A DNA stretch of 64,000 nucleotides from Sphingomonas sp. Leaf407. GTDB taxonomy: Bacteria > Pseudomonadota > Alphaproteobacteria > Sphingomonadales > Sphingomonadaceae. Each line of letters starts with the position of its first letter. Positions within the stretch are counted from its first letter, which is position 1. Where the stretch lies: assembly GCF_001425385.1 (NCBI RefSeq), contig NZ_LMQO01000005.1, positions 1 to 64,000 of the forward strand, given 5' to 3'. Below are positions 1-64,000 of this stretch, in pieces. Under the pieces are notes generated by a model that was given only the letters and a program-made list of their open reading frames with translations, did no database searches and was not told the DNA's origin. Both the position numbers and the translations under genes were made by a program.

Positions 1-51
1 CTGGGCTATAGCGGGCACGGCACGCAGATAGTGCGTCGCCCCGTCCGGTGA
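1..51 (+). CDS. 3' end of a gene cut by the window start (possible FAD-dependent oxidoreductase)
   Basis: Reading frame 1 is open from the first base and ends at TGA 49-51. The visible residues begin LGYSGHGTQ. A GYSGHG motif near the C-terminus is typical of DAO-type FAD oxidoreductases of the OrdL/PuuB kind, where it lines the FAD site, but those proteins usually continue 20-40 residues further, so this one would be short. Only 16 residues are visible, so the call is weak and rests on one motif. Confidence 0.3.
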   Translation: MGYSGHGTQIVRRPVR

Positions 52-178
52 ACAGCCCTCTACGGGCACCCCGCCAAACCGTCAACAACTCTTTTCACTT
101 TTATGGCCACTCCGTTGCAGTTTTGCGGAATCATAGGGGTTTACGCCCCGGCAACCGCGCTTGCGCTAGGGTGCGGCG

Positions 179-1660
179 ATGACACCTACGCCCGAATCAA
201 CCATACCCCCGGCCGAATCCCGCACCGCCTGGGCCGATCAGGTGCGCAACGCGGTGCTGTGGCGCTCGGGAAGCCAGATCGTCGGGCAGTTGATCGCATG
301 GGGATCGACCTTCGTCGTCATCCGCATGCTGACCCCGGCCGATTACGGACTGGCGGCGATGACCGGGGTCGTGCTGCTGCTGCTCAACATGCTGAACGGC
401 CATGGCCTGGCGAACGCGCTGATCCAGCATGGCGAGGTTTCGCGGCGCGAACAGCGGCAGGTGTTCGGGATGCTGCTGCTGCTGAACCTCGCGCTAGCGC
501 TGCTCCAGTTCGCCGCCGCGCCGTGGATCGCCGCCTATTACCACGAACCGATGGTGGCGCGGCTGCTGCGCGTGCAGACCTTGCTCTATCTTGCCACGCC
601 GTTCAGTTCGCTGGCCTATGCGTTGCTCGCGCGGCGGATGGAGTTCCACCTTCAGGCACGGGTCAACCTGTTGTCCTCGGTTGCCGGCGCATTGGCCGCA
701 ATCGGCGGGGCGCTTGGCGGGCTGGGCGTGTGGACATTGGTGCTGGCGCCCGCCGTGTTGTTCGCGACGCGTGCCGTCGGGCTGACGATCGCGGCGCGGG
801 CGTGGATGTGGCCGAGCTTCGACTTTCGCGGCGCGGGGCATCTGGCGCGCTATGGCGGCATCGTTGCCGGCGCGAGCATGCTGGGCTTCGTCCAGTCGCA
901 GGCCGATGTGCTGATCGCCGGGCGCTGGTTCGATGCACACGGCGTCGGTGTCTATACCACCGCGCTGTTCCTGACGCAGATCTTCACCAACAAGGTCGTG
1001 CCGCCGCTCAACGAGGTCGCCTTCTCCGCCTATGCGCGGATGCAGCATGACCGAACGGCGGTGGCGAGCGGGTTCGTGCGGTCGGTGCGGCTGGTGATGC
1101 TGGTCGCGGTGCCGTTCTTCCTCGGACTGGCGGTGAGCGCGCAGCCGGTCGTCACGCTGGCGCTGGGCGACCAGTGGCACGAGGCCGCGCCGCTCGTCGT
1201 ACTGCTCGGCATCGCGATGCCGTTCATGGCGCTCCAGACGCTGTTCCCGCCGGCGGTCGATGCGATGGGCCGGCCGGGAATCACCGCGCGGACGACGGCG
1301 ATCGGCGCGGTGCTGTTGCCGGTCGCGTTTCTGGTCGGCGTGCGCTTCGGGATCGCCGGGTTGGCGGCGGCATGGATCGTCGCGCATCCGCTGCTGCTAG
1401 GGATCGTGCTGTCCCGAGCGCTGCCGGTGATCGGGCTGTCGCTGGGGACGTTCCTCGGCGCGGTGCGGCCGGCGTTCGCCGCCGGGCTGGCGATGGCCGG
1501 CGCGGTGGTGCTGGCGCAGGCGATCGTCGCGCCGCAGTCGCCGGTCGGGACGCTGGCACTGTCGGTCGTCGTCGGCGGTGGGGTCTATGCCGGGATGCTG
1601 CTGCTGTTCGCCCGGCCGGCGCTGGCCGATGCGATCGCGATGATCCGGCGGCGGGGTTGA
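179..1660 (+). CDS. Wzx-like oligosaccharide/polysaccharide flippase (MOP superfamily)
   Basis: A 493-residue integral membrane protein with about 12-14 hydrophobic segments after a short soluble N-terminus. Residues about 25-60 (RSGSQIVGQLIAWGSTFVVI, then RMLTPADYGL) match the conserved first helices of lipopolysaccharide/exopolysaccharide flippases. Members of this family flip undecaprenyl-linked oligosaccharides across the inner membrane. The ATG at 179 is the first in-frame start ahead of the conserved region. A glycosyltransferase-like gene lies convergently downstream, which fits a surface-polysaccharide role, but the polymer cannot be deduced. The TGA stop lies inside the tail of a palindromic repeat that separates the two genes. 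Confidence 0.85.
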   Translation: MTPTPESTIPPAESRTAWADQVRNAVLWRSGSQIVGQLIAWGSTFVVIRMLTPADYGLAAMTGVVLLLLNMLNGHGLANALIQHGEVSRREQRQVFGMLLLLNLALALLQFAAAPWIAAYYHEPMVARLLRVQTLLYLATPFSSLAYALLARRMEFHLQARVNLLSSVAGALAAIGGALGGLGVWTLVLAPAVLFATRAVGLTIAARAWMWPSFDFRGAGHLARYGGIVAGASMLGFVQSQADVLIAGRWFDAHGVGVYTTALFLTQIFTNKVVPPLNEVAFSAYARMQHDRTAVASGFVRSVRLVMLVAVPFFLGLAVSAQPVVTLALGDQWHEAAPLVVLLGIAMPFMALQTLFPPAVDAMGRPGITARTTAIGAVLLPVAFLVGVRFGIAGLAAAWIVAHPLLLGIVLSRALPVIGLSLGTFLGAVRPAFAAGLAMAGAVVLAQAIVAPQSPVGTLALSVVVGGGVYAGMLLLFARPALADAIAMIRRRG

Positions 1661-1784
1661 TCCGCTCGCGCAGCAGATGCGGTGCCGGCCCGCTCCCCCT
1701 CCCGTCCACCCATTCAGGATACGCTGTGGGTGGTCGGGAGGGGGAGCGGGCCGGCACCGCGCTGATCCAGCATCGCTGGATCAG
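1655..1784. repeat. IR33 palindromic element, copy 1
   Basis: The core is a 33-bp inverted repeat (1680-1712 and 1727-1759, one mismatch) around a 14-base loop. It is followed by a perfect hairpin, TGATCCAGC/ATC/GCTGGATCA (1763-1783). The left tail GGTTGATCC contains the TGA stop of the flippase gene, and the right end lies four bases from the stop of the convergent glycosyltransferase-like gene. A second copy in the opposite orientation lies at 41692-41817, also between convergent genes. It probably acts as a bidirectional terminator. The repeat itself is seen directly. Confidence 0.85.
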
Positions 1785-1787
1785 ACA

Positions 1788-2720
1788 TCAGCACCCGTCG
1801 TGCAACTGGCGGATCGCGTCGCGGGTCGCGCGGAGATAGGCGGTGCCGTGGAAGCGGTAGGTGCCGATGAAATGCGCGAACGCCGCGCCGCGCGGCACGC
1901 GCTCGTTCCAGAAATTGAAATAGCGCGCATAGGGCAGCAGCACCGGATCGGGATCGTTGGCGACGACGAAATTGGCCGCGACCTGCTCGCTGCCCCAGCG
2001 CCGCCACTGCGACACGCCGATGATCCGATCCATTTCCAGCGACAGCGACTCGGCAAGGCCGCGCCCGTCGTCACTCCGCGCGAACCCGGCGAAACCGGCG
2101 CAGCCACGGACGTAGCGCAGCGATTCGCGCCCCGGCACGTCGATCCGGCCGAGCACCGCTTCCGACGCATCCTGGACATGGGTCGCGGGCGAGCGCGGAT
2201 CGACCGGCCGCCTCGTCGCGACGAATGCCGCCACCGGCATCAACCGCGCATCGCCTTCGCCGAGCAGGGTGAAGCTGCGCCCGGCATCGATCGCCGCCGC
2301 GACCTCCGCCACCGGCCCCAGCGTCACCGTGTCCGAATCGAGCTGGATCACATAGTCGCGCGCGCGCAGGTCGAGGATCGTCAGCAACCGTTCCCACACG
2401 TCGCGGCGCGGGCAGGGATCGGTCGCGACATCGTCGATCGCGACGATCCGGGGGTTGCCCAGATGCGCCGCCAGCACCGCCTTGTCCTCCGGCGTCAGCG
2501 TCCCGTCGTCGAGGATCACCACCCGCCCGCGCCCCAGATGATGGAGCAGCGATTTGACCGCGACGAGATAGGGCAGCAGCACCGCGCCGCCGATCATCGA
2601 GAAGATCACGACCCCGTCGTCGCGCACGATCGCCGGCGGCGTCGTCAGGATGCCGCGCGCCAGCCGACGGTGTCGCCACTGTTTCCAGTGCCAGTTGAGA
2701 TGTTCGCCGAGCGAGGCCAT
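1788..2720 (-). CDS. glycosyltransferase-like protein (GT-A fold, hypothetical)
   Basis: A 310-residue soluble protein. Residues 120-135 read RARDYVIQLDSDTVTLG; the D-S-D at 128-130 after a hydrophobic strand is the DxD metal/nucleotide-sugar site of GT-A glycosyltransferases. Residues 35-75 (VVIFSMIGGAVLLPYL, then RVVILDDGTL) fit the N-terminal Rossmann-like part. No specific family is recognised. It is convergent with the flippase, and both may serve a surface glycan. The start ATG at 2720 is the first in-frame start before the conserved part. Confidence 0.5.
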   Translation of the reverse strand: MASLGEHLNWHWKQWRHRRLARGILTTPPAIVRDDGVVIFSMIGGAVLLPYLVAVKSLLHHLGRGRVVILDDGTLTPEDKAVLAAHLGNPRIVAIDDVATDPCPRRDVWERLLTILDLRARDYVIQLDSDTVTLGPVAEVAAAIDAGRSFTLLGEGDARLMPVAAFVATRRPVDPRSPATHVQDASEAVLGRIDVPGRESLRYVRGCAGFAGFARSDDGRGLAESLSLEMDRIIGVSQWRRWGSEQVAANFVVANDPDPVLLPYARYFNFWNERVPRGAAFAHFIGTYRFHGTAYLRATRDAIRQLHDGC

Positions 2721-2795
2721 GGCCGGGTCCTATCGGCCGACAATTAAGGCGGCGTCAACGGCGTGGCCGGGTCAGGCTGGCGCTGGCCCCATCCC

Positions 2796-3218
2796 CTATC
2801 CCTGCTGGATATAGTCGCGCATCGCCGACGCCTCGGCCTCGATCCCGTCGATGCGGTGTTTGACGAGGTCGCCGATCGAGACGAAGCCGACCAGCGCGTC
2901 CCCCTCCACCACCGGCAGGTGGCGGATGCGGCGGTCGGTCATCAGCGCCAGCGCGCCGAGCACCGACTGGTCGCGGGTCACGGTGACGACCGGTGTCGTC
3001 ATCCGCTGTCCGACCACCGTGTCGAGCGCCCCCGCACCCCCTTCCGCCAGCGACCGGATCACGTCGCGTTCCGAAAAGATGCCGGCGACCTGCCCGTCCC
3101 GCAACACCGGCACCGCGCCGATCCGGTGCCTTGCCAGCAGGGCGATGACCTCGGTCACGGCCATGTCGGCGTCGACCGCCACCACGGCGCGGTCGTGGAT
3201 GATTCGTGCGATCGTCAT
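2796..3218 (-). CDS. CBS-domain protein (tandem CBS pair)
   Basis: A 140-residue protein made almost entirely of two CBS repeats (about residues 8-60 and 75-130), with signatures such as VLRDGQVAGIFSERDVIR and LPVVEGDALVGFVSIGDLVK. Such stand-alone CBS pairs bind adenosine nucleotides and act as energy or redox sensors. The start at 3218 is chosen over an upstream in-frame ATG (3317) because AGGAG stands about 11 bases before it and family homology begins at MTIARIIHD. Confidence 0.85.
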   Translation of the reverse strand: MTIARIIHDRAVVAVDADMAVTEVIALLARHRIGAVPVLRDGQVAGIFSERDVIRSLAEGGAGALDTVVGQRMTTPVVTVTRDQSVLGALALMTDRRIRHLPVVEGDALVGFVSIGDLVKHRIDGIEAEASAMRDYIQQG

Positions 3219-3315
3219 CGGCGTATTCCCTCTCCTGTGCCCCGCTTCGTCGCGTTCCGGTGCGCGAGCGGGTTCCCGTGTTGAGACTTTCACGGTTCGC
3301 GCGCATTGGAAAGCC

Positions 3316-3618
3316 ATGGAACAGGATCTGGACGATCCCGCCTATGCCGCCTTCGCATGGGGGCGGTTCCGGCGGATGCTGGGATGGATGGCGCTGCTGT
3401 CGCTGATCGCGGCGCTCGCCGCGCTGGGCGGCATCTGGTGGTGGATCGGCGCGATGAACTGGGTGATCGCGCTCGCGACGGTCGCCGGCGTAGGGCTGTC
3501 GGTGCTGCTCGGCGCCGCGCTGATGGGGCTGGTGTTCCTCAGCAACGGATCGGGGCACGACGCGGCGGTCGATTCGTTCAATGCCCCGCGCGATCCGGGG
3601 CGCGATGTGGAGCGCTAG
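3316..3618 (+). CDS. small two-helix membrane protein, unknown function
   Basis: A 100-residue protein. Residues 20-43 and 47-75 are strongly hydrophobic (MLGWMALLSLIAALAALGGI; VIALATVAGVGLSVLLGAAL), with acidic or polar ends, giving a predicted inner-membrane hairpin. It is divergent from the CBS gene with a 97-bp gap that must hold both promoters. No family is recognised. Codon use looks native. Confidence 0.6.
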   Translation: MEQDLDDPAYAAFAWGRFRRMLGWMALLSLIAALAALGGIWWWIGAMNWVIALATVAGVGLSVLLGAALMGLVFLSNGSGHDAAVDSFNAPRDPGRDVER

Positions 3619-3623
3619 GGATC

Positions 3624-3813
3624 GATCGACATTCATTCGCGCGTCGTCACCCCGGACTCGTTCCGGGGTCCACCTGGCCGCAAATGCGGTTGATCGAGGC
3701 TCAAGGCGTACCGATTGCCGAGCCGTGGACCCCGGAACAAGTTTGGGGTGACGAAAGGAGTGGCTGTTTCGGCCGGAAATGACGAAGATCGGTCGGAAAT
3801 GCTGAGTGTCGAT
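3624..3813. repeat. REP-A palindromic element, copy 1
   Basis: Begins with GATCGACATTC, followed by a long inverted repeat: CGTCACCCCGGACTCGTTCC from 3645, with its complement ending GGGGTGACG at 3753. The tail runs to GTGTCGAT near 3813. Other copies with the same edges lie at 21555-21746 and 37572-37754, and a shorter copy lies at 62141-62250. It fills most of the gap before the rpmG terminator, and no gene is visible in it. Confidence 0.8.
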
Positions 3814-3849
3814 TGGCCCTGGGGATCGATCCATCCACCTTCAAACAAG

Positions 3850-3933
3850 CGTCATCCCAGCGAAGGCTGGAATCTCCCGGTGGCGGGGGGACGACAGGAG
3901 CCGCTTGAGGCCCCAGCCTTCGCCAGGGCGACG
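3850..3933. repeat. REP-C palindromic element, copy 1
   Basis: An imperfect inverted repeat with edges CGTCATCCCAGCGAAGGCTG and CAGCCTTCGCCAGGGCGACG. The inside contains GACAGGAGCCGCTTGAGGCC, shared nearly word for word with the copy at 34236-34318. A third, inverted relative lies at 51723-51805. Confidence 0.75.
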
Positions 3934-3986
3934 GCTCGACGCGATGGATCGGACACGAGGTTCGATCCGGTTCGCCCGGTCGGCCT

Positions 3987-4034
3987 CAAAACGACAAGGC
4001 CCGCCGGTCGCACCCATGGCGACCGGCGGGCCTT
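3987..4034 (-). terminator. Rho-independent terminator of rpmG
   Basis: A perfect 16-bp stem (3996-4011 pairs with 4019-4034; AAGGCCCGCCGGTCGC and its complement) with a 7-base loop. On the minus strand it is followed by GTCGTTTTG. It lies about 40 bp beyond the rpmG stop. Confidence 0.8.
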
Positions 4035-4072
4035 GGCCAAAGCGGCACCCCCGTCGCCGGGGGCGCAGGCGC

Positions 4073-4240
4073 TTACTTGATCTTCGCTTCCTTGAAGTCG
4101 ACATGCTTGCGCACGACCGGGTCGTACTTGCGGAAGGTCAGCTTCTCGGTCTGGTTGCGCGGGTTCTTCTTGGTGACATAGAAGAAGCCGGTGTCGGCCG
4201 AGCTGACGAGCTTGATCTTGACGGTGGTCGGCTTTGCCAT
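4073..4240 (-). CDS. rpmG: 50S ribosomal protein L33
   Basis: A 55-residue protein beginning [20 protein letters not shown] and ending FKEAKIK, the usual length and sequence of bacterial L33. The zinc-binding cysteines are absent, so this is the zinc-independent (C-minus) form. The start at 4240 gives the normal N-terminus; an upstream in-frame start at 4315 would add 25 residues unlike the family. It stands alone and is followed by a strong terminator. Confidence 0.95.
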
Positions 4241-4424
4241 GACCCAAAAACCCCTTGGGCCTGACGCCCCAAAATTGACAACGAAAAGCGGCCCGCCATG
4301 CGCGGACCGCTGCATGACCGGAGCGCATGGTCCAAGCGACCGGCGAAGTCAAGACCAAGCACCTTCACGCCCCCGTAACCAATCATCCTTAGGTTGTAAA
4401 ACAACAGCTTCGGGAGAGACGGTG

Positions 4425-4697
4425 ATGCGAATCGAAAGCGCCCATATCGACGCGGAACATGCGTTCGCGCGCGGTGGCCATGGCGAACTGGACGCGATTC
4501 GGGCGATCGCCCATGCACGCGACAACCTGCCCGCGCTGTCGGTGCTGGCGGTGGTCGACGCCGCACTGGCGCGGGGCGAGCGGCGCTCGATCGCCGAATG
4601 GACCGCGCTGGCGCGCGAGGCGGTGCGCTGCGGCCTGAGCGATCCGGCGACCGCGCAGAGCTTCGCCGCCGCCTGTGCCGTCCGCATGGCCGACTGA
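4425..4697 (+). CDS. conserved-looking hypothetical protein, 90 residues
   Basis: Starts at ATG 4425 with GGGAGAG about 9 bases upstream. It is a small, alanine-rich, mostly helical soluble protein with no signal peptide or recognised domain. Divergent from rpmG and directly upstream of a GDT1-like membrane protein whose probable start lies 8 bp past this stop, so the two are probably co-transcribed. Function unknown. Confidence 0.55.
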   Translation: MRIESAHIDAEHAFARGGHGELDAIRAIAHARDNLPALSVLAVVDAALARGERRSIAEWTALAREAVRCGLSDPATAQSFAAACAVRMAD

Positions 4698-4704
4698 TTC
4701 GGGG

Positions 4705-5268
4705 TTGGACCCGCTCGTTCCCGCGTTCGTCGCGGTATTGCTGGCCGGCTGGACCGACAAGCCGGCGGCGCTGGCGGCGGTGCTCGCCGACCGGTTCGGC
4801 GCGCGCGCGGTGTGGCCCGGCGCGGTGCTGGCGCTGGCCGGCGGGTTCGCGCTGGCCGTCGTCGGCGGCGTGCTGGTCGCGCCGATGCTCGCCCCCAACG
4901 CCCGCGCGCTGTTGCTCGCGCTAGCGCTGCTGTCGGCAGGAGCTGCGGCGATGTGGCGCGGCGGGCGGTTCGATCGGCTGGAAGGGTGGAAGCTTCCCGG
5001 CAGCCTCACGTCGCTCTTCGGACTGTTCATCCTGACGCTGGGCGATCGCAGCCAGTTCCTCGTCTTTGCGCTCACTGCGCGGACGCCCCAGCCGTGGCTG
5101 GCGGCGATCGGCGGCACGCTTGCCGCCACGATCCCGATCGTCGCGGCGGCGATCCTCGGCGAGCGCGACTGGCAGCGGCTGCCGCACCGCGCGATCGGCA
5201 TCGGCGCGGGCGGGCTGTTGCTGATAACCGGCGCGGTGATCGGCCTTTCCGCGCTACGGCTGCTCTGA
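4705..5268 (+). CDS. UPF0016/GDT1-like membrane protein (putative cation exporter)
   Basis: About 187 residues with six hydrophobic segments in two halves. Each half carries a relic of the family motif E-x-G-D-K/R-T/S: the first is degenerate (LLAGWTDKPAAL), the second is LGDRSQFLVF. GDT1/TMEM165-type proteins move Ca2+ or Mn2+. A TTG at 4705 follows a GGGG tract and fits the family start; an in-frame ATG at 4675 would overlap the upstream gene. The poor first motif makes transport activity uncertain. Confidence 0.6.
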   Translation: MDPLVPAFVAVLLAGWTDKPAALAAVLADRFGARAVWPGAVLALAGGFALAVVGGVLVAPMLAPNARALLLALALLSAGAAAMWRGGRFDRLEGWKLPGSLTSLFGLFILTLGDRSQFLVFALTARTPQPWLAAIGGTLAATIPIVAAAILGERDWQRLPHRAIGIGAGGLLLITGAVIGLSALRLL

Positions 5269-5381
5269 TCCGGTCTGATCCAGCGCGTCGATCACCGCAT
5301 CCGGAATTTCCGCCACGCCTCCACGGGAAAGATTCGCCACCGCGATCGTTGCTCCCGCGACCCCATCATGGAGAATGTCCC

Positions 5382-5873
5382 GTGACCAATCCCGCGCTCG
5401 ACACGCCGACCGACCTGCCGAACAACAAGACCGTGACGGTCGCTGACGGCCTCAACGCCGCGCTGTCGGACTGTTTCACGCTGTATCTCAAGACCAAGAA
5501 CTTCCACTGGCACGTCTCCGGCCCGCATTTCCGCGACTATCATCTGATGCTCGACGATCAGGCGTCGCAGATTCTCGCCGTCACCGACGTGATCGCCGAG
5601 CGGGTGCGCAAGACCGGCAACACCACGTTGCGCTCGATCGGCGACATCGCGCGGCGCAGCGCGATCAAGGACAATGACAAGGATTTCGTGAAGCCCGACG
5701 ACATGCTCGCCGAACTGCGCGACGACAATCTCAAGCTGGTCGAGCGCTTCCGCGAAGCGCGCGAAGCCGCCGAGGACGCCGGCGACACCGCCACCAGCAG
5801 CCTTGCCGACGACTGGATCGACCAGGCCGAGGAACGCGCCTGGTTCCTGTTCGAAGCCGCGCGCAAGGGCTGA
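5382..5873 (+). CDS. dps: Dps-family ferritin-like DNA-binding/iron-storage protein
   Basis: 163 residues. KTKNFHWHVSGPHFRDYHLM and the downstream LDDQASQILAVTDVIAERV are the Dps ferroxidase-site region (His, His, Asp and Glu ligands at the dimer interface). Dps dodecamers oxidise and store iron and protect DNA during oxidative stress. GTG at 5382 is the start, with GGAG about 9 bases before; nearby ATGs are out of frame. The N-terminus lacks an obvious lysine-rich DNA-binding tail. The ligase gene follows 52 bp later on the same strand. Confidence 0.9.
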   Translation: MTNPALDTPTDLPNNKTVTVADGLNAALSDCFTLYLKTKNFHWHVSGPHFRDYHLMLDDQASQILAVTDVIAERVRKTGNTTLRSIGDIARRSAIKDNDKDFVKPDDMLAELRDDNLKLVERFREAREAAEDAGDTATSSLADDWIDQAEERAWFLFEAARKG

Positions 5874-5925
5874 TCGACCGGCGGGGCGGGTGGCATGGTC
5901 CTCCGCCCCGCAGCTCGCGCCGCCC

Positions 5926-7539
5926 ATGCGCGCCTTCGCCGACCTTCTCGACCGACTGGTCTATACCCGGTCGCGCAACGCCAAGCTGGCGCTGATCGGC
6001 ACCTATCTGCGCGCGACGCCCGATCCCGACCGGGGCTGGGCGATCGCCGCATTGACCGGCGACCTCGATCTGCCCGCCGTCAAATCCTCTGCGATCCGCG
6101 CGCTGATCGTCGAGCGGGTCGATCCGGTCCTGTTCGCGCTCAGCCGCGATTTCGTCGGCGACACCGCCGAGACAGTCGCGCTGCTGTGGCCCGATTCGCC
6201 CGCAGGCACCGCGACGCCCGGCGACTCGCTCAGCCTCGACAGCGTCGTCACCCGTCTCGCCACCCTGCCCCGTGCGCAGGCCCCGGCGGCACTGGCCGAG
6301 ATGCTCGACCGGCTCGATTCGGACGAACGCTATGCGCTGCTGAAACTCGCCACCGGCGGCCTGCGCGTCGGCGTGTCCGCCCGCCTTGCCAAGACCGCGC
6401 TGGCGCAGGCGTTCGCCCTCGACGTCGATGCGGTCGAGGAGGTGTGGCACGGCATCGCCCCGCCCTATGCCGAACTGTTCGACTGGGCCGAGGGGCGCGC
6501 GGAACAGCCGCATGCCGCCGACCTGCCGGTGTTCCGCCCGTTCATGCTGGCGCATCCGCTCGACGATCTGGTCGTCGACCTCGCCGACTATGCCGCCGAA
6601 TGGAAATGGGACGGCATTCGCGTGCAACTGGTCCATGTCGGCGGCGAGACGCGGCTCTACAGCCGCGCGGGCGACGACATCACCGCCGCCTTTCCCGAAG
6701 TCGCCGCCGCCTTCCGCACGCCGGGCGTCCTCGATGGCGAGTTGCTGGTGCGCGGTGACGGACAGGGCGCGGCGCTCCATGCCGAGGACAGCGGGGCGGC
6801 CAGCTTCAACGCGCTGCAACAGCGGCTGGGGCGCAAGATCGTGTCGAAGGCGATGCTCGCCGACTATCCCGCCTTCGTCCGCCTCTATGACATATTGTTC
6901 AACGGCGGTGAGGACCTGCGCGAGCTACCGTGGGAACAGCGGCGAGCGCGGCTCGAAGCGTTCGTTCCCCGGCTCGATCCCGTCACCTTCGATCTCTCCC
7001 GCCTGATCGACGCCACGGATTTCGCCGCGCTCACCACCCTGCGCGCCGGCGCGCGCGATGCGGCGATCGAGGGGGTCATGCTCAAGCGCCGCACCTCGCC
7101 CTATTTCTCCGGGCGGCGCGTCGGGCTGTGGTATAAATGGAAGCGCGATCCGCTGGTCGCCGATTGCGTGCTGATGTACGCGCAGCGCGGCAGCGGCAAG
7201 CGGTCGTCGTTCTACAGCGACTATACTTTCGGCTGCTGGACCGCCGATCCCGCCGATGGCGGCGAGCTGCTGCCGGTCGGCAAGGCATACTCCGGCTTCA
7301 CCGATGCCGAGCTGAAGGACCTCGACCGCTTCGTGCGCCAGCACACCACCGCCCGCTTCGGCCCCGTCCGCGAGGTGGAGAAGTCGCTGGTGTTCGAGGT
7401 GGCGTTCGATTCGATCCACGCCTCCAAACGCCACAAATCGGGAGTCGCGATGCGCTTCCCCCGCATCAGCCGCATCCGCCGCGACAAACCGGCCGCCGAA
7501 GCGGACCAGATCGCGACGTTGCTCAAACTGGTGAGTTGA
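5926..7539 (+). CDS. ATP-dependent DNA ligase (LigC-like, damage-response type)
   Basis: A 537-residue ligase. The adenylation motif I is EWKWDGIR with nucleophile Lys227; motif III-like RLYDILFNGGEDLRELPW, motif IV IEGVMLKRRTSPY and motif V GLWYKWKRDPL follow in order, then an OB domain. The N-terminal 200 residues form the helical DNA-binding domain. This subfamily is usually encoded with an Lhr-like helicase, a metallo-beta-lactamase-fold exonuclease and a phosphoesterase. Here that exonuclease is 34 kb away at 41825-42820 and the helicase and phosphoesterase are not in the window. ATG 5926 matches the family N-terminus MRAFADLLDRLVYTRSRNAK. Confidence 0.9.
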   Translation: MRAFADLLDRLVYTRSRNAKLALIGTYLRATPDPDRGWAIAALTGDLDLPAVKSSAIRALIVERVDPVLFALSRDFVGDTAETVALLWPDSPAGTATPGDSLSLDSVVTRLATLPRAQAPAALAEMLDRLDSDERYALLKLATGGLRVGVSARLAKTALAQAFALDVDAVEEVWHGIAPPYAELFDWAEGRAEQPHAADLPVFRPFMLAHPLDDLVVDLADYAAEWKWDGIRVQLVHVGGETRLYSRAGDDITAAFPEVAAAFRTPGVLDGELLVRGDGQGAALHAEDSGAASFNALQQRLGRKIVSKAMLADYPAFVRLYDILFNGGEDLRELPWEQRRARLEAFVPRLDPVTFDLSRLIDATDFAALTTLRAGARDAAIEGVMLKRRTSPYFSGRRVGLWYKWKRDPLVADCVLMYAQRGSGKRSSFYSDYTFGCWTADPADGGELLPVGKAYSGFTDAELKDLDRFVRQHTTARFGPVREVEKSLVFEVAFDSIHASKRHKSGVAMRFPRISRIRRDKPAAEADQIATLLKLVS

Positions 7540-7585
7540 CCAAACACCCCGTCACCCGGGACGCGTTCCAGGGTGACGATCGCGG

Positions 7586-8395
7586 TCAACCGGCCGCCAC
7601 CGGCTCCAGCGCGATCTCGAACAGCGTCGGCCACCATTTGCCCGTCACGAACAACCGCTTGGCCCCGGCATCCCATGCGATGCCGTTCAGCACCGCTTCG
7701 GGATCGAGCGGCCCCAGTTCGGCGCGGAGCGGCGCCAGATCGACCAGCGCATCGACCACCCCGGTCGCGGGATCGATCCGCACGATATAGTCGCGGTGCC
7801 AGATATTGCCCCACAGCTTGCCGTCGATCATCTCCAGCTCGTTGAGATTATGCACCGGCCGCCCGTTCGCCGTCACCGTCACGCGGCGCTGCTCGGCAAA
7901 GGTCGTGGGGTCCATGAAGCGCAGCTCGGGCGTCCCGTCGGACAGGATCAGCGATCGGCCGTCGCTCGCCAGCCCCCAGCCCTCGCCCGAATAGCGCGCC
8001 TTGCCACGCGACTTGAGCGTCTTCACGTCCCAGCGATGCGCGATCCCGTCCTGCCACGTCAGGCTGACCAGCGTATCGCCCTGTAGCGCCAGCCCCTCGC
8101 CGAACTGCCGCCCCGGCAGCTTCGCGCGCGCCAGCACCTTGCCATCAGCCAGCCGCACCCGCCGCACGTCGGAGACGCCGGGCTGGCCGGTACTCTCGAA
8201 CAACTGCCCGTCGTGCCAAACCAGCCCCTGGGTGAACGCGGTGCGATCATGCGGATAGCGCGCGACGATCCGCGCGGCGATCCCCTCGACCGCGACCGGC
8301 GCGGTGGCGGCCGGCGGCGGGGTCTGCGCGCTCGATCCCGTCGCGATCAGGAGGGCGGCGGGCGCCAGCCAGCGCAGGAAACTCGTCATCGCCAT
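7586..8395 (-). CDS. glutaminyl-peptide cyclotransferase (secreted)
   Basis: 269 residues with a signal peptide (hydrophobic 8-23, cleavage near SSAQT). The mature part is the beta-propeller plant/bacterial-type glutamine cyclotransferase: PHDRTAFTQGLVW, FGEGLALQGDTLVSLTW, VHNLNELEMIDGKLWGN, VLNGIAWD are its repeat signatures. It converts N-terminal Gln to pyroglutamate in the periplasm or outside. AGGAG precedes ATG 8395 by about 11 bases. The next gene upstream on the same strand (8433-9365) is 37 bp away, so the two may share a transcript. Confidence 0.9.
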   Translation of the reverse strand: MAMTSFLRWLAPAALLIATGSSAQTPPPAATAPVAVEGIAARIVARYPHDRTAFTQGLVWHDGQLFESTGQPGVSDVRRVRLADGKVLARAKLPGRQFGEGLALQGDTLVSLTWQDGIAHRWDVKTLKSRGKARYSGEGWGLASDGRSLILSDGTPELRFMDPTTFAEQRRVTVTANGRPVHNLNELEMIDGKLWGNIWHRDYIVRIDPATGVVDALVDLAPLRAELGPLDPEAVLNGIAWDAGAKRLFVTGKWWPTLFEIALEPVAAG

Positions 8396-8432
8396 GGCTT
8401 GGTCGCTCCTCGCTTGCCGCTTGCTGAACCGT

Positions 8433-9365
8433 TCAGAACGGCACCGCCGGCCCGGCCGGCACGATGCCGCTGGGATTGATGCCGGGATGGCTACGATAAT
8501 AATGCTGCTTGATCTGGTCGAGGTCGATCGTCGCGGCGACGCCGGGCAACGCCGCGATCCGCTCCGTCAGCGCGCGCAGCCGAGGATAGTCGATCAACCG
8601 GCGGATGTTGCACTTGAAATGGCCGTGATACACGGGATCGAACCGCACCAGCGTAGTGAACAGGCGGATGTCGGCCTCGGTCAGCCGCCCGCCGACCAGC
8701 CAGTCGCCGGTCAGCCGCGCCTCCAGCCAGTCGAGCGAGTCGAACAGGCCATGGACCGCCTCGTCATAGGCTTCCTGCGATTGGGCGAAGCCCGCGCGGT
8801 ACACACCGTTGTTGACGCTGTGATAGACCCGGTCGTTCACCGCATCGATCTCGTCGCGCAGCTCGGGCGGATAATAGTCGCCCGGCACCGCCCCCAGATC
8901 GTCGAACGCGGTGTTCAGCATGCGGATGATCTCGGCCGATTCGTTGTTGACGATCCGCCGCTCGCGCTTGTCCCACAACACCGGCACCGTGACCTTTCCG
9001 GTCATTCCCGGATCGGCAATCGCATAAAGCTGGTGAAGGTGTTCCACCCCCTCCACCGGATCACCGCTCCCGCCGAACCGCCCGGCGAAGCTCCAGCCGC
9101 ACTCGCCCATGATCGGCCCGACCACCGTCACCGGCAGCAATTCCTCCAGTCCTTTGAGCGCACGCACCACCAATGTGCGATGCGCCCATGGACAAGCGAG
9201 GCTGACATAGAGGTGATAGCGATCCGCCTCCGCCGCATATTGGCCAGACCCGTCCGCGCTCAGCCGGTCGCGAAAGCCGCTGTCGGCGCGCTGGAACCGG
9301 CCCTTGTCGTCGGTCGGCGCGACCGGCGTTTCGTTGGTCCAGCGTCCGTCCTGCAGCATGCCCAT
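8433..9365 (-). CDS. yqjG: glutathionyl-hydroquinone reductase (YqjG/ECM4, Xi-class GST)
   Basis: 310 residues. The thioredoxin-fold half contains LYVSLACPWAHRTLVV; the Cys of CPWA is the catalytic residue that removes glutathione from glutathionyl-(hydro)quinones. The helical half (VNNGVYRAGFAQSQEAY; GGRLTEADIRLFTTLVRFDP) matches the family. ATG 9365 has AGGGGA 8-9 bases upstream. Its start is separated by 38 bp from the stop of the ArsR-type gene on the same strand. Confidence 0.92.
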   Translation of the reverse strand: MGMLQDGRWTNETPVAPTDDKGRFQRADSGFRDRLSADGSGQYAAEADRYHLYVSLACPWAHRTLVVRALKGLEELLPVTVVGPIMGECGWSFAGRFGGSGDPVEGVEHLHQLYAIADPGMTGKVTVPVLWDKRERRIVNNESAEIIRMLNTAFDDLGAVPGDYYPPELRDEIDAVNDRVYHSVNNGVYRAGFAQSQEAYDEAVHGLFDSLDWLEARLTGDWLVGGRLTEADIRLFTTLVRFDPVYHGHFKCNIRRLIDYPRLRALTERIAALPGVAATIDLDQIKQHYYRSHPGINPSGIVPAGPAVPF

Positions 9366-9403
9366 CGCGTAATTCCCCTGTGGCCGAAGTGCTGCAACGC
9401 GCC

Positions 9404-9724
9404 TCAGGGGGTGTCGGGTTCCCGCGCCGCGCGCGCTGCCGCGCTCTCGCGCTTGAGCGGGCGGCCGACCGGGCAGACTTCCTGCACGAACCCGTTCAGC
9501 GTGTTGGTGAGATTGTCGGGCACCAGCGCATAGAACACGAACTGCCCGCGCTTCTCGCTGCGCACCAGCCCCGCCGCCTCTAGCACCGACAGATGCTGCG
9601 AGATCGACGGCTTCGACATGGCGAACCGCGCGGCGATCTCGCCCGCGCTCATCTCGGCATGGGCGAGATAGGCGAGGATCTTGCGGCGCGGCACCGACGC
9701 CAGGGCTTCGAACACACGTTGCAT
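9404..9724 (-). CDS. ArsR-superfamily repressor, SdpR-like autorepressor type
   Basis: About 106 residues from ATG 9724. The winged helix-turn-helix MSAGEIAARFAMSKPSISQH and the wing EKRGQFVFYALVP match SdpR-type ArsR autorepressors, as does the opening MQRVFEALASVPRRKILAYL. No metal-binding cysteine pair is present apart from one Cys near the C-terminus. A TTG 36 bases further up (9760) is an alternative start. It is divergent from a desaturase gene across an 84-bp region that holds a 16-bp palindrome, a likely operator for both directions. The two enzymes downstream (8433, 7586) may belong to its transcript. Confidence 0.8.
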   Translation of the reverse strand: MQRVFEALASVPRRKILAYLAHAEMSAGEIAARFAMSKPSISQHLSVLEAAGLVRSEKRGQFVFYALVPDNLTNTLNGFVQEVCPVGRPLKRESAAARAAREPDTP

Positions 9725-9753
9725 GGCGCATGATCTAGGGGTTCGCACCGCGC

Positions 9754-9790
9754 TTGACAAACATGCTTCGCTATTTAGGTATATACTTAA
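9754..9790 (+). promoter_or_regulatory. desaturase promoter with a palindromic operator
   Basis: TTGACA at 9754-9759 is a perfect -35 box. About 17 bases on lies an AT-rich palindrome, TTAGGTATATACTTAA (9775-9790; one mismatched pair), which overlaps the expected -10 position. An ArsR-type repressor bound there would block the plus-strand promoter, and the site also lies upstream of its own gene. The palindrome is seen; the regulator-operator pairing is inferred from position and family habit. Confidence 0.55.
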
Positions 9791-9808
9791 TTACCGAAAG
9801 GACGCCTT

Positions 9809-10735
9809 ATGGCGATGTCAACAGCACGGATGAAGGCGGACCCCGACACCTCGGCAACCGACGGCCGGGTGCGCTGGGCACCGGTCCGCTCGCTGTGGAT
9901 CGGGGGCATGACGCTGGCGACGCTCGCCGCCGCGCCGTTCCACACGACCTGGGGCAGCGTGGCGCTGTTCCTCGTCACCAGCGGCGTGACCTTGTGCGCG
10001 GGCCATTCGGTCGGGCTGCACCGGCTACTGATCCACCGCAGCTTCGTGGCACCTCGCTGGCTCGAACGGCTGCTGGTCTATCTCGGCACCCTCGTGGGCA
10101 TGGCCGGGCCGCTCGGCATGGTGCGGCTCCACGACACGCGCGACTGGGCGCAGCGGCAGAGCGACTGCCATCCGCTCCACGCCCACCGCGCGCACCCTTT
10201 ACGCGATGCGTGGTGGCAGATGCACTGCCGGCTCGACCTCGCCCACCCCCCGCGCTTCGTCCCCGAAGCGTATCTGCGCGAAGACCGCTTCCTGCGCTGG
10301 CTGGAGGCGAGCTGGATGGCGCAGCAACTGCCATGGGCGCTGGTGTTCCTCGCGATCGGCGGCTGGCCGTGGGTCGTGTGGGGTGTGCCGGTGCGAGTCG
10401 CGGTGAGCGTCACCGGCCACTGGCTGGTCGGCCACATCACCCACCGCCACGGTCCGCAGGACTGGGCAGTCGACGGCGTCGCGGTGCAGGGCCACGACCT
10501 GCCCGCCGCCGCGCTCATCACCTTCGGCGAGGCGTGGCACGGCAACCATCATGCCTTTCCCGAATCGGCCCGGCTCGGGATCGAACCCGGCCAGCATGAT
10601 CCGGGCTGGTGGCTGCTGCTGGCGCTGCGCCGCGTGGGGCTGGTGCGCGACCTCAACGAACCGGCGCACCTGCCGCCACGCACAGGGGTGCGGCGGGTGG
10701 GCGCCGACAAGCTGCCGGCGGGAGGGATCGCGTGA
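9809..10735 (+). CDS. membrane fatty-acid desaturase
   Basis: 308 residues with four to five membrane segments. Histidine boxes: HRLLIH in GHSVGLHRLLIHRSF (HX4H) and EAWHGNHHAFP (HXXHH). The middle box, HRxHH in classical stearoyl-CoA desaturases, appears instead as HDTRDWAQRQ. Such di-iron enzymes insert double bonds into acyl chains. ATG 9809 has GAAAGGA 6 bases upstream. The next gene starts at a GTGA overlap, so the membrane protein after it is translationally coupled. Control by the divergent SdpR-like repressor is likely. Confidence 0.85.
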   Translation: MAMSTARMKADPDTSATDGRVRWAPVRSLWIGGMTLATLAAAPFHTTWGSVALFLVTSGVTLCAGHSVGLHRLLIHRSFVAPRWLERLLVYLGTLVGMAGPLGMVRLHDTRDWAQRQSDCHPLHAHRAHPLRDAWWQMHCRLDLAHPPRFVPEAYLREDRFLRWLEASWMAQQLPWALVFLAIGGWPWVVWGVPVRVAVSVTGHWLVGHITHRHGPQDWAVDGVAVQGHDLPAAALITFGEAWHGNHHAFPESARLGIEPGQHDPGWWLLLALRRVGLVRDLNEPAHLPPRTGVRRVGADKLPAGGIA

Positions 10736-11169
10736 ACAGCGTCGCTGTGCCCTCCGTCTGCTTGCGTATCGGCTCGCTGATCGTCGCCACCGTTGCCGGA
10801 GTCGTGATCGTCATCGCGCTGTGGCTGGTGCGCGGGATTCTCGCCACCGGAGGTCGACTTGCATTTAGCTGGTGGAGGATGTTCGACTTCCTGCCGCTGA
10901 CCATCGTCGTCGGGTCGCTCATCGCCATCCCCTTCTGCCTGATGATCGGCCTGCCATTATGGCATCTGGCGGTGGGATCGGGCCGGCAGAGTCGCCGCGA
11001 CGCGCTGCGCTTGGGGCTGATCGTCGGCGCGATCATCGGGCTGGCGATGGCCGTCTTCGGCGTGAACGATGGCGCATGGTATGACGAGCCACTCGATTTT
11101 CTCGGCTATTGCCTTGCCGGCCGCTGCGCCGGGTTCATCGCCCACCGCGCCGCCTATCCACCCGACTGA
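10732..11169 (+). CDS. small four-helix membrane protein, paralogue 1 of 3
   Basis: 145 residues, GTG start overlapping the desaturase stop (GTGA). Four hydrophobic segments. It shares two blocks with the next two genes: GSLIAIPFCLMIGLPLWHLA (about residues 62-81) and LAGRCAGFIAHRAA near the C-terminus. No known family is recognised. Coupling to the desaturase suggests a membrane-adaptation role, which is inference only. Confidence 0.65.
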   Translation: MNSVAVPSVCLRIGSLIVATVAGVVIVIALWLVRGILATGGRLAFSWWRMFDFLPLTIVVGSLIAIPFCLMIGLPLWHLAVGSGRQSRRDALRLGLIVGAIIGLAMAVFGVNDGAWYDEPLDFLGYCLAGRCAGFIAHRAAYPPD

Positions 11170-11222
11170 TGTTTCGTGGCGCAACCGTTGCCTTGACGAA
11201 TCGCTCGAACCGGAGCCGCCTG

Positions 11223-11678
11223 ATGACCGAACAACCCGATCGATTCTTGTCGCGTGAGCGCAGGCTCACCGCACTTTCGCTTGCCGCCATGGTCGGCGTC
11301 ATCGTCAACCTTGCGTTCGACTATGCGCGCGCCGTGATCGTCAGCACGGGCCAGAACGGGATAGCGGATGCGCTGCCTCCGGCCTTTTGGGCGTTCTACA
11401 TCGCGTTCGGGTCCTTAATCGCGGTGCCGGTCTGCCTCGTCATCGGCATGCCGCTCTGGTACTTCGCCGAGCGCGCCGGATGGCGCAGCCGGCACAAGGC
11501 CATACAATTGGGCACGCTTGCCGGCGCGATCATCAGCTTCGGCTTCGTGCTGCTGGCCGGCCCACAACAGCTTGTCCGCGCCGGCTACGCCGGACTGTGG
11601 GAAGTCGCAGGATTCTGCATTGCGGGTGCGGCTGGCGGCCTGGTCGCACACTTCGTCGCATCCGGCGTCGACCGGTGA
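11223..11678 (+). CDS. small four-helix membrane protein, paralogue 2 of 3
   Basis: 151 residues from ATG 11223, 53 bp after paralogue 1. The conserved blocks are GSLIAVPVCLVIGMPLWYFA followed by ERAG, and IAGAAGGLVAHFVA near the end. A basic loop (WRSRHKA) follows the second helix pair in all three copies. Arisen by tandem duplication; function unknown. Confidence 0.65.
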   Translation: MTEQPDRFLSRERRLTALSLAAMVGVIVNLAFDYARAVIVSTGQNGIADALPPAFWAFYIAFGSLIAVPVCLVIGMPLWYFAERAGWRSRHKAIQLGTLAGAIISFGFVLLAGPQQLVRAGYAGLWEVAGFCIAGAAGGLVAHFVASGVDR

Positions 11679-11748
11679 CGGACACAGCATGGACCCGTCG
11701 CGCTACCGGCTCACGCCTTTCCTTGCCCGCCATCGAAAGCCAGACGCC

Positions 11749-12201
11749 ATGATCGACCATTCCGGCCTCACGCCCGGCCACCGCGCATGCGCGCTGTCGC
11801 TCGCCGCCGTCGTCGGTGTCATGGTCGACGTATTCCTGTGGCAACTGCGCCCCGCGCTCGCCAACTGGCAGAGCGGCCTTGGCTTCACCCTGCCGCCGTT
11901 CGGGTTCTTCACCCTGTGCATCGTCGTCGGATCGTTCGTCGCGATCCCGCTCTGCCTCGCCACAGGCATGCCGCTGTGGCACCTCGCCGAGCGCGCCGGG
12001 CGGCGGCGCCGGCGGGACGCGCTGGGGTTCGGCGTGCTGACCGGGGCTGTCGTCGGCGCGCTGATGCTTGCGACAAGCCTGTCCCGCGAATACGCAGTTG
12101 GCGGGATCGACCGCGACGCGCTCCTCGACTTCCTCGATTATTGCGCCGCCGGTGCCTGCGCCGGACTGGTCGCCCACCGCGCGGCCTTTTCCCGCGAATA
12201 G
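11749..12201 (+). CDS. small four-helix membrane protein, paralogue 3 of 3
   Basis: 150 residues from ATG 11749, 70 bp after paralogue 2. Blocks GSFVAIPLCLATGMPLWHLA + ERAG and AAGACAGLVAHRAA align with the other two copies. The basic loop is extended here (RRRRRDA). The copies keep length, topology and both motifs but differ elsewhere, so the duplication is not recent. Confidence 0.65.
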   Translation: MIDHSGLTPGHRACALSLAAVVGVMVDVFLWQLRPALANWQSGLGFTLPPFGFFTLCIVVGSFVAIPLCLATGMPLWHLAERAGRRRRRDALGFGVLTGAVVGALMLATSLSREYAVGGIDRDALLDFLDYCAAGACAGLVAHRAAFSRE

Positions 12202-12229
12202 CGGCCGATCGCCCTTATCCGACGACCGA

Positions 12230-12586
12230 TCAGGGGTTCTGGATCAGCCGCAGCAACGACCCGTCGGGATCGAGCAGCGCGCCGATGCGCAAACCGTGCT
12301 GCATCGTCGGCGGGTGCAGCCGGGGAAAGCCGGTGGTTGCCTCCGGGATGCCTACCGCCCGTGCCACGCGGTACACCCCGTCGAGATCGTCGAGCCGCAG
12401 GCAACTGCCGAAGTTGTTCGTCGCCGGATCGAGGTCGGGGTACGGGAAAAATTCCAGCAGCAGGTCGCCCCGGCGCAGGATCATCCAGCCGCCATCGCGC
12501 CATTCCTCGGCGAAGCCCAGCGCCGCGTAGAAGCCGGCGGTCGCCGCGAAATCGCGCGACGGCAGGTTCGGGGTCGCCTGATCCAT
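12230..12586 (-). CDS. VOC-fold protein, bleomycin-resistance (BLMA) type
   Basis: 118 residues. A single vicinal-oxygen-chelate domain: PSRDFAATAGFYAALGF at the start, GDLLLEFFPYPDL, DLDGVYRVARAVGI and LLDPDGSLLRLIQNP at the end. The FFP motif and DLDGV segment are characteristic of bleomycin-binding proteins, which sequester the drug as a dimer. GGGAGG precedes ATG 12586. Resistance activity is not proven by sequence. Confidence 0.8.
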   Translation of the reverse strand: MDQATPNLPSRDFAATAGFYAALGFAEEWRDGGWMILRRGDLLLEFFPYPDLDPATNNFGSCLRLDDLDGVYRVARAVGIPEATTGFPRLHPPTMQHGLRIGALLDPDGSLLRLIQNP

Positions 12587-12613
12587 CGGACATTGCCTCC
12601 CGTCTCACGAACA

Positions 12614-12650
12614 AGAAAAAGGCCGGCCACCCTTTCGAGTGACCGGCCCC
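12614..12650 (-). terminator. Rho-independent terminator of the cold-shock gene
   Basis: On the minus strand GGCCGGTCAC pairs with GTGGCCGGCC (10 bp, one G-T wobble) around an 8-base loop and is followed by TTTTTC. It lies about 25 bp past the stop of the double cold-shock gene. Confidence 0.8.
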
Positions 12651-12673
12651 TTGTCTTCGCGATCGCGAGAACC

Positions 12674-13537
12674 TCAAAGCTTGTTGAGGTTCACCGCTGC
12701 GTGCTTGCCGCGACGATCGACTTCGAGCTCGAATTCGAGCTTGTCGCCTTCGTTGAGCGTCGGGAGACCCGCGCGCTCGACCGCCGAGATGTGCACGAAC
12801 GCATCGGGCTGTCCGTCGTCGCGCTGAATGAAGCCGAAGCCCTTCATCGCATTAAAGAACTTGACCGTCCCGGTCGCGCGCTCGCCGGTGAGCTGACGCT
12901 GCGGACCACCCATGCCACCGGCACTGCCGCCGGCGCGGGGTTCACGCGGTTCGCGCGGCGCGCCACCACCACCGGTGGCAGCCATCGGCTCGCCATCGAT
13001 CTTCAGGTCGGTCGCCGAGATGCGGCCGCCACGATCGACGAGCGTGAAGCCCATCGGCTGACCTTCGGCCAGCGCGCTGAGGCCCGCCTGCTCGACCGCC
13101 GAGATGTGGACGAACACGTCTTCGCCGCCGTCATCACGCACGACGAAGCCGAAACCCTTCTGCGCGTTGAAGAACTTGACCACGCCCGTCGCCTCGCCGA
13201 CGACCTGCGGGGGCATGCCGCGGCCACCGCCGCCGCCGCCACCACCGAAGCCGCCACCGCCGCCGCCGCGGAAACCACCGCCGCCGCCGCCGAAGCCGCC
13301 ACCGCCGCCACGATCACCGTAGCTGCTGCCGCCGCCGCCGAACCCGCCGCTGCTGCCGCCGCCGAAGCCACCGCCGCCGCCGAACCCGCCGCCGCCGAAG
13401 CCACCACGATCGCCGCCGCCGAAGCCGCCGCCACCGAAGCTGCTGCCGCTGCTGCTGCCGCCTTCGTCACCAAAACCGTCGCGCTTGTCCCTGCCGCGCC
13501 CACCGCGCTCGCCGCGCCGTCCTCGATCGAAACTCAT
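12674..13537 (-). CDS. glycine-rich protein with two cold-shock domains
   Basis: 287 residues. Residues 1-110 are a low-complexity Gly/Ser/Arg region with GGGGF and RGG-like repeats. Cold-shock domain 1 spans about 116-181 (GVVKFFNAQKGFGFVVRDDG, VFVHISAVEQAGL) and domain 2 about 219-287 (GTVKFFNAMKGFGFIQRDDG, AFVHISAVERAGL), joined by a Gly/Pro/Arg linker. RNP1 (KGFGF) and RNP2 (FVHIS) are intact in both, so RNA binding is expected. Double-domain CspA-type proteins are common in Alphaproteobacteria; the long glycine-rich N-terminus is not. Confidence 0.9.
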   Translation of the reverse strand: MSFDRGRRGERGGRGRDKRDGFGDEGGSSSGSSFGGGGFGGGDRGGFGGGGFGGGGGFGGGSSGGFGGGGSSYGDRGGGGGFGGGGGGFRGGGGGGFGGGGGGGGRGMPPQVVGEATGVVKFFNAQKGFGFVVRDDGGEDVFVHISAVEQAGLSALAEGQPMGFTLVDRGGRISATDLKIDGEPMAATGGGGAPREPREPRAGGSAGGMGGPQRQLTGERATGTVKFFNAMKGFGFIQRDDGQPDAFVHISAVERAGLPTLNEGDKLEFELEVDRRGKHAAVNLNKL

Positions 13538-13841
13538 TGCCCTGTTCGTCTTCCCGGTTCGCCCAAATTCATCCTAAACCCAAGCGCCGAGCGAAAAACG
13601 CAGGTGTTCGGGCACCACCAGACCGGGTGCCACTTCCCTGCCATAACCGAAAAGTCGGTGCGCCCAAACGAATTTCGCGGACGCAATCGTTTCGCACCCC
13701 CGATCCACGACGAGTTGTGGCGAAAGCGGCACAGAACTACGGCGCACCGGGCGCAATTCCCGTGCGATCGCTTGCACCTGCCCGGTACGAATCGACGATC
13801 GCGCCATTGAGCCGCACCCGCGAAGCCGCTAGGCGCAGGCG
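13538..13841. other. 304-bp divergent intergenic region (cold-shock gene / RNase D)
   Basis: Must contain the promoters of both flanking genes. The half next to the cold-shock gene is less GC-rich and could hold a long 5' untranslated region, as is usual for csp genes. I could not identify convincing -35/-10 boxes or a named RNA element, and see no gene here. Confidence 0.4.
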
Positions 13842-14462
13842 ATGACCGTCCATTTCCATGAAGAAGACCTGCCCGAAGGCGTGTTCGCGCCCGGCACCGA
13901 CATCGCCGTCGATACCGAGACGATGGGCCTCATCACCCCGCGCGACCGGCTCTGCGTCGTCCAGCTATCCGACGGCGGGCAGGACCAGCATCTCGTCCGC
14001 TTCAACCCGGGCAGCGATTATGCCGCGCCGAACCTGAAGGCGGTGCTCGCCGATCCGGCGCGGGTGAAGCTCTATCATTTCGGCCGGTTCGATCTGGCGG
14101 CGATCGAGCATTATCTGGGCGTCACCGCCGGCCCGGTGTTCTGCACCAAGATCGCGTCGCGACTCGTCCGCACCTACACCGACCGCCACGGGTTGAAGGA
14201 ACTGGTGCGCGAACTGCTCGGCCAGGATATTTCCAAGCAGCAGCAGTCGTCCGACTGGGGCGGCCCGGTGCTGTCGGACGCGCAGCGCGACTATGCCGCC
14301 TCCGACGTGCGCTTCCTCCACGCGCTGCGCGAGGAACTGGCCAAGCGGCTGGCGCGCGAAGGGCGCACCGATCTCGCGCAGGCGTGTTTCGACTTCCTGC
14401 CGCACCGCGCGCGGCTCGATCTGGCGGGCTGGCCGGAGACGGACATCTTCGCCCATGTCTGA
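13842..14462 (+). CDS. ribonuclease D-type 3'-5' exonuclease (short form)
   Basis: 206 residues covering only the DEDD exonuclease domain: Asp and Glu in IAVDTETMGLI, Asp in YHFGRFDLAAIEHYL, and the Tyr-x3-Asp of DYAASDVRFLHALRE. The HRDC domains of full RNase D are absent, as in the short alphaproteobacterial paralogues. It trims RNA 3' ends such as tRNA precursors. Its stop overlaps the lptC start by 8 bp, so it heads the LPS-transport operon. Confidence 0.88.
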   Translation: MTVHFHEEDLPEGVFAPGTDIAVDTETMGLITPRDRLCVVQLSDGGQDQHLVRFNPGSDYAAPNLKAVLADPARVKLYHFGRFDLAAIEHYLGVTAGPVFCTKIASRLVRTYTDRHGLKELVRELLGQDISKQQQSSDWGGPVLSDAQRDYAASDVRFLHALREELAKRLAREGRTDLAQACFDFLPHRARLDLAGWPETDIFAHV

Positions 14463-15093
14463 GGTCGCCCGCCTGGAGCGGAGCCGGCGGCAACGCCGCG
14501 CCGCGCCGGGCAGCGCCCACGACCGGCGCATCGCCTTCCTGTTGGTGGCGCTCCCGATCGCGATCGGGGTGCTCGCCGCATTCCTCGTCATGGCCCCGCT
14601 GTTCATGCGCGGCGATACCAGCTTCGTGCTCGACAAGAACAAGGTCGACATCGCGCAGGAACGCATGCGGCTGCGCGCCGCCGAATATCGCGGACAGGAC
14701 GCCAAGGGGCAGCCGTTCGTCATCGACGCCCGCTCGGCGGTGCAGAAAAGCTCGGCCGAACCGGTCGTGCAGTTGCAGGAACTGGCCGCCGCGATCCGCC
14801 TGCCCGACGGGCCGGCGCGCCTCACCGCGCCGCGCGGCCGCTATGACATGGCCTCCGAACAGGTCGACGTGCTGGGGCCGATCCGCTTCCGCGCCGCCGA
14901 TGGCTATTCGCTCGATACGACCAACGCGACGGTCGATCTCAAGACCCGGAAATTGCAGAGCGGCAGCGCCGTCACCGGCACGACGTCGATGGGCGTCTTC
15001 AGCGGCGACCGGCTCGACGCCGATCTCGAGTCGCGCACCGTGCGCCTCACCGGCAATGCGCGCTTGCGTATCGACCCGGCACGCACGAAATAG
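14455..15093 (+). CDS. lptC: LPS export protein LptC
   Basis: 212 residues with one N-terminal membrane anchor (about 25-50) and a periplasmic beta-jellyroll part. LptC bridges the inner-membrane LptB2FG complex to LptA. The sequence is divergent as usual, so the call relies on architecture (single anchor, DUF1239-like body) and on position directly before LptA and LptB. Start ATG 14455 overlaps the RNase D stop. Confidence 0.85.
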   Translation: MSEVARLERSRRQRRAAPGSAHDRRIAFLLVALPIAIGVLAAFLVMAPLFMRGDTSFVLDKNKVDIAQERMRLRAAEYRGQDAKGQPFVIDARSAVQKSSAEPVVQLQELAAAIRLPDGPARLTAPRGRYDMASEQVDVLGPIRFRAADGYSLDTTNATVDLKTRKLQSGSAVTGTTSMGVFSGDRLDADLESRTVRLTGNARLRIDPARTK

Positions 15094-15098
15094 CCGCG

Positions 15099-15644
15099 AT
15101 GATTCGCACCGCGCTTCCGAGCTTCGTCGTCACCGCCGCGCTGCTGGCGCTGGCCGGCCCCGTGCTCGCGCAGACGCGCCACGACTCGAACGCGCCGATC
15201 GATTTCTCGGCCAACGCCATCGAATTGCAGGACAAGGCGAATCGCGCGGTGCTGACCGGCGGCGTCACCATCCGCCAGTCGACGATGACGATGACCGCCG
15301 ACCGCGTCACCGTCGCCTATACCGGTCAGGTGACGGCCGGCGCCTCGCCGCAGGCATCGCGGATGGACGCGACCGGCAATGTCGTCGTCACCCGCCCCGA
15401 TCAGACCGCCCGGTCTCGCTTCGCCGTCTATGACGTGGGCGCGCGCGTCGTGACGATGATCGGCGGCGTGCGGCTGACGCAGGGGGCCAATACGCTGACC
15501 GGCGGACGACTGTCGATCAACCTCGACACCGGCCGCGCGACGATCGACGGATCGGGCGTGGGCAGTCCCGCGACGCCGGGCGGCACCGTTACCCAGGGCG
15601 GCGGGCGCGTCACCGGCCGATTCTCGGTGCCCAAGCGCAACTGA
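15099..15644 (+). CDS. lptA: LPS transport periplasmic protein LptA
   Basis: 181 residues with a signal peptide (hydrophobic 8-24, cleavage after VLAQ). The mature OstA-like domain has the typical repeats: IDFSANAIELQDKANRAVLT, TMTADRVTVAYTG, MDATGNVVVTRPDQ, LTGGRLSINLDTG. It forms the beta-jellyroll bridge that carries LPS across the periplasm. Starts 5 bp after lptC. Confidence 0.92.
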   Translation: MIRTALPSFVVTAALLALAGPVLAQTRHDSNAPIDFSANAIELQDKANRAVLTGGVTIRQSTMTMTADRVTVAYTGQVTAGASPQASRMDATGNVVVTRPDQTARSRFAVYDVGARVVTMIGGVRLTQGANTLTGGRLSINLDTGRATIDGSGVGSPATPGGTVTQGGGRVTGRFSVPKRN

Positions 15645-15769
15645 TCGCGGTTTCCGGGCACGTCGCGGCGGTGCGATCTTTCCTTTCGCGTGCCCGTGAT
15701 GCAACAATCCTGCCAAATCACCGGTGGTAAGCACCTGCTAACCACCGACATGCGATCAGGACGCCGCCG

Positions 15770-16555
15770 ATGACCGACACGACCCTCCTCAGCCCGGCGG
15801 CCAACACGCCGCCGATCGCCGAACCGCCGAGCGACCATGGCCTGTCGGTCGTGTCGATCGCCAAATCCTATGACAAGCGGGTCGTGCTGTCCGACGTGTC
15901 GATGTCGGTCGGGCGCGGCGAAGTCGTCGGCCTGCTCGGCCCCAATGGTGCTGGCAAGACGACCAGCTTCTATTCCGCCATGGGGCTGGTGAAGCCCGAC
16001 GCCGGCCGCATCCTGCTCGACGGTGAGGACATCACCGCGCTGCCGATGTATCGCCGCGCGATCCTCGGGCTGGGCTATCTGCCGCAGGAAACGTCGATCT
16101 TTCGCGGATTGTCGGTCGAAAAGAACATCCTCGCCGTGCTCGAACTGGCCGAGCCAGACAAGGCGCGCCGCGCCGCCCGGCTCGAACAGTTGCTCGAGGA
16201 ATTCGGCCTCACCCGCCTGCGCACCGCCGCCGCGATGGCGCTGTCGGGCGGCGAGCGCCGCCGCGCCGAAATCGCCCGCGCGCTGGCCGCCAATCCGACG
16301 ATCATCCTGCTCGACGAACCCTTCGCCGGGATCGACCCGATCTCGATCGCCGACATCCGCGACCTCGTCATCCAGCTCAAGTCGCGCGGTATCGGCGTGC
16401 TCATCACCGACCACAATGTCCGCGAGACGCTGGAAATCGTCGACCGCGCCTACATCATCTATGACGGGCGCGTGCTCTTCGCCGGATCGCCCGCCGAACT
16501 GGTCGCCGACGCCAACGTCCGCCGCCTCTACCTCGGCGAAGGCTTTGAATTGTAA
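15770..16555 (+). CDS. lptB: LPS export ABC transporter ATPase LptB
   Basis: 261 residues. Walker A GLLGPNGAGKTTSFYSAMGL, Q-loop LPQETSIFRG, signature ALSGGERRRAEIARAL, Walker B IILLDEPFAGIDPIS and the H-loop ITDHNVRETL are all present and typical of LptB. It powers LPS extraction with LptF/LptG, which are not in this window. It carries an N-terminal extension of about 25 residues. A 125-bp gap separates it from lptA, and rpoN begins at the base after its stop. Confidence 0.95.
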   Translation: MTDTTLLSPAANTPPIAEPPSDHGLSVVSIAKSYDKRVVLSDVSMSVGRGEVVGLLGPNGAGKTTSFYSAMGLVKPDAGRILLDGEDITALPMYRRAILGLGYLPQETSIFRGLSVEKNILAVLELAEPDKARRAARLEQLLEEFGLTRLRTAAAMALSGGERRRAEIARALAANPTIILLDEPFAGIDPISIADIRDLVIQLKSRGIGVLITDHNVRETLEIVDRAYIIYDGRVLFAGSPAELVADANVRRLYLGEGFEL

Positions 16556-18034
16556 GTGAGCCTCGCCCCGCGCCTCGACCTGCGCCAGTCGCAATCGCTG
16601 GTGATGACGCCGCAGTTGCAGCAGGCGATCCGCCTGCTCGCGCTATCGAATCTCGAGGTCGAGGGATTCATCGCCGAGGAGATCGAGAAGAACCCGCTGC
16701 TCGATTCCGGCGGTGGCGACGACGACGGCGGCCCGGCCGAACCGGTCGAGATCGCCCCCTCCGGCGAACCGGCCGGATCGGACGAACTGCTGATGGGCGG
16801 GAGCGGCAGCGAATCGCTCGACGTCGATCCGGGCGACACCTTCCACCACGACGGCCCGTCCGACGGCGTCGGCAGCCTCGACGGCGGCCTTGGGCTGGCC
16901 GCGACCGGCAGCGGCGGGTTCGACGACGCGCCCGATCTCGACGCGCTGGCCGGCGACGACCTCTCGCTGATCGACTATCTGCTGCAACAGGCCGGGACCA
17001 GCGTCGCCGGCAGCGACCTGTTCATCGCCAGCGCGATCATCGACCAGATCGACGAGTGCGGCTATCTCTCCGCTTCGCTGCTCGACATCGCGACCCGCCT
17101 CGGCGTGCCGCTCGCCCGTGTCGAAGCGGTGCTCGGCATCGTCCAGACCTTCGATCCCAGCGGCGTCGGCGCGCGCAGCCTTGCCGAATGCCTGACGATT
17201 CAGGCGAAGGAGGCCGATCGCTACGACCCCTGCATGGCGCGGCTGATCGACAACCTCGATCTCGTCGCACGCGGCGCGCTGCCACAGCTACGCCGCATCT
17301 GCGACGTCGACGACGAGGACCTGGCGGACATGATCCGCGAACTGCGCGGCTATGATCCCAAACCCGGCTGCCGCTTCGGGGGCGAGCGCACGCAATCGGT
17401 CGTCCCCGACCTGTTCGTCGCCCCGCGCGCGGCCGGCTGGGCGGTCGAGATCAACGGTGCCACGCTGCCGCGCGTCCTCGTCAACCGCGGCTATTACGCC
17501 GAACTGTCGACCGGCGGGACCAAGGCGTCGAAGGCATGGCTGTCCGACTGCCTCGCCAGCGCCAACTGGCTGGTGAAAGCGCTCGATCAGCGCCAGCGCA
17601 CGATCCTGAAGGTCGCGACCGAGATCGTGAAACAGCAGGAGGCGTTCTTCCGCCACGGCGTCGCGCACCTGCGCCCGCTGACGCTGGCGAAGGTGGCGGA
17701 GGCGATCGAGATGCACGAATCGACCGTCAGCCGCGTGACCTCGAACAAATATCTCTCCTGCCCGCGCGGTCTGTTCGAGCTGAAATATTTCTTCACCTCG
17801 GCGATCCAGTCGGCCGACGGCGGCGAGGCGGTCTCGGCGCTGGCGGTCAAGGACGCGATCCGCACCCTGATCGCGCAGGAGGATGCGAAGAAGATCCTCT
17901 CCGACGACACGCTGGTCGAACTGTTGCAGGCCAAAGGCTTCGACATCGCTAGGCGGACGGTCGCGAAATATCGCGAGTCGCTGGGGCTGGGATCGTCGGT
18001 CCAGCGCCGTCGGCAGAAGGCGCTGGGGCGGTAG
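16556..18034 (+). CDS. rpoN: RNA polymerase sigma-54 factor
   Basis: 492 residues with GTG start directly abutting the lptB stop. Region I (LDLRQSQSLVMTPQLQQAIR and the following LLALSNLEVEGFI) binds activators; an acidic Gly/Asp-rich region II lies at about 50-140; the core-binding region follows; the RpoN box IARRTVAKYRESLGLGSS near the C-terminus contacts the -24 element. In many proteobacteria rpoN is followed by hpf and ptsN; here it is followed by an unrelated secreted protein. Confidence 0.95.
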   Translation: MSLAPRLDLRQSQSLVMTPQLQQAIRLLALSNLEVEGFIAEEIEKNPLLDSGGGDDDGGPAEPVEIAPSGEPAGSDELLMGGSGSESLDVDPGDTFHHDGPSDGVGSLDGGLGLAATGSGGFDDAPDLDALAGDDLSLIDYLLQQAGTSVAGSDLFIASAIIDQIDECGYLSASLLDIATRLGVPLARVEAVLGIVQTFDPSGVGARSLAECLTIQAKEADRYDPCMARLIDNLDLVARGALPQLRRICDVDDEDLADMIRELRGYDPKPGCRFGGERTQSVVPDLFVAPRAAGWAVEINGATLPRVLVNRGYYAELSTGGTKASKAWLSDCLASANWLVKALDQRQRTILKVATEIVKQQEAFFRHGVAHLRPLTLAKVAEAIEMHESTVSRVTSNKYLSCPRGLFELKYFFTSAIQSADGGEAVSALAVKDAIRTLIAQEDAKKILSDDTLVELLQAKGFDIARRTVAKYRESLGLGSSVQRRRQKALGR

Positions 18035-18166
18035 ACTTTACCTATGCGATATATTCGACATTAAATCCGTTTCGGATAAGAAACGTCGTTGAGTCTGCGC
18101 TGGATATGTAGCACCATTGCGTGGGCGTTTTCCCGAGTTCGATCACGAGAACGGGAAGCATCGACC

Positions 18167-19144
18167 ATGTACCTGCCGGCATCCGCAGCATTCTTACTGA
18201 TATTGCCAACGGCGGTACAGGCGCAGGATACGCCTGCCCTGCCATCTGTCGCCGAAGCAGAAGCGAATCTCGCACGCGCCCAGCAAGTGCTGGCAACGGC
18301 TCGCATTCTCGAGGCCGCCGAGCATCGACGCATGGTAGCAGAGGCGGAGGCGGCTAAGGCTCGAGAAGCATTGGTAAAGCTACAGCAGCAGGATAGGCCT
18401 ATCTTGGCTCCGGTACCGACGCCGGCTGCCGCGTTGGCCGCCAACCCGGGCAGACCGGCCATTGCCGCGCCTGCGGCGGCGACACCTCCCGCCGAAGCCT
18501 ATGCCGCAGCGGCGAACGGCGTGACGACCACCGTCACTGCGACGCCTGACAAGGTGGAAACGAAAGTCTCACCTACGTCCCAGCAGGGCCTTGCCGGTAA
18601 CGAAACCGGGCGGCAGCGGTTCGGCGGGATCGACTTCGGGATCGGATTCGCCTTTTCCTATGATCTGGGCAACAACGACCGGGTCAAGGAAGCCGAGATC
18701 GTGAACGGCATCGTCCGCGTGACGCATACCGAAAATATCCGCGCGCGGCTCATTCTCGAGTCACATTATTTCTTCACGCCGAAATCCGCTCTATTCAGCA
18801 ACTATACCGGCGCGAACTGCGCCGGTTACACTGGGTATCCCGACCAATATGAGGATTGTACCAGCCGTCGAAAGACGTTCGGTATCGGTCCTTTCATGGC
18901 AGTCCAACCCGGCAGCGACAACATCATCGATGCGATCGGTGCCGGGGTGATGCTCGGTTTCCGCCGCCGCGAAGAAAAGTCAGCCAGCTTCAACATCGGC
19001 ATAGGTGTACTTTACGACGTCGACACCCAGATACTGGGCGAAGGTTTCGTCGAGAATGGCGCGCCCCCGATAGGCGAAACACAGGTCCGCTTCCGTCGCC
19101 AGTCGCAAAGCGGACTACTCATCATGACGTCCTACTCGTTCTAA
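18167..19144 (+). CDS. secreted coiled-coil protein with a putative outer-membrane barrel domain
   Basis: 325 residues. Signal peptide 1-19 (ends AVQAQ). Residues about 28-75 are Ala/Glu-rich and likely coiled coil (AEANLARAQQVLATARI); 80-145 is an Ala/Pro/Thr linker; 150-325 alternates polar and hydrophobic residues (IDFGIGFAFSYDLG, LGFRRREEKSASFNIGIGVL) and ends in Phe, the hallmark of outer-membrane barrels. Four Cys-Gly/Tyr-rich residues near 235-255 may form a loop. No named family is recognised. Function unknown; codon use is less GC-rich than its neighbours. Confidence 0.6.
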   Translation: MYLPASAAFLLILPTAVQAQDTPALPSVAEAEANLARAQQVLATARILEAAEHRRMVAEAEAAKAREALVKLQQQDRPILAPVPTPAAALAANPGRPAIAAPAAATPPAEAYAAAANGVTTTVTATPDKVETKVSPTSQQGLAGNETGRQRFGGIDFGIGFAFSYDLGNNDRVKEAEIVNGIVRVTHTENIRARLILESHYFFTPKSALFSNYTGANCAGYTGYPDQYEDCTSRRKTFGIGPFMAVQPGSDNIIDAIGAGVMLGFRRREEKSASFNIGIGVLYDVDTQILGEGFVENGAPPIGETQVRFRRQSQSGLLIMTSYSF

Positions 19145-19725
19145 TCCGAGTGGCAGACCGCTGTCCTACAGGGCGGTCGCCTGTCAAAGTCAGCACCGCT
19201 CTTCGACAATTGAATCAGCACCACGGCCCTCCCCTCCCCGACAAGGGGGCGGGGGTGGGTCAGTCCGTGATGGCCGCGCCCTTATAGCGAACACACCCGC
19301 CGTTAGTGTAAACTTTGTCAACTTTGGCCGATCCGCCGGCGAAAACCGGCTGGGCCAGCAGCCCCGTCAACCATGGGATGGGGAAACATGCGCCAACGGC
19401 GTCCACACCCCCTCCGCGCCTCCGCGCCTCCGCGTGAACCCATTCTTACTCGTCCGCACCGGCATGAAACGCACCGCAAGTGTAAACTTTGTCAACTTTG
19501 GGGGGAATTACCGGACCGACTCCCGGTCCAGCGGGTTGCTCCACCCACCGCCGTCCTTCCGGCGAAGGCCGGGATCGATACACGCTGACAGTGCGGTGCC
19601 TGACCGGGACCGCAAGCCCCGCCACGGGCAAAGCCCGTGTCGTCGGACGGCGCTTTTCGCGCCGCCGGCCGGGCGCGCCTAATTCGGTTCGGTCCAGCTA
19701 CGCTGGACCTTGCCCGGCGCGCCTA
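19145..19725. repeat. composite repeat island 1
   Basis: No gene is visible. From left to right: a CGCTGTCCTACAGGGCGG hairpin module (19163 region); a fragment of the CTCCCCTCC...GGGGTGGGT element (about 19228-19262); TGTAAACTTTGTCAACTTTG at 19307 and again at 19481; a CGCCTCCGCG-type module (about 19408-19440); a REP-like piece (about 19550-19590); and, inverted, a three-hairpin module whose edge GGCGCGCCGGGC begins at the last base of the GST stop codon (19723). The same modules recur in islands at 32.5 and 51.4 kb. Confidence 0.75.
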
Positions 19726-20394
19726 CACATCTAACTTCTCGTAATCCGCCGGCGGCGGCACCCCCTCCATCCGCTCGGCCAGCAGCGGCCGGAAGCTCGG
19801 GCGGCTCTTCATGCCGATGTACCACCGCTTGGCGAGGTCATGGGTCTTGAAGTCGATGCCCCCCAGATAATCGGCGATCGAGATCTGCGCCGCCGCCGCC
19901 AGATCGGCGAGACTCATCGTCGATCCCCCCAGCCATTGGCGATGGTCGAGCAGATAATCGATATAGTCGAGATGCTCGACCGCCGCCTTCATCGCCTCGC
20001 GCAACGCCTTGGTGTCGGGCGACTGGCGGTGGACGATGCGCTTTTCCATCCGCTCCATCAGCAACGGCCCGGTGATCTCGCGGTAGAATTGCGTGTCGAA
20101 CCACGTCACCAGCCGCCGCTGCTCGGCACGGTCGGCGGCGCTGCCGTTCAGCATCGCCGGGCGGTCGCCGGTCTCCTCGATGAACTCGCAGATCGCCATC
20201 GAATCGATCAGCCGGATGCCCAGCGCCTCGTCGATCATCACCGGGGTCTGTCCGGCGGGGTTGAGGTGAAGGAACTCGTCGCGCCTGGCCCATGGCGATT
20301 CGCGCACCGGCTGATAGCCGATGCTCTTTTCGGCCAGCAGCAGGCGGACCTTCCGTGAGAAGGGACAAAGCGGGAATTGCAGGAGCTGCCACAT
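19723..20394 (-). CDS. glutathione S-transferase family protein
   Basis: 223 residues. N-terminal thioredoxin fold with QFPLCPFSRKVRLLLAEK (CPFS motif, a possible catalytic Cys10/Ser) and the cis-Pro region GQTPVMIDE followed by LIDSMAICEFIEE; all-helical C-terminal half with STMSLADLAAAAQISIADY. The substrate is unknown; the motif suggests a beta/omega-like or stringent-starvation-like GST. The stop TAG shares its last base with a repeat module. Confidence 0.85.
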   Translation of the reverse strand: MWQLLQFPLCPFSRKVRLLLAEKSIGYQPVRESPWARRDEFLHLNPAGQTPVMIDEALGIRLIDSMAICEFIEETGDRPAMLNGSAADRAEQRRLVTWFDTQFYREITGPLLMERMEKRIVHRQSPDTKALREAMKAAVEHLDYIDYLLDHRQWLGGSTMSLADLAAAAQISIADYLGGIDFKTHDLAKRWYIGMKSRPSFRPLLAERMEGVPPPADYEKLDV

Positions 20395-20438
20395 ACTCTC
20401 GTGTTAGGCGGGGCAATTGCTCGGTGGAAGGGGGTTCG

Positions 20439-21008
20439 GTGGGTTTGCTCGTATCGCTGCTGTGGCTGGTCGCGGCGCTGCTGGTCGCGCGCTTCGCCAC
20501 GCGGCCGTGGATGGAAGGAGTGGCGGCGGTGCTGGCGGGGGTGGCGGGCACGACGCTGCCCGATCTCGACCTGCTGCTGCCGCTCGGCCATCGCAGCGGC
20601 CTGACCCATTCGCTGCTGCCATTGCTGCTCGCCTTCACCGTGCGCAACTGGCGGCCGGTGCTGGGTGGCCTCGCGATCGGGATCGGGCTGCATCTGGCGG
20701 CCGACGTGTTCCCCAATGCGATGCGCGGCTTCGCGACGGTCAAGCTGCCCGGCATCGGATCGATCGGGGCCGGCGCGTCCTACGGCTGGCTCGGGCTACA
20801 GGCGTTGCTGGCGACGCTGGTCGGCGTCGCCCTGCTCGTCACCCGGCTGCCGGTACGGATCGCAGGCGTGGTGGCGGTGCTGCTGATCGCGATCGGCGTC
20901 ACCTATCTCCACGCCACCGACGGCGGCTGGCCGGCGCTGTGCGTTTATGCGGCATTTGGCTGGGCGGCGGTACGGCGACGCTCGACATCCGATAGGATGA
21001 ATGGATAG
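20439..21008 (+). CDS. YdjM/YbcI-type membrane-bound metal-dependent hydrolase-like protein
   Basis: About 189 residues with five to six hydrophobic segments. The segment TTLPDLDLLLPLGHRSGLTH, with its Asp pair and two His, matches the putative metal site of the PF04307 (YdjM) family, whose function is unsettled. The start is taken as GTG 20439 with GGAAGGGG just upstream; GTG 20424 is an alternative. Divergent from the GST gene. Confidence 0.65.
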   Translation: MGLLVSLLWLVAALLVARFATRPWMEGVAAVLAGVAGTTLPDLDLLLPLGHRSGLTHSLLPLLLAFTVRNWRPVLGGLAIGIGLHLAADVFPNAMRGFATVKLPGIGSIGAGASYGWLGLQALLATLVGVALLVTRLPVRIAGVVAVLLIAIGVTYLHATDGGWPALCVYAAFGWAAVRRRSTSDRMNG

Positions 21009-21121
21009 GATAGCGCGGTGTGTCGAGCGGCCCAATGCCGTCGATGTCTCCGGGGGGCGGCGAAGTGGGTCGCACCGGCCATGCGTATGCAACCATCGCC
21101 CGCCCTGTGGAGAGTATCCCC

Positions 21122-21550
21122 ATGCCTGCCGCTTCCGTGTCCCGTCGTATCGGCCAGTTGCTCAGCGCGACCGTCGTGGTGCTGCTGCTGGTCGATGGGG
21201 CGGTCCAATTGTTCCAGCCCGCGCTGGTCGCCCAGGAGATGATCCGCAGCGGCTGGCCGATGGAGATGGCCCCGGTGGTCGGCGGCATCGCGCTCCTGTG
21301 CGCGCTGCTCTACGCCATTCCGCAGACGGCGGTGATCGGCGCGATCCTCATCACCGGCTTCGTCGGTGGCGCGATCGCGACGCATCTCCGCCTGAACGAG
21401 ATCGGATCGCCCGACGAACTGATCTGCGCCGCGATCGGCATCGCGGCATGGGCCGGCCTGTGGCTGCGCGGCCGGATCAGCCGCGAACCCGAAACGATGC
21501 AGCCCAACACCCGCCTCAGCAGCCGCGCACCGAACCGCCACCCGGTATAG
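21122..21550 (+). CDS. DoxX-like small membrane protein
   Basis: 142 residues with four membrane segments: LLSATVVVLLLVDGAVQLF, MAPVVGGIALLCALLYAI, TAVIGAILITGFVGGAIATH, ICAAIGIAAWAGLWLRGRI. The pattern and the short loop GWP after the first helix resemble DoxX_2/DUF4267-type proteins. Function unknown. Stops immediately before a REP-A element. Confidence 0.6.
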   Translation: MPAASVSRRIGQLLSATVVVLLLVDGAVQLFQPALVAQEMIRSGWPMEMAPVVGGIALLCALLYAIPQTAVIGAILITGFVGGAIATHLRLNEIGSPDELICAAIGIAAWAGLWLRGRISREPETMQPNTRLSSRAPNRHPV

Positions 21551-21554
21551 GCCG

Positions 21555-21746
21555 GATCGACCTTCACGCTCCCATCGTCACCCCGGACTTGTTCCGGGGT
21601 CCACCTGGACGCAAACGCTGTCGGTAAAGCCTCAAGGCGCACCGATCGCCGAGCCGTGGACCCCGGAACAAGTCCGGGGTGACGAAAGGAGTGGCTGTTT
21701 CGGCCGAAAATGACGAAGACTGGCCGGAAATGCTCAATGTCGATCC
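21555..21746. repeat. REP-A palindromic element, copy 2
   Basis: Edges GATCGACCTTC (21555) and AATGTCGATCC (ends 21746) form short outer inverted repeats. Inside, CGTCACCCCGGACTTGTTCC (21576) pairs with the complement ending at 21684. The tail GAAAGGAGTGGCTGTTTCGG is shared with the copy at 3.7 kb. Confidence 0.8.
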
Positions 21747-21758
21747 CGTCTAGCGCCC

Positions 21759-21796
21759 GCTCCGGCATCCCTTCCGTTGGGAAGGGATGCCGGAGC
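21759..21796 (-). terminator. hairpin terminator of gltB
   Basis: A perfect 17-bp stem (GCTCCGGCATCCCTTCC, 21759-21775, with its complement 21780-21796) and a 4-base loop, just beyond the gltB stop. No T-run follows on either strand, so termination may need Rho or rely on the stem alone. Confidence 0.6.
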
Positions 21797-21801
21797 AGGC
21801 C

Positions 21802-26328
<4,527 letters not shown>

Positions 26329-26329
26329 C

Positions 26330-27040
26330 TTACTTTCCCTTCACGGGGGCGGCCATCGACCGCATCGTCATCATCATCGCCTCGGCCACCGCTGGGGTGA
26401 TCGCCTGTGCGAGCGTGTTGGTTTCGGCGGTGATCGCTGCCTGCAGCTTGGGAACTGCCAACTGGAAACGACGGCCGGTAGCGGTCGCACCGAAGCGCGC
26501 GAGCTCGGCGATCTGTGCCGGGGTCATCGCCCGCAACGATCCGGCCATATCGATCGCACCGGTCACGTCGCTGGTCGTCAGATGTCCGTTAGCCTGCCCA
26601 GCGGCCGCGATCTTGGCAGTATCGACATTGGCGGCGACCGCCCCTTGCAGCGCCCTTCCCGTCGGCGATCGCAGGAACCGGGTAACTTCGCTCAGGTCGG
26701 CGGGCGACAGGTCGGCGGCAGCGACTGCCGCAATCCGCTGCTGCAATACCGGCAGTCCGTCACGATAGGTCTGCTCGACCACGACGGCACCGGCATCGAG
26801 CAGCTTGGCCCGCGCACCAGGACTGCGCTGTTCCAGCGTGGTGATCGTGGGCTGTTGCGCCAGCGCCTTTCCCCCCTCGGTACGAAACGCAGCGACGGCA
26901 TTACGTGTCGTCATTTCGGCCGGGACATAGGCCTCGGCAAAAGCAAGCGCTTCGGCCGAAACCTTGGCGGTCGTGGCGAGAGTGGGGGGCGGAGCGGCGG
27001 TCGGCGCCTGCACCAGCAACAGCGCTAGCGCAGCGATCAC
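26330..27040 (-). CDS. DUF2059-domain secreted protein inside the glutamate synthase operon
   Basis: 236 residues, GTG start overlapping the gltD stop (GTGA). A weak signal-peptide-like N-terminus (MIAALALLLVQAPTAAPPP) precedes a helical body with the DUF2059 pattern (LSEVTRFLRSPTGRAL; MTPAQIAELARFGATATGRR). Function unknown. Its placement between gltD and gltB, with overlap on one side and a single base on the other, forces co-translation with both glutamate synthase subunits. Confidence 0.75.
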   Translation of the reverse strand: MIAALALLLVQAPTAAPPPTLATTAKVSAEALAFAEAYVPAEMTTRNAVAAFRTEGGKALAQQPTITTLEQRSPGARAKLLDAGAVVVEQTYRDGLPVLQQRIAAVAAADLSPADLSEVTRFLRSPTGRALQGAVAANVDTAKIAAAGQANGHLTTSDVTGAIDMAGSLRAMTPAQIAELARFGATATGRRFQLAVPKLQAAITAETNTLAQAITPAVAEAMMMTMRSMAAPVKGK

Positions 27041-28482
27041 GCCGCCACCCTCGCCGCCTTGGCCTTCGCTTTCAGATAGGTGTGCATCCGCTCGGTCACG
27101 TCGCGGCCGTCGCGGATCGCCCAGACGACCAGCGACGCACCGCGCACGATGTCGCCGGCGGCAAACACGCCGTCGAGCGAGGTCATCATCGACTTGCCGT
27201 CGACGCGGACCGTGCCCCAGCGGGTGACGCCCAGTTCAGGGGCATCGAACAGCGTCGGCAGGTCCTCGGCATCGAAGCCCAGCGCCTTCACCACCAGATC
27301 GGCGTCGAGCAGGAATTCGTTGCCCGGATCGGTTTCCGGGGCGCGGCGACCCGAGGCGTCGGGCGCGCCCAGCCGCATGCCGGTCGCGCGGACCTGCACC
27401 ACCTGCCCGTCACGCTCGTCGAACGCGGCGGGGGCGGAGAGCCAGACGAACTCGACGCCCTCTTCCTCGGCATTGGCGACTTCGCGCTGCGATCCGGGCA
27501 TGTTCGCGCGGTCGCGGCGGTAGAGGCACTTCACCGACTTCGCCCCCTGGCGGATCGCGGTGCGGACGCAGTCCATCGCAGTATCGCCGCCGCCCACCAC
27601 GACGACGTTCTTGCCCGCGGCGTTGAGTGATCCGTCGTCATAGGCCGGCACGGTGTCGCCGAAGCCGATCTTATTCGACGTGGTCAGATAGTCGAGCGCA
27701 TCGACCACGCCGCCGCTGCCGACGCCGGGTGCCTTGATCGCACGCGGCTTGTAGACGCCGGTGGCGATCAGCACCGCGTCATGCTGCTGGCGCAACTGGT
27801 CGAGGGTCGCGTCGCGGCCGACCTCGAACCCTTCGTGAAAGACGATGCCGCCTTCCTTCAACCGCTCGACGCGGCGCATGACAACCGGCTTCTCCAGCTT
27901 GAAGCCGGGGATGCCATAAGTCAGCAACCCGCCGGCACGGTCGTAGCGATCATAGACATGGATGTCGTAACCGAGGTTGCGGAGCCATTCCGCCGCCGCC
28001 AGCCCGGCCGGGCCGGCCCCGACGATCCCGACCGACTGGCCGCGCGCCGGGCCGACCGCCACGGGCTCGACCCAGCCGTTTTCCCATGCGGTGTCGGTGA
28101 TGAACTTCTCGACCGATCCGATCGTGACCGCGCCGTGCCCTGAAAATTCGATGACGCAATTGCCCTCGCACAGCCGGTCCTGCGGGCAGATGCGGCCGCA
28201 GATCTCGGGCATGGTCGAGGTACTGTTGGAAAGCTGATACGCCTCCTGCAACCGCCCTTCGGCGGTCAGGCGGAGCCAGTCGGGGATATGGTTGTGCAGC
28301 GGGCAATGCACCGAGCAATAGGGCACGCCGCATTGCGAGCAGCGCCCGGCCTGATCCTCGGCCGCCGGCGGCGCATAGCGCTCGGCGATTTCGCGAAAGT
28401 CGTCCGCGCGCAATTCGGCTTCGCGCTTGGCCGGATAGGCCTGCGGACGCGCGACGAACTTCAACATTGCTTGATCGGCCAT
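27037..28482 (-). CDS. gltD: glutamate synthase (NADPH) small subunit
   Basis: 481 residues. Two N-terminal 4Fe-4S cysteine sets (CSQCGVPYCSVHC; CGRICPQDRLCEGNC), FAD site VGIVGAGPAGLAAAEWL, NADPH site VVVGGGDTAMDCVRTA and the C-terminal FAD segment LDGVFAAGDIVRGASLVVWA. It passes electrons from NADPH to GltB. The start at 28482 is set by GGAGGG five bases upstream and by family homology; an in-frame ATG at 28509 lacks a site. First gene of the operon. Confidence 0.96.
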   Translation of the reverse strand: MADQAMLKFVARPQAYPAKREAELRADDFREIAERYAPPAAEDQAGRCSQCGVPYCSVHCPLHNHIPDWLRLTAEGRLQEAYQLSNSTSTMPEICGRICPQDRLCEGNCVIEFSGHGAVTIGSVEKFITDTAWENGWVEPVAVGPARGQSVGIVGAGPAGLAAAEWLRNLGYDIHVYDRYDRAGGLLTYGIPGFKLEKPVVMRRVERLKEGGIVFHEGFEVGRDATLDQLRQQHDAVLIATGVYKPRAIKAPGVGSGGVVDALDYLTTSNKIGFGDTVPAYDDGSLNAAGKNVVVVGGGDTAMDCVRTAIRQGAKSVKCLYRRDRANMPGSQREVANAEEEGVEFVWLSAPAAFDERDGQVVQVRATGMRLGAPDASGRRAPETDPGNEFLLDADLVVKALGFDAEDLPTLFDAPELGVTRWGTVRVDGKSMMTSLDGVFAAGDIVRGASLVVWAIRDGRDVTERMHTYLKAKAKAARVAA

Positions 28483-28575
28483 GGTGCCCTCCGATCGTCC
28501 GAAAAGCATATTCGGGCGACGGAGTCACGCAACAAACTATCGATGGGTCAGCTTTGGTGTCCCATTTATCTTAAT

Positions 28576-28609
28576 GCGAACGGTTTGCAGAATTTTCACA
28601 ACCGTTCGC
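28576..28609. promoter_or_regulatory. 10-bp perfect inverted repeat upstream of gltD
   Basis: GCGAACGGTT (28576-28585) and its exact complement (28600-28609) flank 14 AT-rich bases, about 100 bp upstream of the gltD start and 25 bp past the uppP stop. It has no T-run, so an operator or promoter-proximal structure for the glutamate synthase operon is as likely as a terminator. Confidence 0.4.
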
Positions 28610-28633
28610 CATGCCGTTGAGGCCGATCCGGCC

Positions 28634-29431
28634 CTATCGCGCAAGCAACCAGATCAATGCCATGCTGCCGGCGACGATCCGATACCATGCGAACGGCGCG
28701 AAACCGAAGCGGCCGACGATCCTGACGAAACCCTTGACCACCAGCAGCGCCACCACGAACGCCGCGCCGAAGCCAATCGCGATTCCCGTCAGATCGTCGA
28801 GCGTCAGCAGCGCGCGATCCTTGTACAGCGAATAGACGGTCGCGCCGATCATCGTCGGCACGGCGAGGAAGAAGCTGAACTCCGCCGCCGTCCGCCGCTC
28901 GACGCCGAGCAGCAGCGCGCCCATGATCGTCGCGCCCGAGCGGCTGACGCCCGGCAGCATCGCGATACACTGCATCGCGCCGACCGAGACGGCGTTGCCG
29001 ACGCTCATGTCCTCGACCGCGTGGATGCGGACCCGCTTCACCATTCGTTCGATCAGCAGGATCAGCACCCCGCCCACGATCAGCGCGACGGCGACGATCA
29101 CCGGCTTCTGCATCACCGCGCGGATCGCGTCATAAAACAGCGCGCCCGCAACCATCGCCGGCAAAAAGCCGATCAGGATGTTGCGGGTGAACGCGATCGC
29201 TTGGCGGTCCATCCGGGTCAGCCCCAGCGCCACGCCGGTGAAGCGCGCACGATAGGCGACGAGTACCGCGAGGATCGCGCCCAACTGGATCGCGATCTTG
29301 AACACGATCGAGCTTTCGTCGGTATAGCCGAACAGCTCGCCCGCAAGGATCAGGTGCCCGGTCGAGGACACCGGCAGGAATTCGGTCAGCCCCTCGATGA
29401 TGCCGAGGACGACGTAGGTGATCCACTCCAC
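28634..29431 (-). CDS. uppP: undecaprenyl-diphosphatase
   Basis: 265 residues, about eight membrane segments. The catalytic motif IEGLTEFLPVSSTGHLILAG (Glu cluster plus PVSSTGH) near the N-terminus and MLPGVSRSGATIMGALLLG are diagnostic of UppP/BacA, which recycles the undecaprenyl lipid carrier for peptidoglycan and polysaccharide synthesis. The start is GTG 29431, abutting the stop of the NDUFA9-like gene, so the two are coupled. Confidence 0.95.
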   Translation of the reverse strand: MEWITYVVLGIIEGLTEFLPVSSTGHLILAGELFGYTDESSIVFKIAIQLGAILAVLVAYRARFTGVALGLTRMDRQAIAFTRNILIGFLPAMVAGALFYDAIRAVMQKPVIVAVALIVGGVLILLIERMVKRVRIHAVEDMSVGNAVSVGAMQCIAMLPGVSRSGATIMGALLLGVERRTAAEFSFFLAVPTMIGATVYSLYKDRALLTLDDLTGIAIGFGAAFVVALLVVKGFVRIVGRFGFAPFAWYRIVAGSMALIWLLAR

Positions 29432-30385
29432 TTACGCGCCCTTCAGTTCGGCGATGCGACCGAAGCGCCCGCTCTTGCGATACTGCACCAGCCAGTCGGG
29501 GGCGACGGTGGCCATCGGCACCGGCCGCTGGTCGAACGCCTCGATCCCCAGAACGCCGTCGCCGACGACATTGTCCTGCGACAACATCGCCCATTGATCC
29601 TTCGAGATCGGGGTGAGCGGCATCGCCGCGATCACGCTGCCCAGTTCGTTCGGGATTTCGAGGAAGCGGACGTCGCGGCCGATCGCCTGCGCGATCCAGC
29701 GGTTGAGCCCGCCCATCGTCACCACGTCAGGGCCACCGATCGCATAGGTCTGTCCACCGAACCGGTCGGGATCGCCGAGCGCCTTGACGATCACCTGCGC
29801 CAGATCGACGACATAGACCGGCTGGAACTTCGCCGAAGCCGCCATCACCGGCACGATCGGGCGACCGATCAGCGCGGGCGCGCGCGCGATCATGCCGGCG
29901 AAGCGGTTGACGAAGCCGTCCTCGCGCCCGAACACGATCGAGGGGCGCAGGATCGTGGCACCGGGAAACGCCTGACGTACCGCCTCCTCGCCGCCCGCCT
30001 TCGAACGGCCATAGGCCGAGGGCGAGTTCGCATCGGCACCAATCGCCGAAATCTGCACGAACGCCGTGGCACCCGCCGCCTGCGCGGCTTCGGCGACCGT
30101 GCGGGCACCGGCGACATGCACCTTGTCGAAATCGCCCGCCAGCACGCCGACGAGGTTCACGACCCCGTCCGACCCGGCGACCGCGCGCGCGACCGTTTCC
30201 GGCTTCGACAGGTCGGCGGCGACGAACTGCGTCTGGCCCAGCCCGCCTTGCGTCTTGAGGTAGAGCGCCTGGCGCGGATCGCGCTGCGCGATGCGGACGC
30301 GGGCGCCGGCCTTGAGCAATTCCTGCACGACATAGCGGCCGACAAAGCCGCCACCGCCGAACAGCGTGATCAACTGGTTCTTCAT
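29432..30385 (-). CDS. NDUFA9-like NAD(P)-binding protein (atypical SDR)
   Basis: 317 residues. Rossmann motif ITLFGGGGFVGRYVVQEL at the N-terminus, then the SDR-a pattern (ADLSKPETVARAV, ISAIGADANSPSAYGRSK, ATILRPSIVFG). This matches the alphaproteobacterial relatives of complex I subunit NDUFA9, which bind NADPH structurally and may associate with complex I or ubiquinone synthesis. Directly followed by uppP. Confidence 0.85.
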   Translation of the reverse strand: MKNQLITLFGGGGFVGRYVVQELLKAGARVRIAQRDPRQALYLKTQGGLGQTQFVAADLSKPETVARAVAGSDGVVNLVGVLAGDFDKVHVAGARTVAEAAQAAGATAFVQISAIGADANSPSAYGRSKAGGEEAVRQAFPGATILRPSIVFGREDGFVNRFAGMIARAPALIGRPIVPVMAASAKFQPVYVVDLAQVIVKALGDPDRFGGQTYAIGGPDVVTMGGLNRWIAQAIGRDVRFLEIPNELGSVIAAMPLTPISKDQWAMLSQDNVVGDGVLGIEAFDQRPVPMATVAPDWLVQYRKSGRFGRIAELKGA

Positions 30386-30491
30386 CGTGCCTGCCTTCTG
30401 CTTCGCGGGGCGGTGATCGGTTCGAATGCGGGAACCCCATGCCGTTCCGCCACGCAAACGGCAAGGACCGCAATTATTCGCAACAACGTTG

Positions 30492-30520
30492 TTGACACCC
30501 CCGGCGACCCCCCGTAGAGG
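30492..30520 (+). promoter_or_regulatory. promoter of tRNA-Leu
   Basis: TTGACA (30492-30497), 17-base spacer, TAGAGG (30515-30520). Transcription would start near 30527, about 10 bases before the tRNA 5' end. Confidence 0.65.
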
Positions 30521-30536
30521 CGCCCTCCTACCCCGT

Positions 30537-30623
30537 GCCCAGATGGCGGAATTGGTAGACGCACCAGCTTCAGGTGCTGGCGATCGCAAGGTCGTGGAGG
30601 TTCGAGTCCTCTTCTGGGCACCA
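30537..30623 (+). tRNA. tRNA-Leu (anticodon CAG)
   Basis: Acceptor stem GCCCAGA/TCTGGGC, class II structure with a long variable arm, D loop GAATTGGTAGA, anticodon stem CCAGC/GCTGG with loop TTCAGGT (anticodon CAG), T loop TTCGAGT, and an encoded CCA end (30621-30623). A T5 run follows at once. Confidence 0.96.
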
Positions 30624-30641
30624 TTTTTCCCGAGACCAATT

Positions 30642-31166
30642 TCATACCGCCCAGGCGTCGATCGCGGCCCAGCCGTGGATCGCCCGGCCCGTGAGGCTGC
30701 GCGCGCGTGGCGCGTCCATGCCGCCGAGCGCGATGGTCGGGAGGCGGTTGTTGCGCAGCAGCAGGCCGAGGCGGACCCGGCCGAGCGCACGGGCGCCGGG
30801 GTGCGAGCGCGTGGCGAAGACCGGCGAGACGAAGATCGCGTCCACCCCGGCGCGCTCGGCGGCGATGCGTTCGCGCAGCGTGTGGACCGGGCGGGTGGCG
30901 AGGCCCCTGCCCGGTCGCGCGGTGCGGCCGTGGATGCCGTCGGCGCGGGGCAACGCCGGTCCGGCCACCAGCAGCACCAGCCGGCGGGCGCGGGCGATGC
31001 GGCGGACCTTCGCGAATAACGCACGGCGCTCGACCGGCGGGGTCGCATAGTGGCGGAACACGATGCCGCTCCCCCGTGGCATCCGGGCGACGATTGCGGG
31101 CAGCGCTGCGCCCAGCCGTTCATCGGTCATCAGCCAGCATCGCGGCAAAGGGTGGCGGGAGCGCAT
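30642..31166 (-). CDS. thiamine-phosphate synthase-like protein (TenI/ThiE fold)
   Basis: 174 residues from ATG 31166. The opening RHPLPRCWLMTDERLG and later SPVFATRSHPGARALG and LPTIALGGMDAPRA are the TIM-barrel phosphate-binding signatures of the ThiE/TenI family. It is shorter than ThiE (about 210) and lacks part of the N-terminal half, like the stand-alone TenI-like proteins of sphingomonads, so thiamine synthesis is not assured. Divergent from the YggS gene with only 22 bp between starts. Confidence 0.75.
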   Translation of the reverse strand: MRSRHPLPRCWLMTDERLGAALPAIVARMPRGSGIVFRHYATPPVERRALFAKVRRIARARRLVLLVAGPALPRADGIHGRTARPGRGLATRPVHTLRERIAAERAGVDAIFVSPVFATRSHPGARALGRVRLGLLLRNNRLPTIALGGMDAPRARSLTGRAIHGWAAIDAWAV

Positions 31167-31188
31167 GCACCCCCCTATAGCGCGCGCC

Positions 31189-31863
31189 ATGTCTGAACCC
31201 GAGCCCCAAGCACGCCTGTCCGCCATCCGCGACGCCATTGCCCGTGCCGAGACGATCGCGCGCCGCGAGCACGGATCGACCACGCTGATCGCGGTCAGCA
31301 AGACGCACGACGCCGCGACCATCCAGCCGCTGATCGATGCCGGACAGCGCGCGTTCGGCGAGAACCGGGTGCAGGAGGCGCAGGGCAAATGGCCCGCGCT
31401 GCGCGAGGCGACGCCGGGCATCGACCTCCACCTGATCGGGCAGTTGCAGTCGAACAAGGCCGAGGATGCGGTGCGGTTGTTCGATGCGATCCATTCGGTC
31501 GACCGGCCCTCGCTCGTCACCGCGCTGGCGAGGGCGATCGACAAGGTCGGGCGGGCGCCAGCGTGTTTCCTTCAGGTCGACATTGGCGACGAGCCGCAGA
31601 AGGGTGGCTGTGCGCTGGCCGATCTGCCCGCGCTGTTGCGCGAGGCGGCGGCGGCGGGGCTGCCGGTCGCCGGGTTGATGTGCGTGCCGCCGTTCGACGT
31701 TGAGGCCGCGCCCTATTTCGCGCTGACCGCGAAGCTGGCGCGCGACCATGGCCTTGCCGGGCTCAGCATGGGCATGTCGGGCGATTACGAGGTGGCGGTG
31801 ACGCTGGGCGCTACGCATGTGCGCGTCGGATCGGCGTTGTTCGGGCAGCGCCGGACGGTTTGA
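31189..31863 (+). CDS. YggS/PLPBP pyridoxal-phosphate homeostasis protein
   Basis: 224 residues. LIAVSKTHDA contains the PLP-binding lysine; FGENRVQEAQGKW, LHLIGQLQSNKAEDAV, GLMCVPPF, GLSMGMSGDYEVAV and THVRVGSALFG are the COG0325 signature blocks in order. It binds PLP without enzymatic activity and balances the B6 pool. The HAD gene follows after 7 bp. Confidence 0.93.
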   Translation: MSEPEPQARLSAIRDAIARAETIARREHGSTTLIAVSKTHDAATIQPLIDAGQRAFGENRVQEAQGKWPALREATPGIDLHLIGQLQSNKAEDAVRLFDAIHSVDRPSLVTALARAIDKVGRAPACFLQVDIGDEPQKGGCALADLPALLREAAAAGLPVAGLMCVPPFDVEAAPYFALTAKLARDHGLAGLSMGMSGDYEVAVTLGATHVRVGSALFGQRRTV

Positions 31864-31870
31864 GGACAGG

Positions 31871-32557
31871 ATGATGACGCGACCCAAGGCCATGCTGTTC
31901 GATTTCGACGGGGTGCTGATCGAGAGCGAGTTCGCCGGCAACCGGCATATCGCCGAGGTGCTGACCGCCGCCGGCCATCCGACGACGGCAGCCGATTCGA
32001 TGGCCAATTTCATGGGGCTGTCGGGCAGGCAGTTCACCGATGCGATCGAGCGCTGGGTCGGCGGCCCCCTGCCCGCCGGCTTCGCCGAGGCGCGGGCGAT
32101 CGAGGATGCGCGGGTGCTGGCCGAGGGGGTCGAGGCGGTGGCGGGGGCGGTCGCGTTCGTCCGCTCGCTGCCCGCCGATCTGCCAAAGGCGATCGTCTCG
32201 TCGAGCACGACGCACTGGATCCGCACCCACCTCGACCATATCGGGCTGGGCGATGCGTTCGGCGAGCATGTGTATAGCGGCAAGGAGCATGTCGCCAACG
32301 GCAAGCCCGCGCCCGACCTGTACTGGTATGGGGCCGAGCGGCTGGGGGTCGCAATCGAGGATTGCGTGATCCTCGAGGACTCGCCGGTCGGGGTGCGCGG
32401 CGCGGTCGCGTCGGGCGCGCGGGTGATCGGGCTGTGCGCGGGGTCGCACTGCGCGGTGGGCCATGATGCGCGGTTGCGCGAGCTGGGCGTAAGCGAAATC
32501 GCGCATGGGTTTGATGCGGTGGCGGAATTGATCGGCGGCGCGCCGGGCGAGGCGTAG
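31871..32557 (+). CDS. HAD-IA phosphatase (beta-phosphoglucomutase-like)
   Basis: 228 residues. HAD motif I LFDFDGVLIES, motif II IVSSSTTHW, Lys of motif III in NGKPAPDLYWYGAERLG and motif IV ILEDSPVGVRGAVASG. A small-molecule phosphatase or phosphomutase; substrate unknown. The last six residues (GAPGEA) and the TAG stop are encoded by the edge of a repeat module, and the identical ending occurs in the unrelated ATP12 protein at 51441, so the original C-terminus was probably replaced. Confidence 0.85.
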   Translation: MMTRPKAMLFDFDGVLIESEFAGNRHIAEVLTAAGHPTTAADSMANFMGLSGRQFTDAIERWVGGPLPAGFAEARAIEDARVLAEGVEAVAGAVAFVRSLPADLPKAIVSSSTTHWIRTHLDHIGLGDAFGEHVYSGKEHVANGKPAPDLYWYGAERLGVAIEDCVILEDSPVGVRGAVASGARVIGLCAGSHCAVGHDARLRELGVSEIAHGFDAVAELIGGAPGEA

Positions 32558-33101
32558 CGCAGCTACGCCGCGCCGAACAAGGCGCGCCCGGCCGACGGCG
32601 CTGGCAGCGCCGTTCGACGGCACGGGCTTTGCCCGTGGCGGGGCCTGTCGCACGCTTCGATTCCCCCCAAAGTTTACATTTACCGCGCGTTTCGTCGGCA
32701 CGCGGCAGAATGGGTTCACGCGGAGGCGCGGAGACGCGGAGGGGGCGTGGACGCCGTGGGGTCACGCTTCCGCACGGCCGTGTTGCAGGTTTGCCGGCGC
32801 GCCGGGCATGGTGCAGCGAAGCAGCACCGCGCCGCACAAGGCGCGCCCGGCCCGCGGCGCTGGCAGCGCCGTTCGACGGCACGGGCTTTGCCCGTGGGGT
32901 GGCGCAATCCCCGCCAAAGTTTACAAAGTTTACACTAACGACGCATTTGTTGCGAAGCGTTTGCAGCATGGGGCGGCGCATCGTCGGCTGGGTCGGCACG
33001 CGGCGATCCCGCCGGTCAGGAATGTTGCGTATCTCCACCACCCGCCCCCCGCATCGCGACCCGGCGGACCCTGACAGCGACCGGCGCTGTAGGACAGCGC
33101 G
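32537..33101. repeat. composite repeat island 2
   Basis: Starts inside the HAD gene. Order: three-hairpin module (32537-32640: GGCGCGCCGGGCGAGGCG, a GTAGC/GCTAC hairpin, GGCGCGCCCGGCC, CACGGGCTTTGCCCGTG); an AAAGTTTACA module (about 32662); a CGCGGAGGCGCGGAGACGCG module (about 32719); a second three-hairpin module (about 32790-32900); AAAGTTTACAAAGTTTACAC (about 32917); and a GCGCTGT/AGG/ACAGCGC hairpin (33084-33100) that ends directly at the -35 box of the next operon. No gene is seen. Confidence 0.75.
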
Positions 33102-33133
33102 TTGACTGGATGCCATACGAACCATATATGTTC
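33102..33133 (+). promoter_or_regulatory. promoter of the ParD-like/map operon
   Basis: TTGACT (33102-33107), 17-base spacer, TATATG (33125-33130), about 25 bp before the ParD-like start. GAAC-N7-GTTC (33119-33133) overlaps the -10 box and could be an operator for the small antitoxin-like protein it drives. The boxes are seen; the regulation is inferred. Confidence 0.55.
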
Positions 33134-33156
33134 CATATGCTACACAAGGAACCGAC

Positions 33157-33357
33157 ATGGGTATCGTGAAGATCGACGATGCGCTGCACGAGGCGGCGCG
33201 GCGCTCCAGTACCGTGCTGTGCCGGTCGATCAATGCGCAGGCCGAATTCTGGATGAAGATCGGGATGCTGGCCGAGGCGAACCCGACGCTGTCGTTCAAC
33301 GCCATCGTCGCGCGCGAGATCGCCGCCGCGCACCTGCCCGTCGCGGACGCCGCCTGA
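33157..33357 (+). CDS. ParD-like family protein (antitoxin-like)
   Basis: 66 residues: MGIVKIDDALHEAARRSSTV, then CRSINAQAEFWMKIGMLAE and NPTLSFNAIVAREI. This matches the ParD-like family (PF11903), related to ribbon-helix-helix antitoxins. No toxin gene is adjacent; the next gene, two bases after the stop, is methionine aminopeptidase. ACAAGGAACC before the ATG is a usable ribosome site. Confidence 0.8.
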   Translation: MGIVKIDDALHEAARRSSTVLCRSINAQAEFWMKIGMLAEANPTLSFNAIVAREIAAAHLPVADAA

Positions 33358-33359
33358 CC

Positions 33360-34127
33360 ATGGTCAAGACGACGGAGGAACTGGCGGCGATGCGGCGCTC
33401 GGGCAAGCTCTTGGCGCAGGTATTCGCGATGCTCGACCGGACCGTGCTGGAGGGCATGTCGACGCTGGCGATCAACGATCTGGTCGAGCGGTTCATCACC
33501 GATGATCTGGCGAGCCGGCCGGCGAGCAAGGGGCAATATGGCTTCGCCTATGTGCTCAACAGCTCGATCAACGACGTGGTGTGCCATGGCGTGCCCTCGG
33601 CCGGGGCGATCGTGCGGGGCGGCGACATCGTGAACCTCGACATCACGCTGGAGAAGGACGGATTCATTGCCGATTCGAGCAAGACCTATACGGTCGGCAC
33701 GGTCAGCCCGCAGGCGCGGCGGCTGGTGGAGGTGACGCAGGGCGCGATGTGGCAGGGCATCGCCGCGGTACGGCCCGGCGCGCGGCTGGGCGACATCGGC
33801 CATGCGATCGAACGCCACGCCAAGCAGCATGGCTATAGCGTGGTGCGCGAATTCTGCGGCCACGGCATCGGCCGGGAGATGCACGAGGAGCCGAACGTGC
33901 TGCATTTCGGGCGGCGCGGCAGCGGCATGATGCTGCGCGAGGGGATGACCTTCACCATCGAGCCGATGCTCAACCAGGGCAGCCGGCGGATCGAGCAGAG
34001 TGACGACGGCTGGACGGTGACGACCGCCGACGGGAAGCTGTCGGCGCAGTTCGAGCATACCGTCGCGGTGACGGCCACCGGGGTCGAGGTGCTGACGCTG
34101 CGTGAGGGCGAGCGGCTGGCGGCGTGA
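33360..34127 (+). CDS. map: methionine aminopeptidase, type I
   Basis: 255 residues. Metal ligands in order: Asp in NLDITLEKDG, Asp in FIADSSKTY, His in CGHGIGREMHEEP, Glu in TFTIEPML and Glu in AQFEHTVAV. The usual GDTSKMF sequence at the second ligand is ADSSKTY here. It removes the N-terminal Met from nascent proteins. It begins two bases after the ParD-like stop and shares its promoter. Whether it is the only Map of the genome cannot be told. Confidence 0.93.
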   Translation: MVKTTEELAAMRRSGKLLAQVFAMLDRTVLEGMSTLAINDLVERFITDDLASRPASKGQYGFAYVLNSSINDVVCHGVPSAGAIVRGGDIVNLDITLEKDGFIADSSKTYTVGTVSPQARRLVEVTQGAMWQGIAAVRPGARLGDIGHAIERHAKQHGYSVVREFCGHGIGREMHEEPNVLHFGRRGSGMMLREGMTFTIEPMLNQGSRRIEQSDDGWTVTTADGKLSAQFEHTVAVTATGVEVLTLREGERLAA

Positions 34128-34235
34128 GCGGCGCTTTGGTAATTTGGCAATTTGGTAAGGTGCTGAAGGTCGATCCATCGGCGTGAAACCGTTGCCCCGA
34201 CGCAGGCCGGGTCTGATCCCCCACCCTGAAACAGA

Positions 34236-34318
34236 CGTCATCCCGGCGAAGGCCGGGATCTCCCGGGGTTAATGCGCGACAGGAGCCGCTTGAGGCCCCA
34301 GCCTTCGCTAGGGCGACG
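34236..34318. repeat. REP-C palindromic element, copy 2
   Basis: CGTCATCCCGGCGAAGGCCG at the left, CAGCCTTCGCTAGGGCGACG at the right, with GACAGGAGCCGCTTGAGGCC inside as in copy 1. It occupies the middle of the 320-bp gap between map and the VOC gene; the rest of the gap shows no gene. Confidence 0.75.
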
Positions 34319-34447
34319 TTCGTTTCCGGGTCCATGGGTCGGACCTTGGCGCGCCTTGCATGGCGCGCCCCCTTTCGACGAGGGTTGCATCGGCGCGGCG
34401 GGTGGCGATGATCGTGGCACCAGCGACTCGGGCGAAGGTGGGCGAGC

Positions 34448-34876
34448 ATGACGCGGATGATCTTCGTGAATCTGCCGGTGAACGACGTGGCGCGGGCGAC
34501 CGCTTTCTACCAAAGCGTCGGCTTCGTGCGCGATCCGCGCTTTTCGGGCGACGACAGCGCGTCGATGCAATGGTCCGAGCATATCGTCGTGATGCTGCTT
34601 CACCGCGATCGCTTCGCCGGTTTCGCACCGCTGCCGGTCGCCGACGAACGGACGGCGACGGCGCATCTGATCGCGCTGTCGCTGGACGACCGCGCGGGCG
34701 TGGATAGCTTCGTCGCGGCGGGCACGGCGGCGGGCGGGACCGCCGATGTCCGGCCGCCACAGGATCACGGCTTCCTGTACGGCCGCACGATCGCCGATCC
34801 CGACGGCCATGTCCTCGAACCGATGTGGATGGACCTTGCCGCGTTTGAGGCGATGCGGGCGGGAGAGACGGGGTGA
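34448..34876 (+). CDS. VOC-family protein (lactoylglutathione lyase-like)
   Basis: 142 residues. MIFVNLPVNDVARATAFYQS opens the fold; HIVVMLLHRDRF, DRAGVDSFVAAGTAAGG and FLYGRTIADPDGHVLEPMWM close it. The pattern is that of YaeR/PhnB-like VOC proteins of unknown substrate. Its stop overlaps the start of the next gene (GTGA), and that gene overlaps a third, so the three are translated together. Confidence 0.8.
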   Translation: MTRMIFVNLPVNDVARATAFYQSVGFVRDPRFSGDDSASMQWSEHIVVMLLHRDRFAGFAPLPVADERTATAHLIALSLDDRAGVDSFVAAGTAAGGTADVRPPQDHGFLYGRTIADPDGHVLEPMWMDLAAFEAMRAGETG

Positions 34877-35601
34877 GCGGACGGCCGGTCCTCACCGCCT
34901 ATGACTGGGTGCCCGATTTCGCGCGCGGGCAGGTGCGCGACCTGCGCGTGCGCTGGGCATTGGAAGAGATCGGCCAGCCCTATGACGTCGCCTATCTGGC
35001 GCAGGGCACGCAGAAGCGCGAGGCGCACCGTGCGCTCAACCCCTACGGCCAGGTGCCGACCTATGCCGAGGGCGATCTGGTGCTGTTCGAATCGGGGGCG
35101 ATCGTGCTGCATCTCGCGCGCATCCATCGCCGGTTGCTGCCCGACGATTCGGGCGGCGCGGCGCGGGCGAGCGAATGGCTGTTCGCGGCGCTGAATACGG
35201 TCGAGCCGCCGATCGCCGATCATGCGACGGCGACGATCTTCGAGGCGCACGAACCATGGTCGCGTGCCCGACTGCCCGGCATCGAGGCGCGGGTCCGCCA
35301 GCGACTGGCCGAGACGGCGGCGCGGCTGGGCGAGCGCGAATGGTATGACGGCGATTTCTCGGTCGGCGACCTGATGATGATTTCGGTGCTGCGGCTGCTG
35401 CGCGACGATCCGCTGCTGACCGGGGAACCGACGCTGGCCGCCTATGTCGCGCGGGGGCAGGCGCGCCCGGCGTTCACGCGGGCGCTGGCGGGGCAGATGG
35501 CGGGGTTCACCGGTGCGCCGCCGCCGGGGTTCGACCGATGGCGCGCCCGGCTGGCCGCCGCACAGGGAGCAGACACATGCGCTATGTCAGTGGATTCGTG
35601 A
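34873..35601 (+). CDS. glutathione S-transferase family protein
   Basis: 242 residues from GTG 34873. N-terminal domain: VRDLRVRWALEEIGQPYDVA, LNPYGQVPTYAEGDLVLFES (cis-Pro and Glu-Ser glutathione contacts). C-terminal helices with DGDFSVGDLMMISVLRLL. No N-terminal Cys is seen, so catalysis, if any, would be by Ser or Tyr. Middle gene of an overlapping trio with VOC and DUF1428 proteins; 24 bp overlap with the latter. Confidence 0.85.
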   Translation: MSGRPVLTAYDWVPDFARGQVRDLRVRWALEEIGQPYDVAYLAQGTQKREAHRALNPYGQVPTYAEGDLVLFESGAIVLHLARIHRRLLPDDSGGAARASEWLFAALNTVEPPIADHATATIFEAHEPWSRARLPGIEARVRQRLAETAARLGEREWYDGDFSVGDLMMISVLRLLRDDPLLTGEPTLAAYVARGQARPAFTRALAGQMAGFTGAPPPGFDRWRARLAAAQGADTCAMSVDS

Positions 35602-35936
35602 CCCCGGTGGCCGATGCCGACCGCGACGCCTATCGCGCGTCGGCCGAGGCGGCGTGGGCGATCTTTCGCGATTATGGCGCGACCGGCCAGATGGAGGCGT
35701 GGGGCGACGACGTGCCGCCGGGCAAGCAGACCGACTTCGCCCGCGCGGTGGCGCTGAAGGATGGTGAAAGCGTGGCGCTCGGCTGGATCCTGTGGCCCGA
35801 CAAGGCGACGGCGGAGCGGTGTTTCGCGGCGATGGAGAGCGATCCGCGCTTCGCCGAACTGCCGATGCCGTTCGACGGATCGCGGATGATTTATGGCGGG
35901 TTCGTGCCGATTTTTAGCGGTGGGGTGGTGGGGTAG
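35577..35936 (+). CDS. DUF1428-family protein
   Basis: 119 residues: MRYVSGFVTPVADADRDAYR, GDDVPPGKQTDFARAV, ESVALGWILWPDKATAERC and PFDGSRMIYGGFVPIF are the blocks of DUF1428, a ferredoxin-like (dimeric alpha-beta barrel) family often next to GST or glyoxalase genes. Function unknown. Overlaps the GST gene end. Confidence 0.88.
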   Translation: MRYVSGFVTPVADADRDAYRASAEAAWAIFRDYGATGQMEAWGDDVPPGKQTDFARAVALKDGESVALGWILWPDKATAERCFAAMESDPRFAELPMPFDGSRMIYGGFVPIFSGGVVG

Positions 35937-35950
35937 CGGCTCTTTTGTGT

Positions 35951-36059
35951 CTCCCCTCCCTGACAAGGGAGGGGTTGGGGGTGGGTTGGCCCGCGAGGAA
36001 ACGAAGCACCCGACAACCAGCCGACCCACCCCCGGCCCCTCCCTTGTCAGGGAGGGGAG
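35951..36059. repeat. CTCCCCTCC-type palindromic element, copy 1
   Basis: CTCCCCTCCCTGACAAGGGA... (35951-35986) pairs with ...TCCCTTGTCAGGGAGGGGAG (36024-36059) over 36 bp with two mismatches. The same palindrome occurs at 58556-58667, and a half copy near 19228. It may terminate the VOC-GST-DUF1428 operon. Confidence 0.8.
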
Positions 36060-36089
36060 CAGGTTGTCATGGCATCGCGTCGGGGGGCC

Positions 36090-36197
36090 GTCATGGGAAT
36101 TAATCCCATGACGTCGGTCGCCGTTGCACGGCGCCGGCCGGTCTTGCGCGTGCGCTTTTGGCGCACCGGCGAATAAGTCCCTTATTCGCCTCGCTTA
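36090..36197 (-). repeat. three-hairpin module at the dnaN stop codon
   Basis: On the minus strand, directly after the dnaN TAA: GCGAGGCGAATAAG/GGA/CTTATTCGCC, then GTGCGC/CAAAA/GCGCAC, then CATGGGATTAATTCCCATG. The order and spacing (GCGAGGC, hairpin, GGYGCGCC, GGCCGGCG, GACG-CATGGG-N5-CCCATG) match the modules that abut three other stop codons in this window. A probable terminator. Confidence 0.6.
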
Positions 36198-37307
36198 GAC
36201 CCTCATCGGCATCAGCACGTACAACGCCGGCGACGCATCGTTCTCGCGGATCAGCGTCGGGGCGGCGGCGTCGGCGAGGTGGACTTCGCAGATGTCGCTG
36301 TCGATCTGGCCGAGGATGTCGAGCAGATAGCGGCTGTTGAAGCCGATCTCGAACGGCAGCGCGCTATAGTCGCCGGGAACTTCCTCCGCCGCCGCGCCGT
36401 TTTCGGGGCTCGTGACCGACAGGGTGATCTTGTCGCGGTCGAGCGCCATCTTGACCGCGCGGGTCTTTTCGGTGGCGATCGTCGACACGCGGTCGACGCC
36501 GGCCATGAAGCTTTTGGGATCGAGTTTGAGCAGCTTGTCGTTCGCGGTCGGGATGACGCGCGAATAATCGGGGAAGGTGCCGTCGATCAGCTTGCTGGTC
36601 AGGATCGCCTGCCCCAGATCGAAGCGGATCTTGCTGGGCGAGAGCGACACGCCGACCGAACCGTCGACCTCGTCGAGCAGCTTGCGCAGTTCGGCGACGC
36701 ATTTGCGCGGCACGATGACGTCGGGCATCTTCTCGGCACCCTCGGGCCGGTCGACCGTCATGCGGGCGAGGCGGTGGCCGTCGGTTGCGGCGGCCTTGAG
36801 CACCGGCTTGCCGTCGTTTTCGGCGACATGGAAGAAGATGCCGTTCAGATAATAGCGCGTCTCTTCGGTCGAGATGGCGAAGCGCGTCTTGTCGATGATG
36901 TCCTTGAGCGTCTTGGCCGGCAGCTCGAACTGGGTCGGCAGTTCGCCTTCCGCGATGACCGGAAAGTCGTCGCGCGGCAGCGTGGCGAGGCTGAAGCGGG
37001 CACGACCCGCGATCACGGTCAGCCGGCCTTCGGCGGCGGCAAGCTGGACCTGCGATCCCTCGGGCAGCTTGCGGGCGATGTCGAACAGGGTGTGCGCCGA
37101 CACGGTGATCGCACCCTGCTGATCGACGGCGGCGGGAACCGTCTCGTCGATCTGCAGGTCGAGGTCGGTCGCCATCAGGCGGATGGTCGATTCACGCGCG
37201 TCGATCAGGACGTTCGACAGGATCGGAATAGTGTTGCGCCGCTCGACCACCGACTGGACATGGCTCAGCCCTTTCAGGAGGGTCGCGCGTTCGATCGTCG
37301 CCTTCAT
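36195..37307 (-). CDS. dnaN: DNA polymerase III sliding clamp, beta subunit
   Basis: 370 residues, three clamp domains. Begins MKATIERATLLKGLSHVQSV and ends YVLMPMRV, both standard for DnaN; internal RNTIPILSNVLIDA, RYYLNGIFFHVAE and GFNSRYLLDILGQI are conserved. It encircles DNA and tethers polymerase. Here it is not next to dnaA or recF; it stands alone among repeats, as in other sphingomonads. Confidence 0.97.
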   Translation of the reverse strand: MKATIERATLLKGLSHVQSVVERRNTIPILSNVLIDARESTIRLMATDLDLQIDETVPAAVDQQGAITVSAHTLFDIARKLPEGSQVQLAAAEGRLTVIAGRARFSLATLPRDDFPVIAEGELPTQFELPAKTLKDIIDKTRFAISTEETRYYLNGIFFHVAENDGKPVLKAAATDGHRLARMTVDRPEGAEKMPDVIVPRKCVAELRKLLDEVDGSVGVSLSPSKIRFDLGQAILTSKLIDGTFPDYSRVIPTANDKLLKLDPKSFMAGVDRVSTIATEKTRAVKMALDRDKITLSVTSPENGAAAEEVPGDYSALPFEIGFNSRYLLDILGQIDSDICEVHLADAAAPTLIRENDASPALYVLMPMRV

Positions 37308-37456
37308 GAATATCCCCCGCGCGGATGCGCTCGCAGCTCGGCCGGCGGGCTGGATTCGCCGGCAACGTATGAAACCTGAACGATACCCCTAGCGCAAAGA
37401 AAGGCCGGCGCAAACCGCCCCGGCCTTTCTTGCCATGGCAATATTCGACCCATTTT

Positions 37457-37551
37457 CGTCGTCCCCGCGCAGGCGGGGACCCATTGCCGCAGCGGCTGCG
37501 ATCCTGCCGAAGCCTCGGCGGCTATGGATTCCCGCCTGCGCGGGAATGACG
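37457..37551. repeat. REP-B palindromic element, copy 1
   Basis: CGTCGTCCCCGCGCAGGCGG at the left pairs with CCCGCCTGCGCGGGAATGAC at the right, around an insert ending CGGCTATGGA. Copies at 47682-47777 and 53069-53166. Confidence 0.8.
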
Positions 37552-37571
37552 AGCGTCGGGGTTTTAGGGCC

Positions 37572-37754
37572 GATCGACATTCATGTCCTTATCGTCACCC
37601 CGGACTCGTTCCGGGGTCCACCTAGCCGCGAACGCTGTCGATAGAAGCTCGAACCGCACCGTTTGTCGCACCGTGGACCCCGGAACAGGTCCGGGGTGAC
37701 CAGAATAGTGGCTCCGCACACCCGGAACGACACTGGATAGCTAAATGTCGATCC
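37572..37754. repeat. REP-A palindromic element, copy 3
   Basis: Edges GATCGACATTC (37572) and AATGTCGATCC (ends 37754); inner inverted repeat from CGTCACCCCGGACTCG (37593) to GTCCGGGGTGAC (37700). It ends three bases before the stop of the outer-membrane protein gene. Together with REP-B it fills the 450-bp gap between dnaN and that gene. Confidence 0.8.
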
Positions 37755-37757
37755 AGC

Positions 37758-38417
37758 CTAGAAGCGGATGCCGACGCCGGCGACGACCTGATGCCGGTCG
37801 GTGTCGATGTCGTAGCGCGGCGAGGTCGCGCCGTTGCCGAGCTGGAAATCGGCGTTCGAATAGTTCGAATAGCGATATTCGAGCTTGGCATAGGCGCGCG
37901 TGCCGATCGCCTGTTCGACGCCCGCGCCCAGGCGATAGCCGTTCAGTTCGAAATTCTCGCGGCTGTCGGTGGTGCCGTCGCTGGCCAGCACGTTGAGGCG
38001 CGCGTTGGTGTAGCCGCCCTTCACATAGACCAGCGTCTCGGGCGCAGCGAGGATGCCGGCGCGCGCGCCGACATACAGGTCGCGGCCGGTCTTGACGTTG
38101 CCGAAGCCGAAGAAATTGGGATCGGTGCGCGCGGTTTCGACCTTGCCGGTCGATCCGGTATATTCGCCTTCCACGCCGATGAGGAAGTTGCTGAGCGCGA
38201 AGTCGTAGCCGGCCTCGACGCCATAGAGCAGGCCGTTGACCGTCTCGTCGTCGCCGTCGAGGTCGCTGTCCTCGGTGCTGCCCGGGCGGATGCCGTCATA
38301 GCCGGCGAGCGCGCCGACGCGGAAGCCGGTGAACGCCGGGTTCACGTCCTGCGCCAGCGCCGGGGTGGCGAGCGCGGTGCCGGCGGCGAGGCCAAGGGCG
38401 ATCAAAGTGGTACGCAT
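37758..38417 (-). CDS. outer-membrane beta-barrel protein (OmpA-like/OMP_b-brl)
   Basis: 219 residues. Signal peptide 1-23 (ALATPALAQ). The mature protein has eight amphipathic strands: FRVGALAGYDG, GLLYGVEAGYDFAL, FLIGVEGEYTG, LYVGARAGILAA, TLVYVKGGYTNARL, YRLGAGVEQAIG, AYAKLEYRYSNY and a terminal HQVVAGVGIRF ending in Phe. This is the small eight-stranded porin-like family common in sphingomonads and rhizobia. Role structural or adhesive; unknown. Confidence 0.88.
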   Translation of the reverse strand: MRTTLIALGLAAGTALATPALAQDVNPAFTGFRVGALAGYDGIRPGSTEDSDLDGDDETVNGLLYGVEAGYDFALSNFLIGVEGEYTGSTGKVETARTDPNFFGFGNVKTGRDLYVGARAGILAAPETLVYVKGGYTNARLNVLASDGTTDSRENFELNGYRLGAGVEQAIGTRAYAKLEYRYSNYSNADFQLGNGATSPRYDIDTDRHQVVAGVGIRF

Positions 38418-38560
38418 GGTGTTACTCCGTCAACAAGTGCCCGCACGTCACATCCGGCGGGCGCACGGCTCCAATGGACGGTTTGGCCGGGCGTTGCATG
38501 AACCTCACCTAAACAGCGAAATCCGTTGCAATCGGGCAACATCCCCTTGAAAGCAGGGCC

Positions 38561-39214
38561 ATGACAAACCAGCGCAAGGGGCGAGACTTCATCGCCCGTC
38601 ACGGCGAGACGGTGTATAATATCGCGCAGCGGATGCAGGGCGACCACCCGCACACCCCGCTGACCCGTGCCGGCTTCGCGCAGGCCGATGCGATGGGCGC
38701 GGCACTGCGCGGGATATTGGGCGTTCGCCCCAAAATCACGCTCTGGGCGTCGAGCGCAGGGCGCGCGCTCCAGACGCTGGCGATCATCGCCGAGCATCTC
38801 GACCTCGACTGGCACGGCGCGCATCGCGACGACCGGCTGGTCGAGATCGGCATGGGCGAGTGGTCGGGGCGCTATTATCACGAGCTGACCGGTCCGCACG
38901 CCGACTTCCTCGATGTCGAGGCCAGGCTGTATCGCCGGCCCGCGCCCGGCGGCGAATGGTATGACGCGATCGCCGCGCGCGTCGGCGGCTGGGCGGCGGA
39001 TACCCATGACGATCCCGGCGACCGGCTGGTCATCATGCACGGCATGTCGAGCCGGGTGTTGCGCGGGGTGCTGACCGGGGCCGAGGTGCTGCCGCCATTC
39101 GATGCGCCGGTCGCCCCCGATCTGCCGCAAGGGTCGATCGTGCGGATCGAGGGCGGTCGCGAGACGGTGGTGCATACCGGCAGCGGCCGGGCGTCGGTTT
39201 CGGCCCCGGCGTGA
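38561..39214 (+). CDS. histidine phosphatase (phosphoglycerate mutase superfamily)
   Basis: 217 residues. The catalytic motif FIARHGETVYNIAQRMQGD holds the phosphohistidine; the second Arg-rich block is WASSAGRALQTLAIIAE, the Glu is in LVEIGMGEWSG and the second His in VIMHGMSSRVLRG. A small-molecule phosphatase of unknown substrate. The next gene starts in a GTGA overlap. Confidence 0.88.
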   Translation: MTNQRKGRDFIARHGETVYNIAQRMQGDHPHTPLTRAGFAQADAMGAALRGILGVRPKITLWASSAGRALQTLAIIAEHLDLDWHGAHRDDRLVEIGMGEWSGRYYHELTGPHADFLDVEARLYRRPAPGGEWYDAIAARVGGWAADTHDDPGDRLVIMHGMSSRVLRGVLTGAEVLPPFDAPVAPDLPQGSIVRIEGGRETVVHTGSGRASVSAPA

Positions 39215-39663
39215 TCGCGCTGCTGCTGGCGGTCGCCGCGCCGCCGCAGGCGATCGGCATCTACCGGCGCTGGGGTGCGTTCAGGGGCACCGGGCCCAGC
39301 CGCTGCTACGCCATCGCCCAGCCGGTCGAGCCCAAGGGCGGCCGCGCGTTCGCGAGCGTCGCCAACTGGCCGGGCGCAGGCGTGCGGGCGCAGGTCCATG
39401 TGCGGCTCAGCCGCGCGCGGGCCGAGCGCGCGCGGGTCGTGCTGGCGATCGGCGAGCGGCGCTTCGAGCTGACCGCGGGGGCGAGCGACGCCTGGGCACC
39501 CGATGCCGCCGCCGACCGGGCGATCGTGGCGGCGATGCGCGGCGGCCGGTCGATGAGCGTCGAGAGCGTGAGCGCCGCCGGCGCGCCGTTCGTCGACGTC
39601 TATGGCCTGAGCGGCGCGGCGAGCGCGATCGACGCGGCGCGGCTGGGGTGCCTGCGCGGTTGA
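39211..39663 (+). CDS. secreted or membrane-anchored hypothetical protein
   Basis: 150 residues, GTG start overlapping the phosphatase stop. N-terminal hydrophobic stretch MIALLLAVAAPPQAIG, then GIYRRWGAFRGTGPSRCYAI, a domain resembling periplasmic IalB-like proteins (Cys in PSRCYAI and near the end in RLGCLRG could pair). No firm family call. Ends at the start of the NYN gene promoter region. Confidence 0.55.
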   Translation: MIALLLAVAAPPQAIGIYRRWGAFRGTGPSRCYAIAQPVEPKGGRAFASVANWPGAGVRAQVHVRLSRARAERARVVLAIGERRFELTAGASDAWAPDAAADRAIVAAMRGGRSMSVESVSAAGAPFVDVYGLSGAASAIDAARLGCLRG

Positions 39664-39687
39664 CTTTTTTTGTCAATCCGCTATGTA
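39660..39687 (+). promoter_or_regulatory. promoter of the NYN-RNase/rlmN operon
   Basis: TTGACT (39660-39665), 16-base spacer, TATGTA (39682-39687), inside the only AT-rich stretch of the area. TTGAC-T-run-GTCAA also forms a small inverted repeat over the -35 box. Transcription would begin near 39694 and leave a leader of about 90 bases. Confidence 0.55.
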
Positions 39688-39699
39688 ATTACTCATCAG

Positions 39700-39764
39700 G
39701 CCCCCGGTAGCCGTCTTGAGGCGCTCGCAAGAGCAGACATCAGCTCAAGGCCGCCCCCGGGGGC
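39700..39764 (+). ncRNA. structured 5' leader of the NYN-domain gene
   Basis: Nested perfect stems: GCCCCCGG (39700-39707) with CCGGGGGC (39757-39764); CTTGAG (39715-39720) with CTCAAG (39744-39749); GCTC (39723-39726) with GAGC (39731-39734) closed by a GCAA tetraloop. A T5 run follows at 39771-39775, before the ATG at 39786. It could act as an attenuator, a self-cleavage target or an RNA-binding site for the downstream RNase. I recognise no named riboswitch class. Confidence 0.55.
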
Positions 39765-39785
39765 AACCTGTTTTTGGTGCCCGTC

Positions 39786-40514
39786 ATGTCGACTGCCGTC
39801 GTGATCGACGGCGCGTTTTTCCTGCGCCGTTTCAGCAACGCCTTTCCCAATCTGGATTCGGATAGCGCCGAGGATGTGGCGCTGGGCGTCATCTCGATGG
39901 CCGCGTTCCATGTGTCGACCCGGCTGCACGCCACGCCGACATGGCAGGGCAATGTCGATGGCGAGCGGTATCGGCCCGAGGAAACCCGCGAACTCTATCG
40001 CATCTTCTTCTACGATTGCCCGCCATGGACCAAGCGGCTGCACACGCCGGTTGGCAAACGGTCGATCGATTTCAGCCGGACGCCGGCGGCACGACTGCGC
40101 ATGGCGATCCATGAAAAACTGCACCAGACCCGCAAGGTCGCGGTGCGGCTGGGCCGGCTGAACGACAAGCTGTCGCCGTGGCGGTTGAAACCCACTGCGG
40201 TGGAACGCTGGCATCGCGACGGTTTCGCGCCGACCGACGATGATTTCGAACTGGACGTGATCCAGAAGGGCGTCGACATGCGCCTTGGCCTCGACGTCGC
40301 GTCGATGGCCTACAAGCGGCAGGTGGACCAGATCGTCATGGTCGCCGCCGACGCCGATTTCGTACCGCCCGCCAAACTGGCACGGCGGGAGGGCATCGAT
40401 GTGGTGCTCGACCCGATGTCGGCGCATGTCGCCCCCGATCTTCTTCAACACGTCGATGGCGTCCGCAATTGTCGGATGCAGATCGGCTCGCCCCTGACGG
40501 AGCCACGCCCATGA
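39786..40514 (+). CDS. NYN-domain (LabA/DUF88-type) putative ribonuclease
   Basis: 242 residues. A PIN-like NYN fold: first Asp in [15 protein letters not shown], then FFYDCPPW, a mid Asp in [15 protein letters not shown], and the Asp cluster in [20 protein letters not shown] followed by GIDVVLDPM. These acidic residues form the metal site of NYN RNases. ATG 39786 is chosen; a TTG 12 bases up is possible. The stop overlaps rlmN (ATGA), so an RNase is translationally coupled to an rRNA/tRNA methyltransferase. Confidence 0.8.
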
Positions 40515-41704
40515 CCCCCGCGATGCCGATCCCCGGCCATGTCGATCCCGTGCCGGTGCCACGGCCTGCCGTGCCGCGTGCCGACGGGCGCACCGACCTG
40601 ATCGGGCTGTCACGCCCCGAAATCCGCGACGCGCTGGCCGCCGCCGGGCTGGATGCGCGTCAGGCGAAGCTGCGCACCAAGCAGCTCTGGCACTGGATCT
40701 ACAATCGCGGCGTGACCGAATTCGCCGCGATGACCGATATTGCCAAGGCGCAGCATCCGTTGTTCGAACGCCATTTCGTGATCGGCCGGCCTGACGTGAA
40801 AGAGGCGCAGGTGTCGAACGACGGCACGCGCAAGTGGCTGCTGACCTCGCCCGACGGGCAGGATTACGAGATGGTGTTCATCCCCGATGCCGATCGGGGG
40901 ACTTTGTGCGTGTCGAGCCAGGTCGGCTGCACGCTCAACTGCACCTTCTGCCACACCGGCACGATGCGGCTGGTGCGCAACCTGACGCCGGGCGAGATCG
41001 TGGGGCAGGTGATGCTGGCGCGCGATGCGCTGGGCGAATGGCCGAGCCAGCCAGAGGGGCGGATGCTGACCAACATCGTGATGATGGGCATGGGCGAGCC
41101 GCTGTATAATTTCGACGCGGTGCGCGATGCGCTGGGCGTCGTGATGGACGGCGACGGCCTTGCGCTGTCCAAGCGGCGGATCACGCTCAGCACCTCGGGC
41201 GTGGTGCCGATGATGGCGCGCGCGGGCGCGGAGATCGGCGTGAACCTCGCAGTGTCGCTCCATGCCGTGACCAAGGAAGTGCGCGACGAGATCGTGCCGC
41301 TCAACCGCAAATACGGCATCGAGGAACTGTTGCAGGCGTGCGCCGATTATCCCGGTGCCAACAACGCGCGGCGGATCACCTTCGAATATGTCATGCTGAA
41401 GGACAAGAACGACAGCGACGCCGATGCGCGCGAGCTGGTGCGGTTGCTGCGCAAGTACCAGTTGCCGGCGAAGGTCAACCTGATCCCGTTCAATCCGTGG
41501 CCGGGGACGGTGTACGAATGCTCGACGCCCGAGCGGATTCGCGCGTTCAGCGAGATCGTGTTCGAGGGCGGGATTTCGGCCCCGGTGCGCCGCACGCGCG
41601 GGCAGGACATCGGCGCGGCATGCGGGCAGTTGAAGACCAGTGCCGAGAAGAAGAGCCGGGCGGAGCGCGATCGCGAGGCGGCGTTCTTGGCTGATCCGGC
41701 GTAG
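40511..41704 (+). CDS. rlmN: 23S rRNA (A2503-C2)/tRNA (A37-C2) methyltransferase RlmN
   Basis: 397 residues. Radical-SAM cysteines in [17 protein letters not shown], the GEPL motif [12 protein letters not shown], the methyl-carrying Cys in [12 protein letters not shown] and the second catalytic Cys in [13 protein letters not shown]. It methylates A2503 of 23S rRNA and A37 of some tRNAs. The last codons and the TAG lie in a TGATCCGGC/GTA/GCCGGATCA hairpin that belongs to the IR33 repeat. Confidence 0.96.
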
Positions 41705-41817
41705 CCGGATCAGGGCGGTGCCGGCCCGCTCCCCCACCCGGCCACCCATCGAGAGTACCGTGTGGGTGGCCGGGTGGGGGAGCGGGCCGGCACCGCATCC
41801 GCGTGAGCGGATCAACC
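41692..41817. repeat. IR33 palindromic element, copy 2
   Basis: Hairpin TGATCCGGC/GTA/GCCGGATCA (41692-41712), a perfect 33-bp inverted repeat (41716-41748 and 41763-41795) with a 14-base loop, then ATCCGC/GTGA/GCGGAT and CAACC. It is copy 1 (1655-1784) reversed. It contains the rlmN stop codon and lies between convergent genes. Confidence 0.88.
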
Positions 41818-41824
41818 ATCTGCC

Positions 41825-42820
41825 CTAATCATCCTCGTCCTCGAAACCGACGAGGTCGAGCGCGCGGGCCTTGATCTGGCGGGTCATGCACCAGTGGACC
41901 AGCGCGTCCTCGCGGCCGTGCGTCACCCAGACTTCGCGCGGGGCGATTTCGGTGAGCGTCGTCGTCAGTTCGTCCCAGTCGGCATGATCGGACAGGATCA
42001 GCGGCAGTTCGACGCCGCGCTGGCGGGCGCGCTGGCGCACCCGCATCCAGCCGCTGGCCATCGCCGTAATCGGATCGGGCAGCCGCCGCGACCAGCGATC
42101 GCCCAGCGCCGAGGGCGGGGCCATGACGATATGGCCCTGTAGATCGGCCTTGTCCGCGTCCATCACGGCACGCAGCTCGCCCAGATCGACGCCGAGTTCG
42201 ACATAGAGATCGCACAGCCGTTGCAGCGCGCCGTGCAGATAGATCGGTTCGTGATAACCCAGCGCGCGAACCTCGGCGATCACCCGCTGCGCCTTGCCCA
42301 GCGCATAGGCGCCGACCAGCACGCAGCGTTCCGGCTCGGTGGTGAGCGCGGCGAGCAGCTTGCGCATCTCGTCGCGCGTGTCGGGGTGGCGGAACACGGG
42401 GAGGCCGAAGGTCGCCTCGGTCACGAACACGTCGCACTTCACCGGTTGAAACGGCGCGCAGGTCGGGTCGGCACGACGCTTGTAGTCGCCCGATACGACG
42501 ACCCGCTCGCCGGCATGGTCGAGGACGATCTGCGCCGATCCCAGCACATGGCCGGCGGGGACGAACGACACGTCGATGCCGTCCATCGCGATGCTTTCGC
42601 CGTACGCGACGGGGACGCCGTTCTGCGGGCCGTAGCGGACGGCCATGATCGCCAATGTCTCGGGCGTCGCCCACACCTGGCCATGGCCGCCGCGCGCGTG
42701 ATCGGCATGGCCATGCGTCACCAGCGCGCGGGCGACGGGTTGCGACGGATCGATCCACGTATCGATCGCGGGAAGATAGATGCCGGTCGGCTGCGGCGAG
42801 ATCCAGCGGGCAAGGGCCAT
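41825..42820 (-). CDS. ligase-associated DNA-damage-response exonuclease (metallo-beta-lactamase fold)
   Basis: 331 residues. Metal-binding THGHADHARGG (HxHxDH) and later His/Asp in PAGHVLGSAQI, VVSGDYKRRADPTC and LSDHADWDEL mark the beta-CASP/SNM1-like nuclease family. It is the exonuclease partner of the Lhr-helicase/LigC-type ligase/phosphoesterase repair cassette. The cognate ligase lies at 5926-7539 rather than adjacent. The start at 42820 (MALARWISPQPTGIYLP) follows the family; a start 36 bases earlier adds unlike residues. Confidence 0.88.
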   Translation of the reverse strand: MALARWISPQPTGIYLPAIDTWIDPSQPVARALVTHGHADHARGGHGQVWATPETLAIMAVRYGPQNGVPVAYGESIAMDGIDVSFVPAGHVLGSAQIVLDHAGERVVVSGDYKRRADPTCAPFQPVKCDVFVTEATFGLPVFRHPDTRDEMRKLLAALTTEPERCVLVGAYALGKAQRVIAEVRALGYHEPIYLHGALQRLCDLYVELGVDLGELRAVMDADKADLQGHIVMAPPSALGDRWSRRLPDPITAMASGWMRVRQRARQRGVELPLILSDHADWDELTTTLTEIAPREVWVTHGREDALVHWCMTRQIKARALDLVGFEDEDD

Positions 42821-42901
42821 GGTGGACAAGATGGGACGCCCCGCCCCCGCTGCCAACCGGTCACGGAACCGACATGGTAGCGGTTCAATACAGCGTGCAT
42901 C

Positions 42902-44167
42902 GTGCCGCCCCCCACCCCCACTAGTCGCCAGCTCCTGACCGCCGGGCTGGCCGCGTTCGCCGTCTATTTCGCGATGTACGCCTTTCGCAAGCCGGTGACG
43001 GCGGTGGGCTTCGCCGATCAGGCGGCGCTATGGCCGGGGCTGGACTATAAGGCGACGATCGTGATCGCGCAGGCGATCGGCTATGCGCTGTCCAAGATGC
43101 TGGGGGTGCGGGTGGTCGCCGCGCATCGTGCGGGCGGGCGCGGGCGGTTGATCCTCGCGCTGGTCGCGCTGGCGTGGGGGGCGCTGATCGGCTTCGCGCT
43201 GCTGCCGGCGCGGTTCGGGCCGCTCTGCCTGTTCCTGAACGGATTGCCGCTGGGGATGATCTGGGGGCTCGTGTTCCGCTATCTGGAGGGGCGGCGGGCG
43301 TCCGACCTGCTGGCGGCGATGCTGACCGCCAGCTTCATCCTGTCGTCGGGCGTGACCAAGAGCGTCGGGGCGCTGCTGGTCGCAGGCGGGGTGTCGCCGT
43401 TCGTCATGCCGGCGCTGACCGGCGTGCTGTTCGCGCCGGTGCTGGTCGTCGCGCTGGTGGTGCTCGGCCGGCTGCCCCCACCCGATGCGGCGGACGAGGC
43501 GGCGCGCGGCGTCCGCCTGGCGATGGATGGGCCGGCGCGGCGGGCCTATGTCCGCGCGCATGCCGTGCCGCTGATCGTGCTGATCCCCGGCTATATGATC
43601 CTGACCGCGCTACGCGATTTCCGCGACAATTTTGCCCCCGAACTATGGGCGGCGCTCGGCCACGCCGCCTCGCCCGCGATCTTTGCGGTATCGGAGGTGC
43701 CGGTGACGATCGTCGTGCTGGCGGCCATGGCGCTGCTGACGCTGGTGCGCAGCAATCTGGGCGCGCTGCTGACGATCCATGCGGCAGTGTTCGCCGGCGC
43801 GGTGCTGCTGGTCGTGGCGACGTTGCTGTTCCGCTCGGGGGTGCTCGGGTCGGTCGGCTGGGTGATCTGGACCGGGATCGGCATCTACATCGCCTATGCC
43901 CCGTTCAGCGCGGTGCTGTTCGACCGGATGATGTCGCTGTCGCGGATGCCGGGCAATGCCGCGTTCCTGATCTATCTCGCCGATTCGTTCGGCTATGCCG
44001 GCAGCGTCGCGCTGCTGGTGCTGCGTACGCTGACGCAGGGGCATGGCGCATGGCTCGGCTTCTTCGAGCGCGCGGTGCTGACGACCGGGGTCGTGCTGGC
44101 GGTGGCGAGCGCGGTGTCGGCGGCGTGGTTCGTGCGGCGGCATGGCGGCACACAATCGACGCGGTAG
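42902..44167 (+). CDS. DUF5690-family transporter (MFS-like)
   Basis: 421 residues, 11-12 membrane segments. The opening [20 protein letters not shown], then [14 protein letters not shown] and [19 protein letters not shown], and [15 protein letters not shown] in the C-terminal half are typical of DUF5690, distantly related to sugar-phosphate/MFS carriers. Substrate unknown. The start is GTG 42902 with no strong ribosome site. Divergent from the exonuclease. Confidence 0.75.
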
Positions 44168-44172
44168 GAAAC

Positions 44173-44249
<77 letters not shown>

Positions 44250-44286
44250 ATCGCCGGAACGCAGGCACCTAGCAAAGCGTGATGGC

Positions 44287-44952
44287 TTATGCCAGCCGTT
44301 TCGCCGGTTTTTCGGGCGGAGCCGGCGTTTTCGGGCGGAAAGCGCACAGATCGGCGACCGGGCAGCGCCAGCATTCAGGCCGCCGCGCCTTGCAGACATA
44401 GCGGCCGTGGAGGATCAGCCAGTGGTGCGCGTGGAGCCGGAACGGCTGCGGCACGACGCGGTCGAGCACCGCCTCCACCGCGTTCGGCGTCTTGCCGCGC
44501 GCGAGGCCGGTGCGGTTGCCGACGCGAAAGATATGGGTGTCGACCGCGAAGGTTTCCGCGCCGAACGCGACGTTCATCACGACGTTGGCGGTCTTGCGCC
44601 CGACGCCGGGCAGCGTTTCCAGCGCGGCGCGATCCGCCGGGACCTGTCCGCCGTAATTGGCGACCAGCGACTCGCTGAGCGCGATCACGTTCTTCGCCTT
44701 TGCGTTGAACAGGCCGATGGTGCGGATGTGCGCCTTCAGGCCATCCTCGCCCAGCGCGATCATCTTTTCGGGCGTGTCGACGGTGGCGAACAACGCGCGC
44801 GTCGCCTTGTTCACGCCGACGTCGGTCGCCTGCGCCGAGAGGACGACCGCGACCAGCAGCGTATAGTCGTTGACCGATTCGAGTTCGGTTTCGGGGTGCG
44901 GATTGTCCGACGCCAGCCGTTCGAAAAAGGCGAAGACGTCCGCCTTCCTCAA
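44287..44952 (-). CDS. nth: endonuclease III
   Basis: 221 residues. Helix-hairpin-helix ETLPGVGRKTANVVM with the catalytic Lys, catalytic Asp in FAVDTHIFRVGNR, and the C-terminal 4Fe-4S set CKARRPECWRCPVADLC. It is a DNA glycosylase/AP lyase for oxidised pyrimidines. The likely start is TTG 44952, overlapping the dapB stop (TTGA); an ATG 18 codons further up lies within dapB. Confidence 0.95.
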   Translation of the reverse strand: MRKADVFAFFERLASDNPHPETELESVNDYTLLVAVVLSAQATDVGVNKATRALFATVDTPEKMIALGEDGLKAHIRTIGLFNAKAKNVIALSESLVANYGGQVPADRAALETLPGVGRKTANVVMNVAFGAETFAVDTHIFRVGNRTGLARGKTPNAVEAVLDRVVPQPFRLHAHHWLILHGRYVCKARRPECWRCPVADLCAFRPKTPAPPEKPAKRLA

Positions 44953-45677
44953 ACGCCGACCACCGCGTCCATGCCATGGCGACCGACGGGAGCCTGCGTC
45001 AGCCACTGGGCGGCACGCACCGCGCCGCGTGCGAACAGCGCGCGGTCGTCGGCGCGGTGCGACAGCTCGATCCGCTCGCCCTCACCCGCGAACACCACCT
45101 GATGATCGCCGATGACGGTGCCGCCGCGCAGCGATGCGAAGCCGATCGTGCCGCCCGCGCGCGCGCCGACGAGTCCCGCGCGGCCGATCACCCCGCTGTC
45201 GGCGAGCGTGGTGCCCAGCCCCTCGGCGGCGGCATCGCCCAGCATCAGCGCGGTGCCCGACGGCGCGTCGACCTTCAGCCGGTGGTGCGACTCGACGATC
45301 TCGATGTCCCAGTCGGGACCCAGCCGCCGCGCGGCGTCGCGCACCAGCCGCGACAAGAGCGCGATGCCGAGCGAGGTGTTGCCGGTCTGGAGCACGGCAA
45401 TGTCCTGCGCGGCGGCATCGATCATCGCCTGGTGACGGTCGCTCAGGCCGGTGGTGCCGATCAGGATCGGGGTGGCGTGCGCGCGCGCCGCCGCCAGATT
45501 GGCCTCGAGCGCCAGTGGCGAGGAGAAGTCGACCAGCACGTCGGCCTTGGCCGCGAGCGCCGCGGGATCGTCGCCCTGATCGGTGCCGCCGGCGAAGCCT
45601 TCGCCGATCCGTTCGATCTCGCGTTCGATCGCGTGCCCCATTCGGCCCTGCCGGCCGAAGATGCCGATGCTGGTCAT
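44949..45677 (-). CDS. dapB: 4-hydroxy-tetrahydrodipicolinate reductase
   Basis: 242 residues. NAD(P)H-binding IGIFGRQGRMGHAI, GTTGLSDRHQAMI, the signature ESHHRLKVDAPSGTA and the C-terminal HRADDRALFARGAVRAAQWL. Second committed step of lysine/diaminopimelate synthesis. Coupled to nth by a 4-bp overlap. Confidence 0.96.
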   Translation of the reverse strand: MTSIGIFGRQGRMGHAIEREIERIGEGFAGGTDQGDDPAALAAKADVLVDFSSPLALEANLAAARAHATPILIGTTGLSDRHQAMIDAAAQDIAVLQTGNTSLGIALLSRLVRDAARRLGPDWDIEIVESHHRLKVDAPSGTALMLGDAAAEGLGTTLADSGVIGRAGLVGARAGGTIGFASLRGGTVIGDHQVVFAGEGERIELSHRADDRALFARGAVRAAQWLTQAPVGRHGMDAVVGV

Positions 45678-45744
45678 TGATCTTCGTCCGCCATGATTCC
45701 GCCCAGGGGCTCCATGGCCCCGCGTGCGACGGGGTGCAAGCGGA

Positions 45745-46116
45745 TCAGCGCCCGACGTGCGCGATCGGGGCCTCGGCATATTTGGGATCGGCGGAGTTGA
45801 AATCGGTCTGCGGCACGAAGGTGCGCGACGTGAGCGCGACATTGCCGAGGCCGAGCAGCTTGAACGTGCCAAGCTTCGTCACCTTGGGCGCGCTGCCGGC
45901 GCGTTCGACCGTCACCGCATCGACGTGCAGGTCGCCGTGCCGGGTCCACAGCATGTGCGGGGCGAGCAGCATGTCCATGTTGTTGTAGCGGACCGAGATG
46001 CAAATCTTCTGCATCAGCGCGAAGCGAATGATGTCGCTGATCGACGCGCGCAGTTCCTCGGTGGCGGAATCGGTCGCAGGGTCGCGATCCTGCGTGGAGG
46101 CGGTGACGTTGTGCAT
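45745..46116 (-). CDS. hypothetical protein with a WYL-like domain
   Basis: 123 residues. RASISDIIRFALMQKICISV, then YNNMDMLLAPHMLWTRHGDL and KLGTFKLLGLGNVALTSRTF resemble the small beta-barrel WYL domain found in bacterial regulators and defence proteins, here without a DNA-binding domain. The resemblance is by eye and not certain. Lies 67 bp upstream of dapB on the same strand. Confidence 0.45.
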   Translation of the reverse strand: MHNVTASTQDRDPATDSATEELRASISDIIRFALMQKICISVRYNNMDMLLAPHMLWTRHGDLHVDAVTVERAGSAPKVTKLGTFKLLGLGNVALTSRTFVPQTDFNSADPKYAEAPIAHVGR

Positions 46117-46164
46117 TGCAGCATAATGTAACGGTTGTGACCGCCATCGGCAAGAGGCGCGGCC

Positions 46165-46689
46165 TCATCCAAAAGCCCAAGTCCACATGACCCGCCCCGG
46201 CGCGAAGGCGAACATCCCCGGAATGACCAGCGCGCCGATATACATGCCGATCAGCCGGTTGCGATGCTTGGCGATCCGGCCGGCGCGGGCCGCGGCGATC
46301 GCGGCCCATGCGGCGAGGAGCGTGACCGGCACGAAGATGTGAATCCACGAGAAACCACCATGGTTGAGCTGGCGGATGAAGAGCGCGCTCAAGGCGGTCG
46401 ACACCATCAACCCCATCCAGACGCGGCCGAGCAGGCGGTGGCGTGCCCCGCCCTTGCGCGTGAGCAGGACATAGAGGCCGAGCGGGATCGCGGGCAGCAC
46501 GCTCATCAGGTGGATCGCGACCGCCACGTCATGCGCGCCGGGCGCGACGGGGGCGAGCCCGACGAGCGCGCGCAGCAGCGCATAGATGCTGCCAAGGCCG
46601 AGCAACCCGCCGCCGACAATCGCCACGATCCGCGCGGCGAGCGGCACGTCGGGGGTGACGGGGGGGCGGGAAAGCGTGGCGGCGGTCAT
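46165..46689 (-). CDS. DUF2306-type membrane protein
   Basis: 174 residues, four membrane segments: RIVAIVGGGLLGLGSIYALL, HLMSVLPAIPLGLYVLL, VWMGLMVSTALSALFIRQL, WIHIFVPVTLLAAWAAIAAA. KGGARHRLLGRVWM and KHRNRLIGMYIGALVIPGMF are the conserved loops of DUF2306, distantly cytochrome-like. Function unknown. The start at 46689 is chosen for homology. Divergent from the LytTR gene. Confidence 0.7.
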   Translation of the reverse strand: MTAATLSRPPVTPDVPLAARIVAIVGGGLLGLGSIYALLRALVGLAPVAPGAHDVAVAIHLMSVLPAIPLGLYVLLTRKGGARHRLLGRVWMGLMVSTALSALFIRQLNHGGFSWIHIFVPVTLLAAWAAIAAARAGRIAKHRNRLIGMYIGALVIPGMFAFAPGRVMWTWAFG

Positions 46690-46864
46690 CGATCGGCTCC
46701 AGTAGCTGGTGTCGGTCCCGGTGATGGCGTACCGCGCTTCGCGGGCAAGCGGGGTTACGCGAAACCGGCACGGGCCATCGTGAAAGCGGCGCCCTGCCCC
46801 TTCACGAAGCGTGAAATGGCAGGGTATTGGACGCCCGTCCTGTCCCTTTCCGAGCGAACCGCCG

Positions 46865-47653
46865 ATGCCCGATGCCCGCCGATTGCTGATCGATCTTGCC
46901 ATCATCGGCGGCGTGGGTGTCGTGCTGGCGGTGCTGGGGCCGTTCGGCAGCTTCGCCGCGCCGTTCGCGTGGCGGCTGGTGTATTGGGTGGCGGTCGTAC
47001 TGGCGGGATACCTTTGCTACCGGCCGGCGACGGTGGCGGCGTGCCGGGTGGCGGACGCGCTCGACCTGCCCGAAGCGGCACTGTGGGTCGTCGCCTGCCT
47101 GATCGCGACGGTGCCGATGACGGTGCTCACCTGGGCGGCGAACGGGATCTGGCAGCCGCTGGTCCTGCCCTCGGCAAGCGGGTGGCTTGCCACCTATGCC
47201 AATGTGCTGGTGCTGGGGTCGGCGATCACGCTGATCTTCTGGCTCGGGCACCGGCGGGTGCTGCGCACGACGCCGGTGGTGGAACGGATCGAGCCGCCTG
47301 CCCCGCCGGTTGCGCCAGTGGCCAAAGCGCTGCCGGCCCCGGCGTTTCTCGACCGGTTGCCGCCGCATCTGGGACGCGAGCTGATCGCGCTGGAGATGGA
47401 GGATCATTATGTCCGGGCGCATACCCCGGCGGGGTCGACGCTGATCCTGATGCGGATGCGCGACGCGGCCGCCGAGCTGGAGGGCATCGACGGCCGGCTG
47501 GTCCACCGGAGCTGGTGGGTGGCGCGCGGCCATGTGCGGGGGATGACCCGCGACGGGCGCAACCTCCGCCTGACGCTGACCGGCGGGATCGAGGCCCCGG
47601 TCGCACGCGGACAGGTGGAGGCGTTGCAGGGCGAGGGGTGGTTTCAGGGCTGA
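46865..47653 (+). CDS. membrane-anchored LytTR-family transcription regulator
   Basis: 262 residues. Four membrane helices (about 9-30, 38-56, 72-95, 108-125), a Pro/Ala linker, and a C-terminal LytTR DNA-binding domain (about 160-260: LIALEMEDHYVRAHTPAGST, RLVHRSWWVARGHVRGMTR). It lacks a receiver domain, so it may sense a membrane signal directly. Divergent from the DUF2306 membrane gene; membrane-LytTR regulators often control the adjacent membrane protein. Confidence 0.85.
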   Translation: MPDARRLLIDLAIIGGVGVVLAVLGPFGSFAAPFAWRLVYWVAVVLAGYLCYRPATVAACRVADALDLPEAALWVVACLIATVPMTVLTWAANGIWQPLVLPSASGWLATYANVLVLGSAITLIFWLGHRRVLRTTPVVERIEPPAPPVAPVAKALPAPAFLDRLPPHLGRELIALEMEDHYVRAHTPAGSTLILMRMRDAAAELEGIDGRLVHRSWWVARGHVRGMTRDGRNLRLTLTGGIEAPVARGQVEALQGEGWFQG

Positions 47654-47777
47654 TCGACATTCAGCTGATGCCACCCCTTTTCGTCGTTTCCGCGCAGGCG
47701 GGAACCCATAGACGCAGCGGATTTGGTTCGATGACCGGCGGCGGCGTGTATGGATCCCCGCCTGCGCGGGGATGACG
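47652..47777. repeat. REP-B palindromic element, copy 2, with REP-A-type edge
   Basis: GATCGACATTC (47652-47662), the same edge that bounds REP-A copies, stands 20 bp before a REP-B palindrome (CGTCGTTTCCGCGCAGGCGG ... CCGCCTGCGCGGGGATGACG, 47682-47777). It begins on the stop codon of the LytTR gene (TGA 47651-47653). Confidence 0.75.
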
Positions 47778-47852
47778 CTTGTATCAAGGTGGCGGGATCA
47801 TGCGCCAGACCGGTTCCCCCCGGCGGCCTTATCGGGTAACGGCTGTCCGATC

Positions 47853-48230
47853 ATGGGCAATTTATTTTTCGTCATGGCCGGCGGTGCTGTCGGCTCGGGG
47901 CTGCGTTACCTGTTCGGTCGCGTCATGCTGTCGCTGTCGGGGCCGGGCTATCCGTGGGGGACGCTGGGGGTGAACCTGATCGGCGGCCTCGCCATGGGGC
48001 TGTTGATGGGCACGCTCGCGCGGACCGGCGGGAGCGAGCCGGTGCGGCTGCTGCTCGGCGTCGGCGTGCTGGGCGGGTTCACGACCTTTTCGGCGTTCTC
48101 GCTCGACATGGTGACGATGATCGAGCGGGGGCAGCCGGCGCTGGCGCTGGGCTATGTATTGCTATCGGTCGTGGGTGCGGCGGTGGCGCTGTTCGCGGGC
48201 CTTACGATCACGCGGGGAGTGGCGGCATGA
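47853..48230 (+). CDS. crcB: fluoride channel CrcB/Fluc
   Basis: 125 residues, four membrane helices. Pore and dimer motifs GGAVGSGLRYLFGR, GTLGVNLIGGLAMGLLMG and GVLGGFTTFSAFSLDMV (Phe-box) are intact. It exports fluoride passively. First gene of a six-gene overlapping operon; rluC starts in an ATGA overlap. I see no fluoride riboswitch in front of it. Confidence 0.94.
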   Translation: MGNLFFVMAGGAVGSGLRYLFGRVMLSLSGPGYPWGTLGVNLIGGLAMGLLMGTLARTGGSEPVRLLLGVGVLGGFTTFSAFSLDMVTMIERGQPALALGYVLLSVVGAAVALFAGLTITRGVAA

Positions 48231-49321
48231 GCGGCAACGATGTGCGCCAGTTCACCGTCGGGGCGGACGACGACGGCATCCGGCTCGACCGCTGGTTCAA
48301 GCGGCACCTGCCCGACACGACCTTCAACGTCGTGTCGCGCTGGGCGCGCACCGGGCAGTTGCGGGTCGATGGCGCGCGGGTGCAGCCGGGCGGGCGGCTG
48401 AGCGCCGGGCAGGTGCTGCGCGTGCCTCCCCCTGAGTCGGCGGTGGTGGCGCAACCGCGTGCCAAGGCCGAACGCCCGCCGCTGACCGCAGAACAGACCG
48501 AGCTGGCACAGTCGATGGTGATCCACCGCGATGGCCAAGCGATCGTGCTGAACAAGCCGCCGGGTCTGGCGACGCAGGGCGGGACCAAGACCCACGACCA
48601 TGTCGACGGGCTGCTCGACGCGCTGCAATTCGATGGCGAGGGGCGGCCCAAGCTGGTCCACCGGCTCGACAAGGATACGTCGGGCGCGCTGCTGATCGCG
48701 CGGACGTCGCGCGCCGCCGCGTTCTTCGCCAAGTCGTTTTCGGGGCGGACCGCCAAGAAGGTCTATTGGGCGCTGGTGGTCGGCGTGCCCGACATCGCCG
48801 ACGGGATCGTCGACCTGCCGATCGCCAAGCAGCCGGGCACCGGCGGCGAGAAGATGCACGTCGACGAGGACGAAGGGCAGCCCGCGCGGTCGCGCTATCG
48901 CGTGATCGAACGGGTCGGCAACCGCGCCGCATGGGTCGAGTTGCAGCCGTTCACCGGGCGCACGCATCAGTTGCGCGTCCATATGGCGGCGATCGGCCAT
49001 CCGATCGTCGGCGACGGCAAATATGGCGGGCAGGCCGCGTTCCTGACCGGCGGGGTCAGCCGCAAGATGCACCTGCACGCCCGGCGCATCCGCATCGACC
49101 ATCCCGATGGCGGGCAGTTGGACATCACCGCCGAACTGCCGCCGCATATCGCCGAGAGCATCGACCTGCTGGGCTTCGACCTGTCGCTGGGGCAGGCGAT
49201 GATCGACGACGGCCCGCCGCCCGTCACCCGCGCCGACCTGAAGGCCAAGGCCAAGGCGCATGCCAAGACGTATCGCAAGGAACGGCGCGGCGAGCGGCGG
49301 TCGCGGGGCAGCCGCGACTGA
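48227..49321 (+). CDS. RluC/RluD-type 23S rRNA pseudouridine synthase
   Basis: 364 residues. N-terminal S4 domain (LDRWFKRHLPDTTFNVVSRW), catalytic motif LVHRLDKDTSGALLIARTS with the nucleophilic Asp, RTAKKVYWALVVGVP, and GRTHQLRVHMAAIGHPIVGD. The C-terminus carries a basic tail (KAKAKAHAKTYRKERRGERR) likely to bind RNA. RluC is the nearest match; RluD cannot be excluded. Confidence 0.9.
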   Translation: MSGNDVRQFTVGADDDGIRLDRWFKRHLPDTTFNVVSRWARTGQLRVDGARVQPGGRLSAGQVLRVPPPESAVVAQPRAKAERPPLTAEQTELAQSMVIHRDGQAIVLNKPPGLATQGGTKTHDHVDGLLDALQFDGEGRPKLVHRLDKDTSGALLIARTSRAAAFFAKSFSGRTAKKVYWALVVGVPDIADGIVDLPIAKQPGTGGEKMHVDEDEGQPARSRYRVIERVGNRAAWVELQPFTGRTHQLRVHMAAIGHPIVGDGKYGGQAAFLTGGVSRKMHLHARRIRIDHPDGGQLDITAELPPHIAESIDLLGFDLSLGQAMIDDGPPPVTRADLKAKAKAHAKTYRKERRGERRSRGSRD

Positions 49322-49896
49322 TGCACCCCAATGCCGCGTTCCATATGGACGAGGCCGCCGGGCGGGACTTCGTCGCCGGGGAGGGCTTCGGGGCGTTGTT
49401 CGCGGTGACGCCCGACGGGCCACGGGTGGCGCAGGTGCCGGTGGTGATCGGCGACGACGGGACGCTGCGCTTTCATCTGGCGCGCACCAATGCGCTGACG
49501 CCGCATCTGGCCGGCACCCGCGCGCTGTTCGTGGCGGGCGGGCCGCACGCCTATGTCTCGCCGACATGGTATGCGACCGGGCCGGACGAGGTGCCGACAT
49601 GGAATTACGTGTCGGTCGAGGTCGAGGGGACGATAGCGCCGATCGATCGTGCCGCGCTGATCGGACAGATCGGGGCGATGGCGGCGGCCTATGAGGACGC
49701 AGCCGGCTGGCGGCTCGACCAGATGGCGGCGCACAAGGCCGAGGCGATGCTGGGCGCGATCACCGGGTTCGCGCTGGTGCCCGATGTGTGGCGCGGCACC
49801 GCCAAACTGAGCCAGAACAAGCTACCGGCGGTGCGGGCGCGGGTGATCGCGGCGCTGGGCGATCATCCCTTGGCGGCCCGGATGCGCGCGGCATGA
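49321..49896 (+). CDS. PaiB-like FMN-binding protein
   Basis: 191 residues. MHPNAAFHMDEAAGRDFVAG, GTLRFHLARTNALTPHLAGT, HAYVSPTWYATGPDEVPTWN and a C-terminal MLGAITGFALVPDVWRGTAK are the blocks of the FMN-binding negative transcriptional regulator (PaiB) family, a split-barrel flavoprotein without a recognisable DNA-binding helix. Its start shares one base with the rluC stop; the next gene overlaps by four. The regulatory label comes from Bacillus and may not apply here. Confidence 0.85.
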   Translation: MHPNAAFHMDEAAGRDFVAGEGFGALFAVTPDGPRVAQVPVVIGDDGTLRFHLARTNALTPHLAGTRALFVAGGPHAYVSPTWYATGPDEVPTWNYVSVEVEGTIAPIDRAALIGQIGAMAAAYEDAAGWRLDQMAAHKAEAMLGAITGFALVPDVWRGTAKLSQNKLPAVRARVIAALGDHPLAARMRAA

Positions 49897-50552
49897 CGAA
49901 GCTGGCGGTGTTCGATTGCGACGGGACGCTGGCCGACGGGCAGGCGAACATCTGTCGCGCGATGGCGCTGGCGTTCGCCGATGCGGCGCTGCCCGCGCCC
50001 GATCCGCGCGCGGTGCGGCGGATCGTGGGGTTGAGCTTGCCGCAGGCGGTGGCGCTGCTGGCCCCGGCGATCGGCGAGGCGGGACATCAAACGGTGGCCG
50101 AGGGGTACAAGCGCCATTTCCGGGCGATGCGGATCGACGGGCGGCTGCTGGAGGAACCGTTGTTTCCGGGCATCGCCGAATTGCTCGACCGGTTGATCGA
50201 TGCGGGCTGGCGGCTGGGGGTGGCGACGGGCAAGTCCGATCGCGGCCTCGCGCTGCTGCTGGCGCATCATGGCCTGTCGCGCCATTTCGTGACGCTCCAG
50301 ACCGCCGACCGGCATCCATCGAAGCCCGATCCGGCGATGCTGCTGGCGGCGATCGCCGAAGCGGGTGCGACGCGCGAGACGACGGTGATGATCGGCGATA
50401 CCGCGTTCGACATGGGCATGGCGCGCGCAGGCGGCACCCGCGCCATCGGGGTGGAATGGGGCTATCATCCCCCCGCCGAACTGGTCGCGGCGGGGGCCGA
50501 TGCGCTGGCGCAGGATGCGGTGGCGCTTGGACGGTTGCTGGAGGTGGCATGA
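49893..50552 (+). CDS. HAD-IA phosphatase (phosphoglycolate phosphatase-like)
   Basis: 219 residues. Motif I LAVFDCDGTLADGQANI, motif II GVATGKSDRGL, Lys in HPSKPDPAML and motif IV VMIGDTAFDMGMARAGG. In sphingomonads this gene typically lies between rluC and the ATP12 gene. Overlaps neighbours by ATGA on both sides. Substrate likely 2-phosphoglycolate or a similar small metabolite. Confidence 0.85.
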   Translation: MTKLAVFDCDGTLADGQANICRAMALAFADAALPAPDPRAVRRIVGLSLPQAVALLAPAIGEAGHQTVAEGYKRHFRAMRIDGRLLEEPLFPGIAELLDRLIDAGWRLGVATGKSDRGLALLLAHHGLSRHFVTLQTADRHPSKPDPAMLLAAIAEAGATRETTVMIGDTAFDMGMARAGGTRAIGVEWGYHPPAELVAAGADALAQDAVALGRLLEVA

Positions 50553-50758
50553 GTGCGAACGATCCCGCGCGGAACCGCTGGCTGGTGCTGGTCGGCGTCC
50601 GCATCGCGACCGCGATCGGCGCGGTGTTCGGCGTGGTGTTGATCGCACGGGCGGGCGACACGTTACCCAAGGTGCTGGGCACCGCGATCGTGCTGTCGGC
50701 GCTGTACGCGATGGCGGTGGTGCCGCGTGGGCTGGCCGCGAAATGGCGCAGCAAGTGA
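50549..50758 (+). CDS. small two-helix membrane protein
   Basis: 69 residues: a polar N-terminus, then WLVLVGVRIATAIGAVFGVV and LGTAIVLSALYAMAVVPRGL as two membrane helices, with a basic end KWRSK. ATGA overlap with the HAD gene and 16-bp overlap with the ATP12 gene. Unknown function; its conserved place next to ATP12 suggests a link to ATP synthase assembly, which is inference. Confidence 0.65.
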   Translation: MSANDPARNRWLVLVGVRIATAIGAVFGVVLIARAGDTLPKVLGTAIVLSALYAMAVVPRGLAAKWRSK

Positions 50759-51441
50759 GGCGGTTCTGGAAGGACGTGACCGTCACCCCGGAGGGCGGGA
50801 TCGCGCTCGACGGAAAGCCGGTGCGCACGCCGGGGCGGCTGCCGCTGGTCGTGCCCTTCCCCGCGCTGGCCGAGGCGATCGCGGCGGAATGGCGCGCGGT
50901 CGGCGAGACGATCGATCCGCGCGCGATGCCGCTCACCGGCCTCGCCAATGCCGCGATCGAGCGGGTCGCGCCCGATCCGGTCGCGTTCGGTTCGGGCATC
51001 GCCGTCTATGGCGCGAGCGACCTCACCTGCTACCGCGCCGGGGACGAGCCGCTCGCCGGACGGCAGGCGGCGGCATGGGACCCGGTGCTGGACTGGGCGC
51101 GCGACCGGTACGGCGTCGAATTCATCGTGACCGACGGGGTGATGCCGGTCGAACAGCCGCCGCTGACGCTTGCCCGGTTGCGCGAGGCGGTGGTTGGATT
51201 GTCGCCATGGGTGCTGGCGCCGCTGTCGCCGATCGTGAGCCTGACCGGATCGTTGCTGCTCGGGCTGATGCTGGTCGAGCGGGCGATTTCGGCGGAGGCG
51301 GCTTGGGGCGCGGCGCATGTCGACGAGGACTGGCAGGCCGAGCAATGGGGTGAGGATTATCTGGCGGCCGAAGCTCGGGCGGTTCGGTTGCGGGAATATA
51401 CGGCGGCTGTGGGAGCGCTTGGCGCGCCGGGCGAGGCGTAG
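50743..51441 (+). CDS. ATP12-family F1-ATPase assembly chaperone
   Basis: 232 residues. RRFWKDVTVTPEGGIALDGK, VRTPGRLPLVVPFPALAEAI and EWRAVGETIDPRAMPLTGLA form the ATP12 N-terminal half; DEDWQAEQWGEDYLAAEARA is the C-terminal conserved block. It helps assemble the alpha subunit of F1. The last six residues (GAPGEA) and TAG are encoded by GGCGCGCCGGGCGAGGCG plus the stop, identical to the end of the HAD gene at 32557, because a repeat module overlaps both. Confidence 0.88.
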   Translation: MAQQVRRFWKDVTVTPEGGIALDGKPVRTPGRLPLVVPFPALAEAIAAEWRAVGETIDPRAMPLTGLANAAIERVAPDPVAFGSGIAVYGASDLTCYRAGDEPLAGRQAAAWDPVLDWARDRYGVEFIVTDGVMPVEQPPLTLARLREAVVGLSPWVLAPLSPIVSLTGSLLLGLMLVERAISAEAAWGAAHVDEDWQAEQWGEDYLAAEARAVRLREYTAAVGALGAPGEA

Positions 51442-51985
51442 CGAAGCTACGTCGAGCCGCACGAGGCGCGCCCGGCCGGCGGCGCGGAAAGCGCCGTCCG
51501 ACGGCATGGGCTTTGCCCATGGCGGGTGTTGGAAGCACCCGGAACGGCTTCCGGTCAGGAACCGCATCGTCGGCGTGTATGGATTCCGGCCTTCGCCGGA
51601 ATGACGATGGGGGCAGCGGTCGGGCGCGTTGCGGCGGCGGTAATTCCCCCCAAAGTTTACAAAGTTTACACTTGCGGCGCGTTTTGGCGGGGGTGTTGGT
51701 GTCTCGATCCGTCACCCCTAACCGTCGCCCCAGCGAAGACTGGGGCCTCGCGCGGCTCCTGCTGCGCGCTATCGCAGGGAGATCCCAGCCTTCGCTGGGA
51801 TGACGCTGGTGGATGGGTTGGAAGAAGAAGGTTGGTTCACGCGGAGGCGCGGAGGCGCGGGGGGGGGGGGGCCGCATGGGGACACGCCGCGCGTTCCGAT
51901 GTGGTGGAGGGGCTGCTCGCGCAGCCGGGGGCGGGACGGTCCATGCCGTCCACGCTGCATCAACGACCGCCCTGTAGGACAGCGC
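51421..51985. repeat. composite repeat island 3
   Basis: Begins inside the ATP12 gene. Order: three-hairpin module (51421-51530, ending CATGGGCTTTGCCCATGG); a short REP-B-like half (about 51566-51605); AAAGTTTACAAAGTTTACAC (about 51651); a REP-C relative (51723-51805); the CGCGGAGGCGCGGAGGCGCG module with a run of 13 G (51859-51871); and CCCTGTAGGACAGCGC ending at the LacI gene stop (51986). Module order matches island 2. No gene is visible. Confidence 0.75.
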
Positions 51986-53005
51986 CTATCGCGGCGGCGC
52001 GGTCGAGCCGTGGAGGTCGAGGTCGAGCGTGACGCCCGGTTCGGCGTCGGCGGGGCGGCCCTCGATGCGGTCGATCAGGCGGCGGGTGATGGTGGCGGCC
52101 ATGTCGGCGATCGGGCGGCGGACGGTGGTGAGCGCGGGCGTCAGCATCATTGCCAGGATGCTGCCGTCGAAGCCGACCACCGACAGGTCGCCCGGCACCG
52201 ACAGGCCGTGGCCGGCGGCGACCTTCAGCACGGCGGCGGCCATCACGTCGTTGCCGGCGAAGATCGCGGTCGGGCGCGGATCATGCGCCAGCACCGCCTG
52301 CGCGCCGGCCACGCCCGAATCGAAGCCGTAATCGCCGATCGCCTCGGTCAGCAGGGCGATGCCCCGCTGCGCCAGCGCGGCAACGAAGCCGGCGCGGCGT
52401 TCAAGCGCGCTGTGCGCGTCGGCGGGACCCGAGATCAGCGCGACGCGGGTATGGCCGAGGTCGAGCAGATGCGCGGCGACGGCGGCGGCGGCACCACGCT
52501 CGTCAGCCACCAGCATCGCGTCATAGCCCTCCAGCCGGACCGAGGAGAGTGCTACCGCCGGCACGCCGACCTGCGCCAGCCGGTAGGGCAGCGCGGCGAT
52601 GCCCGACACCGGCGGCACGACGACGACCCCGTCGACGCGCGAGCGCTGGACGAATTCGATCACGTCCTCGGCCGGATCGCCGCCATCGGCGCGGACCGGG
52701 TGGACGACCAGTTCATAGCCGCGCACCGACGCTTCGCGCACCATGCCGCGTTGCAGGGGATCGAGCACCAGCGCGTTGCGATCGTTGTGGACGAGGCCCA
52801 GCAGGAACGAGCGCCCGGTGGCAAGGCCGCGCGCGCGGGCGCTGGGACGGAACTGGAGCGCGGCGATGACCGCCTCGACCTTTTCGCGCGTCTCGGCATT
52901 CACCAGCGGCGAGCGGTTGAGCACGCGCGAGACGGTGCGGATCGACACCTGCGCGCGCGCCGCGACGTCGGCGATGGTGGTTCCGCTCTGGGGGGTGTCG
53001 TGCAT
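51986..53005 (-). CDS. LacI-family transcription regulator
   Basis: 339 residues. N-terminal HTH TTIADVAARAQVSIRTVSRV followed by the hinge FRPSARARGLATGRS, then a periplasmic-binding-like ligand domain (LGLVHNDRNALVLDPLQRGM, HTRVALISGPADAHSALERR, VPGDLSVVGFDGSILAMML). LacI members usually answer to sugars. Placed at the edge of the hydroxyproline/GH127 cluster, an arabinose-type ligand is a reasonable guess, not shown by sequence. The start at 53005 follows the family; earlier in-frame starts lie in a repeat. Confidence 0.9.
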   Translation of the reverse strand: MHDTPQSGTTIADVAARAQVSIRTVSRVLNRSPLVNAETREKVEAVIAALQFRPSARARGLATGRSFLLGLVHNDRNALVLDPLQRGMVREASVRGYELVVHPVRADGGDPAEDVIEFVQRSRVDGVVVVPPVSGIAALPYRLAQVGVPAVALSSVRLEGYDAMLVADERGAAAAVAAHLLDLGHTRVALISGPADAHSALERRAGFVAALAQRGIALLTEAIGDYGFDSGVAGAQAVLAHDPRPTAIFAGNDVMAAAVLKVAAGHGLSVPGDLSVVGFDGSILAMMLTPALTTVRRPIADMAATITRRLIDRIEGRPADAEPGVTLDLDLHGSTAPPR

Positions 53006-53068
53006 CAGACGATGGGTATCGCCCGACGGGGCGGTCGGGCGCAAGGGGCGGCACGCGGACACCCACTT

Positions 53069-53166
53069 CGTCACCCCCGCGCAGGCGGGGGTCCATAGAC
53101 GCAACGGCAACGCTTCTATCAGAAGCGTCAGCGTTTATGGATTCCCGCCTGCGCGGGAATGACGGG
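53069..53166. repeat. REP-B palindromic element, copy 3
   Basis: CGTCACCCCCGCGCAGGCGG at the left and CCCGCCTGCGCGGGAATGAC at the right, with a second inner hairpin ACGCTTCT/ATC/AGAAGCGT (about 53110-53128). It sits two bases from the stop of the permease gene. Confidence 0.78.
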
Positions 53167-53167
53167 T

Positions 53168-54589
53168 TTAGTCGAACACCCCGCCCTTTGCCCGCAGCGC
53201 GCGGCTCGCACGGCGGCCGTAGGCGAGGTAGATCGCGAGGCCGATCGCGTTCCAGATCAGGAAGCGGACCAGCGTCGCGCCGGGCAGGCTGTGGAGCAGA
53301 TAGAGGCAGCCGAGGATCGCCCCCGTCCCCACCACCATCGGCGCGGGGCAGCGGAACAGGCGTTTGGCGGTCGGCGCGGTGCGGCGCAGCACCATCAGGC
53401 AGGCACCGACCGCGACGAAGGCGACGAGCGTGCCGGCATTGGCCAGCTCGGCGATCTCGTCGAGGCGGAACAGCCCGGCGACGACCGCGATCGACAGGCC
53501 GGTCAGCACGGTGATCCGCGTCGGCGCGCCGCTGCGCTTGCTGACGGTGGCGAGGCTTGCGGGCAGCAGCCCGTCGCGCGCCATGACGAAGAAGATGCGG
53601 CTCTGCCCGTACATCATCACGAGGATGACCGAGGGGAGCGCGATGACGGCGGCGAGCGCGATCAGATAGGCGGCGGTCGGTTGATTGAGGGTGCGCAGCA
53701 CCAGCGCGAGCGGCTCGGACGAATTGGCCAGCGTCTGGAACGGCACCGCGCCGATCGCCGCCACCGCGACGCCCATGTAGATCGCGGTACACAGCAGCAT
53801 CGACCCGACGATGCCGATCGTCAGGTCACGGCCGGGGTTCTTCGCTTCCTCGGCCGAGGTCGCGACCGCGTCGAAGCCGTAGAATGCGAAGAACACGATC
53901 GCCGCCGCTGCCATCACTCCGCGCTTGGTCCCCTCCACCTCGGTACTGCCAAAGCCATAGGGCATGAACGGGTGGAGGTTGTTGGCGTCGAACGCGGGCA
54001 TGGCGAAGGCGATGAACACGCCCAATGCCACCAGCTTGATGACGACCAGCACGATGTTGAGCGTCGCGCTCTCGCGCGTGCCCGCCACCAGCATCCCCAT
54101 CACCGCCAGTGCGACCAGCACGGCGGGCAGGTTGACGATGCCGCCGCCATGCGGCCCGGCGAGCAGTTCGGGCGGGAGCGTGACGCCGATCGCCTGAATC
54201 CACCCGACCAGATAGCCCGACCAGCCGACCGCGACCGTCGAGCAGGCCAGCGAATATTCGAGGATCAGCGACCAGCCGACGACCCATGCCGCCGTTTCGC
54301 CCAGCGCCACATAGCTGAAGGTATAGGCGCTGCCCGCCGCCGGGATCATCGTCGCCAGTTCGGCATAGGCAAGCGCGGCGCAGGCGCACACTGCGCCGGC
54401 AATGGCGAAGGCGAGGATGACGGCGGGGCCGGCGCGCTCCGCCCCCACCCCGGTCAGCGTATAGATGCCGGTGCCGACGATCGCGCCGACCCCCAGCGCG
54501 ATCAGATGCGGCCAACTGAGCGTCTTGGCGAGCGCCTGTCCCGCCGGGGCGTGCTGCCCCAATGGTTTGCGCGGTCCGATGATCGACAT
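53168..54589 (-). CDS. APC-superfamily amino-acid permease (CAT-like)
   Basis: 473 residues, 12-13 membrane helices. LIALGVGAIVGTGIYTLTGV carries the unwound first helix (GAIVGTGIY) that binds the amino acid; AAAIVFFAFYGFDAVATSAE is the helix 6 signature; YGQSRIFFVMARDGLLPASL matches helix 8 of cationic-amino-acid/YfnA-type permeases. In this cluster it is the candidate importer for hydroxyproline or small peptide products. The start is ATG 54589. It lies 40 bp after the GntR gene on the same strand. Confidence 0.9.
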   Translation of the reverse strand: MSIIGPRKPLGQHAPAGQALAKTLSWPHLIALGVGAIVGTGIYTLTGVGAERAGPAVILAFAIAGAVCACAALAYAELATMIPAAGSAYTFSYVALGETAAWVVGWSLILEYSLACSTVAVGWSGYLVGWIQAIGVTLPPELLAGPHGGGIVNLPAVLVALAVMGMLVAGTRESATLNIVLVVIKLVALGVFIAFAMPAFDANNLHPFMPYGFGSTEVEGTKRGVMAAAAIVFFAFYGFDAVATSAEEAKNPGRDLTIGIVGSMLLCTAIYMGVAVAAIGAVPFQTLANSSEPLALVLRTLNQPTAAYLIALAAVIALPSVILVMMYGQSRIFFVMARDGLLPASLATVSKRSGAPTRITVLTGLSIAVVAGLFRLDEIAELANAGTLVAFVAVGACLMVLRRTAPTAKRLFRCPAPMVVGTGAILGCLYLLHSLPGATLVRFLIWNAIGLAIYLAYGRRASRALRAKGGVFD

Positions 54590-54629
54590 GGCCTGTTTCC
54601 CCCCCTGTGCCGTCGTCCGTCCGCTCAGG

Positions 54630-55286
54630 TCAGGCGGCGGTGAATTGTCCGTGCAGATCGTGCAGCGTCGCCTCGATATGGCGATGCAGCAAGGCCTCGA
54701 GCGCCACCGCGTCGCGCGCCAGCCACGCATCGATCAGGTGGCGATGTTCGAGATGCGCGCGGGCGTCGCGCCCGGCGGGTTCGAGATGGCGGATGACGTA
54801 GCGTTCGGCGAGGAACGCCAGCCGTTCGATCAACTGCGTCGTCAGCAGCCCGCCGCCCGGCCGCACCAGCGCGACGTGGAACGCGCGGTTGCACACCGCG
54901 ACCTCGGCGAGATTGGTGTGCGCCGCCTTGTCGAGCGCATGGAACGCGGCCAGCGCCTCGGCCCGTTCGGCATCGTCGGCGAGCGCGGCGGCGCGCGCGG
55001 CGGCGGCGGGTTCGATCGCGAGGCGCAGCGCATAGATCTCGTCGGCCTGATCCGTCGACATCGGGCGGACCGAATAGCCGCGATTGGCCTGGCTGACGAG
55101 CAGCCCTTCCTGTTCCAATCGGCCGAGCGCCTCGCGCAGCGGAATCTTGCTCACCCCCAGTTCGGCGGCCAGCGCGTCCTGCCGGATCGGGGCATCCTCA
55201 CCCAGACTGCCGGTGACGATGCGGTCGCGGACGATGGTGAACACCTGATCGGACAGGGTGCGGACGACGATTGCGGAACTGTTCAC
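54630..55286 (-). CDS. GntR-family regulator (FadR/FCD type)
   Basis: 218 residues. N-terminal winged helix (TLSDQVFTIVRDRIVTGSLG, ELGVSKIPLREALGRLEQEG) and an all-helical FCD ligand domain with the metal-binding His residues (AFHALD, CNRAFHVALV, EHRHLIDAWLARD). The GTG start overlaps the epimerase stop. FCD regulators commonly control sugar-acid or amino-acid catabolism and bind GTATAC-centred palindromes; such a site lies in the cluster's divergent promoter at 57253-57266. Confidence 0.92.
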   Translation of the reverse strand: MNSSAIVVRTLSDQVFTIVRDRIVTGSLGEDAPIRQDALAAELGVSKIPLREALGRLEQEGLLVSQANRGYSVRPMSTDQADEIYALRLAIEPAAAARAAALADDAERAEALAAFHALDKAAHTNLAEVAVCNRAFHVALVRPGGGLLTTQLIERLAFLAERYVIRHLEPAGRDARAHLEHRHLIDAWLARDAVALEALLHRHIEATLHDLHGQFTAA

Positions 55287-56281
55287 CGGACGACGAACCC
55301 CTGCCAGAACGGATCGGCGCGATCGATCCAGATGGTGTTGAAGCCGGTGGCGATCGCCGACCCCTCGATCGAGGGGATGATGGCGGGCACGTCGCCGAGG
55401 CTCGTCGCTGCCTCGACCCGGCCGGTGAAGCGGCTGCCGATATAGCTTTCGTGGACGAAGCTGTCACCGATCGCCAGCCGCCCGGTGGCGGCGAGGTGCG
55501 CGAGCCGCGCCGAGGTGCCGGTACCGCACGGGCTCCGGTCGATCGCGCCGTCGCCGTAGAAGACCGCGTTGCGGCCGTCAGCGCCCTCGCCCTTCGGCAC
55601 GTCGGCCCATAGCACGTGGCTGACGCCGCGAATCGTCGGGTCGAGCGGATGGACCGGCTCGAACACCGCGCGCACCGCGTCGCGCAACGCCCGGCTGTGG
55701 GCGATGATCGCCTCGGCCCCGAGCGAATCGAGGCCGGTGTAGCCGCCCTGCGGCTCGACGATCGCGTAATAGTTGCCGCCATAGGCGACGTCGACCTTGA
55801 GCGGCCCGAGGCCGGGCAGGTCGATGGCGATGCCGGTCGCGGCGAGATAGGCGGGGACGTTGGTGATCTTCACCGACGTCACCCTGTCACCCTCGCTCCG
55901 GTAGGCGATGCCGATGATCCCGGCGGGCACCTCGACGCGCAGGAGGCCCGGCGTGGTCGGCTGGATCAGGCCGTGTTCGAGGCCGAAGGTGATGATGCCG
56001 ATCGTGCCGTGCCCGCACATCGGCAGGCAGCCCGAGGTTTCGATGAACAGGATGCCGATGTCGCAATCGGGCTGCGTCGGCGGATAGAGGAACCCGCCCG
56101 ACATCATCGCATGGCCGCGTGGTTCGAAGCACAGCCCGGTCCTGATCCAGTCGAAGCGGGACAGGAAATCCTGTCGCCGCTCCGACATGGAGGCCCCTTT
56201 CAACAAGGGTGCGCCACCTGCGACCAGCCGCACCGGATTGCCGGCGGTATGCCCGTCGATGCAGAAGAAGCTGTGGCGCAT
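55283..56281 (-). CDS. 4-hydroxyproline 2-epimerase (proline racemase family)
   Basis: 332 residues. The two-base mechanism cysteines are Cys89 in LPMCGHGTIGI and Cys252 in RSPCGTGTSARLA. Both are kept, which separates epimerases from the Cys-to-Thr trans-3-hydroxyproline dehydratases. It opens with CIDGHTAGNPVRLV. It converts trans-4-hydroxy-L-proline into cis-4-hydroxy-D-proline, the first step of bacterial hydroxyproline breakdown. It ends in a GTGA overlap with the GntR gene and begins 10 bp after the deaminase-type gene. Confidence 0.92.
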   Translation of the reverse strand: MRHSFFCIDGHTAGNPVRLVAGGAPLLKGASMSERRQDFLSRFDWIRTGLCFEPRGHAMMSGGFLYPPTQPDCDIGILFIETSGCLPMCGHGTIGIITFGLEHGLIQPTTPGLLRVEVPAGIIGIAYRSEGDRVTSVKITNVPAYLAATGIAIDLPGLGPLKVDVAYGGNYYAIVEPQGGYTGLDSLGAEAIIAHSRALRDAVRAVFEPVHPLDPTIRGVSHVLWADVPKGEGADGRNAVFYGDGAIDRSPCGTGTSARLAHLAATGRLAIGDSFVHESYIGSRFTGRVEAATSLGDVPAIIPSIEGSAIATGFNTIWIDRADPFWQGFVVR

Positions 56282-56291
56282 CGGCGTGCGA

Positions 56292-57224
56292 TCAGGCCGC
56301 GGCGGCGGCGGCGGCGGGCTGGAACGAGGGCAGGTCGGGGCGAGTCGCCGCCGCCTGTTCGACCATCGCGATCACCTGGGCGCGGCGCTCGCCGATCAGC
56401 GGCAGGCGCGGCGGGAGCACGCGCTCCGACCCGCGACCCATGACCTGTTCGGCCAGCTTGATCGACTGCACCAGATCGTGATCGGCATCGAGGTGGAGCA
56501 GCGGCATGAACCAGCGATAGATTTCCATCGCCTTAGCATGATCGCCACGCTGGAACGCGCGCACCAGCTCGACCGATTCGCGCGGGAAGGCGTTGGTGAG
56601 GCCCGACACCCAGCCCTGCGCGCCGAGGTACAGCCCTTCGAGCGCGACGTCGTCGAGGCCGGCGAACAGCACGTAGCGGTCGCCGAACGCGGTCTTCACA
56701 TCGGTGAAGCGGCGCGTGTCGGGAGCCGATTCCTTGATCGCGACGATGGTCGGCGCATCGGCCACCATCTCCAGCACCGTGTTGTCGATCTGGGTGCGAT
56801 AGGCCGGCGGGTTGTTGTAGAGCATGATCGGCAGCGCGGTCGCCGCCGCCACGCCCTTGAAATGCGCGGCCAGTTCATGCGCCTTGGGCACATAGACCAT
56901 CGGCGGGAGCAGCATGAGGCCGTCCGCCCCGGCCTTTTCCGCCGCGATCGCATAGGCGACCGCGCGGCGGGTATCATATTCGGACACGCCGGTGACGACG
57001 GGGACGCGGCCGTCGACCACCTCGACGATCGCGGTGAGGACCGTGATCTTCTCGTCATGGGTCAGCGAGTTGTTCTCGCCCACCGTGCCCAGCGCGATGA
57101 CGCCGGTCACGCCGTCGCGGATCAGATCGTCCACCACGCGCTGGGTATCGGCGAGATCGATCGAGAGATCCTCGCGAAGCTGCGTCGTCACCGCTGGAAA
57201 CACACCTTGCCAATCAATCGTCAT
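56292..57224 (-). CDS. DapA-family enzyme, probable 1-pyrroline-4-hydroxy-2-carboxylate deaminase
   Basis: 310 residues. TIM-barrel DapA/NanA fold: GVIALGTVGENNSLTHDEKI, PIMLYNNPPAYRTQID with Tyr136, Schiff-base Lys164 in IVAIKESAPDTRRF, and GLDDVALEGLYLGAQGWVSG. The genome context (epimerase downstream, D-amino-acid dehydrogenase divergent) points to the step making 2-oxoglutarate semialdehyde and ammonia from pyrroline-hydroxy-carboxylate rather than lysine synthesis. The C-terminus ends in an Ala run. Confidence 0.85.
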   Translation of the reverse strand: MTIDWQGVFPAVTTQLREDLSIDLADTQRVVDDLIRDGVTGVIALGTVGENNSLTHDEKITVLTAIVEVVDGRVPVVTGVSEYDTRRAVAYAIAAEKAGADGLMLLPPMVYVPKAHELAAHFKGVAAATALPIMLYNNPPAYRTQIDNTVLEMVADAPTIVAIKESAPDTRRFTDVKTAFGDRYVLFAGLDDVALEGLYLGAQGWVSGLTNAFPRESVELVRAFQRGDHAKAMEIYRWFMPLLHLDADHDLVQSIKLAEQVMGRGSERVLPPRLPLIGERRAQVIAMVEQAAATRPDLPSFQPAAAAAAA

Positions 57225-57252
57225 GCTCTGGTCCTGAAGTCTTGTCTGTGAA

Positions 57253-57266
57253 TACCGTATACGATA
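57253..57266. promoter_or_regulatory. candidate GntR operator in the divergent hydroxyproline promoter
   Basis: TACCGTATACGATA has a perfect 8-bp palindrome CGTATACG (57256-57263) with one mismatch in the extended 14 bp. It lies between the start of the deaminase gene (57224) and the dehydrogenase gene (57301), in the only AT-rich stretch of this gap. Position and GTATAC core suit the FCD-type regulator encoded in the same operon. Confidence 0.5.
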
Positions 57267-57300
57267 ATAGCGGGTGATGAACAAGGGGGCAAAGCGGACC

Positions 57301-58518
57301 ATGCCGGACGATCGTATCGCCGTGGTCGGGGCCGGGATCGTCGGCCGGTCGATCGCACTGGCGCTGGCGGCCCGCGGGGAGCGGGTCGTGCTGATCGATG
57401 CGGCCGACGACCGCGCCGCACCATCATGGGGGAATGCCGGACATATTGCCACCGAACAAGTCGCGCCGATCGCGTCGTGGGTGACGATCCGGTCGATGCC
57501 CCGGCGGCTGTTCTGGCGCGGCGGGCCGGTGGGGCTGCCGATCGCGCAGATCGCGACGTGGCTGCCCTTCGCCGCGCGGCTGGTCGCGGCGTCTACCCCG
57601 AAGCGATTCGCCGCTGGACAGGCGGCGCTGCGCGCGATGCTGGCGCAGGCGATGCCGGCATGGGAGCGGCTGGCCCAAGCGATCGGACGGCGCGACCTGC
57701 TGCGCGAGGACGGCCATTTGATCGCATGGGAAAGTGCCGCCAGCGCCGCGGCGGGCCGGGCGTACTGGGGCAAGGCCGATACCGGCACCGCGCGGCTGGG
57801 CGAGGCGAGCGCCGACGATCTCGCCCGGTTGCGCGCGCTGTCGCCCGGCGTGGTCGATGCGATGCGCTTCACCGGCACCGGGCAGATCGCCGACCTGACC
57901 GCGCTGGCCGACGCGCTCGACGCCGCGCTGGCGGCGGCCGGGGTCGAGCGGTTGCACCGGCACGCCACGCTCGAACGCCATGGCCGGCGGATCGTGGTGG
58001 AGGGAGTCGCGGCTACCCGGGTGGTGATCGCCGCCGGGGTCGGCTCGGCCGCGCTGATGGCGGCGGCGGGGCATGCCGCCGTGCCGCTGATCGCCGAGCG
58101 CGGCTATCATCTGCGCGGCGATGCGGCCGCCTGGCCCGCCGACCTGCCGCCGGTGGTATTCGAGGACCGCTCGATCATCGTCACCCGCTATGCCGACCAG
58201 GTGCAGGTGGCAGGCTTCGTCGAGTTCGGCCGTGCCGACGCCCCACCCGACCCGCGCAAGAGCGACCGGTTGTGCGCGCATGTCACCGCGCTGCGCCTGC
58301 CGATCGCCGGGCCGTTCCGCCGGTGGATGGGGGCCCGGCCGACGCTGCCCGATTATCTGCCGGCGATCGGCCGGTCGACTCGCGCCGACAATCTCTATTA
58401 TGCCTTCGGGCATCAGCATCTGGGGCTGACGCTGGGGCCGATCACCGGGGAATGGGTCGCGGCGCTGATACTTGGCGAAGCGCCGGTGCCTGTGGCGTTC
58501 GACGTCGAGCGGTTTTGA
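57301..58518 (+). CDS. FAD-dependent D-amino-acid (D-hydroxyproline) dehydrogenase
   Basis: About 405 residues. N-terminal dinucleotide fold IAVVGAGIVGRSIALALAAR, DAA-type GNAGHIATEQVAP, and C-terminal FGHQHLGLTLGPITGEWVAA, the flavin-contact pattern of DadA-like oxidoreductases. In context it should oxidise cis-4-hydroxy-D-proline to pyrroline-4-hydroxy-2-carboxylate. The ATG at 57301 with AAGGGGG about 11 bases upstream is preferred; GTG 57274 and ATG 57277 are in frame but lack a ribosome site. Divergent from the deaminase and epimerase genes. Confidence 0.87.
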   Translation: MPDDRIAVVGAGIVGRSIALALAARGERVVLIDAADDRAAPSWGNAGHIATEQVAPIASWVTIRSMPRRLFWRGGPVGLPIAQIATWLPFAARLVAASTPKRFAAGQAALRAMLAQAMPAWERLAQAIGRRDLLREDGHLIAWESAASAAAGRAYWGKADTGTARLGEASADDLARLRALSPGVVDAMRFTGTGQIADLTALADALDAALAAAGVERLHRHATLERHGRRIVVEGVAATRVVIAAGVGSAALMAAAGHAAVPLIAERGYHLRGDAAAWPADLPPVVFEDRSIIVTRYADQVQVAGFVEFGRADAPPDPRKSDRLCAHVTALRLPIAGPFRRWMGARPTLPDYLPAIGRSTRADNLYYAFGHQHLGLTLGPITGEWVAALILGEAPVPVAFDVERF

Positions 58519-58522
58519 TTCG

Positions 58523-58695
58523 GGTCGACCTTCGGTCGGAACGTGAGCAGAATTGCTCCCCCTCCCTGACAAGGAAGGGGCTGGGGGTGGGTCGGCCGGT
58601 TGTGGAACGCACACCTTGCCTCGCGGGCCGACCCACCCCCGACCCCTCCCTTGTCAAGGAGGGGAGACGTCGAGCACTTGGTTGAATGTCGATCC
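58523..58695. repeat. CTCCCCTCC-type palindromic element, copy 2, with REP-A-type edges
   Basis: GGTCGACCTTC (from about 58523) and AATGTCGATCC (58685-58695) bound a palindrome CTCCCCCTCCCTGACAAGGA ... TCAAGGAGGGGAG (58556-58667). The outer edges are those of REP-A although the inside differs. It lies between the dehydrogenase stop and the M24 peptidase start. Confidence 0.75.
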
Positions 58696-58718
58696 ACCAT
58701 GATACGGGACTTTGCAGC

Positions 58719-59900
58719 ATGACCATCGGAACCTCCGACGCCGCGACCGAACTGGCGGCGATCCGTCCGCCCGCGACTCGGGTGCCGCCGATCGCAGCAG
58801 CGGAATATGCCGCGCGGGCGGCCAAGGCGCGGGCGTTGTGCGCGGCGGCGGGCGCAGGCGCGCTGCTGGTCCATGCCGGGGCGTCGCTGCGCTATTTCAC
58901 CGGGGTGCCGTGGGGTGCGACCGAGCGGATGGTCGCGCTGCTGCTGCCGGTGGCGGGCGAGCCGGTGATGATCTGTCCCCGGTTCGAGCAGGGATCGCTG
59001 GAAGCCGACCTTCAAATCTCCGCCGATCTCGCGCTGTGGGACGAGGATGAGGACCCGGTCGCGCTGCTGGCGAAGGCCGCGCAAGGCATGGGCGCAATCG
59101 CGGTCGATCCGCAGCTTCCCTTCGCATGGGGGGCGAAACTGGCGCGGGCCGGGGCGACGCTGGTCGACGGATCGGGGGTGATCGACGGGTGCCGGATGGT
59201 GAAGTCGGCGGCCGAGCTGGCGTGTCTGGCGCAGGCCAAGGCGATGACGCTGGAGGTGCAGGCGCGCGCCGCGCGCATCCTGCACCCCGGGATCGCTGCC
59301 AGCGAGGTGATCGCCTTCATCGACGCAGCGCATCGCACGATCGGTGGCGGCGGATCGTTCTTCTGCGCGGTGCAGTTCGGCCATGCCACCGCCTTTCCCC
59401 ACGGCCTGCCCGGCGACCAGCGACTGGCCGAGAACGAGCTGGTGCTGATCGATACCGGGTGCCGGGTACACGGCTATCATTCGGACATCACCCGCAGCTA
59501 TGCCTTCGGGCAGGTGGACCGGCACGTCCGCGACATCTGGGACATCGAGCATGCGGCGCAGGCGGCGGCGTTCGCGGTCGCAGGACCCGGCGTGCCGTGC
59601 GAGATGGCCGATGCTGCGGCGCGCGCGGTGCTGTCCGCCCATGGGCTGGGGCCGGACTATGCGCTGCCGGGGCTGCCGCATCGCACCGGGCACGGCATTG
59701 GCCTGTCGATCCACGAGCCGGCCAATCTGGTGCGTGGCGACGTGACGCCGATGTCGGTGGGCATGTGTTTCTCGAACGAGCCGATGATCGTGGTGCCGGG
59801 GCGTTTCGGCGTGCGGCTGGAGGATCATTTCCATGTGACCGACGATGGCGCGGCGTGGTTCACGCAGCCGCAGCCGTCGATCGACCGGCCGTTCGGGTAG
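58719..59900 (+). CDS. M24-family metallopeptidase (Xaa-Pro dipeptidase-like)
   Basis: 393 residues. N-terminal creatinase domain, then the pita-bread fold with metal ligands Asp in VLIDTGCRVHG, Asp in YHSDITRSY, His in HRTGHGIGLSIHEP, Glu in CFSNEPMIV and Glu in RLEDHFHVT. This is the prolidase/aminopeptidase P group, which cleaves bonds next to proline or hydroxyproline. ATG 58719 is preferred; an earlier in-frame ATG (58686) lies in the repeat edge. Within the cluster it could free hydroxyproline from imported dipeptides. Confidence 0.88.
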   Translation: MTIGTSDAATELAAIRPPATRVPPIAAAEYAARAAKARALCAAAGAGALLVHAGASLRYFTGVPWGATERMVALLLPVAGEPVMICPRFEQGSLEADLQISADLALWDEDEDPVALLAKAAQGMGAIAVDPQLPFAWGAKLARAGATLVDGSGVIDGCRMVKSAAELACLAQAKAMTLEVQARAARILHPGIAASEVIAFIDAAHRTIGGGGSFFCAVQFGHATAFPHGLPGDQRLAENELVLIDTGCRVHGYHSDITRSYAFGQVDRHVRDIWDIEHAAQAAAFAVAGPGVPCEMADAAARAVLSAHGLGPDYALPGLPHRTGHGIGLSIHEPANLVRGDVTPMSVGMCFSNEPMIVVPGRFGVRLEDHFHVTDDGAAWFTQPQPSIDRPFG

Positions 59901-59945
59901 GGGGGAACGGATAGGGGTGCTTGGCTGCCGTGGCCCTGCCCCTTT

Positions 59946-60173
59946 TCAGACGGGCGGGCGTTTACCGCGACGCCACGCCGATGCCCGCCTCAAACAATAA
60001 TAACATACCACCAGAGGCGACAGTGCAAGCGAGCAGAAGATCGCAAGACTGCCTGGATTTTTGCCGATGCCTCCAGCGCCGAAGAACCCGATCGTAAACA
60101 CGACGAGGAATACAATCATCAGCGTGTAGACAGACGCGGCGGCTATCAGAATCGCGGAAACAAACTTGTTCAC
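59946..60173 (-). CDS. small two-helix membrane protein of lower GC
   Basis: 75 residues from GTG 60173, chosen because GGAGG stands five bases upstream; an ATG at 60233 is in frame but unsupported. Helices: VSAILIAAASVYTLMIVFLV and LAIFCSLALSPLVVCYYCLR, with a Gly-rich loop and a basic C-terminus. Its base composition is clearly lower in GC than its neighbours, and it adjoins a broken tRNA-like gene, so acquisition by transfer is possible. No family recognised. Confidence 0.5.
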   Translation of the reverse strand: MNKFVSAILIAAASVYTLMIVFLVVFTIGFFGAGGIGKNPGSLAIFCSLALSPLVVCYYCLRRASAWRRGKRPPV

Positions 60174-60241
60174 CACATCCTCCACGTAAGCCTTACACGC
60201 TGGTCTAGGGCCATGGCCGGTGTTCGCAATCATGCGAATCC

Positions 60242-60318
60242 GCCAGCGGCAGGGATCGAACCCGCACCCGGTTCCGGGATCGCTGTAGCGATACGTCTAC
60301 CAATTCCGTCATGCTGGC
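60242..60318 (-). pseudogene. tRNA-Leu-like gene lacking a normal anticodon loop
   Basis: On the minus strand: acceptor arm GCCAGCA/CGCTGGC (6 of 7 pairs), leucine-type D loop GAATTGGTAGA, long variable arm CCCGG/CCGGG and T arm GCGGG-TTCGATC-CCTGC. The anticodon region, TATCGCTACAGCGATC, can form only a stem with a 4-6-base loop instead of seven. It is 77 bases long against about 84 for tRNA-Leu, and no CCA is encoded, whereas both intact tRNAs in this window encode it. Most likely a decayed tRNA; a tRNA-mimic RNA is an alternative. Confidence 0.65.
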
Positions 60319-60400
60319 ATGGATGGTGTAACGTCCGATCGGGTTGCCACACAATGTCCGGTTCCGGGCAGCGTGTACCGAAGGACCGGCAACCGTACCC

Positions 60401-62140
60401 CTACCCCAGCGGATACGGCCCCTTGCCGCCCTCGGCGATGAAACGGTCGACCCGCGCGTCGATCATCGGCAGCGGGACCGATCCCAGCGCCAGCATCGCG
60501 TCGTGGAAGGCGCGGATGTCGAACTTGTCGCCCAGCGCCTTTTCCGCCTTTGCGCGGCCCTGCACGAACGCCATCTCGCCCATGTAATAGCTCAGCGCCT
60601 GTCCGGGCCATGCGATGTAGCGGTCGACCTCGGTCGTGATCTCGTGGGTCGACAGCGCGGTATTGTCTTTCAGGAAATTCTGCGCGCGCTCGCGGGTCCA
60701 GCCTTGCGAGTGGAGGCCGGTGTCGACCACCAGCCGGGCGGCGCGCCACATCTGGTAGCTGAGCATGCCGAAGATTTCATACGGGGTGGTGTACATCCCC
60801 ATCTCTTCGCCGAGCGCCTCCGAATACAGCGCCCAGCCCTCGCCATAGGCCGAGAGATAGGCGTCGCGGCGATAGGCGGGGAGGTCGTCCAGCTCGGCGG
60901 CGAACGACATCTGCCACGCATGGCCAGGCGCGCTTTCGTGGAGCGTCAGCGCGGGCAATGAATAGAGCGGGCGCGCGGGCAAATTGTACGTGTTGACGAG
61001 GTAGATGCCCGGCCCGCCGCGCCCGCCGGTGTAGAAGGGGGCGAGGTCGGCCGGCACCGGTTTGATCGCGAAACGCGCGCGCGGCATGCGGTTGAAATAT
61101 TGCGCCGCCTTGCCGTCGAACGTCTTGGCGATCCATGCCGCGCGGTCGAGCAGCGCCTGCGGCGTGGTGACGTAGAATTGCGGATCGGTGCGCAGGAAGT
61201 GCAGGAAACCGGGGAAATCGCCCTGCCATTTCGCGTCGCGCATCACGGTCTGCATCCGTGCTCGGATACGGGCGACTTCGGCGAGGCCGATGGCATGGAC
61301 CTGATCGGCGGTCAGGTCGCGCGTGACATATTCGCGGACCTTGGAGGCGTAGTAGGCGCGGCCATCGGGCAGGTCGTAAGCGGCGAGGCTGGTGCGCGCG
61401 CCCGGGATATAGTCCTGTTGCAGAAACGCGAGGAGCCGCTGGTGCGCGGGGATCACCGCGCTGCCGATCAGGCGCAGCGCTTCGGCGCGTAGGCTTGCCT
61501 GGGTTGCGGGTGGGATCGTCGCCGGCATGGCCTTGAACGGGGCGTAGAAGGGCGATGCCTCGCCGGGCGCGGCGACCACCGCCGCCACGCCGGCGTCGCG
61601 CCCTTGCAGCGTGATCGCCGGGGGCGTGAAGCCGCGCGCGAGGCCGGCGCGCATGTTGGCGATGTTCTGGTCGAAATAGCGCGGGATCTGCGCCAGCCGG
61701 GCGAGATAGCCGCGATAGCCGGCCGCGTCGCGCAGCGGTTCGCCCGCCATGCCGGCGATGTCGATCCAGAAGCTGCTGTCGGCGTTGAGCGGCTTTTCCC
61801 AGTCGCGGAAGCGCTGCGCGGCGAGCAGCGCGGCGACCTGCGCACGGTAGACGGTGTAGTCGTCGCGCACCCCGGGCGAGAGTTTGGCCGGGTCGATCGC
61901 GTCCAGTGCGCGGGCGGTCGTTTCCCACCGGGCGAGGCGGGCGGCCTGTGCGGCGGGGCCGACGTCGGACAGGCCAGCATCGGGCGCAACCGACGAATCC
62001 TCGCCGGGGCCAGCCTGCGCCTTGCGCCAGTCGTACTCGGACGTGGCGAGCGTGGCGAAGGCGGTGTCGGCGGGGGTCCCCTGCGGTTGCTGCGCCATGA
62101 CGGGGGTGGCGAGGAGGAGGGCGAAGGCCGACACCAGCAT
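60401..62140 (-). CDS. secreted DUF885-family metallopeptidase-like protein
   Basis: 579 residues. Signal peptide 1-16 (LVSAFALLLATPVMAQ). The C-terminal half has the zinc motif LTLHESAPGHAWQ (HExxPGH-like), then YGEGWALYSEALGEEMGMY and MWRAARLVVDTGLHSQGWTR, all typical of DUF885, which includes carboxypeptidase-like enzymes. Translation must begin at ATG 62140 to expose the signal peptide, although the frame stays open through a REP-A element up to the stop of the upstream gene. A periplasmic peptidase here suits peptide breakdown by the hydroxyproline cluster. Confidence 0.87.
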   Translation of the reverse strand: MLVSAFALLLATPVMAQQPQGTPADTAFATLATSEYDWRKAQAGPGEDSSVAPDAGLSDVGPAAQAARLARWETTARALDAIDPAKLSPGVRDDYTVYRAQVAALLAAQRFRDWEKPLNADSSFWIDIAGMAGEPLRDAAGYRGYLARLAQIPRYFDQNIANMRAGLARGFTPPAITLQGRDAGVAAVVAAPGEASPFYAPFKAMPATIPPATQASLRAEALRLIGSAVIPAHQRLLAFLQQDYIPGARTSLAAYDLPDGRAYYASKVREYVTRDLTADQVHAIGLAEVARIRARMQTVMRDAKWQGDFPGFLHFLRTDPQFYVTTPQALLDRAAWIAKTFDGKAAQYFNRMPRARFAIKPVPADLAPFYTGGRGGPGIYLVNTYNLPARPLYSLPALTLHESAPGHAWQMSFAAELDDLPAYRRDAYLSAYGEGWALYSEALGEEMGMYTTPYEIFGMLSYQMWRAARLVVDTGLHSQGWTRERAQNFLKDNTALSTHEITTEVDRYIAWPGQALSYYMGEMAFVQGRAKAEKALGDKFDIRAFHDAMLALGSVPLPMIDARVDRFIAEGGKGPYPLG

Positions 62141-62250
62141 CGTCACCCCGGACTGGTTCCGGGGTCCACTTGTCGGCGAGCGATGCGTGTCGTGGATCGG
62201 GCGACGACGTTCGTGGCGAGGTGGACCCCAGAACCAGTCCGGGGTGGGGA
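62141..62250. repeat. REP-A palindromic element, copy 4 (short)
   Basis: CGTCACCCCGGACTGGTTCC starts at the base next to the DUF885 start codon; the complementary arm GTGGACCCCAGAACCAGTCC lies at 62220-62239. It fills the gap between two same-strand genes and supplies whatever ribosome site the DUF885 gene uses (GGGGTGA just upstream of its ATG). Confidence 0.78.
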
Positions 62251-62268
62251 TAGGGGTGTCGTTCCGCA

Positions 62269-63291
62269 TCACTTCGCCTTTCCTGCCACTGCGTCGATGT
62301 CCGTGAGCAGCGCCCGCGACACCCGCACCCCTTCGCGTTCACTGACCGCGCGGGCGGCGTGGCGGCGGCTGCCGGGCAGGCGCGCGCCCTGCCCCTCGAT
62401 CGCCTCGAACATCGCCTCGGCACGCGCGAGATGGTCGGCCGCCGCGTCGCCGAGGAAGCCGGCGGGATCGATCGCGAGGATCAGTTCGCCGCCGATCGGC
62501 GATCCCTTGCGGCCCGCATCGCGCGCGATCGATTCGGCGCTGGTCAGGTCGCCGATCAGCGGCCCGGCAATCAGTTCGACCATCGCCGCCAGCGCCGACC
62601 CCTTGTGCCCGCCGAAGGTGCGCATCGCGCCGGCCAGTACCGCTTGTGCGTCGGCGCTGGGGTTGCCGTCGGGGTCGATGCCCCAGTCGGTCGGGATGGC
62701 CTTGCCGGCGCGGCGGTGCAGCTCGATCTCGCCGCGCGCCACCATCGAGGTCGCGAAGTCGAACACGAACGGGTTGGGGCCCGGGCGCGGCCAGCCGAAT
62801 GCGATCGGGTTGGTGCCGAACACCGGCTTCGTGCCGCCCGCCGGCGCGACCCACGCATGGCTGGGGGTGAAGGCGAGTGCCACGAGGCCGTCGGCGACCA
62901 GCGCCTCGACCTCGGGCCAGAGTGCTGCAAAATGGACGATGTTGTTGAGCGCCATGGCGGCGATGCCGTTCGCACGGGTCGCCTCGACCAGTGCTTCGCG
63001 GCCCGTCTCGAACGCCAGTTGCGCGAAACCACCCTGCCCGTCGACGCGGACCAGCGCGGGTTTGGGCCGCGAGAGGACCGGCACCGCATCGGGCACCACC
63101 ACCCCGCTGGCGACGCTGTGCGCGGCGACGAGCAGGCGGTAGAGGCCATGGCTTCCGCAGCCGTCGCGCTCGCCCGCGACCATCGTCTCGGCAACCGCGA
63201 CGACATGCGGTTCGGAGAGGCCGACGCGGCGCAGCGTGGCGCGGGCATAGGCGCGCACCTCGTCCAGCGTCATCAGGACGGTGTCGCTCAT
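62269..63291 (-). CDS. Ldh2-family oxidoreductase (probable pyrroline-2-carboxylate reductase type)
   Basis: 340 residues. The malate/L-lactate dehydrogenase 2 fold: GCGSHGLYRLLVAAHSV (catalytic His), IAAMALNNIVHFAALW, SHAWVAPAGGTKPVFGTNPI, FDFATSMVARGEIELHRRAG and GHKGSALAAMVELIAG. Members reduce cyclic imino acids (pyrroline- or piperideine-2-carboxylate) or 2-oxo acids with NAD(P)H. Next to hydroxyproline genes, the imino-acid reductase role, which recovers proline from pyrroline-2-carboxylate, is favoured. Overlaps the GH127-like gene (ATGA). Confidence 0.82.
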   Translation of the reverse strand: MSDTVLMTLDEVRAYARATLRRVGLSEPHVVAVAETMVAGERDGCGSHGLYRLLVAAHSVASGVVVPDAVPVLSRPKPALVRVDGQGGFAQLAFETGREALVEATRANGIAAMALNNIVHFAALWPEVEALVADGLVALAFTPSHAWVAPAGGTKPVFGTNPIAFGWPRPGPNPFVFDFATSMVARGEIELHRRAGKAIPTDWGIDPDGNPSADAQAVLAGAMRTFGGHKGSALAAMVELIAGPLIGDLTSAESIARDAGRKGSPIGGELILAIDPAGFLGDAAADHLARAEAMFEAIEGQGARLPGSRRHAARAVSEREGVRVSRALLTDIDAVAGKAK

Positions 63292-64000
63292 GCGGTCGTC
63301 CCCGGCTTGGCGGTGAACAGGCGCATGCCGAACACCGGGCCGGCGGTGTTCTTGTCGTGCGGCACGACGCGGATGGTGATCTTCGCCTTGCCGCGGGTCA
63401 GCGGTTCGGGGACCGGATAGTCGACGTCGAAGAACGTCCCCGGCCGGCTGCGGTCGAGCGACTGGGTGGCGATGCGCTGATTGTCGACGAGGATGTCGAA
63501 CGAGCGCTTGCCCTCGTCGCCCCAATAGGTCGCCTGCAGCACCAATGGGCCGGGCTTCACCGCCATGGTGAACTGGAAGAAGCCGCCGGTGCGCGCGTCG
63601 CGCCCGGCGCGGCCGCGATAGCTGAGCGGGTAGGAGATGTCGGAGGTGAGATTGTGGTCGCGCTCGGGCTGCATTTCGCCGAGGTGCATCACGTCGACCG
63701 AGCGGGCGGCGAGTTCACGCTCGTCGGCCTGCCGCTTGCGGAAGGCGGCTTCCTCGACCGCCCATTCGCTATCGGTGAAGCGGCGGAAATAGACCGCGCT
63801 GCGCCGGTCGTACTGGCGATAGAAGGGGACGAAGGTCAGGTCGCCGGGGCGGATGAGACTGGCGGTGCGATATTGCGCTTCCTCAAGGGCAACGGGCTGG
63901 AACCGGGCGAGCAGGTCGTCGCCGACCATTGCCGGATCGGGCTGGTCCCATGTCCCGTCGGCGCGGCCGAGGTCGCCGGCCAGCACCAGCGGCCCGCGCA
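63288..64000 (-). CDS. C-terminal part of a GH127-like glycoside hydrolase (beta-L-arabinofuranosidase family), cut by the window end
   Basis: About 237 residues are visible; the frame runs off the window. RGPLVLAGDLG at the visible start is the end of the catalytic (alpha/alpha)6 domain of GH127/DUF1680 proteins; VPFYRQYDRRSAVYFRRF begins the first beta domain and FFQFTMAVKPGPLVLQATYW to NTAGPVFGMRLF is the C-terminal domain of this family. GH127 founder HypBA1 removes L-arabinofuranose from hydroxyproline-linked oligosaccharides of plant extensin. The catalytic Cys/Glu residues lie outside the window. Confidence 0.75.
   Translation of the reverse strand, partial: RGPLVLAGDLGRADGTWDQPDPAMVGDDLLARFQPVALEEAQYRTASLIRPGDLTFVPFYRQYDRRSAVYFRRFTDSEWAVEEAAFRKRQADERELAARSVDVMHLGEMQPERDHNLTSDISYPLSYRGRAGRDARTGGFFQFTMAVKPGPLVLQATYWGDEGKRSFDILVDNQRIATQSLDRSRPGTFFDVDYPVPEPLTRGKAKITIRVVPHDKNTAGPVFGMRLFTAKPGTTA

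What the first reader, a model, noticed from the sequence alone, without database searches (positions are those of the whole stretch)
51986..64000. Probable extensin (hydroxyproline glycoprotein) utilisation locus
One contiguous block combines 4-hydroxyproline epimerase, D-hydroxyproline dehydrogenase, DapA-type deaminase and an FCD regulator with an amino-acid permease, a prolidase-like M24 peptidase, a secreted DUF885 peptidase, an Ldh2-type imino-acid reductase and a GH127-like hydrolase. GH127 enzymes include HypBA1, which strips arabinose from hydroxyproline residues of plant extensin. The pieces cover deglycosylation, peptide cleavage, uptake and catabolism of the released amino acid. 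I know of hydroxyproline clusters and of arabinofuranosidase clusters; a single joined locus would be new to me. 2-oxoglutarate-semialdehyde dehydrogenase is missing from the window. Individual calls are by motif; the joint role is inference.
Basis: partly seen in the sequence, partly recalled or inferred. Interest (0 to 1): 0.75.

Follow-up and report, generated by a model that had tools for sequence, protein, structure and literature searches.

The report
Bacterial regulon eating plant hydroxyproline glycoproteins
A Sphingomonas-like bacterium carries, side by side and apparently under one genetic switch, genes that look able to strip the sugars off plant hydroxyproline-rich proteins, cut up the protein and burn the released hydroxyproline; the same pairing recurs in related bacteria of many genera.

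Summary
Past 64000 the block continues: a whole GH146-type (not GH127) beta-L-arabinofuranosidase with intact zinc/cysteine residues, a DPP-IV-type peptidase, a GH2 and a TonB receptor. The pairing is not chance. In 199 genomes of the family all 15 with this GH146 also have 4-hydroxyproline epimerase (9 of the other 184), and in 13 of 15 the two lie within 11 kb, in scrambled orders across 12 genera. Hyp-linked GH146s fall in one clade, apart from most GH146s of arabinose clusters. A palindrome, TATACNGTATA, found in the hydroxyproline promoters, also precedes GH146 (21 identical bases at both promoters of this genome). At up to one mismatch the genome has six sites, four at such functions, one beside a GH43 65% identical to that of Xanthomonadaceae HypBA1/HypAA/HypBA2-like loci. 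In 45 loci not used to find it, it lies upstream of GH146 in 20 of 43, against 14 of 322 unlabelled genes. I read it as a hydroxyproline-controlled regulon for plant hydroxyproline-rich glycoproteins or glycopeptides. Extensin against arabinogalactan protein is undecided; nothing has been tested at the bench.

The parts
53168..54589 (-). APC-family amino-acid permease, presumed hydroxyproline/dipeptide uptake across the inner membrane
   Evidence: Pfam AA_permease_2 2.5e-52; its cluster is in 18 of 30 stretches compared, 70-80% identical in the linked loci where it was met in full
54630..55286 (-). GntR/FCD regulator, presumed HypR-like
   Evidence: Pfam GntR + FCD; cluster found in 20 of 30 stretches compared; beside GH146 in L116 (Steroidobacter, 67%) and in L071 (Caulobacter, 56%)
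55283..56281 (-). 4-hydroxyproline 2-epimerase
   Evidence: NF010578 533.6 bits, cut-off 376; both catalytic Cys present, MCGHGT and SPCGTGT
56292..57224 (-). DHDPS/DapA-family pyrroline-4-hydroxy-2-carboxylate deaminase (inferred); ATG at 57224
   Evidence: Pfam DHDPS 1.1e-55; position beside HypE and DAO
57246..57266 (.). Operator copy 1, ctgtgAATACCGTATAcgata, in the divergent DapA/DAO promoter
   Evidence: one of 6 genome sites of TATACNGTATA at <=1 mismatch; identical 21 bases at C5:65661-65681 before GH146, outside the window
57277..58518 (+). FAD-dependent cis-4-D-hydroxyproline dehydrogenase/oxidase (inferred)
   Evidence: Pfam DAO 2.1e-45; genomic context
58719..59900 (+). M24 Xaa-Pro/prolidase-like peptidase, no signal peptide seen by eye
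   Evidence: Pfam Peptidase_M24 3.7e-49 + Creatinase_N; cluster in 19 of 30 stretches
60401..62140 (-). DUF885 putative secreted metallopeptidase (HESAPGH motif, by eye)
   Evidence: Pfam DUF885 2e-154; PDB 3o0y 237.9 bits, function not named there
62269..63291 (-). Ldh_2-family Delta1-pyrroline/piperideine-2-carboxylate reductase (inferred)
   Evidence: best PDB 1wtj, Delta1-piperideine-2-carboxylate reductase, 223 bits, next 137.8
63288..64000 (-). C-terminal part of GH146-type beta-L-arabinofuranosidase; whole gene C5:63288-65657, 789 aa
   Evidence: PF07944 392 bits, PF20736, PF20620; E331, E349, C351, C419, C420 invariant in an alignment of 15

Best explanation
This is a regulon for eating plant hydroxyproline-rich glycoproteins or glycopeptides, switched by hydroxyproline through the FCD/GntR (HypR-like) protein. 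Proposed working: TonB receptors bring soluble glycopeptides into the periplasm. There GH43 removes the outer alpha-1,3-arabinofuranose and GH146 removes the beta-arabinofuranoses down to the one on hydroxyproline, with GH2, DUF5695 and, in relatives, GH27 taking other sugars. S9/DPP-IV and DUF885 peptidases shorten the bared peptide; the APC permease imports the products; the cytoplasmic M24 peptidase frees hydroxyproline/proline. HypE, DAO, DapA and an aldehyde dehydrogenase elsewhere in the genome turn hydroxyproline into 2-oxoglutarate; the Ldh_2 reductase returns pyrroline-2-carboxylate to proline. Shown by sequence: the genes, their conserved pairing, the intact GH146 residues, and the shared palindrome at the two promoters. 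Inferred: substrate, compartments, regulator identity and direction, and every catalytic step.
For: Co-occurrence: of 199 family genomes, GH146 at >=57% identity in 15, HypE at >=70% in 24, both in 15; Fisher 9.7e-17, descent not corrected, cut-offs chosen after seeing the hits. Linkage: in 13 of those 15 the two lie within 11 kb; order and orientation differ between genera. In an even sample of 398 genomes of the phylum, 4 have GH146 at >=55% identity and all 4 have HypE on the same contig within 13 kb; the 9 with only more distant GH146 show none linked. Tree of 116 GH146s: all 39 labelled Hyp-linked lie in one clade of 64 rows (SH-aLRT 95), next to Xanthomonadaceae; 10 of 11 labelled arabinose-linked lie in another clade of 17. 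Xanthomonadaceae loci L183/L184 hold GH146 + GH43 + GH121 (6m5a 699 bits for L183), like the published trio; a GH146 of X. euvesicatoria cleaves mainly Araf-beta-Hyp (PMC10850190, passages). Operator.
Against: No expression, binding or enzyme data. 33 of 64 clade GH146 genes lack a site within about 450 nt upstream; 21 of 49 named clade loci have no Hyp gene within their <=10 kb flanks. S. endophytica NS334, whose GH146 is 80% identical to the window's, has no HypE match at E 1e-25 in its genome (G699). In G083 GH146 and HypE are on different contigs, in G182 it is undecidable. The window genome's TBDR-GH2-S9 genes have no site at <=2 mismatches. Genome-wide the pattern is not in excess: 6 sites against 16 for the backwards control; two of the six sit at genes I cannot tie to the substrate, and in 12 genomes 72 of 108 sites lie outside the locus stretches. 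GH121 was found in only 2 of 228 loci held. Six Duganella genomes have GH146 but only 38% HypE-like proteins. L074 carries both HypE and an arabinose-type dehydratase.
Confidence: 0.8

Rival explanations
1. Two independent neighbours: a general hydroxyproline/proline peptide operon beside an arabinan or pectin (RG-I) hydrolase block; the adjacency has no function.
For: GH146 founder BT0349 acts on arabinan-derived substrates (PMC10850190); either half occurs alone, e.g. HypE without this GH146 in 9 of 184 family genomes and GH146 without HypE in S. endophytica NS334.
Against: Conserved linkage in scrambled order across 12 genera; separate GH146 clade for most arabinose clusters; shared operator at both promoters, and 0 of 17 sites in the arabinose clade.
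Confidence: 0.08
2. The same regulon, but the substrate is mainly arabinogalactan protein rather than extensin.
For: LacZ-type GH2 in the block; DUF5695, a companion with the same operator, folds like the lyase BACCELL_00875 (5no8, Foldseek E 4.7e-20, VIA Z 17.1, rmsd 5.0, 584 aligned), recalled to be an arabinogalactan-protein lyase; beta-1,3-Araf occurs on AGPs.
Against: The GH43 under the operator is 65% identical to the GH43 of an Xanthomonadaceae GH146-GH43-GH121 locus. GH27 alpha-galactosidases near GH146 or Hyp genes in G168, G123, G175, G083 and in five named loci fit the Ser-alpha-Gal of extensin. The DUF5695 model is weak (mean pLDDT 68.6).
Confidence: 0.3
3. A collagen-type HypR regulon: the bacterium eats animal or generic proline/hydroxyproline peptides and the glycosidases are passengers.
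For: HypR regulons of Shewanella and relatives include collagenases and proline dipeptidases (PMC5343134, passages).
Against: The operator sits before GH146 and between GH43 and DUF5695; collagen carries no arabinose (general knowledge); no collagenase family among the genes scanned in the block.
Confidence: 0.05

Closest known systems
HypR regulon for proline/4-hydroxyproline use in Proteobacteria (PMC5343134, passages)
   Same: GntR regulator, HypE-HypO-HypD core, proline peptidases, a TonB receptor in some taxa; in Shewanella extended upstream to the polymer (collagenases)
   Different: Here the upstream extension is removal of plant-type arabinose from hydroxyproline (GH146, GH43, DUF5695) and the operator is TATACNGTATA; I saw no such glycosidase members in the passages read, and did not see its operator motifs
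HypBA1/HypBA2/HypAA systems of Bifidobacterium longum and Xanthomonas euvesicatoria (PMC6085000 and PMC10850190, passages; PMC7263609, start of abstract)
   Same: beta-L-arabinofuranosidase (GH146 in Xanthomonas) with GH43, and a prolyl oligopeptidase pseudogene beside the Xanthomonas genes
   Different: What I read describes taking arabinose; no hydroxyproline catabolism is named. GH121 is absent from the sphingomonad loci held, and here the amino-acid pathway shares the operator
4HypE gene neighbourhoods of the eLife 2014 survey (PMC4113996, passages)
   Same: DAAO, DHDPS, aldehyde dehydrogenase and MLD2 (Ldh_2) Pyr2C reductase beside members of the epimerase family
   Different: words beginning with 'glyco' or 'plant' do not occur in that main text
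Latescibacteria in silico HRGP degradation (PMC4454575, passages)
   Same: beta-L-arabinofuranosidase plus peptidases proposed for HRGP
   Different: Genome-wide inventory of an anaerobe; no hydroxyproline catabolism in the passages seen

Membership tests
4-hydroxyproline catabolic pathway (HypE-DAO-DapA-KGSADH) | epimerase above its curated score and with the Cys/Cys pair | tested here: met
   NF010578 533.6 vs 376 bits; MCGHGT and SPCGTGT; Cys/Cys rule from PMC4113996 passages
4-hydroxyproline catabolic pathway (HypE-DAO-DapA-KGSADH) | DAAO and DHDPS neighbours | tested here: met
4-hydroxyproline catabolic pathway (HypE-DAO-DapA-KGSADH) | semialdehyde dehydrogenase in the cluster | tested here: not met
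   none in the block; a 58% homologue of the Aldedh near HypE in G144 is at C4:270213. A candidate is in the genome, so this is a matter of layout
GH146 | PF07944 catalytic domain and Glu-x-Cys / Cys-Cys zinc site with Cys nucleophile | tested here: met
   residues of family members from PMC10850190
GH146 | closer to GH146 than to GH127 structures | tested here: met
   5opj 443.8, 8k7x 162.8, GH127-labelled 4qjy 95.3, 3wkw 40.5 bits; the family of 5opj, 8k7x and 3wkw is recalled from their papers, not in the call
GH146 | hydrolysis of Araf-beta-Hyp | not testable with these tools
   needs enzyme assay
GH127 (HypBA1) | GH127 C-terminal domain PF20737 | tested here: not met
   no match at E 0.001; present in the Granulicella GH127
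HypR regulon | FCD/GntR gene in the cluster and one operator at several target promoters | tested here: met
HypR regulon | binding of that regulator to that operator, relieved by hydroxyproline | not testable with these tools
   only indirect: of 48 named loci with GH146 >=55% identity, 13 of 18 with GntR >=50% identity have the site before GH146, 9 of 30 without (Fisher p 0.007)
HypBA1/HypAA/HypBA2 system | GH43 close to that of the GH146-GH43-GH121 loci | tested here: met
   C1:1273285-1274811, 65% to the GH43 of L184, operator adjacent; that L184's GH43 is the HypAA enzyme is inferred from layout
HypBA1/HypAA/HypBA2 system | GH121 beta-L-arabinobiosidase | tested here: inconclusive
   2 of 228 loci held, both Xanthomonadaceae; the whole window genome was not searched for it
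PL27-type lyase (DUF5695 companion) | fold of BACCELL_00875 | tested here: inconclusive
   best match 5no8 Z 17.1, rmsd 5.0, 584 aligned, 13% identity, from a model of mean pLDDT 68.6; PL27 name recalled; no active site compared

The most novel reading that the evidence does not exclude
The system is a periplasmic catabolic trap for small arabinosylated hydroxyproline glycopeptides, including plant signalling peptides that carry Hyp-Araf3, which plant-associated sphingomonads import through TonB receptors, deglycosylate with GH43/GH146, cut and burn, with hydroxyproline itself as the inducing signal; DUF5695 would be a new lyase-like enzyme family of this regulon.
Probability: 0.1. Interest if true: 0.85.

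Novelty: new variant of a known kind. Interest (0 to 1): 0.62.

Why it matters
Hydroxyproline catabolism and HRGP-deglycosylating enzymes are each known; this ties them into one hydroxyproline-linked system in Sphingomonadaceae and relatives, several of them plant or leaf isolates by name (Sphingomonas sp. Leaf412, Leaf242, S. pokkalii, S. endophytica). It gives a testable operator and gene list for how bacteria could feed on extensin-like wall proteins, names a companion family of unknown function (DUF5695), and would be the plant counterpart of the collagen-type HypR regulon.

Tried and rejected
Chance adjacency: rejected on co-occurrence, linkage and operator evidence. GH127 for the window enzyme: rejected. 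LacI and CstA as members: LacI's cluster is in 2 of 30 stretches, CstA's in one; left out. The S9 as a lasso-peptide isopeptidase: 35 bits against a cut-off of 400. Streptomyces HypR site TACAATGTCAC: different sequence. A DUF885 literature search listed nothing on its function; DUF5695 is named in one paper of the library, on fungal regulators. The fold search of DUF5695 also lists mutarotase-like and GH94-type rows at Z 12-15, which share parts only or fit badly. Searches on which 'not seen in print' rests; most listings were cut to 10-25 rows, and only open-licence PMC papers are held. Papers: passages read of PMC10850190, PMC6085000, PMC4113996, PMC6608401, PMC4454575, PMC5343134, PMC3223726, PMC5371791, PMC8424115; PMC7263609 seen as start of abstract only; none read whole.
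Full report
What is there. The window is G000:C5:1-64000 of a 3.78-Mb genome in 9 contigs. Beyond the window end, on the same strand, lie the rest of a 789-residue PF07944 enzyme (C5:63288-65657), a DPP-IV/S9 peptidase (65888-68158), a LacZ-type GH2 (68155-71244) and a TonB receptor (71298 to about 74216), then a divergent CstA. The S9 is nearest to 2d5l/2eep (171 bits), which I recall as the prolyl tripeptidyl peptidase of Porphyromonas.

The hydrolase. It has the PF07944 catalytic domain (392 bits), the middle domain and DUF6805, but no match to the GH127 C-terminal domain. Its best solved relative is 5opj (443.8 bits), then 8k7x (162.8); GH127-labelled 4qjy scores 95.3 and 3wkw, recalled as HypBA1, 40.5. 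The E-x-C and C-C residues that bind zinc in GH146 and GH127 (PMC10850190, passages) are E349, C351, C419, C420; with E331 they are invariant in an alignment of 15 sequences, the window's included. Many N-termini show a twin-arginine stretch (by eye), so I place the enzyme in the periplasm.

Conservation of the pairing. In 199 genomes drawn from the family, 20 have a GH146 match at E 1e-30 and 27 a HypE match at E 1e-40. Counting GH146 at 57% identity or more and HypE at 70% or more (cut-offs set after seeing the list): 15 and 24 genomes, both in 15; Fisher 9.7e-17, not corrected for descent. In 13 of the 15, from 12 genera, the two are within 11 kb. The exceptions are G083, where they are on different contigs, and G182, where HypE is on a 3.4-kb contig. 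Gene order and strand differ between genera, which speaks against passive inheritance of one block. In an even sample of 398 genomes of the phylum, 13 have GH146 at E 1e-100; the four with 55% identity or more (G000, G472, G403, G533) all have HypE on the same contig within 13 kb, and of the nine with only more distant GH146, two have HypE, unlinked. A scan of genome contigs with the 15-sequence alignment (so biased towards this group; best 80 of 592 kept) gave 80 named loci; 21 hold HypE at 60% or more within the flanks of at most 10 kb, 5 more only DapA or DAO, 3 a weak HypE, 51 none. The 21 include Sphingomonas, Novosphingobium, Sphingobium SYK-6, Croceibacterium, Altericroceibacterium, Pacificimonas, an uncultured Caulobacter, Nitrospirillum, Azospirillum and Niveispirillum; Acetobacter malorum has DapA and DAO. 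In Granulicella paludicola (Acidobacteriota, L077) a GH146 nested among the sphingomonad ones sits with a divergent Cys/Cys HypE-like protein (34%), DAO, DapA, aldehyde dehydrogenase, a GH127 with its own C-terminal domain, GH43 and S9, and what look by eye like a DUF885 protein, a permease and a GntR regulator.

Kinds of GH146. In a quick maximum-likelihood tree of 116 sequences all 39 that I labelled Hyp-linked (HypE, DapA or DAO in the locus; L077 by hand; L074, which also has an arabinose-type dehydratase, counted here) fall within one clade of 64 rows (SH-aLRT 95), next to a Xanthomonadaceae group. Ten of 11 GH146 genes beside L-arabinose-type genes fall in a different clade of 17 (99); the eleventh is that of G083. 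As few changes of label are seen in 0 of 500 shuffles for Hyp and 2 of 500 for arabinose. Of the 49 named loci in the clade, 21 have HypE, 5 DapA/DAO, 2 weak HypE, 21 none; of the 31 outside, none has a strong HypE and one a weak one. Of 27 genomes behind clade loci with no HypE, or only weak HypE or DapA/DAO, nearby (a 28th was not held), 14 have a strong HypE somewhere, 10 only a weak one and 3 none, S. endophytica NS334 among the last. Two loci of a family that I take for Xanthomonadaceae (it holds the Lysobacter genome of L110), L183 and L184, hold GH146 (47% to the window's), GH43, a GH121 (6m5a 698.8 bits for L183, L184's 95% identical to it), DUF6055, a TonB receptor and Ldh_2. That resembles the trio published for X. 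euvesicatoria, whose enzymes take Ara4-Hyp down to Ara-Hyp and arabinose (PMC6085000, passages); the prolyl oligopeptidase pseudogene told of there I did not see in L183 or L184, but G690 of the same genus code has an S9 by its GH43. That XeHypBA1 is GH146 and prefers Araf-beta-Hyp is stated in PMC10850190.

The operator. Counting dyads upstream of each gene family showed ATAC-N-GTAT in 12 of 20 DapA upstreams, and the same dyad as the commonest (6 of 21) upstream of GH146. The core is TATACNGTATA, extended consensus about TATCGTATACNGTATACGATA. In the 80-kb window-genome stretch only two sites have at most one mismatch: between DapA and DAO (57251) and 14 nt before GH146 (C5:65666); the two share 21 identical bases. 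In the whole genome there are six: these two; one between a GH43 (69% to the GH43 of G168, 65% to that of L184) and a DUF5695 gene on C1; one between a TonB receptor and an S9 peptidase on C2; and two that I cannot tie to the substrate (C3, beside a transporter and a secreted protein; C7, among exopolysaccharide-like genes). The count alone is no excess: the backwards pattern has 16. Place is what counts. In 12 genomes, 36 of 108 sites lie in the fetched locus stretches, 1.6% of the DNA, expected 1.7; without 15 sites at Hyp promoters, 21 of 93, expected 1.5 (G472, 16 sites, was left out; genome sizes are rounded; the listing was cut, totals are from its table). In 45 named clade loci not used for discovery (4 duplicates of discovery genomes left out) the site precedes GH146 in 20 of 43, DapA 11 of 21, DUF5695 9 of 21, S9b 8 of 8, DAO 6 of 10, while genes expected inside operons have few (M24 0 of 9, APC 0 of 12, GH27 0 of 5, GH43 1 of 16, Ldh_2 2 of 15, DUF885 3 of 31). 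All labelled genes 66 of 254, unlabelled 14 of 322, Fisher 5e-14; of five control palindromes the two highest have 7 and 6 of the 254. Divergent genes share one site, so these are not all independent. Upstream of GH146 over the tree: 31 of 64 in the clade, 0 of 15 Xanthomonadaceae, 0 of 17 arabinose type, 0 of 19 outgroup; 29 control palindromes of the same letters give mean 0.48, maximum 3 of 64. The divergent GH146 stretches of G052 (two), G175, G183 and G091 have none at one mismatch; nor have G163's 40 kb or the Hyp stretches of G001 and G003. The regulator is probably the FCD/GntR protein: 13 of 18 named loci with it have the site before GH146 against 9 of 30 without (p 0.007); in Steroidobacter (L116) it stands directly before GH146. 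Binding is not shown.

Companions. GH27 alpha-galactosidases (Melibiase_2) lie near the locus in G168, G123, G175 and near GH146 in G083, and in five named loci, which fits Ser-alpha-galactose of extensin (PMC5371791, passages). Others are a serine carboxypeptidase, gamma-glutamyltransferase, amidohydrolases and second M24 peptidases in some. Ldh_2 is nearest to Delta1-piperideine-2-carboxylate reductase, and MLD2 proteins in proline racemase family neighbourhoods reduce proline ketimine (PMC4113996). The genome has a protein 81% identical to the dehydratase of an arabinose-type cluster, which I take for L-arabonate dehydratase, and a KGSADH candidate elsewhere; I recall that L-arabinose and hydroxyproline routes both pass through 2-oxoglutarate semialdehyde. 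DUF5695 of S. endophytica (L068) was modelled from an alignment of 17 (mean pLDDT 68.6, pTM 0.70): beta domain, helical domain, beta domain; the best match is lyase 5no8 (Foldseek E 4.7e-20; VIA Z 17.1, rmsd 5.0, 584 aligned), next rows lower and partial. A shared fold shows no function; it keeps AGP open.

Comparison. It would work like the HypR regulons of Proteobacteria, which in Shewanella reach back to collagenases and proline peptidases (PMC5343134, passages), but with plant-type glycan removal; and like the HypBA/HypAA systems, but with the amino acid consumed too. In the searches listed under Tried and rejected I found no paper that joins the two. I call it a new variant of a known kind.

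Noticed in passing
window 53069-53164, 58559-58664, 62129-62261; C5:65741-65853: Paired inverted repeats of 90-130 bp (REPIN-like) in the gaps LacI/APC, DAO/M24 and DUF885/Ldh_2, with a copy resembling the second, by eye, between GH146 and S9. The third makes a false 5' extension of the DUF885 frame.
   Followed up: partly
L119:5837-8077, L089, L189:10882-13263, L193: A family of about 750-790 aa, no Pfam match in the two members scanned, sits near GH146 in Asticcacaulis, Lysobacter and G533 (44-73% identity).
   Followed up: no
L183:6710-8518; L080, L081, L082, L094: DUF6055 is shared (about 50%) between the Xanthomonadaceae GH146-GH43-GH121 locus and Sphingomonas/Novosphingobium/Asticcacaulis GH146 loci.
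   Followed up: no
L108:6773-7813: A proline-racemase-family protein near GH146 has Ser/Thr instead of the Cys/Cys pair.
   Followed up: no
G000:C3:14302-24411: Arabinose-type cluster of the window genome with a 39-41% PF07944-like relative of the GH146 and no operator site in 18 kb.
   Followed up: partly
G000:C3:427230: One operator-like site lies within the 5' part of a secreted 712-aa protein that looks by eye like an alpha-glucuronidase, near an MFS transporter; chance or a regulon member is open.
   Followed up: no
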